DNA from: Thysanoteuthis rhombus
Lineage: Eukaryota > Mollusca > Cephalopoda > Oegopsida > Thysanoteuthidae
Length of the DNA: 64,000 nucleotides
NCBI GenBank assembly: GCA_963457665.1
Contig: OY735206.1
Span: 26,384,210 to 26,448,209, forward strand
Direction of reading: 5' to 3'
Shown here: one piece after another, positions 1 to 64,000 of the stretch
Numbering within the stretch: position 1 is the first letter of the stretch
How the letters are laid out: every line of letters begins with the position of its first letter
The notes under the pieces: model-generated
What the model was told of the DNA's origin: nothing
The model's input: only the letters and a program-made list of their open reading frames with translations
The model's database searches: none
Position numbers and translations under genes: made by a program

Positions 1-78
1 TTGGTGAAAAGGTCTATATAAACAGAAAATTAAATGTGTGAGTGTTTACCTTGTCCAGCTTACCTCAATCAATACTGA

Positions 79-100
79 TATATATATATATATATATATA
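79..100. repeat. (TA)n microsatellite
   Basis: Perfect TA dinucleotide run directly before the RTE-like leader sequence. It is short compared with the other TA tracts in the window. Confidence 0.95.
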
Positions 101-1400
101 AGGCTGGACCTAAAATCATAGGAACACATCATGGGCCAGCGTGAAAAGGCATGGTCCAACACATCTCATGGTCCTAACATTCAAAATTCCGCAAGCTGTT
201 CCTGCTGTGTCATCCGTGCCAAAAAGTTCAGCCACATCATTTGTTCTGGGTGGGGACGATGAGCTCCAAGACTGGATGCTCATACAGTACACAACGGAAA
301 AAAACGTTTCTGCTGTTCTCCTATCCATAACGCTCAGCCACTTTGCTTGCGGGATGAGCTCCTTCAGGGACTACTCAAATACAACCCTCAAATTATCAAC
401 ACGATAAAAAAAGATACCATACATTGGCACCTACAACATCAGGACACTCAACAGGTATGCACCTAACAGATCTTAAAAATGAAATCGATGACATGAAATG
501 GGACATAATCAGTATTAAAAAGACCTGGAAAAAAACTATTCGAACTAAAGAGCAAACATCCTCTTGACAACTACGGTAAAGAGAAACCAGAACCAACTTG
601 AGAAGGTATTCTCATCAATAAAGAACACAGACAACGTAGTTATCGTCAAAACCGTCCCTGAACGCATAGCCTGCATCACTGAACAACTCTTTAAAAGATA
701 CAAACTAAACATCATCCAGGTGTACTCTCCCACTTTGCACTCAACTACAGGGGGATAGATAACTTCTACGATGACTTGAACTCCTTACTCCAAGAGTTCA
801 GAAAATACCTCAATGCCATCATAGGAGACTTCAGCGCACATGTAGGACAAAAAAAATGAACGCTACATCGGCAAATTCTAATAAATAGTCTTAGACGAAA
901 GAGATGAAAACTTTGTGAACTTTGCAACTACGAACAGGATCAAAATCATGAGCACTTTCCTTTAGAAAACATCCCCAAAAGAAATGGACTTAGAAGAGCG
1001 TTAACAATTGAACGTAATAGGTCACATCAAAATGACAAGGTCAGAGTTACCCAGGTCTTAAACCAAGTCAATGAATGAAACTACAACAGAATGGTAAGAT
1101 GTAAAATTCTCATCAAAATCCACAAAGAATGTACCATGATGTTCACTACAAAATTTCAACCACTAAACGTACAGAAAGAGCTCTCTGAAACTTCAAAGCT
1201 TAAATTGAAAAACAGATATGAATTTCCTACTGCATAAGAAGAGAACAAAATCAACGCAATCGACATCAAAATAACAGCTACTTTAGTAAAAGTCATTGCT
1301 CTGTTCAAACACGCAAACCATCAGTGAAATCTCAGAAGAAATCAATAAACTCATTGAAAAAAGCAGAAAGTCACCAAAAGATCACCAAAAGCTTGTACAT
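101..1400 (+). mobile_element. RTE-like LINE fragment: 5' leader and endonuclease domain, degenerate
   Basis: Plus-strand pieces in shifting frames resemble the apurinic-like (EEP) endonuclease of RTE-type non-LTR retrotransposons. At about 421-450 the sequence reads IGTYNIRTLNR, the usual entry of this domain. At about 711-760 it reads VYSPTLHSTTGG followed by IDNFYDDLNSLLQEF. At about 814-848 it reads NAIIGDFSAHVGQ, which corresponds to the GDFNAHVG active-site block. The following 500 bp resemble the linker between endonuclease and reverse transcriptase (a block near 960-1130, then an ISEEINKL-like stretch near 1325). The first ~320 bp are a leader also seen at 6440-6620. There are several stops and frameshifts, and no reverse transcriptase follows, so this is a 3'-lost or rearranged dead copy. 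Sure of the endonuclease, less sure of the exact ends. Confidence 0.8.
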
Positions 1401-1670
1401 AAAGTCCCCTTGCTACTATACTGATTCCAAATGATTAGTAATTCCCGGCATTCTTACAAAAGTACATGTTTTTGTATCTTTATATATATTAGCTTCCCTT
1501 TTCAATTTTAATTTGCATGAATTTTCTTATCTCTTTTTAATTTGCGCCATGTTCAGTGTTTATTTATCTAAGCCGTACTTCCGTCCGAACTTCCGTAAAA
1601 ATGTCAGAAATTACAAAGGTTAGCATTTTTTATACATTGCAAGTAGAGCCCCCTCGTAAGACTTTAATTT
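1400..1670. other. Unrecognised AT-rich sequence
   Basis: No gene, RNA or known repeat is recognised between the RTE fragment and the tandem array. Confidence 0.4.
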
Positions 1671-2420
1671 TGTTTTTTCCAGACTCAAACAATCCACGTA
1701 GGGGTATCTATTAATGATTGGCTCAGAGAAATTTTCTCAGTTACATCAGGGTACATGTACACGGCATAATATCTCTAAGAATGTTTCATTGAAATCCTTC
1801 CCCCATCGTAGCAATATACACACAGCAAAATATTTCCAAAAGTGTAAAATTGAATTTAGAAAAGATTTGGTGGACGTGTAGTCTAGGGAAGAAGTGATTA
1901 CATCTTCCGGTGGATCCAGGAATTACAACAGTAACGTAACCTGCACAAATATCCTAAACGATTCTCAAATAATTCCAGTGGAATCCTAGGGAAGGGTGAG
2001 CAAAGGACAATGAAAGAAGTATTGATATCTAAGGACTGATCAAGGGATTTATTACAGTCACCCCCTGCATCGTAGCAATAAAATATCTCCGAATATTCAT
2101 TAAGAATTTGAATAAAATATTGTAGAAGTAGCGGGATATTGGCTAACGAATAATGATCACTTTTTGAGACGGGTCCTATGATTTTCAGCTGTCAAATACC
2201 TGCATCAAATCTATATATACACAACACAATGTCTCCAGAAGTTCTCACTGTACTTTGATCAAATTTGGTGGAAGTGTGAGTAATGAATGAAAAGAGAAAT
2301 GATCCAAGAATCATTCATAGTCACCTCGCCTGTATCGTAGCTACATGTGCACAGCAAAATATATCCAAAATTTATCAATGAATTTCATTGAAACGTTGTG
2401 GATATATATATATTTTGCTA
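1670..2420. repeat. Diverged tandem array, unit about 130 bp
   Basis: A phrase resembling CATCGTAGCAACATNTACACAGCAAAATAT recurs in degenerate form at about 1800, 2066, 2198 and 2334. A weaker unit begins near 1935. Each unit continues with a block like AAATTTGGTGGAAGTG and ends with a phrase close to ATTACAGTCACC. The spacings are about 132 bp or twice that, which gives about five diverged copies. The unit is not coding in any frame and was not recognised as a named satellite. Confidence 0.65.
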
Positions 2421-2820
2421 TGGAAGATAACATTTTCAAATATTTATTTGACCTCAAATACGGGAGAAAAGGATTCACTATTTCACAGTAACACTTGATA
2501 TATCTCCTATTGCAGCTTCTAAACATTGCTTTGTCCAATCAGTCTGATGCATGAGTGTTCCTGAAAAGAACAGCACAATTTATAACACATCTGCCTGACT
2601 GCTCTTCCTCCCTATCAATCTATCAGTAACGACCATACTATCCCTTAATCACACTCCCTCCAAGCTTCACCCCTTTGTTCATATACCAAGAATAAAATTG
2701 TTGCGTAAGAACACTTTATGCAACAATCTGTAGCTTATAAATTACAGCCTTTGGGTGTTCTGTCATTTATTGACATTCACCCCAGGGGACCAAACCGAAG
2801 TTCCCTTTCTTATAAATAAA
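2420..2820. other. Unrecognised AT-rich sequence
   Basis: No feature is recognised. The stretch may include the decayed 5' part of the CR1/L2-like element that follows. Confidence 0.4.
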
Positions 2821-5500
2821 AATAATTCATTATTTAGATGCATCAATGAAACCTATTTATCCAGTGAAATTCCTAATGCAAAACTGAACATTGAAATAAA
2901 TTATCTCTGCTGAACCGTTAGAACACAAGTATCATATTGTGGCATAGCCATTTACATCAAACATGAATGCAACCGTTCCATGTATTTACATCTGTCCAAT
3001 ATTGTTTAAGTTGAGCCGTTTCTAGATATATGCGAATTACAACTGTTCTGGCCTGTTTAATACATCGTCCACTCAATAAACATTTCGATGTAAATAGCAA
3101 TATAATCGTATAGGGTGATTCGAATTTCCTACACTCGAATTGCCAGATAATGATACATCAATATAATGATAATCCAACATTCGTAAGAATATTTTTAATT
3201 TTCATTTATAAATATCACTAATGATCTTCAAGACTGCACCATCGCACAACGAGCTCGGTCCTTTGAACATAAAATTATAGAAATGCAATTCACTAATATA
3301 TAAAGAAAAACAGTATATTAAAATCATTTGTGGATGACATTATACTTCCTTTAGCTGAGCTGAACTTTGTGATAAAAATTGGGAAGCCATAAAGTCTACG
3401 TTTTTGTCTATATCTTAGTACAGTAGACCGTAGAAGAATGGACATAATACAAAACAGCATCAGAGTATTTTTGTGAAAAGGGCACCCAAACTAGTAATCA
3501 AAGAGGTAGGAATATCAGATCTTCTAAAGGCAACGTGTGCTCATCTGACAGAGAAAAAAACATGTTGAAGCCCTCATGGAGTATAAAAATTATTGAATCA
3601 TTGAATGAAGTATTGAAGTATGAGAGTGAGTCTGAATTAACATTCTACAAAGAGCGAGAAAATACAGGGAGTAAACCCATGAAAAATAGCTAAGTAATTT
3701 TTCAGCTATGCTCAAATATCCCAGGAATGTTGGAGAAGGACCAAATCATGACTCATACAGAAAAAAAAACATCATTGGAAACCATCTTCGAAAACAATAT
3801 TGCTACTTTTTTGCAAAGCCTGATATTCAAAGAAAACCTCCCGATGTAAAACAATCTTTCTACCTGTAATGACAACTCCACTAAAATCAGAGTCTTGGAC
3901 TTCGCAAAAACGGATATTGAAAGAGTTATATCCGAGATTAAGTTTTTTTTCAAAATGTGATAGAAAGAGAAATTTCAATGACTCCAGTTGTAGGAGTGGT
4001 TTCCTTGGAATATTATTGAAAAATATGAAAGGGATCAAGCGAAACACTGTACTACGTATATAGACTAATGTAAGATGAAGGAGCACTACAAATTTTAATG
4101 GAAAAAGCCATTATCTCTCTTGTATGCAAAGGAGGATTTGAATGGATATTCAATTTCCAGTTCCTTTTAATATGTCACCTAATTAAAAGCTTCAAAATAT
4201 GACCTGAAACTCCCTTGGGGAGTTTTCCAAAAAAGTAATCTAATGAACCAAAATCATCATGGTTTTAGACAATACGTGTCATGTATAAGGCCACACTGGG
4301 AGCATAATAATTTTTTCCTCAACATTCTTGAGATATCCACCAATGCCAATGACGTCAATACAAACTTAAGTGAAACATTTGAACGATATTCACTTCTCAG
4401 CAAGTTAAAAAGACTTTGAATAACTCGGAAAATAGGAAAATTGATACAAGCATTTTTAACTCATACAAAAAAAAACCTTAAAGTAAAACATGTTCTTTTC
4501 TTCACAAAGCCAGTCTCTAATGGAGGACTCCAAGGATTGATAATGATGAGAGTTATCTATGAAAAGATTCAGTCCACCGTTTAAGTCTTTGTAGGCAATA
4601 AGAAACAAGTGTAGAACATTATATCAAAATAGGATAGAGATAATCTACAAAAAGGCCCAATATACTAAAAGGTTTTACAATTAAAATATATTCAAAATCC
4701 TCAGTTCGCAGAAGGTATTACCTAATTGTAAGGACATTGGTCGGAAAAGCCACACCAGAGACCAGGTGTGGTAATGTATAATGGTTCATCGTTCCTAGAA
4801 TATCTTGTTACGACATCTAAAAGGTTTTAAGGTCTCAGAGGAGGGGTTTTCAGAACACTTAAAACTAGATCTGCAAGTCCTGTACATGCAGTATATAATT
4901 CAGTGATTTTACTGTGGCTAGACTATTGTTCCCAATTGGTGTGTCCCCGAACTCAAAAACATATTAATGTACACAAAGGTGTACAGAGAAATCCACTTAA
5001 CACATGAAAGAAGTAAAATATCATGATTATTGGTTTAGTTTACGTACTTGAACCTTTATTCCATTCAACTAAAACATAAAAAGTTACCCAATTATCTACA
5101 TCTATGAAATCGTGGAGGACATTGCTAAGATTTTACTGTGACCCCGGTCAAGTGATTGGCAAGGTGAAAGATTTATTATACTCACTCTAAAAACGAAATA
5201 TACGCTTGCAAATTGACAAATCTGAGAGACAATGGCCTTCTCGTACGTGGTCCTATACTTTTAATGTTCACCACCACTTAACAAAAACAAAGTCAGTTTC
5301 AAAACAGAATCATTCATATTAAAAGATCTATAACTACTTACCCAACGGACATGTTGTTCGAGGCTATGCAGTCGGGGAATAAGCTGTTTCAAAAAGCCTA
5401 CTACACATCTAATTAAGCGGTGGTCCGAATGACATGCTCGTCATTATATTGCTCAGGGGAAATAAATGATGATGACGATGATGATAACAATATATGATCT
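2820..5500 (+). mobile_element. CR1/L2-like LINE, near full length but degenerate (endonuclease + reverse transcriptase + 3' tail)
   Basis: The domains appear in the order expected for a CR1/L2-like ORF2. The endonuclease starts near 2838 (INETYLSSEIPN, then CGIAIYIKHECN near 2940), with a GDSNFLHSN block near 3113-3145 matching GDFNFPHIN. The reverse transcriptase begins near 3897. It includes KAIISLVCKGGFE near 4105, the QHGFRQYVSC block near 4250-4280, an ETFERYSLLSKLK block near 4375-4410 that replaces the FDKVDH..LL.KL motif, and FTKPVSNGGLQG near 4502-4540 that replaces the GVPQGS turn. The C-terminal region has LDYCSQLVCPRTQKHIN at about 4917-4970 and NLRDNGLLVRGPILFN at about 5221-5270. 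The copy ends in a TGATGATGACGATGATGAT tail at about 5466-5486. Every domain is interrupted and both catalytic blocks are altered. This is an old dead copy. Confidence 0.8.
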
Positions 5501-6440
5501 CATGATTCATATTTTTTTTTACTTTCGATATAAACATATGTTTACTTACAAAACGAAATCTTCTTAAAAGCAAATATTCACGTTTATTATCTTATTGACT
5601 ATCAAACACCATACCCGATTATGTTTATTGGATTAAACTAAACAGAAATGTAACTTTTAATTCAAAGAACTACTAGTTGGCCACCCTCCCCTCCTCTAAA
5701 AAGTTAACAGTTTCAATGCAGAGGGGAGGTAAGATTTGACAGTAGATTCTACTGGTTTTGATCATATATTGTCATTGAATCTCTTTTTTATCTGATCGTT
5801 TATCAACTTATCTAATGGTCATTTTATATCAATTAAAATCACAGTGCACTCTCTAAGTTAAAATTGGAAAGGAATGATGGGTAAATATTTATAATATAAC
5901 AACAGCCACAAAACTAATCGTTGATATACATATAAAGGAAAAGTCAGAAGCCATTGATAATTACCCGCTAATATTAGTCCAACCATTCCCATGTGAATTG
6001 AATTCACGAAATCAGCAGACATAGAACTCGACAGCAGAAATAAGGGGAGATTTAAAACTATGCCTTAAAGCTAAAAAGAGTATATTTTGGTGATCCGCTA
6101 CTATATTCAGAGAAAAGGCCTTTCTAGGACAATATTTGAATTTCATATGGTTCAGTAATGATCGAATCATGATCAAATCCCCATCACTCCGTGTTTATCG
6201 GTAGGAAACCAAATCTGATGAATAATAATCTGATGTACTCGAAAATCCTAGATCGTTTGAAACTTATCTCATTGTTGTGAATCTTTGATGTTCCTATCCT
6301 TACGTTGCATTCAAACAAACATTTCAGTTTCAGCTCTACAGATATTACAAGCAAGCGTAATAAGGCCTGGTCGGTGAATACCTGCTACTTGAACCGGGTA
6401 ATCCAGTACAATTTTTCACATGACTTTGAATGATGATTAG
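5500..6440. other. Unrecognised AT-rich sequence
   Basis: No open frame of note, RNA gene or known repeat is seen. The stretch lies between the CR1-like tail and the next RTE leader. Confidence 0.4.
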
Positions 6441-7430
6441 CACTGCCAAATAATTATCATGCAACACATTACAGGTAAGCATGGCAGAGCATTGCTTAAC
6501 ACGACCAATGGTTCATAAAATCATAAATATACTGCCTGTTCCTACTGAGTCATTAGTTCCTATTCCCCAGCTACATCACTTGCTTGGAGATGAGTGATGT
6601 GCTCCATAGGTGACTATACAAACATAACACCAGGAAAACAACCCTTTTTGCTTGGTCAGCAGTCTTGAACTGTTCTGCAACATTTTTTCGCTAGATAACT
6701 GAAGGACTAAATGAGGATTGTGAGGAAGTTTGTTTCAACGTGAATTTCAGCTAAACTAATACCATGAACAAAAAACATGTTGAGTATAACGACACAACGA
6801 TCAAAATTGAAAATATAGATCCGAAGGAAGTAGACCCCTACAACAACATAAGACAACAAATATCCATGAAATATTCAAAAGGAAGAGAAGCCAAGCGAAG
6901 AATTGCACAAGGTTGGCAAATTTTTAGCAGAGCAAGCACAACATTCAAGATCAAGGTAATCGCACTAGTCTTTGAAAAAGACGGTTCACTATCAAAACAT
7001 TTCCCCAGTCGCCACCTATGGAGCTGTAACAAAGAACCAAACCATGAGTTTTGCCTCCAAACTGAAAACTATGCAACGGTAACAGGACAGAATCATTATC
7101 AACTTCACATCGAAAGAGCATAAGACACCGTAGTATAACTAAAAAACAGACAGGTTTCCGTGATATCAGAAAAAAACACTGAAAACTGTCGTGAGACGAG
7201 CATTTTGTAAGAATCTCAGATAAATGCTTGACGTCACGACTCACAGCGTGGATCCCCGGAGATCATATGCAAAATTGTGGTTGACAGGAAGTACGTCAGA
7301 CGGACACGCTAGACAAAATGAGAAAGTACAGGCTCAGTGACGCCTATAATAGAGAGGTCTGGTTGATCTTGGTGGGGAGAGGGGTCTGCATTTAACAATA
7401 TATGATGAAAGGTAACTGCTGATGATGATA
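6440..7430 (+). mobile_element. RTE-like LINE, internally deleted (leader joined to reverse transcriptase C-terminus)
   Basis: The part at about 6500-6620 aligns by eye with the leader of the first RTE copy (shared pieces include TGTTCCT, a CTACATCA/CCACATCA box and the GTGCTCCA-like end). After a short gap, the open frame 6764-7123 gives a protein with the RTE C-terminal pattern: a VDPYNNIRQQISM block matching the VD.YIYLGQ.I.M signature, then EAKRRIAQGWQIFSRASTTFK. The 3' end, about 7320-7370, encodes a RKYRLSDAYNREVW match to the family's FRKYWLRDAHDREVW. The endonuclease and catalytic palm are absent, so the copy arose by internal deletion or by joining of two pieces. The frame changes after about 7000. 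It faces the copy at 7600-8370 tail to tail. Confidence 0.75.
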
Positions 7431-7439
7431 TCCCGGGGT

Positions 7440-7600
7440 TTCTATAGCAAATAGTTTGAAATACTAAAAACTGTGCAGGTGCCTTTAGCAGAATATTTCA
7501 ATGGTTTTCATTCATAGATAGATATATAGAAATTTATCTATCACTGTACCTTCTCTGGTAATTCTTTGACAGCAATTTAGCCCACCCATTGCATTGGTAT
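7440..7600. other. Spacer between two opposed RTE copies
   Basis: A short AT-rich spacer with a local hairpin (GATAGATATATAGAAATTTA then TCTATC) near 7516-7542. No gene is seen. Confidence 0.4.
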
Positions 7601-8370
7601 ATTAAATAATTTTGGATGAATATAAGATATAACTGTTGGACCGAGGACTCACCAGACCTCTCTATCGTTGACGTCACGGGGCCAATACTTTCTTAACTTG
7701 TTTACACCAGCACACAATCTCATATTAGCCGGCAACAATCTCACATATGATCTCAGAAGATCCATGTTGTGATTTATGATGTCTGTTAGTTCTTCAAATT
7801 TCTTGCAGCATGACCAGCCCATTGCCATTTAAGTTTTCTAAAGGATTTTATGATATGTCTGTCTATTTTTTTTTTTTTTTGTATACCGTATTCTCCATAT
7901 GAGATCCAGTATGGTGTCTGCCAGTGCCAGTGGCGTGGTTTACAGTTTGAGGAATAATATTTTGATTAAATTCCCTGTCTCAGTTTCGTAGGTGACTATC
8001 AGGGGAATGCATTGGTTGTACACTTGTCTTTTGAAAATTGATGGAATTTTCTCGTTCTCAAAAGTTGAGATTGCACTACCAAAAGGTTGCCATCTTAGAC
8101 TGATTCTTTGCCGGATTTCTTTTCTTTTTTTTTTCAAGGTTTCAAAAAGATTCATGATCCTAGGTAGATGTAGAGGCAATGTTTTTATGTTAGTATTTTT
8201 CAATTTAGATATCTTTTCATCTTTGTTCTCAACATATTTATTGTACAAGTCTTTTGTTTCACTGAAGTTTATGCGTAATTCAACTCTTTGTTGTCGTTGT
8301 TCTGTTTATCTAGCATTACGTATTCAAGAACAGAAGTCAGTGGAGATAATTTCGTTTGATAGATAACATG
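7600..8370 (-). mobile_element. RTE-like LINE 3' fragment (reverse transcriptase C-terminus)
   Basis: On the minus strand, the frame 8248-7940 reads IRQRISLRWQPFGSAISTFE, then KIPSIFKRQVYNQC and VTYETETG. These match the RTE signatures I+RRI+LGW.AFG+ASAIF, K+IPICLKRQVYNQCILP and VTYGAETW. Farther downstream on the same strand (about 7705-7630) the LRKYWPRDVNDREVW block marks the 3' end. The copy is truncated on its 5' side within the reverse transcriptase. Several substitutions at conserved places and a frame change show it is inactive. Confidence 0.8.
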
Positions 8371-9215
8371 AAGCAAACATTACCGAGGAATATTTATTTT
8401 CATTGAATTCCAATGGAAAAACAAGGATCTAAACAACTCTACACTCAACAATGCAATACCTCGTGTGCTGACTAATATATATGGAAAATGTCAACTTATT
8501 TGCCAGCTGTCAAATAAAATCAATGCACTCACACACGCACACACACGCACGCATGTACACATATATTTCTTCAAGTATAATAAGATGTCAATGATGATTA
8601 ATGAAATAAATATAGTGTCTTTCTCTCAACAAGAGATGTAAAAGTAACAAATTGTATCCTGAAAATTATCATCTTAAATTGAGCACCGAAACTGTGTCCC
8701 TCAAGCTAAAAACAATAGAACAGCACTCGTTCCGGATTCGAAAAAAAAACTGAAGAGGCAGATTTTGAAGGAAGATTCGAATCTGCCTTTTCTTTGTCAA
8801 CCATATCTTCGATTTGCTTTCCGTTGATCAGCCTCCCCTCCGCCTCGTTTTGAAGCAAAATATTTCAAAATAACCACATGTTAAGAAAAAAAATTATAAA
8901 ACAGGGCGGATTATTCAATCAATAGAAAACTGTCACATACTCAACGTATTTTGGCAGCAGACTGCACTGGGGGTGATCAATTTATGAAATTAACAAAGAG
9001 ATGAGCGATGAATGAATCATGTCTTTTGTCTCTTAGGGCTGTGGTCATTAAATAGGAATATTCAGAAAAGCAATCGACCAGACACAAATTAAGGGTCTAA
9101 TTAAGCATTCATTTATACAGAAAATTCACTTTTCCTGCAATACAAAAATCACCTCCATTTTGCAGGGGAAGTGAGGTTTCCAGGTTTTTTCCTAATATTG
9201 AGTGAATATCAAAAT
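8370..9215. other. Unrecognised AT-rich sequence with a short (CA)n patch
   Basis: A CACACAC/GCACGCA patch is at about 8528-8562, and a small inverted repeat (AGGCAGATT ... AATCTGCCT) is at about 8756-8791. Nothing else is recognised. Confidence 0.4.
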
Positions 9216-9430
9216 GTTTAGCCCTCTAGCTCCATCGGTACCGCTTGTTTATGTGACACATACAAATTTACTTTGCGAGTCAGCCAGCCAGATGTGCTTA
9301 AAAATAGGAAAAAATCTGTTTTTGTTTTACAGTTTGTAACTGCATTGCCATAAATCTCTATGTTTTTCTTTTAATAACTGGACACAGCCAAGTCTGGCAC
9401 ATGACTTCAATAATAAGGAATTACCCAAGA
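9216..9430 (+). mobile_element. tRNA-related SINE-like copy, family B
   Basis: The start resembles a tRNA-like head with an A-box-like TAGCTCCATCGGTACCGC at about 9228-9245, followed by TTTACTTTGCGAGTCAGCCAGCCAGA. A related copy with the same order of blocks (AGCCCTTTAGCTCAATCGTT ... AGCCAGCAAGCCAGCCAGAC) is at 55335-55510. Two similar copies in distant places support a dispersed repeat. The B box is weak here, so the tRNA origin is uncertain. Confidence 0.5.
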
Positions 9431-10150
9431 TCAAACTCTCCAACCCAACAGTACAAAGTGTGTTTGTAAAGTACCTTGCAATTTATTATTAGTGAAAAAG
9501 AACTTCTCTTGGACATTAGTGCCTTAATCCTCTTGAAAGCATATTCCCATTGAGACTTCAAACTATTATCCCAGTGTCAAAATGATCATAAGAAATATAG
9601 ACGGTGAATATGAAGATACTGAGAGAATCAAGGGGATGAGAGTTAAGGAAGAGCAGACGGTTCGAAGTTATTTGAGGATATAAATGGATAGCTCAATTAC
9701 CAAATTAGGGTGTAAGTAAAGATAATCCGAGCCTAGTCTCTGAGACTTAACTAACATAGGTATTGGAATAGAATGGAAAATTAGAAATTGGACGACTTTG
9801 GAGGCAAAAGTTTGATACTGGGTCGGAATTCCGGCCTCCAGGCTGGTTCGATTTCTGAATTAAACGTCATTCTAATGCCTTTGTTGGGAACTTTTTGGAT
9901 ATATAACTCGGATTTTCTAAGCTTGTAGCCCAGTCTGGCAACCCTATACGTACGAGGAGAGTCAAATTTAATGGCCAGTGCTGCAGACGAAGAAAAACAT
10001 GCAGAAGAACTATTTTCTCCTGAGGTTACCAGTACACTGAGCCTGAATTACAACCAATCAATAGTCAAAAGTAATTGATCAGTATTGGACGATTCGGGAT
10101 ATTTTTTACGCAGTGGGTATTGTTGATTTCATTGAAGAACCGACTGTTTT
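9430..10150. other. Unrecognised sequence
   Basis: No known repeat or supported gene is seen. Confidence 0.35.
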
Positions 10151-10310
10151 TCACGTTTTTAGGCAATCAATCTAAAATTAAACTATATCAGCGGATAAAA
10201 CTGTACCAACACTCACTACCCTGCGTCAGAAACTTTTTGCCAGCTGAACATTGTTCTCTACTTTTTTAGGCAACCAATCTAATAATAAAATATCCCAGCA
10301 TAAAAAATCA
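10150..10310. repeat. Local direct duplication, about 105 bp apart
   Basis: The block TTTTTAGGCAATCAATCTAA, followed by AATTAAACTATATCAGCGGATAAAA, at about 10157-10200 recurs as TTTTTTAGGCAACCAATCTA, followed by ATAATAAAATATCCCAGCATAAAAA, at about 10262-10305. This is a local tandem duplication with a unit of about 105 bp. It lies inside a 64-codon open frame that shows no recognisable domain. Confidence 0.6.
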
Positions 10311-11275
10311 ATTGACTGTGTTTACGCCCCGACAATTGCAGTCGAGATTGCCTTACGATAAACGTTTACTTTCTTTTGACAAAAACATTAGACCATCGTG
10401 TAATTCTGTGAAAACGTTATTGTTTTGTTTTTTTTCGTTTTCGTTGTTCTTTTATTGATTTTATTTTCCATTTATACTCAGTGTGTTATTGGGCGGGGGG
10501 TGTAGACTTCCATCCGCCCCTTTTCTTCCTTCTTTATTTAACATGCACGATCTACTCCAATCAACTTCAGGCTTCCTGGGCCGTCAAAGGGATATAAACT
10601 TCTCTTCCCAAAGGTATCGTAAAAGCAATAATATTCGACAGCAATTTCTTCTGGTTTTTTTTTGGTTTTTTTTTGTTCTTCCACTATTTATTAGAGCTTA
10701 TCCCATGCCCTACATTGTTGGATTGTTTTCCGGTGCTGATAAAAAAAGATCGTTGACTCGATTTAGAGAAGTCAGTGAGGACACGTTAAGTAATTTGTCT
10801 GCAAGAAAGATATATATAAAATTCAATTAAGTCGTATTTGCATGGTGTGGCTATACTAAATTAAATCTTTAGAAACTTTCGATTCCTTCGAAACAGGAAA
10901 CATAGTCAATCGGAAATTCATTCCATTGGCGAACGGATGTCTATTTTGCCTATCTGAATAATGAAATAGGAAAAAGCAAACAAAACTTAAACCGGTCGAG
11001 CAAATCCAGTATCAACACTGTGAAATATAAATACTAGTGCAACTAAGAAAAAGATAGCAGTATAGGATCGTATTGTACAAGTTAGTGGGGGCATTCTGGA
11101 TCAATAGGTAATTTAATATGGGATATACATCTGATGAATCTCCCTGATTGTATCACTATGGGAGGAAAGTTCATAGATAAATGGTTTATGCTAACATACC
11201 CGGTAAAATAGGCGTTAAAAGATAGCATCGTGGCATAAATGCGCTTTTTAGGCGCGGGTATAAGTTTGCTTAATA
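10310..11275. other. Unrecognised sequence with one anonymous 115-codon frame
   Basis: The plus frame 10483-10830 begins with MLLGGGCRLPSAPFLPSLF and has a very hydrophobic middle (FFWFFFVLPLFIRAYPM) produced by poly-T tracts. No domain is recognised, codon use follows the AT-rich background, and no splice context was found. I treat it as probably chance. Confidence 0.3.
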
Positions 11276-11395
11276 CATACATACACACAAACAAATACAC
11301 TCACTCACACGTACACACACACACTCGCACATATAAACATGTATGTGTGTGTGTGTTTGCTTGCGAGCACACGTGCGCGTGTGTATGTGTGAATA
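11276..11395. repeat. Opposed (CA)n and (TG)n microsatellite with palindromic potential
   Basis: A CA-rich tract (about 11280-11332) is followed, after ATATAAACATGTAT, by a TG-rich tract (about 11342-11392). The two halves are complementary and could form an imperfect hairpin. Confidence 0.8.
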
Positions 11396-12530
11396 AATAT
11401 GCTTATATCGTAATGATGAAAAAGCCAGCTTTTTACATCATTTTTCTAATCGAATTTTTTTGTAACCCGATGGTCCCAAAAGGCAAAATCACATCCCTTG
11501 CTTTGTGTTGAGATTATGTGCTCTGGGGGCGATTATCCAAACGCTAAACCAAGAAAATAACTGTTCTGGGTGGATGATAGGTCCCAAAAGCCCAGCAACA
11601 TCACTTACTCTAGATTGGACTAATGTGCCTTAACAGCAATTACCAATGCAAAATTCCATAAATCCATCATCAAGATAAACAACAGTATACATTGACACCT
11701 TCATTAAATTTTTTGAAAGAATATTTTCAAAGTTCTGGACGATAAAGATTTTCAACCTTCTAGACGATAGAGATTTTGCTCCTTCGAGCCAACAGAGAGT
11801 TAGTGAAGCTTTCTTCCGTTTTAAAAAGCCAAAAATTAAGGGGGACTTCTGATTCTTGTTTGTAGTCTAAATAAAATTGGAGACATTCCTTTTCTTCTGA
11901 AGATTATAACTTCTCACGGTTTTAACTGTAGAAAGAACAATGCAGGAATCTTGCTAAGGGGTACAGAGTCCCATTTTCAAAGGTCAAGAGGAGGTGGTGT
12001 CCTCTTTTTAAGGAGGTTTCTTTACAAACCCGATTGTCAAAATTGAATATAGACGTATTTCCTCTTTGAGGGGTTAAAAGACATGAGAAACGTATGGCTT
12101 GAGGATCAAAAGTGGGAAAAATTTTCTCAATTTTTCAAGGGTTTAATGGTAATTAGAGACCCGCCCTTTCAATTAATCAGAAATGAACAGATCCCTCTGA
12201 GTGGAATAATTGATGGGTTTTCTTGTCTCCAAAAAGGAGGGTTAAATGGCGTAACTGAGTGGGGGGGGGGTTATTCCGAAAGGTCTTGACCCCTTGTTGC
12301 AGTTTTCCATATGATTTATTTATAATAGTTCAACTTTTGCATCTCTGGTGATATCGTACAATAGATACTCCCAATAAACATTTGAAGGGATCCCTGAAAG
12401 GATCAAACAGCCCTGGTCCCAAAATTTTTGGTTGCACTTATAATGTAGGGAAACTTATCCAAGTGCCTTTGGTCCTTTTTTTAATCCTCAAATATTTAAT
12501 CCAGCGTAGACGAGTACATCACCCCCCCCA
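11395..12530. other. Unrecognised sequence with small TE-like scraps
   Basis: A block near 11545-11620 (GTTCTGGGTGGATGATAGGT ... AGCAACATCACTTACTCTAG) weakly resembles the RTE leader found at 100-320, but not enough for a call. Near 11735-11790 a short phrase (CTGGACGATAAAGATTTTCA / CTAGACGATAGAGATTTTGC) is repeated in tandem. A poly-G run of ten is near 12260. No gene is supported. Confidence 0.35.
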
Positions 12531-12635
12531 CACACACACACACATGCAATGCTCTTCCATACGAATAGAGTATTATGGTGGATGGGGGATTTACGTGTAA
12601 ATGAATATATCGCTTAATGAAGCCTTACTGACTGT

Positions 12636-13099
<464 letters not shown>

Positions 13100-14090
13100 G
13101 GATGTGTGTGTATGTGTGTGAATTAACCTTTGATGAGGCTGGGAAACACTACTTGATTGTGAAATATTTGATTAAAAGAATATTGATCACAACATGCTTT
13201 TGATTCAGTTCAAGTTTTGGACCTAATCTGTATCCTACATTCGTTACACAGATGCTCAAATAAAAAATGACGAATGTTTGAACAGGGATCATCAAAATCA
13301 GCAATGACCTAAAAAACAGAATGCAAAAACAAATAACTGCAGAGCTAAAAAGCATTGATTTAAAATTAGAAGTCAATTCTGATATTGGAATTGTCAGTTT
13401 TCTACACACTGCATTCAAACCATCCATGATACGGAATGTAGAAGAAAACGTTGAACACAAATCATCCAATCATAATATTGTAAGAGATACTACGTTAAAA
13501 CAGCAAACGGATCCGAAACACCCCCCCCCTTTAATTCAAATTTCCAATGATAGTAGAGAGACCTAAAATAAGTCCCTGAAAGATACAGATTCAATAATAA
13601 ATTAGTATACACAGATATCAATGAGAAAAAGTGAAGAATAGAACTAGGGATTTAATACCGTACAATACCCCGTATTGAAAAACTTGAAACAAAATTATTA
13701 TTCGAATATTTGCCGTTCAATGTAACCCATTGGACGAAATATTTAATGAGTATGTTGTTCTAATTAGTTTAGCTGCATTAGCAACACAGATGAAATAATT
13801 GGTTCACACAACACAATCCCCTAAACAAAGACGTGCACCCAAGAAATATACACAGCAAAAAAGAATCTACCCACAGAGACAAAAAGCATTACCTTAGAAA
13901 TATTAAATACAGCTGAGGGAACACCTTATTCATGGTCATAATCTCTACAGCTGAAAGAACAAGCATATGAAATGTGTACGTTGGCGTAGCAGAAAGGGAA
14001 TAAGAGACCAGTTTACAACTGCACTAGTTTATCTGCACTAAAAAAATATAATGATGACACTGCATGATGAAATCTGCTGAGGATTTGAAA
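13100..14090. other. Unrecognised sequence, possibly decayed LINE
   Basis: The open frame 13321-13566 (81 codons, rich in K, S and N) has no recognised domain. The stretch lies upstream of a weak reverse transcriptase match and may be part of the same dead element, but nothing in it is diagnostic. Confidence 0.3.
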
Positions 14091-14440
14091 AAAAACCAAT
14101 GGACTAGACCTATCATTAGACCTCAACCCACCAAAACAGCCTCAACAGTGGATGCTATAATTATGTACGGGAGAAATTCAGTATATTTACCTTTGAAATC
14201 AAAGGTAATTTTCTAAATGAAAGAAATGAATTGTTTACAAGATGCTGTCTTGCCACAAGGTTCAAGTCAAAATCCTCAAAATGGTACAGATATTGATAAT
14301 TGATAGGAATATAGTCTGCTATGGAATTAATAGGCATAAATCTAAATGATATAAATTATCGATGAGATATTTTCACTGGACAGACACGAAGCGATAAGAG
14401 GTAAAAGTTCCTAACTGCTCAAAAATCTTATCTTAAATGA
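14090..14440 (+). mobile_element. Possible reverse transcriptase scrap (LPQGS motif)
   Basis: Near 14240-14285 the plus strand reads DAVLPQGSSQNPQN, which looks like the QKNGLPQGSVLAPTLFN turn of jockey/I-type reverse transcriptases. The 90 bp before it can be read, with frame changes, as the FLNERN-like block that normally precedes it. No catalytic DD motif can be placed downstream. This rests on one motif. Confidence 0.35.
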
Positions 14441-14549
14441 ATCTAATTCTTACAAATATATTAAACTTCCCTCTAAAATCTAATCCATTCAAAACAAATT
14501 ATATGAATAAATTAATATCAATGGTTGGTACAATAGTGTGCTCAAATTT

Positions 14550-14635
14550 TGATGATGATGATGATGAGGAGGAGGAGGAGGAGGAGGAGGAGGATGTCGA
14601 TGATGATTATGATGATGGAGAAGAAGAAGAAGAAT
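14550..14635. repeat. Compound (GAT)n(GAG)n(GAA)n trinucleotide repeat
   Basis: GAT, GAG and GAA runs in one frame produce an acidic D/E-rich stretch in an open frame at 14437-14745. The open frame is a by-product of the repeat and has no other coding support. Confidence 0.85.
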
Positions 14636-14639
14636 TTAA

Positions 14640-17600
14640 AATGATAATAGGAGGGGAAAAACTCAACTGCAAAACCAGATTAAAGAGACAATTGTCCAAA
14701 CTTAATAATTCAATTACTACTGAGAAATGTACCAAACATGAATAGGCCACGTGTTAGACTATGGAACGAATACAATATAAGACAGAAAGATATTCCCAAG
14801 TCAGTGGAATAGATACACCAGAGAAGACAAGCCAAAGAAGCAAGAATGAAGATATATGGTGAAAGGACTGTCCAATACACACAGAACAATGAGAGGAAGT
14901 TTTACCAGGACCTAAACGGAGAAAAAACATAAAACATAAAACTGGACGCCATAGAAACAAAGCTACACTGGAACAATATATGGGGTCACACAAAAAAAAA
15001 ATACAACAAAGCCCCGGAATGGTTAGAAAAGACGAATTCGAAGATATAGAAAATTGAGAACCAATAGTATTGAATGAAATTGCTTTGAAATACGCTTCCA
15101 ACAAATAGCCAACTCGAAAGCTTCTGGACTTGACAGTATCCACGGATATTGCTCTAACAAATTCACCACACTACTCCAAAGTTGCCTAAATGAAGGCAAG
15201 GTCCCAGAATTGATGATCAAAGGCAGAACTACCCTCTTCAAAAATGATCCTGAAAGAATTGGGGCCAGGCAAGCCATTGTAAACCAATGACGTGCTTACT
15301 GCACACACATGAGGAAAATCCTGACCAGACAAAAAGCTGGGAGAAAATATTCATATACATGGAAAGAAGTGAACCATTACCAAAAAAAAAAAAACATGAG
15401 AGGGGGAATGACTTATTCTACATCAATCACAAGGAGTCAAAAGAAAAAGAAAAATATATAAAAAGCATATGACATGATTTCAGATTGCTGGATACTCGAA
15501 TGCCTCATAATGTTCAAGATCAGTGAACTTGTGATGAAATTCATTGACAGCTCTTTTAAAAACTGGATTATAGACTTAGCAGCCACAGGGTAAAATTTAG
15601 CAGTATAAAAAAGGGCTTTTTCCAGGGATTCTTCCTGTCTCCGTTACTACTTGTCCTTACTATGATACCACTCAACAGAATCCTGAGAAAACAAAAAAGT
15701 ATATCATTTCTCCAAACAAAAAGAACAGTCAACCACCCATTGTACATGGACGGCATAAGACTATCTGTAAAAAACAGGGTAAAGCTTTAAACGCTATCCA
15801 CCAAAACAAAGGTATATAATGGTTACATTGGAATAAAGTTTGGAATAGAAAAATATGCACGAATTGTACTGTACAAAGGAAGGCTCACAGCTGCAGGAGG
15901 ACCCGAACTCCGTCAGCAAGGAGATAAGAGCACTGAACACACAAGACCGATACAAATACCTTGGAGTTTCTGAAGTGACATTATAAAATTGGTAGAAACT
16001 GATACCTTAGGAGATAAAAGAAAAATCAGGGAATAAACTAAACAGCAGGAACTTTACAGAAGGAATGAACACGTGTTGTATCAGTAGTAAGATACACAGG
16101 TCGATTCCTTAGATGGATAAATGAAGAACGCCAATCAATGGATCGGCGAACAAGGCAGCTTATAATAATGCACAAAGCCTTACACCCCAGAGATGACACG
16201 GATAGACTGTAAGCGAAGAGAAAAGTAAGCGGAAGAGGAATGATCAGCATCAAGGACTGTGTCCAGAAAACCGAAGGAGATCTAGGAAACTATGTGCAAA
16301 GAAACAGTGGAGTCATCATGGAGTGCTCTGAAAGCAGCAAAACAAAAGAAAAAGGATAAAACAATAGAGCAAAAAAGAAGATAAAGATAGAAGAAAAAGA
16401 CCGAAGAAACTATGCAGTGTATCTAAAAGACAGATACAGGATGTTGCAAAAGAGAGATCATGGACATGCTGCGAAAAGAAACCTGAAGAATCAGAATCAC
16501 TCATCATGGCAGCCTAAAACAAATGCATCAGACCGAACTATATCGAAACATTGATTGATAAAACACAACCAAACACTTAATACCCCCTATGTGGTGAAAG
16601 AGATGAGATCTAGAACCATATAACTAGGAAATGTAATAAACTAGCCAAGCAGGAGTATAACACAGACATGAAAGAGTAGAAACAGTGATACACGAGGAAC
16701 TTGAGGAAACAAACGGGATTTAATCTTGCAGAAAAGTGGCACCAACACAAACGGAACACAACCCTACAAAATTGAAACAACAAATTTATTTTGGGAATTT
16801 GACATCCAAAATGAGCCCCATCCTTCCAAGCAAGAAGACCAGACCTAGTAATTGTTGACAAGAAGAGGAGAACCTACCAAATAATAGAGGTAGCCGTACG
16901 TGCAAACCACAGAGTGAATAGGAAAGACGGTGAAAAATTGGGAAATATAACTTGGCGACTCGGCGAAAGAACTGACAGAGGAATGGAACATGAAAGTCAG
17001 GATATTACCTGTAATAATAAGTGCACTCGGGATCGTACCGAAGACACTGGAGAAAGGATTGGAGGAATTAGGGGTAAAATGTTAGATTGAGTCTTTGCAG
17101 ACAACAGTACAAATACTGAGGGAAGGATCAAAAATATGAGATCAACAACATCAACTGTTAACAGTGACCTAACAGAGAAGGGGGGAAACACCCAAAAGGC
17201 GTTGAAGGTACGAACCACAGCATTGCTGTGATATGTGTGGAAAAGATTAGAACAGGAGAGGATTGATGAGCGGGGGAACTTGCTGTCACTCAGCCTTTAG
17301 CAATAACCACCTGGCAACTGGTTTGGAATTGTAAACCACAGTACTGCCATGGACTAGGAGAGTGTGAAGAGGTGCGCTAAAGACTTGATGAGACTATCAC
17401 TTGGTCTCCGGCGGTAACCACCAGGCAATTGGTGTGAAAATGCAAAGAAGAAGAAGAAGAAGAAGAAGAAGAAGAAGAAGAAGAAGAAGAAGAAGAAGAA
17501 GAAGAAGAAAAAGAAAAAGAAGAAAAAGAAGAAGAAGAAGAAAAAGAAGAGGAAGAAAAAGAAGAAGAAAAAAAGAAAAAGAAGAAGAAGAAAAAGAGGA

Positions 17601-17696
17601 AGAAGAAGAAAGAAGAAGAAGAAGAAGAAGAAGAAGAAGAAGAAGAAGAAGAAGAAGAAGAAGAAGAAGAAGACGAAGAAGAGGGAGAAGAAGAAT
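14640..17696 (+). mobile_element. R2/NeSL-type LINE with restriction-enzyme-like endonuclease, long degenerate copy with (GAA)n tail
   Basis: The pieces run in order over 2.8 kb. Before the reverse transcriptase are LWNEYNIRQKDIPKSVE (near 14758) and RKFYQDLNGEK (near 14895-14925). The reverse transcriptase has ASGLDSIHGYCSNKF (near 15120-15165), EGKVPELMIKGRTTLFKNDP (15194-15253), GFFQGFFLSPLLLVLTMIPL (near 15617-15675) and LYMDGIRLSV (15739-15770), which stands where the L.YMDD.KL catalytic box should be. The thumb has TRQLIIMHKALHPRDDTDRL (near 16152-16211) and SGRGMISIKDC. The C-terminus has a degenerate CCHC knuckle at 16581-16640 (YPLCGE ... NHITRKC, first Cys changed to Tyr) and the endonuclease core ARRPDLVIVDKK with RPD at 16836-16844 and D at 16857-16859. 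Then follow a 3' leader with two related AATAACCACCTGGCAACTGG boxes (about 17293 and 17412) and a (GAA)n tail. Stops and frameshifts throughout show it is dead. Confidence 0.85.
17451..17696. repeat. (GAA)n tract, about 245 bp
   Basis: Long, slightly interrupted GAA/AAG repeat at the 3' end of the R2-type copy, probably grown from its tail. It creates spurious poly-Arg, poly-Phe and poly-Leu frames on both strands. Long GAA tracts can form triplex DNA; whether this one does is unknown. Confidence 0.95.
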
Positions 17697-18600
17697 GATG
17701 ACGATGGATACAATATGTTGCAGACGAGATAAATGGTTACGCCTAAGAAACCTGAAAAGGGAAACAGAATTTCTCATCATGTTAGCCAAAACCAAATGCA
17801 TTTTGACAAACTATGTCAAGACAAAAATAGACAGAACTCAAACAAACTGCAAATGTTGCTTCTGATGTGGAGGAAGGGATGAGATGGTAAATCTCAAAAG
17901 CAGTGACCTGTAGTCAACTACCCCCCAAAGAGTACAGACAGGGACACAACTGGGGAGCAACAGTGATACACTGGGAACTGACCAAAAAAATAAGATTCGA
18001 TCATGCACACAAATGGCATCAGCACAAACCAGAGACAACCCTGAAAATTAGAAGCTGCAAACTAAACAGGGACTTCGACATCAGAAAGACCATCCCAACT
18101 AAATAGGAAGAACAAACCTGGTGATCATCGACAGAGGGGGTGCTGCCAAATTATAGACATGTCTCTGTTCGAGTATCACAGAGTTAATACGACGGAGAGT
18201 AATCAACGAAGGAAATTCCTAAACCTAGCAATTGTACTCGAGAAGCGGGGGAACATCTGAGCCACGATAGTACCAGTAATGGTAGATGCACTCGGAATCA
18301 TACTGATTACAATAAAAACTCCAAAGGACGAACTGTGGATAAGAGCTATGATCGAGACTATACAGACCATTGCACTACAGGGGGCTGCATGGACACCGAG
18401 GAGCGGAATGGAAATATGAGATCTACGACCCAAAGCTGTTTGCAAAGGCCGAGCAGTCTAGTGGAGAGCATGATAGAAATAATAGAGCTGTTTTGATACC
18501 TAAGGACAGTATGAGAGGAATTCTTGAGATCTAGGGAGACTTACTGGCACTCAGCATCCAAAATAACCACTGGGCAACTGTTAAGAAACTGTGATCTGCG
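17697..18600 (+). mobile_element. Second R2/NeSL-type LINE copy, C-terminal part only
   Basis: This copy repeats the C-terminal layout of the one before it. A knuckle region reads TNCKCCF then CGGRDEMVN (near 17840-17890). The block GRTNLVIIDRGG (near 18107-18140) stands where RPDLVIVDKK is expected, with the essential proline changed. Next come VPVMVDALGIILI (near 18266-18310) and an ETIQTIALQGAAW block (18354-18390) matching the ..IQ+TVLLGTARIL end. The 3' leader has the shared box CACTCAGCATCCAAAATAAC CACTGGGCAACTG near 18548-18580. It starts exactly after the previous (GAA)n tract, so it was either inserted there or the two are a head-to-tail pair. Inactive. Confidence 0.75.
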
Positions 18601-18860
18601 TTGTTGTTTTTTTTAAATGATGCTACGGCCAAGAAAATAACAGATTCCCAGATTTCAAACCATGTCATGAGTTTCTAAATCACTTCAAATGAGTGTGTCA
18701 TGCAAAAGACAATTTCAAGATCTCTGTGGTCTTTTTTTCTAATATTGATATAATATTCGACATGTTATGTACATATTGAGCACTAAAATAGATTATGTGG
18801 CTTCAACATTATGGTCTTTCATGGATTATGTATTCTTCCAGTCATCAAAAAGTACTATAT
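18601..18860. other. Unrecognised AT-rich sequence
   Basis: Nothing is recognised in this short stretch. Confidence 0.35.
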
Positions 18861-18863
18861 ATA

Positions 18864-18864
<1 letters not shown>

Positions 18865-18917
<53 letters not shown>

Positions 18918-18919
18918 CA
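18865..18919. repeat. (TG)n microsatellite
   Basis: TG run ending in GCGCGCGC. Confidence 0.95.
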
Positions 18920-19054
18920 GCAATAAGATTGTTCTATCATTGATTGATAGAGTATCTCGCTTAGTTGATAATTTCTCAAGCACCAGCTACTCTATGATAG
19001 GAACAATATGGTGTGCTTTTCCACGAGCTGCCATCCTAAAAATCTAGAGGCAGC

Positions 19055-19091
<37 letters not shown>

Positions 19092-19290
19092 CAGACAGAG
19101 ACAGAGATAGAGAGAGAGAGATAGAGAGGAAGAGAGAGACAGAGACAGAGACAGACAGTCAGACAGACAGTCAGACAGACAGACAGAAGGGGGGAGAGAG
19201 AAAGGGGGGAGAAAGAGAGAAAGGGAGTGGGATAAGACGTGTGAAAGAAAAAATGAAAGAAAGAAAGATAGAAATAAAGGCAGGAAGAAA
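19055..19290. repeat. (TA)n(GA)n and GACA/GAAA purine-rich tract
   Basis: A short TA run, then (GA)n, then interrupted (GACA)n/(CAGT) units and GAAA-rich sequence. The minus-strand open frame across it (Leu/Ser-rich) is a repeat artefact. Confidence 0.9.
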
Positions 19291-19299
19291 AAGGTCTGC

Positions 19300-20080
19300 T
19301 TTTTCATTGAGCTATGTTTATCAAGCTAATCAAGCCAACCATTACCCATGCAGCTATTAGTTTCCGCCGTTAATTTATGTATACCTATATGTAGGATGTT
19401 AAAGTGTGCCTTTTTATAGAAAATTAAAACGTTTTCGACATTCTATGGTTATTAGATTTTTTTTTCAATTCAATTATCTCTGCTTTTAGTGTTTTGTTCC
19501 GTTGGCAAAGATGAACATTTCAATTTTTTCCTTTTAGGCATAAGTAACAAGGAGTTTCAATGTTCTGGCATATGTATCATTGTTTGAATATTTCCAGTTT
19601 CAATGAGAGTTTGAGGTTGCCATCGGTTGATCTCCAAAAACATATTGAGAATGTATGTTTTTATATTGTCGTCTGTAAATGATAATATTTCACTTCAAAG
19701 GGGTATCTGTTGGGTTAATATAATTGCTTGATCTACAATATTCGATTTGAGACATTCTTTTGCGAAAGACTATTGTTTGTTTTCGTACAATTACAATTTT
19801 GTTCGTTTAAGCTCTCTCAATTTGTTGTTTTTCGAAAATAAAGATGTATATACAGGATGAAAGGAAGGTTATCCACACTAGAATATTAACCCAAAAATGT
19901 CCTAAATGAGGTTCTAAAAAAAATGTATATATATATATGATAATTCCCAAAACAGTTACGTGGAATACCATGATAACAAAGTATATGGGGAGAGAGGGAA
20001 AACACTGCAGGATATTCAATGAATTACATAAGCAAATGGATGACTGAAGAGACACCAACAAATGTTTCGGATGTTTCTAA
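19300..20080. other. Unrecognised AT-rich sequence
   Basis: No supported feature. The right part may belong to the element that carries the GIY-YIG-like fragment at 20085, but no diagnostic motif was found. Confidence 0.35.
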
Positions 20081-20084
20081 TACT

Positions 20085-20570
20085 TAGTGTTTAAAGCTGT
20101 ACAACACTACCCTAGAACCATCAAATTCTGTAAACCATGCATCAGGAGAAATAGTCTATGTTTCAACCACCTTAAGTACACCAGCACTTCCTCTAGCTCT
20201 ACCACAAAGAGAGTTATTACTTATACCACAGCACTAACGGTCGTAGCAAAACATTATATACCTTCTAGAATATAATAAATGCAATTTACAGTACATAAGC
20301 GAGTTTGCATGACAATTTATTATTAGACTCAACAACTAAAAACACAGAATCTAATTATAAAACAATCCCAGTCAATTTCCTGCAGAACTACACATTTGCA
20401 CATCCGGTCACAATTTTGCAACGGACTCTAGCTTTACTATTATTGAAAAAAAAGAATATCGCTAGAATTATAGAAGGAAATGAGGATATGTGGATCAACA
20501 AACTCAATAGTCTCTTCCCAAATAGATTTAAAACCAAACTTAACATCCTTAATCACACGGATCTCTGAAT
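20085..20570 (+). mobile_element. Penelope-like / GIY-YIG-bearing retroelement 3' fragment
   Basis: The frame 20087-20275 contains CKPCIRRNSLCFNHLKYTST, which resembles the Cys-rich knuckle before the GIY-YIG domain of such retroelements, followed by a KRVITYTTALTVVAKHYI block matching the 'T..LTC.SK.VIYLI' entry. The frame 20305-20568 ends with EGNEDMWINKLNSLFPNRFK, matching the last helix of that domain, W..KL..L.P.GLN. The central part of the domain is missing or scrambled. The family is named from these motifs only. A TA-tailed block follows at 20770-21249. Confidence 0.55.
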
Positions 20571-21160
20571 CATAATCCTCCTATAAACTAAAACTTCACA
20601 TTAACAACTACCCCCTCTCAGATACATCTGATATTTGGAACCTCGAAGTCACTCAGACCCATAACAACTATCACCTTAGTAATGCATCTCACTTCTACGA
20701 ATCAGAACCAGCATATTTTCCTTGACCTGTTAGTTAAACACCTATGAAGTTCCTTAGGCTTATCACCCTGTAATTTTGTACTGTCAGTATCCTATCGACA
20801 CAATCTAACACCGAAGCTCTTAACTCCCACCCTAAACACCTTATGTCCTCTCCAAAACCTACTAATGCCGTTAACACCAAGGACTTCATCAAAGACTGAA
20901 CTTAATCTCACATAACAGGATGACTCTAGCAGATGGAATACCATTTTTTGCTCACAAAGCAAAGCTCTCGATACTGGACTTATGTTCCACAGCAACCAAT
21001 AACCTCTAAAAGTATATACACACACAGTACACACTACTGGAGATAGGAATACCTCCCAGAACACGTCTAGACAATCAATGAAAAAAATATGCTGATGAAT
21101 AAACCTAACTTCCATACACTTCATTCCTGAGTCTGTCTCACTCACTATAGTCCAAATTAC

Positions 21161-21170
<10 letters not shown>
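20570..21170. other. Anonymous block between GIY-YIG fragment and (TA)n tract
   Basis: Pyrimidine/A-rich sequence that may be the 3' untranslated part of the preceding retroelement. Its general layout (C-rich phrases leading to a TA tail) is like the blocks before the TA tracts at 54.7 and 58.2 kb, but I could not align it convincingly with them. Confidence 0.35.

Positions 21171-21249
<79 letters not shown>
21170..21249. repeat. (TA)n microsatellite, about 78 bp
   Basis: Perfect TA run. Confidence 0.97.
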
Positions 21250-21253
<4 letters not shown>

Positions 21254-21865
21254 TGCGTGTTGAGGAAGATGGAGGGGAGAGGAAGAGAAAGAGCAAAAAA
21301 AAAGAGGGGTAAAGGAGAGAGATGTTTAGATGTATTAGTAGCCAGCATTGACAAATAAGTTAATTAAAAATGAAACTTGGTGATAATTACGGATAGTTTC
21401 GTTTTTGTTCGTTTTTTAATAAAAATGTTCATTCAGAATGACGATATACTTTTCACGTGATGGAGTCCAGCCTCGTTTAGAGAGTGGAAAGTACAGCAAC
21501 AGATTCAATGAAGACAATCAAATGTAGAGACTCGACTTTTTATTTGCCAAAATTACAGGTTTATCCGCTAAGTCTAAATCAGGTTTGGTGAGAATGTTTT
21601 TTTCCCCAAATCATTTATTGCAGTTCACGTACTAAAAAGGGAGAAAACCAAACACGATAAACAATAAACAGATATCATTTCCCAGACAAATACCAAACCG
21701 CTTTTGCTACATGAAATACAGGCAGAAGTACTTCCCCTTGTACTGCAGGGTTATTATCACTAACGATAGACGGATAAATAGATCGTCAAAGTTTTGAATA
21801 GTACAATTCTCTCCCTCTATCTCTCTCTCCCTCCCCCTCTCTCATTCCCTATCTCTCTTTCTTAC
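21250..21865. other. Unrecognised sequence
   Basis: A purine-rich start, then anonymous AT-rich DNA. It ends in a CT-rich patch (about 21808-21866) that leads into the (CA)n run. Confidence 0.35.
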
Positions 21866-21866
21866 T

Positions 21867-21868
21867 CG

Positions 21869-21943
<75 letters not shown>
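21867..21943. repeat. (CA)n microsatellite preceded by a CT-rich tract
   Basis: CTCTCT-rich sequence passes into CA repeats with one AA interruption. Confidence 0.95.
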
Positions 21944-21945
<2 letters not shown>

Positions 21946-22420
21946 TCGCTCTATCTTCCTATCTGGCCATTCTATACTATCGTACCCCATATATCTAAAT
22001 TCGTTTCCATCTAACTATCTGCCCATAGATTGATTTACGTACTACAATCATTTTATATTTGGATATCATATATAATGTATTATCTTTTATTCTTTTCCGT
22101 AAAAAGGATCGATTGCGTAAAGACGTTCTATTCACCAGTGATGGCGACTTCATCGGCACTGAGTACTCAATCAAGCCTGAATGATTTTCAGGTTCGGGCT
22201 GTTCAAATATAATTGTTCGAAGATATCGTCTATGAGTAAATTCCTATCATGACAAAGACTTCATTTTAAGTAGAAAAAATGCAAGAATAATGATATTGTC
22301 TCCGATTTAGAGATGGGTCATAAACATTAAAAGATATTCTGGGACAATCAAACTCATTCTTCTGGGTGCTTTTGGTGTTAACACAACGTTTTGGTCGGCG
22401 TACATTAGAACATAAAATAA
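21944..22420. other. Unrecognised sequence leading into the 26-bp array
   Basis: No gene is supported. The last 70 bp may be decayed units of the following array. Confidence 0.35.
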
Positions 22421-22423
22421 TAT

Positions 22424-22750
22424 GTGTACTTTTAAATGTACAGGAACTAGTTTTCTTCCAAATTAGGATGATTGGTGTATTTTTGAACCTACAGTGGTCA
22501 GTGCACTTTTAGATATCTGTGTACTTTCAAACTTACAAAGGCCAGTGTACTTTTAAACATACAATGGACAGTGTACTTTTAAATATACAATGACCGGTGC
22601 AATATTTAAACGTAAAGTGACTGGTTTGGTTTTATACCTGAAATAATTGGCGCACTTTTAAACTCACAGTGACTGATGGACTTGGAAAAAAGTCAGTATT
22701 ATTTTTAAACCCACTCTTACAAACCTTGAATGACCGGTGTACATTCAGAC
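22424..22750. repeat. 26-bp minisatellite array
   Basis: The unit is close to GTGTACTTTTAAACATACAA plus TGGACA. Starts are seen at 22424, 22475, 22501, 22519, 22545, 22571, 22597 and 22650, with a last decayed unit near 22737. The spacing is 26 bp over most of the core; one unit is shortened to 18 bp and one degenerate unit begins near 22623. About nine units. The best conserved are at 22519-22596. Confidence 0.85.
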
Positions 22751-23029
22751 AACTAATGAGCAATATGGATCTGTAAAGGGGAATGCTGAAAAGTGTTACA
22801 ACGAGTCTTATTGTATCAACAAAGAATACACCAAGACAAGATTATATTGATTACAGATAGGATAGTAATAAACAGTACTTAACAATACCACTAAAGAAGA
22901 TCAGTCGGAGAAATAAAAAAGATGAGTCCACAGTCGTTGAATTAGGATCTAACTAACTAGCTAAAGTACCTGTCTTTTTCATATTTGATATTTGTGGAGT
23001 AAAAGAGGAGTGCTGTATCTTTTGACCAC
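22751..23029. other. Unrecognised sequence
   Basis: No feature seen. Confidence 0.35.
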
Positions 23030-23190
23030 CCAGTTCTGTGTTGGGCAGAAAATCTGCCTCTGGGTTTGAAGCAAAGGTTTTGATCTTACCTCGCTGTACT
23101 GGAAGGGACACTGAAAAGTCTATAGCCCCACTGAAAAATTGTTATACAACGAAACAGCTGTACGTAGATAACACAGTTATTAATCATCAA
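23030..23190 (+). mobile_element. tRNA-derived SINE copy 3, family A
   Basis: The body matches the copies at 12636 and 12900: a B-box-like GGTTTTGATCTTACC at about 23077-23091, then AAAGTCTATAGCCCCACTGA and GAAACAGCTGTACGTAGATA, followed by a TA/TG microsatellite. The A-box region is altered (GTTCTGTGTTGGGCAG). Confidence 0.7.
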
Positions 23191-23194
23191 TACA

Positions 23195-23255
<61 letters not shown>

Positions 23256-23267
23256 ATGTGTGTGTGT

Positions 23268-23306
<39 letters not shown>

Positions 23307-23352
23307 TATATGTATATATATATATACATATATATATATATAAATATGTGTG

Positions 23353-23399
<47 letters not shown>
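23191..23399. repeat. Compound (TA)n(TG)n(TA)n microsatellite
   Basis: Alternating TA and TG runs of about 210 bp. They directly follow SINE copy 3 and probably grew from its tail. Confidence 0.95.
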
Positions 23400-23401
<2 letters not shown>

Positions 23402-23489
23402 TGAACTCGAGGTTAAGGTCAAGTTTTTCACTGTATGGACCACCTGTTCGATAAATCAACGGAAAGAAAAGGCCGCAGAATAAAAACTA

Positions 23490-24355
23490 CCACTGAACGT
23501 AGCATTTATCGACTTCCGAAACGGAGGCCATCACTCGACAAGGTGTATATCCAGTATATGTCGAAGTGCTGAAACGTGTATGCAATCACAGCAGCTCTTT
23601 CATCAGGTTACATAAAGGAGTAAGACAAGGCGATACCAGCTCACCCAAACTGTTCGCCGCCTGCCTTGAGATGGTCTCCAGAAGACTAGACTGGGAGAGT
23701 TCAGGAATCAGAATAGACGGCGAGAAAACACTGAGATCAAAATCGAAGACACAAAACCGGAGAAAGTAGATCACCACATCTACCTAAGAAAACAAATCTC
23801 CATGAGACCCCCAAAAGGAGAGGATATCAAGCGAAAAATCAAACTATGATGGTAAGTTTATGGCAGAACAAGCTCAACCTTCAGAGATAAGAAGATCCCA
23901 TTAATCCTAAAAAGACAGATGTATAACCAATGCATCCTCCCAATAGTCACTTATGGAGCTGAAATATGGAACCTAACCAAGAGACAGATCTGCAAATTGA
24001 GAACTATGCAACGTGCACATGAAAAAATTATACTACTCCTCACTTGGCGAGACTGCAAGACAGCACAGTACAACAGGGAAAAGACAACAATCAGGGATAT
24101 CATAGAACCCATTAAAAAAACTCAAATGGCAGTGGACTGGCCATGTTACACGAATGGTGGTCAACTGATGGACATTGCAAATCACGACATGGATACCCTG
24201 GGACCTCACGCAGCACTGAAGCTGACAAATTATCAGATGGAATGACGAGCTAGACAAATTCAGAAAGTACTAGAAACATCCACGACGCCCATGATAGACA
24301 AGTGTGACGAATCCTGGGGAAGGTCTATGTCCAACAACGGACTTTGAATGACTAC

Positions 24356-24398
<43 letters not shown>

Positions 24399-24420
24399 GA
24401 AGAAGAAGATGAAGAAGAAA
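23490..24420 (+). mobile_element. RTE-like LINE 3' part, best preserved copy, with catalytic palm deleted and (TGA)n tail
   Basis: The sequence starts in the reverse transcriptase with LNVAFIDF at about 23497. The frame 23566-23769 reads CNHSSSFIRLHKGVRQGDTS followed by SPKLFAACLEMVSRRLDWES. The family's FADD catalytic box, which should follow, is absent: sequence jumps at about 23722-23730 from the GIRIDGEK block to the downstream VDHHIYLRKQISM block (another frame). Next come FRDKKIPLILKRQMYNQC and ILPIVTYGAEIWNLTKRQ in frame 23919-24245, then LRTMQRAHEKIILLLTWRD and KTTIRDIIEPIKKTQMAVDW. A second small deletion removes the residues usually found between FIRLHK and the GVRQGD turn. The end is a (TGA)n(AGA)n tail at 24353-24420. 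The missing catalytic aspartates make the copy unable to act. Confidence 0.9.
24353..24420. repeat. (TGA)n(AGA)n tail
   Basis: Trinucleotide tail at the 3' end of the RTE copy. Confidence 0.9.
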
Positions 24421-25040
24421 GGGAACCCCTTCAGAAACCTTTACACATATTTTATTTTCCCACAACTTTTTTCAGAAATCTCCAATCGGTTTATTGAGTA
24501 TGTCGTCTAAATTTGTTGGAGGTGCAACCATGTTTCGGTGGTTTCTCTTCTTTGACAGATGAATGGACAGACAGACGGAGTTACACTCACCACGTATGTA
24601 CATTTTTTTAAGTAATTCTGAAACTGAATGATTGAATAATATCTATGCTAATCTTTGTTTTCATTAACGTATACCAAGAATATATTCTGGGGAAGAGAAC
24701 TTTAAATAAAAAACGGTAAAACAGAAGATCCCCTTCAGCATTTCATTTGTTTGTTGCTTTTGAGCCCCAGATTAAAAAATGTCTCCGATTATTGAGAGGG
24801 GCGTGGATTAACTGATAGCTAACCTCCAAACTCTGAAACTCTTGGGCGTCTTAATACTTGGTGGATGATTTGGCTTATTCCATTGTTTGGTATTTTTCTC
24901 ATATTCCATTTTCTGTAGTTGGAAAAAAAATGCAGTGCTACATGTTTCCTTTTCATAAGAGACTGTTTCCTAGCGGGGTGGGGGGCAATCAACTAGATTG
25001 ATGCCTCAATCATGATCATATACCTTAGTGTGTATTAAAT
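24421..25040. other. Unrecognised sequence
   Basis: No gene or known repeat recognised. Confidence 0.35.
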
Positions 25041-25044
25041 TGGC

Positions 25045-25165
25045 TGATAAGGGCCCAGGGAAACTTGACCAGATGAAGATTTCACTCAAACCAGGAATCA
25101 AACCTGGGACCTCCGGCATAAGAGGCAGATATGCTACCCATTACATTAACGAAATGGAAAACTAC
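25045..25165 (-). mobile_element. tRNA-derived SINE-like copy
   Basis: On the minus strand a tRNA-like head reads TAATGGGTAGCATATCTGCC (A-box region), then TCTTATGCCGGAGG and the B box GGTTTGATTCC at about 25090-25100. The spacing between boxes fits a tRNA gene, but the acceptor stem and a CCA-side partner cannot be built, so it is a SINE or tRNA pseudogene and not a working tRNA. Confidence 0.6.
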
Positions 25166-25900
25166 ACGTTTCAAATGTGAAAAAATTCGCTTTTCTGCTG
25201 ACGTCTACATTAAATTATTATAATTTAAAGTCATGTGAAACAAAAACCATTGATGAATAGATATGCTCAGAATGAATTCATTTATCACTGGCGTGCTCTC
25301 CTGTAGAACATCAAAAATTGAGAGGGAAAAAAACGTTCAGTAATATTAAGATTCTGAAAAAGCTTTATGTTAATAGTAAGCCTGTCAGAATAATAAAGAA
25401 AATAGATAATGTGAGTGTACGGAATTTTAAAATTATGACCATCTTCCCTATAGCGTGTCTAATTCATTTTGTAACATCTTTTTCAATTCACACAAAAGAT
25501 ACTATTTGAATACTGCATAAAATTATTGATATAAAGTTTTTTTTGTATTGAAATGAATAATGGCTTGTTTTGTATTTTTTAATGAAAGTATCGTGTCATG
25601 TGAGCTAATCATTCTGTTGCAAAAAAATATAATTCAGGGAGAAAACTATCGGAAAACAATCATGACATGAACTTGGAGAGAATGGAGTTGTTTATTTGAA
25701 AATTATTTTCTTTCTATCACCATTTAAGTTAATCTCTTGAGAATTTGTTAGTTTAATAATGCTGTTGTTGCTTAACAAGCAAAAATGTGGGTTACAATTT
25801 AACATGTTCCGAGTGATAAGTCGGGTTTACCGTCGACATAGTGCGTTATGAGTTCATGAAAACGTCTTCCGTCTACGATGCCAAAACTACGATTGAAAGC
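25166..25900. other. Unrecognised AT-rich sequence
   Basis: The 63-codon frame 25318-25509 (Lys/Ile-rich) has no known domain and follows the local AT bias. Confidence 0.35.
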
Positions 25901-25904
25901 TATA

Positions 25905-26075
25905 CACTTGGGATCCCCAGCTGCTGTCGTAGTTGACGATTTGTATTTTCTGTCGGGAACACGTTTGAGATCAGAATCAACTGTCGTGATGGAAAATTTA
26001 GATTATCACTCGAAAACAAATTAGTTTGAGATCAGCAGCTGTCAAAGTTGATGATTTAAGTTTGTTCGTTTTGTT
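25905..26075. repeat. Tandem array, unit about 58 bp, three copies
   Basis: The blocks GGATCCCCAGCTGCTGTCGT / AGATCAGAATCAACTGTCGT / AGATCAGCAGCTGTCAAAGT begin at 25911, 25969 and 26029. Each is followed by a TTGATGATTTA-like phrase. Spacings are 58 and 60 bp. Confidence 0.7.
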
Positions 26076-26079
26076 TGTT

Positions 26080-26789
26080 TGTTTTTGTTTTTTTTCGCAC
26101 GAAAACACTTCGTTTTGACCGGTAAGTCATAATTTTATCGCACTGTAACAATCGATAAAAATGATACTCCAACACCTTGGCTCTAGACACGTTCGGAAGC
26201 ATTGATATACAGGGTTATTATAATTTAGCATCCGTAGAAATTGTGCCAAGAATCATTTAAAAATATATGAGGCCGTTGCTGAGGCTCAACATAATGGAAT
26301 GAAAATTGTTGCATGTCTCATCAAGTAGCAATGGAATATCACTGTTGAATTATTATTCTGCATATTAACTGAAAATTACGGTAAAGGGGTATTTCGAAGA
26401 GTGTCCATCATGGTATCTTTCATAATCATTTGGATCTATTACGAATAGATTTGTGGAAAAAAATGCTACTGCAGATCAGTTCTAAACGAGGTAGAGCTAT
26501 CCAGAAAGTTACTCTTTATTGAATTCTCATCACTATGAGATTTCCCTTGTCAATATCGTGTTTCACTATGTTTAATATGAAACCATAGATCATCGAAATC
26601 CCCCTAATAAGCTTCAATCACAATTTTGCTTGACAATTGGTTCTGCCGATGATACAGTCCCTGATTCTTCAGCGGGAGGTTTTTGGAAAAAATCGGATTG
26701 TATATGGTATTATACGGTGCTTAAATTCCGTACCATTTTCGGTATCATCCTGAATGCTGATAATGCTCTCTTAGAAAATCTAGTGGGAA

Positions 26790-26790
<1 letters not shown>
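26080..26790. other. Unrecognised sequence
   Basis: No supported feature. Confidence 0.35.
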
Positions 26791-26848
<58 letters not shown>

Positions 26849-26890
26849 CTCTCACTCACACACATGCACACACATACATACACATACATA
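26790..26890. repeat. (CT)n microsatellite and CACACATA-rich patch
   Basis: CT run of about 55 bp (to 26844), then CA-rich sequence to about 26893. Confidence 0.95.
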
Positions 26891-26894
26891 CACT

Positions 26895-28615
26895 GTGTTC
26901 GATCCAATGACGGCATTAACCTTTTCTTTTACTTATCACACTCGCGATAAAATACTGCATTTCTTAAAAAAAAGAAGCGGATATCAAGATAGTCACCAAT
27001 TATTTCTTGGAACCAATTTACGTTTCTACAAGTATCTACTGCCTACATATTACAATCACTGGAAGGGAATTCCACTACAGAACATTTATATTACATTTTT
27101 CATCCTATCTAAACAAGTAATAAGCATTTATGTTAACTCGATGTCTGTTTGTGATTAATTTACCTCTTCATTATGACCCAACATTGAGGATTACTTCAAA
27201 AAATACTTTTAAAACTTAATATCTAATCACACATTGAAATAGTTTGACTTGAGTTTAGAAATTAAGAAAAATCAAAATATGGATACCGGAACAATCAAAA
27301 ATAAATCATCGTATGAAATAACATCAGGCTCCTCCATGTCGGTCTATACATAAATAACCAAGTCATTTAAGAGTATATTCCAGTATTATCAAAATGATTT
27401 ACGACAAAAAAAAAACAAGACATAATAAGCAGCCAGGCTTCGGAACATAATTTGAGAGCTTCTAAAATATGACGCCAAAGTAATAGAGAATATTTTCTAT
27501 AAGCACACTTTTCTGATGTGTACATAATAGATGTTTATTATATTCTGATTACAAAATCCAGGTATCTGTTTTTATCCCGTTTATAATTGAAAAACCGTAG
27601 AAATCAGAGATGGCGAGGGGTTCTACCTTTTCTATGTAAATGTGTTTCTTTAAATAATTGTTAGTTCCAGTAAATACAACTTGTCTACTTGACATTTGGC
27701 TAAAGGACATCGTAGACTTTTCCTAAGAATGCTTTTTGTTGTTGTTTTTTTTGTTTTTGTTTTTTTTTTTGGGGGGGGGTTGTTATTTTATTTTTAACTT
27801 TTGGTTGGCTTTTATCCTGATGCGTGTAATAATAATGTCTAGGTTCCCTAAAATCTCGATTTTTTATTTCCATTTTAGATATTTTTCCTGTGGAAAATGT
27901 CAGTGGTGTCATAATAAGATTTGTTCTGATCATATTCATCCTTCGATTATTATTTTTTTTTTCTTTACATGACTTCAAATTTTAACTCAACGATCATTCA
28001 ATTATAAACTATACTAAAAATTATATGGAACAATAACCCGTCTTGCGTTCAAGTACTTTATCACTTTTAGCTCCAGAGCAGAACATCGAAGAGATAGCCG
28101 TCTTGAGATCTATCTTTTTAATCGATAAAGACGTCTTCGTTATTAACGGAATTCCTCCTTGTGCCAAGCCGAAGGCATTTCAATGTAGCCTTCTAAGTGC
28201 ACGACCGAAATGATCAGTTATGGACACAATCACTTTGAAAATTGCAACTAGTTTCGCTTTAAAAGCAAATAATATGAGTTACGTTCCTGATATCACTAAA
28301 AGCCTTTGGTGTATAGAAGGAAAATTGCGATGCAATCATTCTGATGGAGATGTGCGATACTTCATTCAGTTATCAAAGAAGTCGGTATCTGATTATTACC
28401 TCGGTTATTTAGACTATCTATAAAGTTAGATTCTTCTATGTGCATGCTTATCGCTAGTATCTCTACGAAAGTGATTGGCTTCATTTCTCAAACCATCATC
28501 AGTGTGTTCAGTTGTGATGTATGGTGGGTTATAAACGTGCGGTAGGCGTGATTTGCCGATCAGTGTTCAAAACTCGTACACGAAACATACCAAGACCAGT
28601 AGTTTTTAGAGGAAA
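26895..28615. other. Unrecognised AT-rich sequence with poly-T and poly-G runs
   Basis: Several short open frames (for example 28220-28423, 67 codons) carry no recognisable domain. A T-rich tract with a G9 run lies near 27745-27780. No gene is supported. Confidence 0.35.
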
Positions 28616-28700
28616 GACATACACTCACACACAGAGATTGACACACATACAAAAATACATGCTTACAAAAACACACACATATGCCAAAGAACGTACACCC
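28616..28700. repeat. Interrupted (CA)n-rich patch
   Basis: CACAC-rich sequence with ACATAC interruptions. Confidence 0.6.
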
Positions 28701-29079
28701 ATGTATATATTCATGCAAGCATAATCTACGATAATGAATAAACTTGTATAAACTATTTATTTGATTACATTTATTGACTTTGGATACTAATATATATTGG
28801 TGGCCGTGCAAGATAAGTGCAAAGAAGTTGATATTTTCACAATTTTTATGACTACAATGCTCAGTATTTTTTTTTTTTTTTAACTTTAGCACATTTTGGC
28901 TAGATTCTGATTTGAAATAACTGATTCCTTCTACCAAAAATGATTTGGGAAGAATAGAAATAGTATCATCCAATTTGGGAGCCATCCTCCCAACGGTTGG
29001 CGCTTTGGACGCCTACCATCTGCAGTCACTCATGCATAGAAATGAATCTTGAATGACATCTATCAGTCATTTCCACTTT

Positions 29080-29590
29080 ATGGGCCACAATATTTCATAG
29101 AGGTAGATCTGATGGATTTCAAGACAGAGGACATAGGGTGAGTGATTTTTTTTAAAGTTAGCCTCTTTTTACGATATAATTGTAATGCTGAACTGGACCC
29201 TGGCTTACTATCCGACGTAACCAAAGGTTAATTTCGCGTCTAAGACGTTGGAATATAGCATATGGGTACATCTTTCTACGGCTCGTGATATTGACTAAGT
29301 GATGTTGATGCCAGGGGTCATTCAAAGTCTACAAAGATCATTTTTGGTCATGTCTAGCTGTTAAAGAAATTGTAGCTGATAATTTGCCTCTAAAAAGCTG
29401 GTAATTGGTAGAGTGACACATATCTTTTACTGTGAAAGTTATTTGAGGTCATGGAAGGTCAGTATAATAATTCCTAACCAATCAAATCTATTGTAAAGTG
29501 TGATTTCGCTCCTGGGAAGCTGATATTTGTCATAGGGATGTATCCTATCGCAGCAAAGTTATTGATCTATGCAAAAATATCAGCAGATGT
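29080..29590. repeat. Diverged tandem array, unit about 120-150 bp
   Basis: A block resembling 'aatttcgcctctaaaaagct', followed by a 'gatatttggcatagggatac' phrase, recurs at about 29231, 29381 and 29502. Each is followed by 'cttttactgtgaaagttatt' and a 'gaggtcatggaaggtca' phrase of varying quality. Three recognisable units, with a possible earlier one near 29085. Confidence 0.55.
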
Positions 29591-30285
29591 CATTTTTGAA
29601 TTTCAATGAATAATGAGGAATCAGTATATGTAGTGCCCAATATGTTTATTATTGAACTTGATATTTTTATTATGATAATTTTTGCTTTAATATTCATTTT
29701 TTGAAGAACTATTTAAAATATTTTCCAATGTTTCAACTATGTTTCTTGTAAGAAATTCAAGATACTTTTACTCCATTATTCCCGGCATTTTGACAGCACA
29801 GTAAAAACATATTATTTATCATATATTTTTCTGACACAATACAAATCACTTGGCCAAAAATTGTTTTATTGAGTATGTATATGGGCATTTTGGATGATAT
29901 TTCAGTACTGTGGAATGTTTTGTCCTCAAATCAGGTACCATGTATTCTTGTTAGGCCTATATAAACCTCCAGGCGGAAAGAAATATTTAGTTCAGTCGAT
30001 TATTCGGAAAAGATTGAAATGGAAATAATTTGTGAAACTTTCAACCTATATGACCTTCTTTTTTTATTCATGTGTCACGTATGAGAAGAAACATTTCCGA
30101 AACTTTTTTGAATGGGGCTTCTTGTAAAAATGGTACTAAAATGCTAAATGTGTCAGGTGGTTGTGCGCACAAAATTAACTAAACAAACATTTGATTTCAT
30201 TGAAGCTTTAAAAATCTGAATTGTTCTTTGTACTTTATTCAAAGTCGCTGTAATCCGGGCATCATTGGGTATCCCTGCTAGAACA
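29590..30285. other. Unrecognised AT-rich sequence
   Basis: No supported feature. Confidence 0.35.
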
Positions 30286-30288
30286 TAT

Positions 30289-30338
<50 letters not shown>

Positions 30339-30530
30339 TGTTTGTATCTTTTAGATATAAGTAATGAATATATCATTATATCTATCTATTTTCTCTGTTT
30401 GTATGTACATATATTCATATGTATACACGAATATATGTTTATATATTTATGTGCGTGTATATGTGAGTGGGCGTGAGTATGCAACCACGCATGTGTGTGT
30501 GTGTGTATATGCACACACACGTATTGCAAA
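30286..30530. repeat. (CA)n(TA)n microsatellite and palindromic TG/CA patch
   Basis: A CA/TA run is at 30288-30334. A degenerate TG-rich to CA-rich stretch at about 30448-30520 (TGTGTGTGTGTATATGCACA CACACG) can fold on itself. Confidence 0.8.
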
Positions 30531-30534
30531 CTTG

Positions 30535-32160
30535 GATGAATGAATGATTAGAATTCACTAGTCTAATAGTTCTTCTCTGTATTCGGTTGATATCAAAGGG
30601 AACGCTTCATAACGAATCGTTAGATCTTAGATAAACTGTTCCATTGCAATGATATAGTGAGATATTTGTTGGCTTTATGATGCAATGAGACAGAATATGT
30701 ATCATCTTCACAAATAGGTGGACCGGTGAATTTTCTGCACAAGGCGAATCCTTGCGTTGCAAATTAATGTCGGATAAAAAGTTTTCCTACATGCAGCATC
30801 TTCTCCAGATCTTTTGCATTTGGGTTGTTACGGCCGAACAGCGTTGGACACACCAGTTCCTCGTACGATCAATTTCGAGTTTAGATGAGTAAATGGGAAG
30901 ACTAAGAACCGTAAGTAGAGTCAGATCATATATAAACCCTCTCGTTGCGATCCTAATAACAACTATTGCCATTACGATCTTTACAGTAAGCTCTATAATG
31001 TAAGTCAAAGGCCACAGCCCCTACCCGATCCTGAACCCTTAGACAGGCTTGGTTGCAGCTGACTAGGAACAAATGAGACCTTTAGACCATCACAGGTTTT
31101 GCTACAGCTTTTTCTACGTTTTATTTCTTGTTACTGTTAACAAAGCCATTCAGCTATTTTTTTACGGACCGGAGCGCCTCGGGTATGTAGTTTGTCAGAA
31201 CACATTTCAGGGAATTATGGTCAAAAGAAAAACTAACCTCAGGAGTAAACAAAACATAATTTGTACGTCAATACATTACGACAATGTGACCCATTAGTCT
31301 ACGGATTTGCGTCGGTACTCTATTGAGTGTGAAAAAGGTGGTTGATGATAGGTGCACTGTGCCCCATACAATAATTGATATCTGGTTAGTGGTTCCAAGT
31401 ATTTATCGGAACGAAACTAGAATCGTTTATTTTATGATTGGATACAACGTTTAGCTTAAAGATTTGTTGAAGTTATGGAAAGTTACGGAGAATAATCTTT
31501 TGACTGCATGATGATTCTGCTAATTTATATGGATAAATGATTTTTGTGTGAAATGTAATCAAAATCTTTGCATTACTCCTAATGATTAAAGTGTATATCT
31601 TGATTCCACGCAGTATTAAAAGAACACTCTCATAAAACATACAATTATTGTCAAACTCCTACGATTCGAGTTTTGACTTTATTTTCGTATCTCACAACAA
31701 TGATCATAACCACACTGAAAACTACTGACATCATGTATAAAACTGACGATAAACTTACACTTCCAACTGAAAGACTGGGTTTGCTGAAGTTTATGAATCT
31801 CACGTACGGAAAACGGTGATAAGGGAGTTAGATTCAGACACGAAGTTTCGGAATATCATTGTATTAACAGACAAATCATGTTTTGTTTACTCCTAAGAGT
31901 TTGATGACGCAAGGGAATTTTACCTTGGCACAGCCAAGCTTGTATTCATATGTGGATAAGTAAAACCCAACGAAGTTGGAATAATAATGATGTCTTGAAA
32001 TTGCTTTCCCAAGCAAATGAAGTAAACACCAACGAATAAAACGTTTTTTTTCTCCATTATTTTGCACGCGACACTATCACGTCTCGTCATAAATCTCATT
32101 TTTTTTAAATTATGATATATCGAATTAAAAATTCGTTGAGAATAAAACGACACATTATAG
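30535..32160. other. Unrecognised sequence
   Basis: Anonymous DNA about 1.6 kb long. Short open frames at 30787-31008 (minus) and 31073-31297 (plus) have no known domain or splice support. Confidence 0.35.
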
Positions 32161-32173
32161 TGACGCATGCAAA

Positions 32174-32174
32174 A

Positions 32175-32252
<78 letters not shown>
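32174..32252. repeat. (AAT)n microsatellite, about 80 bp
   Basis: Uninterrupted AAT repeat. It lies just beyond the 3' end of the minus-strand R2-type copy, in the place where another copy has (GAA)n. Confidence 0.95.
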
Positions 32253-32254
32253 CA

Positions 32255-32845
32255 TCTGCATTTTCCTGCAATTTACCAGATGGCAACCGCTGGAAATGCA
32301 ATGACAGCAAGTATGTTCAAGTGTCCAGCTTCCCTCTTTGCACTCTCAGAGTCAACAGCTGTGCTGCACAGTGCGGTTTCATACCAGCTGTCTGGTGGTT
32401 ATTGCTGAATGCTAAATGATGGTAAGTCTCCTCAGGTATGAAGCCTTTTTTTTTATTGCCCTCACCAATCACGGCAGAGCTGTGGTTTCCACAGTCACGA
32501 CCGTGCCTTTTTCTTGGGTCTTGGGCCATTGCAAACAGCTTGGGGTTCGCAGATCTCATATATCTTTTACCCCCACCCAGCGTCTGTGCAGTCCCAACCA
32601 TGCCATAGTCTGTATAGACTCAACCGTTCCTTATATACCAAGTTCCTCAAATATCATCGTCAGAATTGTCGGTACGGTTTTGTTTGAACTTACTATTACA
32701 GGTACTAGCCTGACTTTCATGTTCCTCACTTCCTCCAGTTACCTTCCCAGGCCTCAGTTTTTCCTTAGCTTTTGTTTTTACTCGGTGGTTTGCAGGTACA
32801 GCCATGACTGTTATTTTGTAGATCTTCTCCCTTGAAAAATATTAC
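32255..32845 (-). mobile_element. R2/NeSL-type LINE 3' end (third copy), with (AAT)n beyond its end
   Basis: On the minus strand, from about 32740 down, the sequence reads LEEVRNMKVRLVPVIVSSNK then a MIFEELG block and VESIQTMAWLG. This parallels MKVRILPVIISALGIVPK, GLEELG and IESLQTT of the copy ending at 17.45 kb. The 3' leader box AGCAATAACCACCAGACAGC TGG at about 32384-32406 matches the AATAACCACCTGGCAACTGG boxes at 17.3, 17.4 and 18.6 kb. The copy contains only the end of the protein and the 3' leader (about 0.5 kb), as expected from 5' truncation during insertion. A minus-strand frame at 32601-32317 is partly an out-of-frame reading of it. Confidence 0.75.
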
Positions 32846-32858
32846 CACGTTTGGTCTA

Positions 32859-33040
32859 GATACATATAAATGTCAGAACACATAAATAACCAGAATCTAA
32901 ATAGATGCATATAAATGTAAGGATGAATGGATGATCAAAACTCAAATGGATACATTGATATGTACTTATGGATATCAGAACATCTGAATAACCAAAACTC
33001 AAAAAGAAACAAATAAATGTCAGAGTATATTGATAACATA
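32859..33040. repeat. Tandem array, unit about 45 bp
   Basis: Units start with GATACATATAAATGTCAGAA or close variants at 32859, 32904, 32949 and 33006. Each contains an ATAACCAAAACTCAAA-like end. Spacings are 45, 45 and 57 bp. Confidence 0.7.
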
Positions 33041-33600
33041 GAGCCAGCAACAGTATCTAAACCAGTGATGTGGGTGGCAGTGATTAACAAACGAGCTTCT
33101 TTGTCATTTCATCATCAATTGCTAATTGAATTAATCCAATTGTCCAGCAACCAAGAATAAAATATTATCCAAACGACCTGTTTTCTGGATTAAAATAGAA
33201 AGAACGTAGAGAGCGTGTAACCCTTCAAATTCCATAATCTCTTGAAAAAAAAATTAAATAAGATTAGTAATGAAATAATAAACAGGAGTGGCAATAGTAA
33301 AAAATATCCTTGGGTCTAGCCAAAATTCTCATCAGTTCATTTTACCCCGTTGACCTGATTTATATGAAATTTTATCAAAAATCACACAACTTTTGGAAAT
33401 ATTGTGCAGACAGTAAAACAGGCACGAATGAATATGCAAACCTTTCCAACTTTTGTTTGCCGAGAAAAAAAAAACACCTGAAATGTCAATAGCTGCAGAA
33501 TTGAATACTTCAAATCCAACATTTTCGCTCATCTGGAATTGAAAGTATTGAAATGATTTGCTGTTTTCGAGACTCTTTGAATTTATTTGTAAGAAAATGT
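33040..33600. other. Unrecognised AT-rich sequence
   Basis: No supported feature. Confidence 0.35.
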
Positions 33601-33607
33601 CAGTATT

Positions 33608-34003
33608 TTGTTGTCTTTTTCTTCTCAGTTTGTTTCCATTCTCTCTCTGACGGTAAGTAATACATTCTTTGAATTATTCCAAGTCCTTCAAAGACTTTCA
33701 TTATTTTTCTCATTCAAGCGTGAATATCATAGCTCCTTTTGGATACCATCAATCGAAACTGACACTAAAACTGTCAGCATAGATTTCTTTCAGTGTTTTA
33801 GTCGGTCTACCTGGTTGACTGGCAACATATTACGCGTACAAGTCGCACCAGTGAAGATAGAAGGCAAAAAAAAACATATAAAAATTAATCTTTTATCTAT
33901 CGAGAGAAAAAAGGTTGTTGTAGTCGTTTCTGAACCCTGCCGGATAGTCTTTCTCCGTGGGGAGGTTTACATTTACAAAGCAAATATGAAATTTGTCCTT
34001 TAG
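33608..34003 (+). CDS. Anonymous 131-codon open frame, doubtful
   Basis: The plus-strand frame begins MLSFSSQFVSILSLTVSNTF and ends KANMKFVL. No domain, signal anchor of usual form or family is recognised. It is rich in Phe, Ser, Lys and Val, as expected from AT-rich DNA. A splice-acceptor-like TCTTTTTCTTCTCAG lies just after the start (ending at 33628) and a strong donor-like GTAAGT lies at 33653, inside the frame. The frame may therefore be chance, or the 24-bp stretch between those signals could be a microexon. I lean to chance. Confidence 0.15.
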   Translation: MLSFSSQFVSILSLTVSNTFFELFQVLQRLSLFFSFKREYHSSFWIPSIETDTKTVSIDFFQCFSRSTWLTGNILRVQVAPVKIEGKKKHIKINLLSIERKKVVVVVSEPCRIVFLRGEVYIYKANMKFVL

Positions 34004-34004
34004 T

Positions 34005-35980
34005 ACTCATATAGGAGTGTTTCCGCTAGTTAATGCAGAATTCGGACTCCCTGAGTGGTCAAGACCCTTCAAAATAGTCGACAGAAGGATCTTATTGATC
34101 AAGTAATTTTCCAACTCTCTGTTGATTGTCTTCAACATTGAAGGCTGCCAAAAGACCCTAGCCTCGTTTACTATTGAGTGACTAACCTGGGTTTTCACTG
34201 CTTTAGAATTTACGATGGTTTTACCGCCGATGAGACTTTTAATTAACATTTCCTATGTTATGTCTTCATATTTTTCACAGGAACAAATTTTCTTTAAAAT
34301 ATAGTAGGCTTTTTTCCCTTCCAATGTCTATTCATACATTTTCCATCTTTGACGTTTTCATTATTTTTTGTCTTTCCTTCACTTTCTTTCCATTCATCCC
34401 ATCTTCCTCGTCTTTTTTTTTAAAGATAATTTTCTTTTCATTGATTCTTTTTTATTCTTTTGTCCTTCTTTCCATTGATATTCATTTTCATTTGTACATT
34501 TTTTCTTCGTTTCTTTCGTTTTTGTTTTTTGTTTTTTTTTTTTTCATTTTTCTCCTTGTAAAACAACAATAACAATTTAAGACTTCCGGTTACGACTGAA
34601 GGGTGAAAAGTTTCAAATGATGAATTGAGAGTGAAGGTAAAAGACAGAGAGTCAAGATTCCTATTCCCACATCATTAATCAACGGAAGAGAGGAGAATTG
34701 ACGAAGAGTGGGAAAGAGGGATAAATCGAAGGGAAAAGGTGAGAGGTGAATAGATAAATGAAGAGAGGTAGGAGGATTCTGAATGTATTGACATAGCGTT
34801 CAATTGATAACTAATTTGCTTTAAATTATATCTAGAATTATCTTGATCTTAGCGATGTTTATGAAGAAAAATATCCAGACAATAATTTGTTAGGCCCCCT
34901 TCCAATTGCCAAAGATCTTGATAAAAATTTTTCATAACATACAAAGCATTTTTAGAAAATTATATGCTTCTGTCAGGTTGAGTTCGACCTTCAAGCAGCT
35001 CGTCATGTATTTCTAGATATAATTCATTGTATCTCCTTCTAAGTTCCATTCTGTTTGTCACCGTTTTTTTCCCCTAAAATCATTCAGCATTTCATTCAGA
35101 CCACTTTTGAATCGGTTACGAGTATTCATAAGAGGGTGAAGTTGGCAGGAAGAGAAGTATTCTTTTTTTTTTTTATTTGGGTCACACTACCTAATGTAGT
35201 AACTTTTAATCAATTCTTGAAAGAAGAGAGAAATATATAAGAGCTAAATAGAAAAAAGTGTAAGAAAAAATATTGAGAGAGGTAAAGCATATTATACAGT
35301 GTTCATAGATAATGTATACACTTCATACATATTCCAATAATTTTTTATCTTCTAATGAATTAATTTGCATTCTGGACAATATTTTCTTTTTATTTCTGAC
35401 GCATTAATTATATATTTTTGTTTTGTAAGTTTTAATGGAAAGTAACTTCGAAAAATCAATTCGAAACTAATTATTTCATGGCAAACAACAGTTGACAAAT
35501 ATAGCTGCATTGTATAAACAACGTCGCAGGTTTTTTACTGATTCTGATTTTCTCTTGTTCAGTTCGGCTTTTTCTCCTCCCCAAATTTTCCCTCCTCTTC
35601 ATTCCTTTTCTGCTTTCTCTATTCAATTTCCAGGATTTAATATCTATTCTTTTTTTTCTTCTTTATTTTTTCAGTTTTTTTCTATTTTTTTTTTTTTTTT
35701 TTGTGAACTGTTTACGATTTGTTTATAGCACGATCGAATCAAAACAATAGTTCGTTCTTTTTCCATAAAGAAAAAAATACTCAAGATTTAAAACAAAATT
35801 TGGAAAAAAAGAGAAATTATTTGAAAAACAGAACATCTGGTTACACCCACAAGGATATATAAGCCTGATTCAGATATCGGGGAAAGTATCAAGGTGTTTT
35901 AAATGTATTCAGAACCAGTTGAGTGACCTTGTTTAAACTTGAAACAAAATCAGAGGGTACCTCACAGCACCAGCATCTTT
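34005..35980. other. Unrecognised sequence, T-rich in parts
   Basis: Pyrimidine-rich tracts at about 34310-34560 and 35560-35705 give Phe/Ser-rich spurious frames. No gene or known repeat is seen. Confidence 0.4.
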
Positions 35981-35982
35981 AT

Positions 35983-36120
<138 letters not shown>

Positions 36121-39100
36121 CAGTTGCGGTAGCAGTGGTAGTCTGTCAGCAGTGAGATTCCACCGAGAGACATGGTGTATTACGTGATCGTTGCATTGAG
36201 TGCATCAAAACCGTCTTAAACTTATTTGACCTGTTGCGGTGCTAAGTCAGATAAATCAGTATCATCACCAGCAGCAGCAATTACAGGTCCAATACTTCCA
36301 CTTGTGTCTCATATCCTCCTAACGCGTTGGCAATTCATTTGGTTTCAGGTTATTAAACCTTAGCTCTGTTATTCTTTATTCCTGCTATGTGTCCAGTACG
36401 CCTATATTTATGTCACTTAATTACGTTTATAATATATTTTTTTCACTTTGGTCTACCCTATTCCCCTATATTTGTATTTTCCTATGTTATCATTCCTAAT
36501 GATCCTCTTTTAATTACAGTTTGGGTCATTTCGAAACTCAGAATCAGTTAGGTAAATACATTAATTTTACAACAGAGAAATCTATGCGCGTATGTACTGC
36601 GATTACTCGAAAAATAGCCAATGCAGAAAGTTTATATTCGCCAGGTACATTAATCAGCACACGAACAAGTGCAGTTTTGAGTGCTAAGTATTTATGGACA
36701 AGTGATCCTCGAGCAATCTAATATGAATGAATACAAAATCGAAGATTATGAATTATTTTTTTTTTATGTATAGTTAATCAAATTGTCTTTTCATAGTTTC
36801 TCGGATTATATACTTCAGAGCCATAGTTTCGTACAACATACAGATCATTGTTTAACATGAATCATCATCATGGAAGTTGCCTTCACATGGCATAAAGTCC
36901 AGCCTCATCAAAGCATGCATCTTTTGAACGGTCACGTATACTAGTATTTATAATTTTGACAACCATTTGCAAGGAAAGGTCCCTCTATGCCTACTTATCA
37001 GACATTACCATATCACTCGATTAATACACTCGAAATTAATCGAATTTTCTGGAGTCAGCTTGACACAACAGTAGTGATTAATTATTGATTAATCATAGCA
37101 GCATATCATGTCATGAACATGTCAAAAACTGTCCCTGAGAGGCTAATCTAATCTGCAAAGAGAGATGGCTTCTCACTGATTATAACATATCCAATATCGA
37201 TTATAGATTATTTACATTAGCAAATGGAACCTCTTCGGATAAGAGGGTTTAGGACGAAATCTGACCCTTCTCAACAAGTTTGATAGCCATAGGTTTAACT
37301 TGATGTCATACCAAGATGCATGTCAAAAACTATCACTTGCTCGAGCTTATTGCAGCCGGTCGAGACGATTACCCTCTACTTCTCTTGCAGACTCATCGAG
37401 GGTTGTTATTGTTTTCGTTATTGTTGATGGGGTGTTGGTGATGTTAGTGGTGGTAGTAGCTACTTAAGAACAGCATCTCACACGTGTGAAGTATGGGATT
37501 CCATCATTTATTTTGAGGGATCGTATGCAATGAAATAATGCAGTTGAGTTTGACTTCAAAGCTTGCATTGCTTTGCTTACAAGTTCGACACTATGGGAAG
37601 CAAGGACTTCAAATTGTTTGGGGGTATTTCACATGGCTTGAGGCCGTCGTTGAATTAGTCTGAACATGACCAACCCAGGGTAGTTGTGGCTTTGATTTTT
37701 GAACTTTTGAACTGTTGCAGGATCATGACATGGAGAATACGGTCGCACCAAATCATACCAAGTAACCGTTAAAGACAGTGTATACGGAAGGATTTCCGGG
37801 ATTGTGCTTTGTATATTGTCAATGATGTACAGTATAGTAAAGTAGAGAGACAGGCTACTTAGCAACCAGAGAATTTGGTGCTGACGTCGATGCCTTTGCC
37901 GTCTTTGCTGAGGGGAAAAGGACTTTGGGAGGCTAAATTTAGCAGCAATGTAATTTGATACAGTCTTGTTACCTTGTACGTGAGAAATATTCCTCAATGC
38001 TACCATGTACAGAATCAATGAAACGCATAGAACTGATTTTGATTGTGATGCTAGAAGGCTGTATTTACCTTGGAAATCCTATCGTAAATGAAAAAAAAAA
38101 TAGACCTGAAAAGAACAAAAGGAAAAATTCATTCCAAATATGGTTGATGTTCAGCCTTATAGAGGATAGTTTTAAAAAAAAGAATATATATGAACATCCT
38201 TTGGACAGAGTGAATCAGGGTAAAGACTACACTACTTGAATAAGGATAGATCTTACTATAAATGACATGCAAGATCAGCATCAGTGTTTATCAGCTTGTC
38301 TGATAATCTAACGACAATATATTAATAATTGCTGCACAAATCTGAGACAGAATATATAGGCCTTCAATTTTTTTAATAAATATCCAATGTTTGATGGGTT
38401 AGTCTTCGGTAGGAAGATTTCCGGTGACACGTCTGTTGTCAGTCTCTTAACTGTGGTATATGATTGGATATCACGAACTGGAAAATGAAAATTGGGCGTA
38501 AAAACTCAGTGGACATATGTTTTGTGAAAAAATCGTTTGTACATAACAAAACAAATTGAAAAATGATCAACACCAAGAGTTTTTTAAGAAAAATTACAAT
38601 TACTGATTACCGTAGAATCGCAACCTGGATTAATTTGTGATTAAAAAGTTTAACATTCATGTTAACTCTTGAACTGGAAGATCTTCAGTTGTATGGAAGT
38701 ACGGCTTTGAATTATTTCTCTTACAGCCAACGTGATATAAATTATCCGGGGGATTATTTCCATTTTGGACATATTCAGAAAAATTGCTATGTTTTTGTTT
38801 TTTTTTAACTATTTCAGAGGATCGTACAATAAACACAGAGTAAGTTTCCAGTTCAGTTTTATGGTTTCATTGTAAATTACAATCTGGAACTAAAATATTT
38901 TTTAGAAACTTACTCTTGTTGAGAAGAGACGAAGAGAAATTGAAAACGGAAAAAAGATTAGTACGTAGTCGTAATCTTAATGTAACTAATTGTACTAATT
39001 TCAATGTAAAACTGCAAAATATTATCGATGGTGTCAAATTCATTTCACGGAAAGAATCAATCATACGTACTTGAAAAAAAATGGGTACACATAAAATGAT

Positions 39101-39290
39101 GATAACATTGATTCATTCGAAGATGAGCACCAATAAGAGTAAAGATCTGTTCAGAAATTCTTCAAAAAGTCTCATATTCATATAATGGATCTTGATATTT
39201 CTTAGGAGATGAATAATACTGCTGTTCATGAAGCTCTGTTCTGAAGTTCTCACCACGGTATATATGGTTGCTGGTGGTGATACTGTTGAT
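36121..39290. other. Unrecognised sequence, about 3.2 kb
   Basis: The longest non-repetitive open frame here is minus 38018-37629 (129 codons, with QQRRQRHRRQHQ followed by a hydrophobic LLSSLSLYFTILYIIDNI stretch), without a recognised domain. A phrase GCATGTCAAAAACTATCACT at 37318 has a relative at 37117 (CATGTCAAAAACTGTCCCT). Nothing else supports a gene. Confidence 0.35.
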
Positions 39291-39293
39291 ATC

Positions 39294-39294
39294 A

Positions 39295-39346
<52 letters not shown>

Positions 39347-39383
39347 GTATATACATATATATATATGTATATATATATATATG

Positions 39384-39456
<73 letters not shown>
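39294..39456. repeat. (TA)n microsatellite with TATG interruptions, about 160 bp
   Basis: Long TA tract. The Ile/Tyr open frames across it on both strands are artefacts. Confidence 0.97.
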
Positions 39457-39458
<2 letters not shown>

Positions 39459-40005
39459 GTTTTGCATAAATACCAACATATATGTGAATTCACTTCTAGT
39501 TTAATCCGAATTAATATTTACGTAAATACATGTAAAATACTTTTATCCAAACCTTCATCGATACAAAGATATTTTCAAAGCAAATTAAAATTATCGTGTA
39601 TCTATAGGTATTGCCATATTGATGAATTTGACAGGGATAGTCACAGAAACCTATCCTGTTTTTTGATATATCCGAACCAGGACAATCGAGTGACAGCTGA
39701 AAAACTCCGAAATTAAGAATAAAATTACAAATAAAACTAAATTACTTGCAATAAAAGCGGTAATTACATGTTAAACTGTTGTATTACAAGACGTTGAAAT
39801 AACAGTCTGATTAAAAGTGGCTGGCATGACGCACAGTCATAGATATTTTGGGACTGTATATAAAAATATCAAAACTAAATCTCTTTACCGTTACAAGTTG
39901 GAAAATCGACATGGCTATATATCGAGTAAGCTTAACAACTTTGAACACTAAACATTGAAAAACTTTTTAATCGATTCTTTCTGTGTGTTGCTTCAGTCAC
40001 CTATT
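39457..40005. other. Unrecognised AT-rich sequence
   Basis: No supported feature. Confidence 0.35.
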
Positions 40006-40440
40006 TCCCCAGTATCTGCCAACGTAATTTATGTAATTTTTATAAGTGTTTTTTTTTCCTTACTCCCCCAATTTGTTTATTATTGTGTAGTGTATAAATG
40101 ATTTCTTGTTTACATCAGTTGTTTACCATGTAATCGTTTAGGGTTTTTTAAAAACAAAACACTTACATTAACACTCGCACCGCAGCAGTTTTGATCAAAT
40201 ACCACCTCCTTTTATTATATGATTTATGCCACACATTTAATTAGTCGCTTTATACAAGGTTTTATGTGTATCTTACATTGATATCATTTTAGCTTTTATT
40301 TTTTGAAGCGAGTCTTATTTACGTAAGTCACCATAAGAACCTTTTTAACAATGAGGGATCAATAAGTATAACAACAGACATAACTTGCTCTTCGTGTCAT
40401 TTTTATTGGAAGTTCACCCATGTGAATATTAAATCCGATG
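40005..40440 (+). repeat. Unclassified dispersed repeat, copy 1 (about 430 bp)
   Basis: This block aligns by eye with 51140-51575 in the same orientation. Shared landmarks in order are CATTAACACTCGCACCGCAG CAG / CATCAACATTGCACCCCAGC AG (40172 and 51299), TTAATTAGTC-like, TATACAAGGTTTTATGTGTA, TTACGTAAGTCACC and CAATGAGGGATCAATAAGTA (40359). Non-coding. An AATAA-type signal near the end of copy 2 (CAGTAAATAAAA) would suit a retroelement 3' end or LTR, but no polymerase sequence is attached. Orientation is assigned arbitrarily. Confidence 0.6.
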
Positions 40441-40744
40441 TACAATGTTTACGGGAGGTTTTGATTTTCACGCTTGAACTTTGAATATTTCAACTGATCT
40501 TGGAATCTCTTACTGGATGATTGAAACTTTCTGTACACAAAATCATTACTTGCGCTTACTAGTTTCACTCATTATCCGAATGATGATATCAATTGCGTTT
40601 TGCAACCTTATTGAACCGTTTTTGCGTGAGGGAAAGTTGGGAGGGGGAGATTGACCGAGAGAAAAATTTACTGATACCTTTTTTTAAGACAAAATTGATT
40701 GAAAAATTTTGAGACGCAGTTTTTGGAATTTTAGGTGCCGGGTA

Positions 40745-40860
40745 TCCACATAATTAAGAATATTGTGAATGGCCCTAGCAAGCCGAGTTCAAATCCCTAT
40801 GTACACCGTTTTCCACTAATATCCCTAGGTAAGGCTAACCTTCTGACCGTTCTTAATACA
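40745..40860 (+). mobile_element. Possible tRNA-derived SINE-like copy
   Basis: A good B-box-like GAGTTCAAATCCC is at about 40788-40800, preceded by GTGAATGGCCCTAGCAAGCC, which could be the anticodon-arm part of a tRNA-like head. The A box is not clear. Confidence 0.4.
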
Positions 40861-42050
40861 GGCCATGTTCACTTCAAATGCATGCTATTAGGGAATACAT
40901 GAACCTATCTCCCCCGCAAGCAATGGCTGATATAGCCTAGGATGAAATGAATGACACCGCTCTGGGTCTCTCTCGCCATTAAGCCCATTCCTCATATTGC
41001 AAACTTAAGCAGAGACGGGGAAACGTGATATGCGGTGCCCAAACACAAGTGGTTGGAGGTAGAGACGCTTTATGTTTTGTGAATTTTCCTCTACTAACGA
41101 AGGTATACGGTAAAGGCAAAAGTTTCTGGTGTGAACTTTAGAAAATCGAGGCATATACACATTTATAATTGATATCTATCAAATTATGCTTAATCGTGTC
41201 GTGGGTGTGGTCTTCTAACGCTAAAAAAATTCATATTATTTGATAATAACTGTTTCTTCACCTTATGCCATTTCGGATAGTGGGGAAACTTGTATCAATC
41301 TTTCTGTAAAATCATGATGGCATAAAGCAACCATTTTGTAAAAGCTAATATAACCCAAGTCAGTCTCTGTTGAATTCACTTGCAATGACCTGAAGGGATA
41401 GCAAGCCTCGGCATGAACAAGAGCAAGGCTTGTAGATTATTTTCTATAGAAGAATATGATTATATTTTTTGCAAAATGCTGTTTTATTTCCTCTGAAATC
41501 TTTTCGGTGAAACAAAAGGATCGCTTACGGATATTCAACAAATATAACTTGATATTATTCAAAAAATCATAAGCATTGTCAACCACGATTAAATTTTGAC
41601 TCATATGTTTTTTTATCTTATCTCAGTTTCTTCTCATGGCACATCGCAGTTCATGAGAGTGTGGATCGGAAATTGAGAACAAGCCCCTGGGGCAACTTAA
41701 ATTTGAATTTTTTTTATCCTTTGGGACCTGTTTTCCCATTACAATTGTCTTAAAAGCTAGTCACAATTGGCAACCGGTTGCAGTAATTCAAACTGCGCAA
41801 AAAAGGGTTTAGTTCCTTTTTTTCTTTCAGCACACTTCATACGCTGCCAAACTTGATATTCATTAGTACAGGTTGAATCATTTTTAATCCGGCAGGCTAT
41901 AGTTTGCTGACTCCCATTGTCCGGCATGATTTGAATATAACGTGATTAGTTCCATATTCTTCCACTAGGGCGGCGCTGTTAGCAGTTCTAAGATATCGAG
42001 CCTCACTCTGCAGTCGAGTGTTTTCGTAACACTGTCTGGTTTCAGCAGAA
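40860..42050. other. Unrecognised sequence
   Basis: No supported feature. Confidence 0.35.
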
Positions 42051-42270
42051 TATGGTTCTAGAGCTAAAAAGTGTGAGCATAAAACATTATCTATCTTTGA
42101 AAGGGTGCAGTTACTGACAGATTACACAAAAGAACGTCCGTGGAGATTTGATGTGAGTATGTTGAAATCAGAGTGCCTACTGTGTATGACTTGGAAAACA
42201 AAAAACGCATTGTTTTTCAAGTTTTCGATCAAAATGAGTCTCGAATGATGACTAGTTAGCCAATGACCAC
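42050..42270 (+). mobile_element. pogo/Tigger-like DNA transposon remnant (helix-turn-helix region)
   Basis: One frame at about 42160-42250 reads VPTVYDLENKKRIVFQVFDQ then NESRMM. This resembles the second DNA-binding helix region of pogo/Tigger/jerky proteins (G...TVYDIKKQKDKLLKF...DS). Shortly before, near 42055-42110, another frame reads MVLELKSVSIKHYLSLKGC, which could be the start of the first helix region. No DDE catalytic part and no terminal inverted repeats were found. This rests on one good motif. Confidence 0.4.
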
Positions 42271-43935
42271 GTGTTCAGTTTGCCGGATTGCTGAGGTTCA
42301 GTCCGTAGCATTTGTTGTAATAGTATTTGAATATGTTTAATTGAGCTTTATCAATTATACTAAATAATTCATTCATGCACCTAAAGAATGATACAATTTT
42401 AATTATTATGCCGTTTGATTGTGCTAAAAAATACCAAAAACTTTATGTTTCTCTGCAGTTCTCATTTAACCAGAACGAACCCAAATCATTCAGCAAATAA
42501 ATAAGGAAACACACTCTATCATTAGCAATGTATAGTTAATTACATTGACAAATGTTATAGACAGGAAATATTGACCTTTCTGTGGGGTATCATATGAGTA
42601 GATTATCAATTTTCACCTGATGTCTGGAGAATTCTGTGTAGAATATTAGCTTTTTAAGCACATTTGCTCATTGCAGCTGCAGGACTGAAGGAGACAAATG
42701 GACGCAAGACTCATAAGGGGATTCAAAATCGAACCTTTATTCCTCATTTTGGGCCGACAGAAAATACACCAATAGTCTTTTACTTTATATCAAACCAAAT
42801 CCTTGCTCATGTAGAGAAAGTGCTAGCAAGCTTATCGAAAGTGAGAGAGAGAGGGGGGAGAGGGAGAGTGTTTCTTAAAGTCCTTCTACTACCAGCAGCT
42901 CGTAAATCCTTTTACTCTCAGCCTGCCTACTTCGTCAGCCCTTGACTTACCTCTGGTCCGTCTAACTTATAGGCAAGGGTTTCTTCCCGATATCTCTTTT
43001 ACTGGATCATTTGTCCTTTTCTTTTACATGACATCGGAACTTAATGATAATCTCACCTTTTATTTTCTATCTACTCCCTGCTTTCTCTAGTCTCTCAAAC
43101 AACGAAACTCACAGTGTATATGTCTTGCTTTTGCTGTTAGAAACCTTATGGATCCTCTTTTCTCTGTCAACCCTTTTGAACTTTCTTTCTCTGAATGTCT
43201 TTTTAATTAGGTTGTGGTAAATGGCTATCTATCTGCAGGGGTTCCATACTAACACAGTTCATCTTCTTACGATGTTTCTATAATCCTTTTGGCATCTGAA
43301 AAGAGCTACTCTGTAATCTTTGACCAAGTATTTAGGTATAAATCTATTTATATCCTCACCAAAAATTATTTCAGAAAAATACTTTAAAAAATTTCATTTA
43401 AGAAGTCCCATCAGCCTCCATATTGTACTAATTGGGGGGGGGTCTATGTCAATCAAAAAACGCTAAACAGCTACTACTGCTGCTACTGCTGATGCTACTG
43501 CTGATGCTACTGCTGATTTTTTTTTACCTTTCGATAATAAACAACGTTCTCCTGATTTGAACAATTATTAGAATAGGATTTTGGATGATCGAACATGTCT
43601 GAAGCTGTTTGCGAAGTTTGATGGATATTCCTTGCTGAGTGATGTCCCGTCAGTTGGTAGACAGGTTGAAATTACCAGCGATCGGATCAGGACATTACTT
43701 TAGACTTGTCTTCGTTATTCGATGTTGGGTGCTGCAAAAATATTTTTATTATACAAATTAATTACTTAATATCATTTGCACCAGTCTGTTTATGTTAGTC
43801 ATATCCACGTTGACGGCTTCTTCAGACGTTTTATGATTTTCAAGTAAAACCATAAATAAGAGGACCTGCTACTGAGTCACACTCCATTTCTACTTCAATT
43901 CCTACTTGAGACGAATACTGCAACTTTTGTATCGT
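42270..43935. other. Unrecognised sequence with a 12-bp minisatellite patch
   Basis: A short array of the unit GCTACTGCTGAT (about three and a half copies) is at 43478-43518. The frame 42664-42945 (93 codons, GERGGRG in the middle) has no known domain. Nothing else is recognised. Confidence 0.4.
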
Positions 43936-43937
43936 AC

Positions 43938-44695
<758 letters not shown>

Positions 44696-44699
44696 GGAT

Positions 44700-44825
44700 T
44701 TCTTATTTTTAGCAAAGGCAGACTTAATATAGTAATCCCTGAGGTACCTAGGGGAGATTGAACCCAAAGGTCCGATATCGAAAACGTATTACATTGACCA
44801 CTGCATGTACTTAAGACGATGAATG
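44700..44825 (-). mobile_element. Possible tRNA-derived SINE-like copy
   Basis: The minus strand reads TGCAGTGGTCAATGTAATAC (A-box region) and, about 30 bp on, TTTGGGTTCAATCTCCCC (B box at about 44754-44771). The order and spacing fit a tRNA-like head; stems are not intact. Confidence 0.55.
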
Positions 44826-44869
44826 TCCGTAAAATAATCAAAGAAACACTCACAATACGTTGCCAAACT

Positions 44870-45205
44870 TTTAGTTGAGTAATCTCAATTTCAAAAAAAT
44901 CCTATTAGTCCTGAAAAAATGGATATAGGGCCAACGAATCCTTATAGTTGACTACCTATGGAGCAAAAATAGGGTATCTAATCGTAGCATTAATCAAATA
45001 CTCAGATCGATGGAAAGTTCACAAAAGATATTCATCAACAGCTTACAGAAAGATCACAAGGCAAAACAGTAAATATGAGAAACATAGGAGTCATAGATTT
45101 CGTAGAAGCTAGCAAATTCATAAAGTAATGAGCTGGTCATTGTACTAGACAACTCCAGGAAGTACTGGCTCTGTGACGCCCATGATAGAGAAGACTGATG
45201 AAGTC
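44870..45205 (+). mobile_element. RTE-like LINE 3' end fragment
   Basis: The end of the copy, at about 45148-45200, encodes SRKYWLCDAHDRED, the family's FRKYWLRDAHDREV block. The sequence before it gives scattered RTE C-terminal matches (KILLVLKKW near 44898, with several stops). It is a short 5'-truncated and decayed piece. Confidence 0.7.
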
Positions 45206-45210
45206 TCAAT

Positions 45211-45570
45211 TATTTACGCTTAATAAATTACTTTATTTAAGACTCGTGGTCAGCATCATTCTTTGAAAGTTCTACAACCTAAACCAGAACATAACTGAGG
45301 TTGAGGTGAATCCAGAAAGGCCATGCAACTCCTTTCAAAAGGAAGAAATGTTCTCATAAAGTTGAGTATGTTGCGTATCAATCCGATCAGTGTAACAGAA
45401 TTGCCCAATACAACGATGGTATGAGGAATTGCTTGCACAGGCTAAGGTCAGTTAGTCAGTTATCGAGAGGGAAGTCCTTTCACCTATATTTACGTTAAAT
45501 AAATTACTAAATTCAATACCCCTGGTTGATGTTATGATTTGAATGTTTTACGACCTCAATCAGCACGTAA
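45211..45570. repeat. Direct repeat pair, 275 bp apart
   Basis: The block at 45211-45295 (TATTTACGCTTAATAAATTA CT ... TTCTACAACCTAAACCAGAA CATAAC) is repeated at 45486-45570 (TATTTACGTTAAATAAATTA CT ... TTTTACGACCTCAATCAGCA CGTAAC). The first copy begins just after the RTE 3' end. Confidence 0.6.
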
Positions 45571-45574
45571 CAGC

Positions 45575-45938
45575 AATAAAAGTAATCGAAATTACCTTTA
45601 ATTTACAGCAATCCTTCAGCTACTGCTAGGAAACCAAATTTGGATACCTGGCTAAATTTTTCCAGACGATCCTTGATTTCGTAGACAACTCAAATGACAA
45701 TATGAACAAAAAACTGTTTCACAAGAAACAAAGTAGTTAGCAGTAGATTAAAACTATTAGCATTAAGGCCAAATACGGTTCCCAATATTTTTGAGGCTTC
45801 AGAAGTTTTCGTCGCTCCTAGTTTGAAATTCTATTTCGAAGATTGACTTCATTTGGTATAACGCCATTACACTTCAAGTTATAGCAGTACTGTTCACGTT
45901 GGGTGCTTTAAGAGGAACTTACTGGTTTTAAGAAGTAT
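45575..45938. other. Unrecognised sequence
   Basis: No supported feature. Confidence 0.35.
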
Positions 45939-45939
45939 C

Positions 45940-45981
<42 letters not shown>

Positions 45982-46003
45982 ATGTATGTGTGTGTGTGTG
46001 TGT
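45940..46003. repeat. (TA)n(TG)n microsatellite
   Basis: TA run passing into TG and TATG repeats. Confidence 0.95.
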
Positions 46004-47618
46004 CGATTTTGTATTTACAATGTTACTCTTGGTACCATGGACTTTTATGTGGACAGTAATTGTTATATCCACTCCGGAATTGAGATCTTCATTTTTTATT
46101 TTTAATAGCTGCTAGAATTATTCCGCTGCCCATCTCAGAACATAAATCGACCATAACGGTCAGTACCTCTGAGGTTATCACCTACTTGCCTACTAGATGA
46201 TTTCATCGACATGGACAGACTTTATTGATTACTATTCCTTCATTTTTACTTGGTTTAGTTGCGTATCATTGTAACCTAACAAGGGCTGCAAGTGGAAACC
46301 GTGGATCAAAAATAAAAGAATAAGAATAGATTCGAAATCATGAACCTCTTGCCCCAGGGAAGACTTTTTTAACGAACCATTCCCACTGCTGTAAATGGTT
46401 TACACAAGGACTAATAGTTACAATTTTTTTAAGCTGAACAGTTAGTTAGTGTAGTGAATGCTTTACGATGTATTCTTGAGCCAGAATAAGTTTCATTTAG
46501 TAAATAATCACAGATGTAGATGGAAAATACAAAACTTGACTCAAGTGGTCATCATTCAGTTTAACAGAGAACTCCTTTGTAGCTTTGCTGATGCAGTCTA
46601 AATCAATGCAGATGACATTACGTTTGGAATTCACTTGGATGCCGTAGATGTCGAAAGGACATCAACCCTGGCTTTTAAGGGGATTCATATGGTTTGTTAA
46701 TCAGTGCAATCCTTTTCATAAACTGGTAACGTTTGAAAGGCTACAGTCCAGTCTGCCATGTTATTTCACCCATAGTTTGGAGAGACGGGGATTGATTCAT
46801 GTCTCATCCCCGAGAATCAGTGGAAAGGCAACGTTAACAGCATCGACTGGACTTTGCACCTCCTTCGCTGAAAGCTATCAAATTACATGTAGGTCTGAAG
46901 TATGCCGTGATTGGATTCCCTGACAAGATAACGAGTTGGTAAATTTTGCATGTTTTCCTCTTGATGTCAACAGCAGTTTTAGAGATTCATCAGACATTTA
47001 TAATTCGTTTAAGAATCTGACTCAAATGGCATTCTTCCCAGCCGATAATTAGTTTTTCAGTCTTGTTCAAGTAATGGGTACTAAATAAACCACGTTTAGA
47101 AAGGAAAAAAAATTGCTCATTTACTTTATGGAACAAAAGTGTTGCTAGAAGATAAGGAAGAAGACCCAACAGTTTACTTTTCCGTCTCTTACGATGGGCA
47201 GAGAGAAAGATTAGACACTCAGGAATGTTGTTGATATAATAATTGCTGCTCTCTAAATGTGGCTGTGGAAATTAAATGTCTAACCACAAAGCAAACGCAA
47301 ATAAAAGCAGAAAACAGCTACGTTGATCGTTGGCTGACGAAACGAATTACAAAAACGAAGGAAATATTTCCGACGGTTTTTGAGGTAAGGCAGAACATTT
47401 ACATTCGTGACACTGATTGTTTCCAAAGAAATGAGAAAACATAAAACAATTGAAAAAATATGCAGTTATTCCCTGTAATTGTAGCACAAGAGGGCTGCAA
47501 ATTCGCTAAATCCAAGAACATATTTTGCTGATCAAGACAGAACCCTCAATGCTCGAAACTGCAAATGAAAAACACGTGAATGGTAAGAGATGACCAAAAT
47601 AGATAAACTGCAACAGCG

Positions 47619-47620
<2 letters not shown>
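46004..47620. other. Unrecognised sequence, about 1.6 kb
   Basis: The plus frame 46648-46923 (91 codons, no known domain) is the largest here. A GAGACGGGGATTGATTCATG phrase near 46783 resembles a degenerate tRNA B box on either reading, but no head can be built. No gene is supported. Confidence 0.35.

Positions 47621-47621
<1 letters not shown>

Positions 47622-47697
<76 letters not shown>
47622..47697. repeat. (TA)n microsatellite, about 76 bp
   Basis: Perfect TA run. Confidence 0.97.
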
Positions 47698-47699
<2 letters not shown>

Positions 47700-48099
47700 A
47701 AAAATCCTGATTGAAAAAAAAGACGGCGAATTTAATTATTTTCATATTTTTGTCAAATGTAATTAATTTCCAAGGGTAATTTTTTTTCAAGTTTTTCTCT
47801 AGATTCAAATGATATATTCAGGACATTTTTTAAAGTTAATTCAGAATAAGATGCAGTTTCGTCCATAAATGAGTACATCTCTGTCATTTTTAAAAGCATT
47901 TTTTCTCAACTAAACATTGCAAAAATTTGCACAATCGAAACGGACATCACTTATGATCAAATTCCACTTCATCAAAACTCTGCTGCAAAGAATATATGTC
48001 ACCATCCGAAACTGAGTACAAAAAAAAAATCAATATTTAGTTTCAACACATTTCTACTATTGCTTATAGTTTTGACAACATTCACTCTTTCATAAACAG

Positions 48100-48850
48100 T
48101 CACTGAAGTGTTCCCATCTGACTGTAAGCAATATCTCAAATTGCCTTGTTTGGATGATACTTAGTCTTTCACTCTTTATTCCACCACGTTCCATTGATGC
48201 TGGATTTTATTAAGATGCTGCCAACACTAGGATAATATGCTACTTTCCTTCTCAAGAAACTCGATTGTTTTTCAGCAGAATGTTTTGTATCATTGTCATG
48301 CTGAAAAAACACCTCTTCTCTCTAAGCATTTGATTGAAGGAATGGGCTTTCACTCCTTATGTCTATGTAACCTTCAGCATCAATGATTCTGTCGATGTAA
48401 GGCAGTGTCATTAAATTTCACACAATCTCACATCGTAATGTTTTGGTGATCATGCTTAACCATAGTTATCAAACATATTTCTCTGAATATTTCGTCATGT
48501 TGACACCAAACATAGACCTGCATTGCTCGATTTCTGTTTAATTTGACCACAATACACTGTCCCAAAAGCAGTGATTTTTGATACTCTTTCCCCTGCGCAG
48601 GATTTGAAAGGGTTCGATTTCATCTCGATTTCAGTTGCAGATTCCTACACGGTCGTCTGTCATGTGGGCCAGTCTTATGAGGGTGGGTTGGATTTTGGTA
48701 GTAAAAACATTCACAACACACAATGCTTTGAACTAACATGCAACATCTGCAGCCAGTTTTCTCAAGTCTTCATTAACCGATTTCCTGATAAATGAACAGA
48801 CCTTGGTGACAGCTAGCTTGGTCGTTCTGATTGCTCCTATTTACTTCCAA
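48100..48850 (-). mobile_element. Tc1-like DNA transposon, decayed transposase
   Basis: On the minus strand the pieces come in the Tc1 order. A bipartite DNA-binding end reads RTTKLAVTKVCSFIRKSVNE then DLRKLAADVA (about 48830-48740). The middle of the DDE domain follows as ALPYIDRIIDAEGYIDIRSE (near 48400-48350, across frames). The second catalytic block reads VFFQHDNDTKHSAEKQSSFL (about 48315-48257), corresponding to FQQDNDPKHTS with its catalytic D kept. The third block around NPIENLWW is poorly matched (a GTWW piece). A transposase would use these residues to cut and join DNA at TA targets. Stops, frameshifts and no clear terminal inverted repeats show it is dead. Confidence 0.7.
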
Positions 48851-49650
48851 CATTTCTACTTCTCAGGTGATTTTGCACAACTTAAGTTCTATAGGTACTT
48901 TTTGTTAACCTTAACTTTTAGTGCCGGTAAACTAAATGTTCGTTTCGTTTGTAAGGGAGCTCTCTCCATTGTGGAGCTATTACTGATGTACACGTCTATT
49001 CACTAAAAACCGACATTTTGAGATCTATAGCACACTATTTCTATATTTAAATTTTATTCAAATCCCATATTACAAAAAAACAATAATGGGTTTTCAAAAG
49101 TACTGACAGCACAAAATAAAAAAAACTTTCTTTTAATTGGACTGTACTAGGTTTTTGAATGGCAACATGTCATACTTTTGGCAACAGAGTTTCAAAGCTA
49201 TTGCTTTTGGTGACCTATAACGGCTTATAATACCGTTTTTGATTGTTTGATGTCCCATTACGAATGATAAGAGCCTTCTATTTGATTTAAAAGAGGATAA
49301 ACTTCCTATTCAACATCATTTAGTGGCGATACTGTACGTCAAAGATTGATTATTAAGTGAATTATTGTATATTTATTTGTTGCCCCATGTGTCAGAAGAA
49401 AGCGCATCCGACTATGAATCTTCCAGAGTGAAGGTGACAGATTGGTTGGCTATTAGCGCACGAAATAATTCGTAAGAACAAGGGGAATTATATTTTTGGT
49501 GATTTTGGAGGGGAACAATGTCAACTTATTATTTTATTATCATTCATTTCGGTACTATTCACCTTTATTTTAATTGTTGATACTTTTTCCCACTTATATT
49601 CAGGCTGAGATCCTTTCAATAGTAAGTAAATGAACGTAGATCGGAAAAAG
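48850..49650. other. Unrecognised sequence next to the Tc1-like copy
   Basis: Probably includes the 5' end of the transposon. No clean inverted repeat was found by eye. Confidence 0.35.
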
Positions 49651-49659
49651 AATGAGTTT

Positions 49660-49990
49660 TAGATATTCATGAAGGTGGCTCGCTTACTGTATGGCTGTTC
49701 TTGCCACCAAACTATTGGAACTTTTTGAAGATCAAGGTAAGTAGTTACCAAAAATTCATAATAATGGTTTATGATACTTCCTTAACAGAAATTAATGTGA
49801 ATAAAGATTTATTTCATTTCTGCTTCACCGATGAAGACAAAAATATGTGACAAAAGCTTACATCAGTTCAAGAAGTTTTTATCCTTTTGTTGGTGTGTAT
49901 GGGCCACTAACTTTTGCCGACTGTCCCCTGAATGGAGTGGGCAATCTCCAGATATATCAAGCAGTAGATAAAGCAGTGGAAAAGGTCAGT
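49660..49990 (+). CDS. Candidate exon pair of an unknown gene (or unknown repeat)
   Basis: An ATG at 49691 opens MAVLATKLLELFEDQ and runs into a strong donor-like AAG|GTAAGT at 49737. An acceptor-like CTTCCTTAACAG ends at 49788. Joining there keeps the frame and gives EINVNKDLFHFCFTDEDKNM before a stop. An adjacent frame, one base off, is open from about 49838 to 49987 and reads KAYISSRSFYPFVGVYGPLT then FADCPLNGVGNLQIYQAVDK and AVEK, followed by a donor-like AAG|GTCAGT. GC content and residue mix are less AT-biased than the surroundings. The implied intron is only 52 bp, the frame break needs an error or another acceptor, and no family is recognised. It could equally be part of an unknown element. 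Confidence 0.25.
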
Positions 49991-51140
49991 AAAATAATCT
50001 TATTTTAGCTATAACATGTCAAAATTGGCATGACTGAATTGTCTAAAGCTTCATATAAGATATCTTATTGGCAACTCTGAAAAGTGAACGAGGTACTTCG
50101 AAGCTGTAGTTTTGTCAAACGGACAGAAGTATTTTTTTTTATGTGTCAATATGCTATAAAGTTCGACCCCTTCCAAACATGCATATTGAGAACAGGCAAT
50201 AATAAATAAATAACTTTGCAATTCCTTCTTGCTTGAATGTACCGGGTGATGTTTTCTCTTTGCACCTTGAGATTGACTACTTTGTGAAAGAACACATTTA
50301 ACTTGACGCCGGGTGACGTCATTCTAACGTTACCGCTCAAAAAGTGTAAACAAATGAGAGATGTTTGGGAGAATTAACCTCCGATAAAAAATTCATTTTT
50401 GCTATTAAAAAAAAAGTTGAGTTCTTCTATGTTTCGAAAAAGATTTGCTATAAGAAAAATGTAAAAGAAAACGCATTTTTTCAATCGAAAAAGGAAATAC
50501 ATATACAGTGTATAACTGTTTCAATTGAATGTGCTAGTTAAACTAACTTTTAACCATGTACTATTTCTCAGGTGCCATTTGAAAAAATCCATCTCTATCA
50601 TGCCAATATCCTGTGCCATTTTATCTAGAATCGGAAAATCACCTCAGCACCCTGGAGAATCAGATTCTTTAGATTTTTAACCTAGTGGTTTTTGGGGCCC
50701 GAGGACACATTCCTCTGTTTGTGATCCCAGGTTTCCTCTGTTGCTCACCCATTTTGAATATTCAATTAGTATCAGGTCGTTCAGAAAATAGTGAACGTTT
50801 TTCTGTGTTTGATGGTTTGCATTGAAGTCATATGGAACTTACTTAACCAACTTCTTCACTGTACAAATTTCATTTGATTGGTCCCTTTTAGCCATGATGT
50901 CAAAACGTATTGTATGTTGCTAACAGTTGAGTGGGGATTTTGTTCGACCAAACTCATCAATTAATCCTTTCCATCGAAGATAACCACCTTGTGCCCCCTC
51001 GATCTTCTACAGTGAAATCTTTACCAAATTGGATGTCATCTGAGACACACTGTGACCAAGTTTATGATATGCAAGATGATAGTATGGAACTCTTTTTTTA
51101 TGGATTTAAGGACGTACACCGTGAACTGATAAAATAAATT
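49990..51140. other. Unrecognised sequence
   Basis: The plus frame 50931-51137 (68 codons) directly precedes the unclassified repeat copy 2 and has no known domain. No other feature. Confidence 0.35.
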
Positions 51141-51575
51141 ATATGCAGATGTAATTTAAGTACATTTTTCCGGTGTTTCCCTTCCCCCTGTTCCATGTAT
51201 ACTTTGTTATTATTGTACACTACATAAAATTACACTTCTTGGGATCATTGGCTATTCACTATGTAACTATTATGGAGATTTGGAAACAAAACAGGTACAT
51301 CAACATTGCACCCCAGCAGTGTTAATCAAGAACTACGTCCCTTTCATACTAATTAACCCAGTCACGTAGTTAGTCATTCTATATAGGGTGTTATGAGTAT
51401 TATATATTGATACCATTATATACCATATAACAATTACTTTTCGAAACATGGCTTACTTACATAGGTCACCCAAAAAATGTATTGAACGATGAGAGATCAG
51501 TAAATAAAACAATTAGTGTGACATTTCTATTGAATGTTCACCCCTGTGGATCATAAATCTGTTAAGTCTTAAATC
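51140..51575 (+). repeat. Unclassified dispersed repeat, copy 2 (about 430 bp)
   Basis: Same order of landmarks as 40005-40440: CATCAACATTGCACCCCAGC AG at 51299, then AGTCATTCTATATAGGGTGT, TTACTTTTCGAAACATGGCT, TTACATAGGTCACC and CGATGAGAGATCAGTAAATA near 51486. Identity is moderate, with small indels throughout. The family is not recognised. Confidence 0.6.
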
Positions 51576-51579
51576 TGTT

Positions 51580-52060
51580 AAATCTCTGAGCTTAACTTAT
51601 GATATCACAAGAATCACTATTTATCAATTTTATTTCTGTACTTCCTTTAGCATATTCTTTGATTTTCGTTATTATTTTATTATGGCTAAGCTGATAAGTT
51701 TTAATGGGATCAGAATGTCTAATCAGCGCTCAATAAAATCTTAACAATTTCAAAGCATTGATTGACCATTCTCACGACTGGGGAAACAGCTTTTGTTATA
51801 AAACAAAGAAATTCAAGGGTTTCACTATATTCTGATATATCCTGATAATAGTGTTTTGGAAAATATGTAAGATTGAATACTACTTGTTCTGAAAGGAATT
51901 CTCACAATATGGCACTGAAAGATAAATATTCCGTCCCCAACCCTCCAGGAATGCTGCTTGCGTCTTCTTATGTTCATATTTTAATTCAAGATCTTTAGGG
52001 AATGAATTATTTTCCGAATTAAGAGAACATAAGTCAATAAAAAGGGGACAGCCTAAATGT
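51580..52060. other. Unrecognised sequence
   Basis: No supported feature up to the edge of the inverted repeat. Confidence 0.35.
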
Positions 52061-52063
52061 AAT

Positions 52064-52880
52064 CGAGTTTGTTTTATATTACTTCAAATTAAAGTTGACA
52101 CGAAAACGGGTTCGGGTCTATGTGAATACAAATTTGTCCGATAGGGGCGTAGAGTCAATCCTCATAGGGACTTGTATAATCTGATGAGATTTTTTATTTC
52201 CTGTATTAACATTCCCCAATAAGGTGACTAACAATACATTTAAGGGTAAAATAGGTCATACGTTCTTCTGTTTTACATCTGATGGCGTTAGAGTTTATAA
52301 ACCAAGGATAGTTACTATTTCCTTGTGTAAATGTTAAGTCTATTAAATTCTTTATCAAGATATTCATGAGAAATTTCTGTACTAAGAATCGCAGATTGAG
52401 ATAGATTTAACATCTTCATGGGTATTTATAATGTTGGATCATTCTTTAACAGACATGGAAATATTTACCATCCAAAAGAGATTTGAGTTATTACGGAATA
52501 TATTTTTATCATAGAGTTGCTGTATATGATTGTATATAGTTTTTAAAACTCTCCAAAACAGTTTTAGTTCTAAAAACTCTATAGGCTACAATGAAGCGAG
52601 CATCCATCGGATTTTCACGCATTTTAAGTATGCAATACATAATTGGTGACTTTGTATTTCTTCAATTTATTCAAGTCCCAGGTTTTGGCATAGTACTATG
52701 TTATCAATCACAATATGATCTGGTGCACGAGTAGATATTTCATACATAGATAAATATGTACTTTTAAAATTAACCTCAAACAAAATCCCCTAGATATATG
52801 TATATTTTTTTTTACTTATAAATGCTATATTATTTGCGGCTTCATCATTTCGAACTGTAACACAATTTTTCTGAACTTCA
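52064..52880 (-). mobile_element. Reverse transcriptase fragment of the 'PMG.D..P' type, left copy
   Basis: On the minus strand the sequence reads SISICDS then TEISHEYLDKEFNR (near 52400-52340), matching the 'ISTYDFSTLYT.IPHDKL' block of a family of animal retroelement reverse transcriptases. Then comes QVPMRIDSTPLSDKFVF (about 52172-52122), matching 'GIPMG.D.APF.ANLFL'. Upstream, MDARFIVAYRVFRTK near 52610 matches '..RFI.SS...T..'. These are the first two palm blocks; the FR(Y/F)IDD block is outside the arm. The copy is dead (stops, changed Gly). The class (possibly Penelope-like) cannot be settled from this. Confidence 0.65.
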
Positions 52881-53009
52881 AAGAGATTTACTAATACTTG
52901 AGAATTTTTATTGTTTGACTTCTTCTTAGGGGGTTGGAGGCCCTTCAACCTTTGGATTTTTGGATTTGCAAAACTGATTACTTTTTTCCCTAATAAACAT
53001 CGGAACGTT

Positions 53010-53016
53010 TTATTGT

Positions 53017-53094
<78 letters not shown>

Positions 53095-53114
53095 AGAGAA
53101 CAAGAAATGATATT

Positions 53115-53162
<48 letters not shown>

Positions 53163-53185
53163 CGTGTGTGTGTGTGTGTGTTGAT
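53010..53185. repeat. (TA)n and (TG)n microsatellites inside the left arm
   Basis: TA run 53018-53090, then a 28-bp break, TA run about 53117-53144 and TG run to 53180. The matching place in the right arm has a single TA run. Confidence 0.97.
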
Positions 53186-53639
53186 TAGATATGATCTGAT
53201 GAAATGAAAGTTCGTATTACATTTCAATCTTTTTCATTATTGCAAGGGCATATACAATGAATTTTGAGAGTTACAACCTGCATTTAGTTTACATGTTTGA
53301 GGTCAAGGAAAAAAAATTAGTGTTACTTTTATATTTCAGTCGGAGCAAGAACGGTTTTGCATAGTGTCGGTAAGATTAAAGTTGGTTCGGAATGAGAAAG
53401 ATCTATGAGAGGCCGGGTCAGAAGGTGTCTGCTACCTGTTCTGGTGGTCGTTCGGCATTTCCTTGATAAGGAAGGTAGTTAAAGAAAAGGGGGTTACAAT
53501 GGTCAGTTTCCAGGAGAGAGAATTTTTTTTCGGTCGAACCTAGGAAAACTCACCACTGTAACTTCATTTTCAACCAAGCCCATCTCTTTAAAAATATTTG
53601 TGTCTTTGACACGCTGATTCATGGACGCAACTTTTATAT

Positions 53640-54020
53640 CCTGATGGAAGGAATAATCATTATCATCATCAAAAACAGCTTATTAACATCCATCCTGAGA
53701 CTTGGACTTTGCCTAAAATTTGCTGGACTTCTCTATCATAGGTATCCTGTGCTGATACTTTCTGAATGTATCTATCATGTCACGCCATCTTACTATCTGT
53801 CGGCCATAATTTCGCTTATGATATCTGGAGATCTACGCCCTGATGTCCAACAATTGTGAGACATTCTTGCAACATATTCAGTCCATTACAAATAGGGTTT
53901 TTCAACAGTTCCCCTGATGTCTCAGACTCCGGTATTCTCTCTGATATGCTGTGCAGTCTTATGATCTTTGCACGTGTGGTTGAGCATAATCCTCTCACGT
54001 GCACGTTGCATGGTTCGAAA
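53640..54020 (-). mobile_element. RTE-like LINE 3' end, running into the left arm
   Basis: On the minus strand from about 54010 the sequence reads MQRAREMMMLNHTCKDHKTA then RENTGVRDIRGTVEK and WTEYVARMSHNCW. These match the RTE C-terminal TMQRAHERIMLGITWRDRKT, KT+V+DII. and W.GH.ARR. Near 53770-53700 it reads IDTFRKYQHRIPMIEKSS, the 3' end block, followed by a TGATGATGATAATGAT tail (53668-53650). Only the last 150 bp are shared with the right arm, so the two RTE copies have different 5' limits. Confidence 0.8.
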
Positions 54021-54129
54021 AAAATAATCAGTTAATAGCAAACAGTTCATTTAAGAAATGGTACTGGCACACATAAAACACCCTTTTAAGAAAAGAAGAA
54101 ATCTCATCATCAATCAATAATATTAAGTG

Positions 54130-54686
54130 TAGAAAAAAAAAACACCTTTCTTTTTCTCTGCCCCATATATAACAACGCCTCTCCATCAATTTCACAACAC
54201 CATCTCCCCAATAAAGAAATGAAAATAAAAAGCACTTTTCCGAAAAATGACCATTTTAGCCTCTCTCCCCTCACTACCTTTTTTATCTAAGAGTTGCCAA
54301 TTACCTTCAGAGACAGCGAACAAACGAAATCTGCTCCTGCCTGTCACGGACCCTCCTGATATCAAACCAGACTTTATTCTCACCTGAACAGATACCAAAA
54401 TCCTTAGCTCCTACGAAACAACTAATCCATTCAGAAGTATCCTCATGTTTTTTTTTGGGGGGGGGGGATTCTCAGCCTCAAACATGTAAACAGCAGAGTT
54501 CCTTGTGGACGGCTGCAAATATTTTCTTCTGGAAAAGATGATTGGCATCAATCTAGATGCATCGAAATATGACCAAGGAAAATTGATTATAAAAATTGAT
54601 CTGTAACACACACTTCCTCCTGACCTTTTTCCCTTAACTTTCTAATTCTTACTCACATCAACACACAAACGCCCACACCCAAACCC

Positions 54687-54735
<49 letters not shown>
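54130..54735 (+). mobile_element. Anonymous TA-tailed block, related to the block in the inverted repeat
   Basis: The sequence shares a series of landmarks with 57830-58297: ACCATTTTAGCCTCTCTCCC / ACCATTGTAACCCCCTTTTC, TTATCTAAGAGTTGCCAA / TTATCTACTAAATGCCAA, and CCTCAAACATGTAAACAGCA / CCTCAAACATGTAACCATCA. Both end in ACACACA-rich sequence and (TA)n. It is non-coding and looks like one family of TA-tailed non-autonomous elements or 3' leaders. A G10 run is at about 54459-54468. Confidence 0.5.
54689..54734. repeat. (TA)n microsatellite, about 46 bp
   Basis: Perfect TA run at the end of the anonymous block. Confidence 0.97.
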
Positions 54736-54737
<2 letters not shown>

Positions 54738-54935
54738 TGCTATGTATTATAGTAAACCTGTGTGTTGCAACTGAAAGTCGGTACTTAGGATGGGCGAGGT
54801 TTTTTTCCTGAAAAGCCTGATAATTTTTCACTATTATACCCCATCTCTCCCTTCCAATGTCACATTTGACTGAAAATCGTCTCTCAGGGATCTTCTTTCC
54901 CTGGAAGCCAAACATTTCCAACTTGAGAACCAATC

Positions 54936-55334
54936 CTCTTACCCAGGTCGAAAAACTAATGCAGTGAAAAGTTGGATTTGTTAAGTGAAAACAAACTTGA
55001 AAATTTCAAAGAAATAATATGGTACCCATGTACGACGAGTAACATTAACAGGTCTATTTCGTTATAAATAGAAACTCTCACGTGAACAACGTCTTCAAAA
55101 AACCGGCTGTGTTCGAGTCGATTGAGTTGATGATCAATGAATTTTCTCACATTTTGTTGGATAGTGATCAATAACAAAATTTAAACTTTTAAAAGATGTG
55201 TGACACAAAATTATCGATTTATTCAGCGTAAACTTGCATTTCAGACTCGACTCCAGAATAAAAATGTATTTTGGTGGAGATTTTTTTTTAAATGATTTCT
55301 GTCAAAGACATTATAAGGAGTGAATATTTGAATT
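54936..55334. other. Unrecognised sequence
   Basis: No supported feature. Confidence 0.35.
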
Positions 55335-55510
55335 TTTAGCCCTTTAGCTCAATCGTTGCAGCCTGTGCCCGTGGATTCATATATCTATAGCCAGCAAGCC
55401 AGCCAGACAAACTTGAAAAATTGAAGAACTCTTTCCCTGATTGTTTCTAATTAGGTGGCACAGTCATAGAAATACACGAAGCTTGGCCAAGATTCATTAA
55501 CATGAAATAA
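55335..55510 (+). mobile_element. tRNA-related SINE-like copy, family B, second copy
   Basis: The head TTTAGCTCAATCGTTGCAGC (A-box-like, about 55343-55362) is followed by CGTGGATTCATATA (weak B box) and AGCCAGCAAGCCAGCCAGAC. Order and spacing match the copy at 9216. Confidence 0.55.
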
Positions 55511-56110
55511 ACAAAATATAGTACTGCAGTAATATTGCGCAATAATCATGCTAGTAATTGCTCATCAGCATGTGGCCATGTCACTCTGACAATCCTATCC
55601 TCACTTGAAGAGAGTCAATAAAGATAGATTTGTGAGGGATCCTTGCAATTATCTTGAACCCCATTTTACAAATTGGTCTCAGCATGTTCATCTGAAATTG
55701 CTTTTCCCAGATGTAATTGCGATCTATTCCAACCTCTTCCATCATTACAGGGAAAGTCAGTTAGTACATGCATTCTCTTCCCAACTCGTACGTATCTTTC
55801 CATTCGCCGTCAAAAACTACGCACGTCATTCTGGCTGTGTTCAATCCAAATAAACGTCGGGCTTACTCGTTTAACATGAATAATATGATTGTAAAGTTTA
55901 TGTGGCAAAGTTACTTGTTGTCATGTGGAAGTGCCGTCAAGTTGTTAGATGCTTAATTCATTCTGGTATATGCGCTTATACACGCGTACACACGTTTTAT
56001 TACCGGGACAAGACAGGGTACAGCTCTCGTCCTGGGAGTTTGTGATCATTATGAAACGGCTGATAGTACCTTTTACGTTAACAACACAGCTCGGGATGTC
56101 AATTATTAGC
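55510..56110. other. Unrecognised sequence with overlapping short open frames
   Basis: Three overlapping plus frames of 82, 68 and 62 codons lie between 55605 and 55956. None shows a known domain; three frames being open together suggests low stop density by chance. Confidence 0.3.
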
Positions 56111-56210
56111 TAAGTGTACAGGGAACTTGCAAATAGTGGGAATCGAACTCGAGACTTTCTGTGTATAAGACAGGTGTTCGAGGCATTACACCGTACAAGT
56201 GGATAAAGGA
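56110..56210 (-). mobile_element. tRNA-derived SINE-like copy
   Basis: The minus strand has a perfect B box, GAGTTCGATTCCC, at about 56139-56151, preceded by CTGTCTTATACACAGAAAGT and an A-box-like TGTAATGCCTCGAACACC. The layout is a tRNA head. The part extending to about 56000 on the same strand could be the SINE body. Confidence 0.6.
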
Positions 56211-56374
56211 AATAGATGTGCATATTGAAGTTTTGAATTCTCCAGATAGCTGACTAATTTTTTATTGAAAACATATTGATTCACTCTGTCAAATTCAAAT
56301 ATGTGCACAAATTTTTGCCTCAATGAAAATAATTCAACCAAATAGGATCTTTGCGTTAGCTTGCCGCGAAAAAA

Positions 56375-56480
56375 ATAGAGGGAAATTGCTTAGCTGCCCG
56401 GGAAACAAGATCAACGGGACGTGTTCAAATTCTGACTGGAACCAACCACCTCCATTTCGCACTAATGCTCTTAGCAGAAA
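56375..56480 (+). mobile_element. Possible tRNA-derived SINE-like copy
   Basis: TTGCTTAGCTGCCCGGGAAA (A-box-like, 56387) and GTGTTCAAATTCTGACTGG (B-box-like, 56422) are in tRNA-like order. It is of opposite strand to the neighbour at 56.1 kb. Confidence 0.4.
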
Positions 56481-57590
56481 GGTATGAACACATCTTTTAC
56501 CACAATTATTCTGAAAAAATAGAAAAGGGTGAAGTGAATCACGCCTTTAAGTTTATTTTACATTGCAAACCAGAGCGAAGAGAATGTTCGTGATATGTAC
56601 AGCTCCAGCAGTGACGGTTGAAACTATAGTCGGTTTCAATGCAATATAAGCATACTTGTTCTCACTTATTGATTACTCAAGGATCAAAGCATTGTTTTTA
56701 GTACATTCATAATATGGACTGAGATCTTCATATTTGCTGCTTACGACATAGCACTTCCATCGTTGGGCCGCTCAGCCTTCTTGATATTGTGGGGGAATTT
56801 TAGATGAAACATTCACATCAGGGACTTGGGGATAGACGATTGGAGAGAAAAAATGGCAACAGGTTTGGTATGTCACTTGATAGAAACCCTCACCCGAGAA
56901 ACATTTTGGGAGCATGTCATTTTGGGGATGATCCATCAAAAGATGGACCCCAAAAGGAGATCAATGGAGAAATAGATAATTCACCTTTTTTTTATGTTTG
57001 GTAGGGATCACGACTCACAAGCGTTCAAATTTTTGAAAAACAGTTAACACTTCTAAGAATGCAATTCAGTATACGCTAACACTGTAAATTGAACGCCCGT
57101 ACAAAAAGGCTTCTTCAAAGGGTATCTTTAAAAGAACAAAAAGAACGTTTGTTTAGAAGTAGATGTTCACATTTTCAACCCTCTAATTTTATCCATCCGC
57201 ACGTGTGGCACACACACATTTATACATATATACATTGCCAGCCACACACGTTTGAAACTGAAGATACATGTGATGACAGTTTTCATGACGATTTACGTTA
57301 ACGTTCTCTAATGAAAGAAAATTGTATTTTTCGTATCTTACCAATGTGTTCTCCCTCAATGGTATCAGCTGGATATGTGTGTCCATCGTGAAAGTGCCTG
57401 CTTTGTCTCTAAACATCACAAATACTGCAAGGAAATACTATGTCATCAATTAATTTCATGTACATTGCTGTCAATAAAAGCATGAGTTCTGTTCTGTGAA
57501 AGTCCAGTATGTATCTTTCCGGCTATCTTAACACACAAAAATTGTACACTGCGCCAAAATTACCAGAAATCCAAAGTGAAATTGTTGCCC
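56480..57590. other. Unrecognised sequence
   Basis: Short open frames (56804-57004, 57089-57301) show no known domain. This stretch is the part of the inverted-repeat spacer next to the right arm. Confidence 0.35.
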
Positions 57591-57745
57591 ACAAATAGTA
57601 AGATGGCGTGACAAAATAGATACATTCAGAAGGTATTGGCTCCGTGATGCCCATGATAAAGAAGTCTAGCAAATTTTAGGCAAAGTCAAAGTCTCTGGAC
57701 AGATGTTAACAAGTTGCTTTTGATGATGATAATGATTATTCCTTG
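57591..57745 (+). mobile_element. RTE-like LINE 3' end, 5'-truncated
   Basis: At about 57618-57662 it reads TFRRYWLRDAHDKEV, the family's 3' end block, then KVKVSGQMLTSC and a TTTTGATGATGATAATGATT tail. This is the shortest RTE piece in the window, and the arm edge falls within it. Confidence 0.75.
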
Positions 57746-57829
57746 CATTAGGATATAGATACTACTTCATTGCAATTGCATGTCAAAGAGTCATAGATAT
57801 TCTTAAAGAGATGGTCTTGGTGGAAAATG

Positions 57830-58231
57830 AAGTTACGGTTGTGAATGTTTCTATGTTCGACCGAAAAAAAATTCTCTTTCCTGAAAACTGACCATTGTAA
57901 CCCCCTTTTCTCTAACTATCTTCCTTATCTACTAAATGCCAAACGACCATCAAAACAGGTAGCAGACACCTTCTGACCCGGCCTCTCATAGATCCTTCTC
58001 ATTCCGAACCAACTTTGATCTTACCAACACTACGCGAACCCTTCCTGCTCCGACTTAACCATAGAAGTAACACGAATAATCCTATTTATTTCCTTGACCT
58101 CAAACATGTAACCATCATAATGCAGGTTGCATCTCTCAAAATTCATTGAAAATGCCCACGAAATAATGAAAAAGATTGAAATGTAATACGACCTTTCATT
58201 TCGTCAGATCACTTCACATTAACACACATAC

Positions 58232-58297
<66 letters not shown>
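57830..58297 (+). mobile_element. Anonymous TA-tailed block inside the right arm
   Basis: Non-coding block ending in ACACACATACGTG and a TA run (58237-58296). It has relatives in the left arm (minus, about 53190-53620) and at 54130-54735. See the latter entry for shared landmarks. Confidence 0.5.
58237..58297. repeat. (TA)n microsatellite, about 60 bp
   Basis: Perfect TA run in the right arm. Confidence 0.97.
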
Positions 58298-58300
<3 letters not shown>

Positions 58301-58399
58301 AACACGTTTCGATATATGTTAGAGTAGAAAGTAATTAGTTTGAAATCAAAAAATCCAAAGGTTGAAAGGCTTCCAACCCCCTAAAAGAGAAGTCAAAAA

Positions 58400-59260
58400 A
58401 TAAAAATTCTCAAGTATTAGTAAATCTCTTTGAAGTTCAGAAAAATTGTGTTACAGTTCGAAATGATGAAGCCGCAAATTATATGGCATTGATATGTAAA
58501 AAAATATACATGTATTCAGAGGACTTTGTTTGAAGTGAGTTTTGAAAGAACGAGGTCATCTATGTATAAAATATCTACTTGTGGACCAGATCATATTGTG
58601 ATTGATGACATAGTACTATGCCAAAACCTGGGAAATGAATAAATTGAAGAAATACAAAGTCACCAATTATGTATTGCATACTTAAAATGCGTGAAAATCC
58701 GATGGATGCTCGCTTCATTGTAACCTATAGAGTTTTTAGAACTAAAGCTGTTTCGAGAGTTTTTAATACAATGTGCAATCATATCGTGTAATTTCATAAT
58801 GAAAATAAATTCTGTGATGGTTCAAATCTCTTTTGGGTGGTAAATATTTCTATGCCTGTTAAAGAAAGATTGAACATTATAAATACCCATGAAGGTGTTA
58901 AATCTATCTCAATCTACGATTCTTAGTACAGAAATTTCTCATGAATATCTTGATAAAGAATTTAATAGACATGACATTTACGCAAGGAAATAGTAACTAT
59001 CCTTGGTTAATAAACTCTAACGCTACCCGATGTAAAACAGAAGAAAACATGAATTACTTCACCCTTAAATATATTGTTATAGTATATATAGTATGTTAAT
59101 ATAGGAAATAAAGAATCTGATCAGATTATACATGTCCCTATGGGGATTGACTCTACCCCCCCTATCGGACAAATTTGTATTTACATAGACTTGAACCCGT
59201 TTTCGTGTCAACTTTAATTTGAAGTAATATAAAACAAACTGGATAATATCGTTTAGGGAT
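58400..59260 (+). mobile_element. Reverse transcriptase fragment of the 'PMG.D..P' type, right copy
   Basis: One frame at about 58820-58930 reads SNLFWVVNISMPVKERLNII then NTHEGVKSISIYDS, matching the family's 'CFWIV.NS.EVL..L..IN...KSISTYDFSTLYT'. After a frameshift, YTEISHEYLDKEFN follows. At about 59095-59160 it reads YVNIGNKESDQIIHVPMGID then STPP, which matches 'GIPMG.D.AP'. This copy keeps the PMG.D residues that the left copy has partly lost. The endonuclease part, the DD block and the 3' end are missing. Confidence 0.7.
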
Positions 59261-60185
59261 CTACATACATTCCTAAAAATCATAAAAGTATAAAGGCCCC
59301 TGTCTGATAACTTTGGTATGAGAGTAAGAGCGTCGCAGCTATTCGCTTATAAGGACTGTTAACTCTGTCATTTCCCTCTTTTCCTGATGAAACATCAGAG
59401 AAAAGAAAAACAATGATATCGACGATAAACCCCAACTTCCATGCTATCTTTTGTCGTGATCACATACAAAATTCCTCAGAAATATTTTCGGTAATATCAA
59501 ACTGAAAAAATAGGAGAAAACGCCGAAGACATCGACGGAAAACACCGATAACGAAAGAGAGCTCCAGAGCTGCTGTTCTAAATAAGGCAGCAACATTTGG
59601 GTTATTGTCTTTAGATAGAGATTGCACCAGCCAACATTTTGAAATACATGATGTCCTTGAAGACCAGATGGAACAGATATGTGCTTTATATCTCAATTGA
59701 TAGTTCTTTCTTCTTAGATTGGTTAAATACCTTTTGGTGTCGATGTACAAGTACGTTAGTTTTTGCTCCTCCGTATGCCTATGTATAATCATTTATTCTC
59801 AGCCACATGGTACATTGACTGAAAGGTAACTGTTACTTTGGAATTTGTTCAAAATACTATTTTCTATCATCTTTTTTTTCTACTTAACAATACTGAATAC
59901 TGCTCTGAAAATATTTGAACGAGAAGTGCTCAATGTTGTATCACTTTCATGAACCTAACAGGGAATTCAGCTCATATTCACTCATTAAAACAACCCAATT
60001 TTTCAGAAACTGTTTCAAAACAGTGCCATAATTCAAAATGTTTATCTTAGTTTGGATTCGAGCAAAAAGCATACAGCACCCAAAATTATGATCATTTCCC
60101 ACTGGGTACTTCATATTTCCGATCTTTTGGAGTACTCTGCCAACCACAGTAATTCATAATTGATGCAGTGTTGGATGCTCCATTT
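59250..60185. other. Unrecognised sequence
   Basis: The minus frame 59792-59460 (110 codons, IIHRHTEEQKLTYLYIDTK at its start) has no recognised domain. No other support for a gene. Confidence 0.35.
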
Positions 60186-60189
60186 ATTT

Positions 60190-60665
60190 TGCTGATTGAA
60201 GCAATCCAAATCGGTAACGAAGAAATATGGAATTCAAGGTATCCGAGCTGATGCATCTTCTACATTTCTCGGGGCTACTGAAAGAAAGCTTGATAAAAGA
60301 CCATGAAAGATCGGCAAAAAAGTAAAGACTGAACGAATTACGATCAGATTATGAAAGACGGGAGAGGAGGGAATAATACATCAAAGATATTATTAAAATA
60401 GATAGAAAGGTTAGAGAAGGAGAAAGGCCCATAAAGAGAATCAAATACGGATATATTACAATCGGATGGTTGAAGACAAGAGGTGAGGAAAAGAAACACT
60501 GAAGACATTATTGAAATTGATGCAAAAATTGGAGGGGGACGGTGAAAGACTCATAGAGAGATAGACAAAAAAAGAGAGGAACAAGAATTGAATAATCAAG
60601 AAAGAATTGGGAATGGAATGAATAAAAAGAAAGAAAGGGAAAAAAAAACAAAATTGAGTTCAAAC
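60190..60665. repeat. Purine-rich tract 1
   Basis: Plus strand strongly enriched in A and G (AAGAAAGG, GAGAGG and similar words) for about 470 bp. Phrases such as GATTATGAAAGACGGGAGAG / GGATGGTTGAAGACAAGAGG suggest decayed units of roughly 120 bp. Confidence 0.7.
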
Positions 60666-61185
60666 GTCTTATTAAAAACCGTCAGCCAAAACTGCCAACG
60701 TAAGTTTCTTTAGATTTTGAATGGGCCTTGCTGTCTCATGCGTACAGGTTTCGCAAATAGAGCAAAATGGCTGAAGTTTTATCCTTAAAACGAAACATTT
60801 TAAAAAGCTCTTTGCTATATAGTGAAAGAGATTAATTTATAATGTAACTTTATGCTGAATTGATCCCTCAGTTTACCCCCGCCAGTGTTCATTCTTGTTT
60901 TGTTGGAAATTAAGATTTTTCGATGATTCCTATCCAAAGAAAAGGCGTGAGATGTGACTTTTGAATTGATCACCTTTTTTTCCATTTTTGATAATTCAGC
61001 AGAGTGGCATACTACCAGAAGACAGTGATAACTTGATAGTGTTTGAGGAGTGACTAACAAGATCTGCTAAATAAAGATGTGAAAACTGAAATTGGAAACC
61101 CACCAGCATGTATCAATGGTTTGCAAATAGGAGAACATTATGTCTATCTTCAATGCTCATTGAGTAGCCATACTCGAAAGAAAAG
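60665..61185. other. Unrecognised sequence between purine-rich tracts
   Basis: No supported feature. Confidence 0.35.
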
Positions 61186-62860
61186 TGGTAAATAATAAAA
61201 AGGAAAGAATAAATGAATTCAAACAAAATTAAGAGAATCAGAAATGAATTGATGATAAAAATGAAAGAGGAAATAAATTAGTATACAACAAAAGAAACAA
61301 GGGAGAATGAAAGAGAAAAAAGGTAGTAGAAGAGGGAAAGGTTGGTGAAATTAGAAACAAAAATAATTAAAAGTAGACACAAAGAAGAAAAACATAAGAT
61401 GAAAGGAATCTAAGAGAGAATAATGATGAAAAAAAGAGAAAAAATGAAAGACAGATAGAAAGGAGATATAAACATTGAAGAATGAATGAAAGCAAACAAA
61501 ATGTATATAAGGAAAAAAAACGCCAGAAATAAGGGAAAAAGAGAATAAAGATGCATAAAAAAGATGGGAAGCATGAAAAATGAAATACATTGATAGAGAT
61601 AAAAAAGACGGGAATGGATGAAAATCAAGGAAAGAACGGAGAAAGAATGATTTATATATAATAAGGAATGAAACAATGGACTAAAATAAGAAAGAGGGAC
61701 AATTAAAAATGAATGGAAGAATGGTTGAAAATAGGGGTAATAAAGGAAAAAATCAATGGAATACATTAAGGAATGGATGAATAATTCAAAAGAAGGAAAG
61801 AAAGAATGAATGAAAATGAAGTAAGAAAGAGAAGAACAAATGAAGGTTAAAGTAGAGAAAAAGGTTGAATGAAGGTAGGAAAAAAGAAGGACTGGATAAA
61901 ATAAAAGATAGAAAAAATAGAAGGAATGGAAGGAAACAAAAAACAAGAAAGAAGGAAGCACAAAAGAAAAAAAAGAAAGAAATGAAAGAATGAATCAAAA
62001 TAAAAGGAAATAATGAATGAAACTAGACTAAACAAAAGAAAGAGTAGATGAAACTAAGATAAAGAAAGCAGATAATGAATTTAATAGGACAAGGAAAGAG
62101 AGAATGAATTAAGATAGGAAAATAAAAACATGAAAATACGAGGGGTAATTCATGAAAAAAGTGGGGAAAAAGTAAAAATAAATGAAAATATTTTTAAAAA
62201 ATGGAGGAAAAATGATTAGAAAAAAGAATTTAAAAAGAACGAAAGTGAGGAAAGTGTGAATTGTAATAAAAACAGAAAGGAGGAACTGAATGAAAATTGA
62301 AGAAAGAAAGGAAGAATGAATTGAAATTAAATTTAGATGGAAAATGATAAGGAATGAAAGAATGAATCAAAATAGAGAAAGGGAAGGGATGGAGGGTAAA
62401 ATAAAGAAAGCGTGAATGAAAATGAAGGTTTAAAAGGAAATTTTGAACGAATCGTAAGTAATGAAAGGAAAGAATGACTTGAATTACCAAAGAGAAAAGA
62501 AGGGATGGATTAAACAGGAAGAAAGAAAGGAAAAAATCGATTGAAGCAGAAAAAAAAGGAAACTAAAAGAAAGAAAGGAAAGAATGGATTGAAATGGCAA
62601 AGGGAAAGAAAAGGATGAATTAAAACAATCAAATGCAAATAAATAAAAGGGAATGATGAAGGCAGATAAACCAACAAAAAGTGGAGAAGAGAGAAAGAGA
62701 AACTTCAATAACACTCAACCAAATGGAGAGGTGGGGGTGGATGTAAATAAATGTGAAAAAAGAAAGATAGGACAACTAAAGGAAAAAAAACGGAATACAA
62801 AACAAATGAGAAAAACGGAGGGAAATATGATTAATTGAAGAAATTGAAGTCAAAATCATA
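61185..62860. repeat. Purine-rich tract 2, about 1.7 kb of GAAA/GAATGAA-type satellite-like sequence
   Basis: The plus strand is nearly all A and G with T at regular places, made of words such as GAAAGAAAGG, GAATGAATTGAAAT and GGAAAGAATG. Example near-repeats are at 62301 (GAAAGAAAGGAAGAATGAAT TGAAAT) and 62569 (GAAAGAAAGGAAAGAATGGA TTGAAAT). The minus-strand open frames here (up to 183 codons) are Phe/Ser/Leu-rich translations of this tract and not genes. Confidence 0.85.
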
Positions 62861-62984
62861 ATGTGCGTGGAAACCCATTTACCAATTAAAAGTCTAAAAA
62901 CAAAACAGGGAAAAATCCTTGCCAAATATTTTTCCTCTAATTAGACGGAATGATTTGACCTTTCAAAACTAAAATCAATATCAA

Positions 62985-63470
62985 TTTCACAGCCGTTAAA
63001 TTTTAATTTAAATTCAAGGCTAGCTTCGGATTAGTTAACATCTAGCAGATCAACGTTAAAAAAATCATATCGAGCAATCCCAACGAATGAAATCCAGCGT
63101 CAGTCGCTTAATAAAATGAAATTGGTCATGCCATTTTCTCTTCCGCTACGCCTTGTATATCCTGCATTCATAAACATAACATAATATATGAATAAAGAAG
63201 TATCAAAAAATGAAAAAAAGGGTACTTAAAACAGTATTTAGATTGTTTTTAAATCTTTTCACATGGACGGTGGGTCGATTTCCTATTATCATTATGCAAT
63301 GAACTGATACTCCCCTGATTAATACATCTCAGCTTAAGATGTCCCTGGATACAGCATAGGGGGGGGTCGGTGTTCTATTGGTATTTCTTGATTTCACAGC
63401 AATTAATTTTGATTTGAATTCAAGGTTAGTATCGGATGAGTTGACCTCTTGCGAATGATTAGAAAGAAAA
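62985..63470. repeat. Direct repeat pair of about 75 bp, 405 bp apart
   Basis: TTTCACAGCCGTTAAATTTT then AATTCAAGGCTAGCTTCGGA TTAGTTAAC at about 62985-63045 is repeated as TTTCACAGCAATTAATTTTG then AATTCAAGGTTAGTATCGGA TGAGTTGAC at about 63393-63452. Confidence 0.65.
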
Positions 63471-63589
63471 TTATTAGGAACAAAAAATATCCCAAAGGGT
63501 GGCTTCCAATGGCGTAGAGGTTATCAAAACTAGCTAAAGGGATTTGTTATTGTTGTAGTGAGTCTGATAATCATTTGTTTCTTCAGGCT

Positions 63590-64000
63590 TGATCGTTTGT
63601 GTCAGTCAAGGGAAAAGAGTAAAGAATAAAAAAGTTGATAAAAGCAAGATGAGAGAGATCTACGACAAGAAAAAGAAGAAAAAGAAGAAGAAGAAGAAGA
63701 AAAAAGTATGAAAAAGAAGGAAAAGAAGAACACGAAGCAGAAGAAAAGAAGAAGAGAACATTGAAAATAGAAAAACAAATTGAATTAGCCAAAACAAATG
63801 ATAAAGGATATTGATGAATTTCTAAAAGTGTGAAAGAAATGGAGAGGGAGGGAAAAAGTCATATAGAAAGAATGAAATAATTCATGTGAAAGAAGGAGAA
63901 GGGAAAGAAAGAAAAAACAAAGTAATGAATTAAAGTATAAGTGAAAGGAAGGAAGAGAGAAAAACAAAAGAAAAAGAAAGAATAATTGAAAAAAGGAAGT
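63590..64000. repeat. Purine-rich tract 3
   Basis: AAG/GAA-rich sequence continuing to the window end, including a short (AAG)n run near 63668-63703. Minus-strand Phe/Ser/Leu frames are artefacts. Confidence 0.85.

Follow-up and report, generated by a model that had tools for sequence, protein, structure and literature searches.

A dead transposon mosaic and its probable inverted copy in the squid Thysanoteuthis rhombus

Introduction

Inverted repeats whose two arms undergo gene conversion with each other are reported for palindromes of the Y and X chromosomes (PMC3723533, PMC8981503) and for long inverted repeats of C. elegans (PMC1803023). Penelope-like elements and RTE LINEs are in turn listed among molluscs in the repeat annotation of Octopus vulgaris (PMC13282606). 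In the DNA described here, membership of these families is assigned from motifs.

Here, an inverted repeat was analysed within a stretch of 64,000 nucleotides of Thysanoteuthis rhombus DNA (contig OY735206.1; hereafter, the window). Its two arms carry the same series of transposon fragments. The inverted repeat is real but ordinary, most likely a local duplication and not a new mobile element. We consider it highly probable that a single inverted copy of a dead mosaic was made at a site about 3.7 kb away (from arm A to arm B), after the decay of its reverse transcriptase (RT).

Structure of the inverted repeat

Self-BLAST of the window aligned positions 52062-53828 with 59244-57563 in reverse orientation (minus strand), at 82.4% identity over 1782 columns (E = 0); this is the strongest self-match within the 64 kb. 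This single alignment bears out the two opposed arms described in the earlier note, whose edges were right to about 30 bases; the identity of about 90% estimated there by eye proved too high, both overall and outside (TA)n, where it is 87.4% (1597 aligned columns; arm A 52062-53840 minus 53015-53185). By section, identity is 88.9% in the RT part, 88.7% in the middle and 81.2% on the RTE side. Because the whole arm is aligned, the match extends well beyond the RTE end and the microsatellite. When low-complexity sequence was masked, seven pairs of at least 100 columns remained, namely the arms, a 183-column direct repeat (84%) and five pairs at 66-76%; the arms thus rank well above both chance and the window's transposon pairs.

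In both arms, an RTE-like 3' end is followed by a short repeat and then by the 3' part of a TA-tailed repeat (X); (TA)n and a 5'-truncated RT piece complete the series, whose main blocks stand in the order given by the earlier note. The parts are as follows.

52062..53828, minus strand: arm A, probable donor site of the mosaic, with transposons running on past both edges (self-BLAST)
57563..59244, plus strand: arm B, probable inverted copy, cut within a transposon at both ends (self-BLAST; family loci matches)
51147..52981, minus strand: RT piece of arm A, probably Penelope-like, 5'-truncated at (TA)n (nhmmer)
58343..59247, plus strand: RT piece of arm B, ending inside the RT (nhmmer, profile positions 16-964)
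53655..54016, minus strand: RTE-like 3' end of arm A, extending inward beyond the arm edge (blastn against loci elsewhere in the genome)
57563..57740, plus strand: RTE-like 3' end of arm B, cut at 57563 (genome loci comparison)
53191..53530, minus strand: 3' part of repeat X in arm A (nhmmer, X profile)
57863..58222, plus strand: 3' part of repeat X in arm B (nhmmer, X profile)
53019..53181, no strand: (TA)n then (TG)n in arm A (Tandem Repeats Finder)
58235..58296, no strand: (TA)31 in arm B (Tandem Repeats Finder)
53829..57562, no strand: spacer between the arms, 3734 bp

The X profile matches arm A at 53530-52992 (8.3e-31), its low end entering (TA)n, and arm B at 57863-58332 (3.1e-38), its high end entering (TA)n. 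With an 18-copy genome profile, nhmmer recovers the arm A RT piece as 52981-51605 (3.2e-255) and 51608-51147 (2.9e-58), about 450 profile positions being absent at 51605-51608. The spacer holds, besides short repeats, a longer copy of X (54026-54665, plus strand) with (TA)n at 54690-54734.

The RT piece is probably a Penelope-like element, judging from motifs that are visible by eye in translations and in an alignment of six loci of the family: DFxxLYTxIP and F-x-DD, which we take to be typical of Penelope-like RT. These same by-eye readings make the earlier description of an "unrelated reverse transcriptase" right in kind. The label is drawn from these motifs, as Pfam matched no RT in 12 pieces of the family (4 + 8); a PDB profile search with the N-terminal part gave two weak matches, neither of them an RT. 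For the RTE-like pieces, a tail-like TGATGATGATAATGAT run can be seen by eye within 57715-57740 in arm B, and the open reading frame 23503-23769 of the window, which adjoins an RTE-like piece, scores weakly against RVT_1 (E 0.01; 16 bits, short of the 29.6 cut-off). The word Naiad did not occur among the papers listed by a literature search on Naiad-type elements and microsatellites.

Copies elsewhere in the genome

The 2.73-Gb genome was searched with the whole arm and with its inner blocks, common words being skipped and the best 40 candidates scored each time. In the whole-arm search all blocks were present in the two arms, and the 38 other candidates carried the RT part alone, some with (TA)n. 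In the inner-block search (663 bases), arm B was recovered in full and arm A from base 4 to base 652; each of the other 38 candidates matched one part. No third copy with the same edges or the full order was thus seen among the 38 other candidates of either search. A search with one arm had been proposed earlier as the means of telling a mobile composite from a local duplication, and among the best 40 candidates these two alone held all blocks.

Decay shared by the arms

The RT pieces of the arms were aligned with 18 of the 38 other listed RT copies (L003-L008 and L022-L033; L021 is the same place as L003). Over 910 columns, 147 derived states are common to both arms, 43 are found in arm A only, 40 in arm B only and 16 are three-way. 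The arms also have deletions of 2, 1, 11, 8, 8, 9 and 5 columns in common, several of them frame-shifting; a 128-column end gap is a product of arm trimming and was left out of this count. Shared substitutions fall evenly over the codon positions (25, 33 and 33, p = 0.47). In the tree the arms are sisters (100/100), with a stem of 0.22 and tips of 0.062 and 0.063. Because frame-shifting deletions and evenly spread substitutions are common to both arms, the RT was dead before it was copied.

Edges of the arms and direction of copying

The edges of the duplicated segment are independent of the ends of the elements. Arm B is cut within both its RTE piece and its RT piece; in arm A the former extends ~190 bp further and the latter at least 450 bp further. 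At the outer edge, the match to arm A continues outward beyond 52062 in 17 of the 18 RT family loci, 13 of which reach 51615-51653 in one piece; L028 has no match past 52062, and the outward match of L029 is a separate piece. At the corresponding edge of arm B none of the 18 loci has an RT match past 59247, all ending at or before that position, and the 18-copy RT profile agrees with these locus matches. At the inner edge, the arm A flank (53829-54030) is matched by 7 of 11 RTE-bearing loci and the arm B flank (57300-57562) by none of the 11. Taken alone, this inner edge says less than the outer one, since three of the 11 loci elsewhere also stop nearby (in arm A coordinates, L006 at 53826, L018 at 53831-53848 and L011 at 53871); in L025 the RTE match reaches the end of its locus. 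The direction of copying can be read because just one arm has transposons that extend beyond its edges: as both continue in arm A alone, arm A is taken as the original and arm B as the inverted copy.

At the arm B junctions, only a 5-base inverted match was seen. A comparison of 41-base stretches, one from each edge, gave no direct repeat of at least five bases; age weakens this test. The event is old, so a repair scar in the form of microhomology is unreadable at the junctions.

Clustered differences between the arms

The differences between the arms are unevenly distributed. In a control in which badly aligned stretches were masked in all rows, arms included, they were, at each of four window sizes, more clustered than in any of the 136 family pairs that could be used (17 of 153 pairs, those with L029, had fewer than 600 well-aligned columns and were dropped); by the z-score of the longest run, one of the 136 pairs was as high as the arms. 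Without masking, 32 to 37 of the 153 pairs were as clustered. Clustering is weaker in the inner blocks (P 0.02 to 0.10). By the masked control, though not by the unmasked one, later conversion is likely, and patchy arm-to-arm gene conversion may have kept some stretches of 50-90 bases identical.

Two other sources of pattern were considered and set aside. Selection on the RT as the origin of the identical patches is not supported, given the fairly flat family divergence along the block (0.10-0.18 per 60-column block) and patches whose distance from the family majority is nearly that of the remaining sequence: for arm A, 19.3% in the patches and 24.1% outside them with runs of at least 40, and 19.7% and 25.1% with runs of 22. 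That the patches are somewhat closer to the majority nevertheless counts against conversion. Across the 60-column blocks, arm clustering and family divergence are uncorrelated (rho -0.16, p 0.57). A strand-biased A>G change, whether RNA-editing-like or pairing-preserving, proved unstable between parts of the arms, the transition counts being 41 vs 23 in the RT part (p = 0.03; 21 vs 8 for polarised private changes), 23 vs 27 in the inner part (p = 0.67) and 64 vs 50 overall (p = 0.22).

Proposed origin and alternative explanations

Arm A would have arisen as a chance mosaic, in which an RTE-like 3' end came to lie with a short repeat and a 5'-truncated copy of X, and a Penelope-like RT, likewise 5'-truncated, was joined to them at (TA)n. 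Following decay of the RT, about 1.7 kb of this mosaic would have been copied once, inverted, to a site some 3.7 kb off, presumably during DNA repair, when a break or a stalled fork led to templated insertion or template switching. Conversion in patches between the two arms may have come afterwards.

A larger inverted duplication, in which deletions at both ends later trimmed arm B, is unlikely. The age of the arms leaves time for such deletions, and the arm A RT piece itself lacks ~450 profile positions; however, two extra events are required, no more arm-to-arm match appeared when the comparison was carried 120 bases beyond each edge without gaps, and only nine matches elsewhere, all short and weak, were found for arm B's right flank besides itself. 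Another route to a cut arm B is 3' transduction, in which a transcript begun in the arm A RTE would have passed its 3' end, read on through X and (TA)n as far as the RT piece, and been inserted with a 5' truncation. Read on the plus strand, arm B does start within RTE and continue into X, (TA)n and RT as expected. Yet no simple-repeat or poly(A) tail is seen at 59244, the 41-base edge stretches lack the direct repeat looked for, and a landing less than 4 kb from the source would be a coincidence in a genome of 2.73 Gb, all of which makes this route decidedly improbable.

The earlier note had offered three readings: one mobile unit, a segmental inverted duplication and a hairpin-prone site. The second is supported, with the full order in two arms only among the best 40 candidates per search and arm B edges inside transposons whose sequence runs on in arm A. 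A composite mobile unit that has defined edges and reached its two copies by transposition agrees with the identical order and orientation of the blocks, but it has very little left to recommend it: 0 of 38 other candidates per search carry the full order or the same edges, arm B ends inside RTE and RT, an edge direct repeat of at least five bases is lacking, and the shared frame-shifting deletions point to a source already dead. It is very unlikely that the locus is a transcribed hairpin, its RNA folding into dsRNA that gives rise to small RNAs or undergoes RNA editing, and its pairing kept in patches by selection and not by gene conversion alone. Least credible of all is a false inverted duplicate made in assembly. 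Long inverted repeats are a known assembly problem, but 12.6% divergence outside (TA)n is hard to reconcile with a duplicated read or a haplotype fold-back.

Comparison with known systems

A single copying event from arm A to arm B, the preferred reading, implies that a dead transposon mosaic copied by DNA repair can pass for a new composite element. If the patchy homogeneity reflects conversion, the locus is also a small case of arm-to-arm conversion in inverted repeats that are short, old and diverged. The arm pair changes no general view.

Local inverted duplication by template switching, as in the MMBIR model (PMC2621351), resembles this locus in its short stretch, its one inverted copy near the source and its edges that ignore element boundaries, whereas neither microhomology nor an extra junction is readable here. 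The palindromes and C. elegans repeats (PMC3723533, PMC8981503, PMC1803023) are reported to have arms that are >99% alike or nearly perfect, in contrast to the present arms, which are short, made of dead transposons and 87% alike outside (TA)n. What they have in common is a pair of inverted arms in which some stretches are more similar than the rest.

Structure of the inverted arms

Comparison of the window with itself aligns two arms in opposite orientation, 52062-53828 and 59244-57563, at 82.4% identity over 1782 columns; outside the (TA)n tract the identity rises to 87.4% over 1597 columns. An earlier note had placed these arms correctly, but its likeness of about 90 percent, judged by eye, was slightly too high. 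The pair is the strongest of seven window self-matches of at least 100 columns, the remainder being a direct repeat of 183 columns, 84% identical, and five pairs with 66-76% identity. Self-pairs at 67-70% identity (6799-7096 with 23735-24031; 7760-8129 with 24194-23813) are presumably RTE-like pieces, and a tRNA-like match at 25083-25155 on the minus strand (32.5 bits; Rfam threshold 29) is perhaps a tRNA-derived short repeat.

Arm A, read on the minus strand, and arm B, read on the plus strand, carry the same succession of blocks, and the order proposed in that note (RTE 3' end, TA-tailed block, (TA)n, reverse transcriptase) is indeed found in both.

Blocks of the arms, in order
53655-54016, minus strand: RTE-like 3' end, arm A
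57563-57740, plus strand: RTE-like 3' end, arm B
57746-57862: short repeat of ~115 bp (arm B)
53530 down to ~53191: 3' part of the TA-tailed repeat X, arm A (X profile)
57863 to ~58222: 3' part of X, arm B (X profile)
Both arms: (TA)n, in arm A also with (TG)n
Both arms, last block: reverse transcriptase (RT) piece (RT profile)

X is a repeat family. A profile built from five other copies finds shorter copies in both arms and a longer one in the spacer (54026-54796, plus strand, 6e-110) that is oriented as in arm B; all of these run into (TA)n, and the single match elsewhere in the window is weak (24388-24246, 1e-4). The RT family, which on its motifs we provisionally take to be Penelope-like, shows RT motifs by eye in translations of its other copies; neither Pfam, queried with 12 pieces, nor a profile search of the PDB gave an RT match. 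The family is numerous: a 194-aa piece matches in all 150 scored genome places, its own included, with stops inside 135 of them. Another fragment of this family, covering its later part (profile positions 1991-2495), lies at 39977-40443 on the minus strand.

Copies elsewhere in the genome

When the genome was searched with one arm (57591-59245), as the earlier note had suggested, only the two arms matched full length among the best 40 scored candidates; the other 38 aligned with nothing beyond the RT part and, in some cases, (TA)n, at 67-74%. The inner blocks of arm B (663 bases) gave a similar picture among their best 40: arm B matched over its full length and arm A over 4-652, whereas each of the remaining 38 matched one part only, two of them at the short repeat. 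Since only the best candidates were scored, this is good rather than exhaustive evidence that the full order exists only here.

In five of 38 other RT copies (C14:3021731, C19:8296635, C3:2173188, C2:64897592 and C32:22342640), the arrangement of the arms recurs, with (TA)n at most 30 bp from the point of 5' truncation. It stands on the 3' side of the copy at C14:46954805; at C44:13768632 it is ~175 bp from the truncation point. RT copies beside (TA)n may reflect insertion into such tracts.

Direction of copying

Outward of 52062, the RT of arm A is matched by 17 of 18 other family loci, and for 13 of these the match runs unbroken to 51615-51653; locus L029 matches as a separate piece only and L028 has no outward match. 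Past 59247 in arm B, none of the 18 continues the RT match; two also match, separately, at 60834-60989, a stretch without any hit to the RT profile. At the inner edge, the arm A flank 53829-54030 is matched by 7 of 11 RTE-bearing loci and the arm B flank 57300-57562 by none of them. Because three of the 11 (L006, L011, L018) end near the arm A edge, at 53826-53871, and L025 reaches its own locus end, the inner edge carries less weight than the outer one. Nearby, 57225-57283 matches L038 over 60 columns as a different small repeat, and the sequence flanking arm B on the right finds nine matches at other genome places, all of them short and weak. Arm B is thus cut inside two transposons that continue in arm A, which makes arm A the original place and arm B the copy.

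Decay and probable later exchange

Against the majority of 18 other copies, the RT part (910 columns) has 147 differing states shared by the arms, 43 in A only, 40 in B only and 16 three-way, and the arms have common deletions of 2, 1, 11, 8, 8, 9 and 5 columns. Mapped onto one open copy, the substitutions common to both arms are spread evenly over the three codon positions (25, 33 and 33 at 188, 186 and 187 sites, p = 0.47), the pattern to be expected of changes in an already dead copy; the copied RT was, by these signs, dead before duplication. In a maximum-likelihood tree of 20 rows the arms form a sister pair (100/100) whose stem measures 0.22 and whose tips measure 0.062 and 0.063 (median tip 0.13; 12 of 17 inner forks unsupported). 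Given this long stem, the arm RT may also derive from an older or separate subfamily.

The two arms are identical over stretches of 87, 81, 54 and 48 bases in the RT part, and a longest run that large arose in 0.3% of 2000 column shuffles. In an unmasked control of 153 pairs of other copies, whose alignments had badly aligned ends, 32 to 37 were as clustered as the arms; after masking, none of the remaining 136 was at four window sizes, although one reached the longest-run score of the arms. Family divergence in the RT part does not correspond to the arm-to-arm pattern. Patchy gene conversion between the arms is a reasonably likely candidate. Plus-strand A>G weakly exceeds T>C in the RT part of both arms (52062-53004 with 58310-59244, p = 0.03), an excess absent from the inner part.

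Mechanism and age

The account best supported is a single templated event, a DNA repair of some kind, that placed a copy of ~1.7 kb nearby in inverted orientation. Retrotransposition with 3' transduction could in principle supply arm B, but the closeness of arm B to its source argues against it. The 41-base stretches at the arm B edges share no direct repeat of at least 5 bases, and no other copy shares these edges among the best 40 scored candidates of each genome search. The arm pair is a real, ordinary and old inverted duplication of a dead-transposon mosaic. For scale only, one octopus study takes a JC distance of 0.2 as 56 million years (PMC13282606); if that rate held here, the 12.6% arm divergence would correspond to ~19 million years, and the 19.9% found in the RT block once identical runs of at least 22 columns are set aside to ~32 million years.
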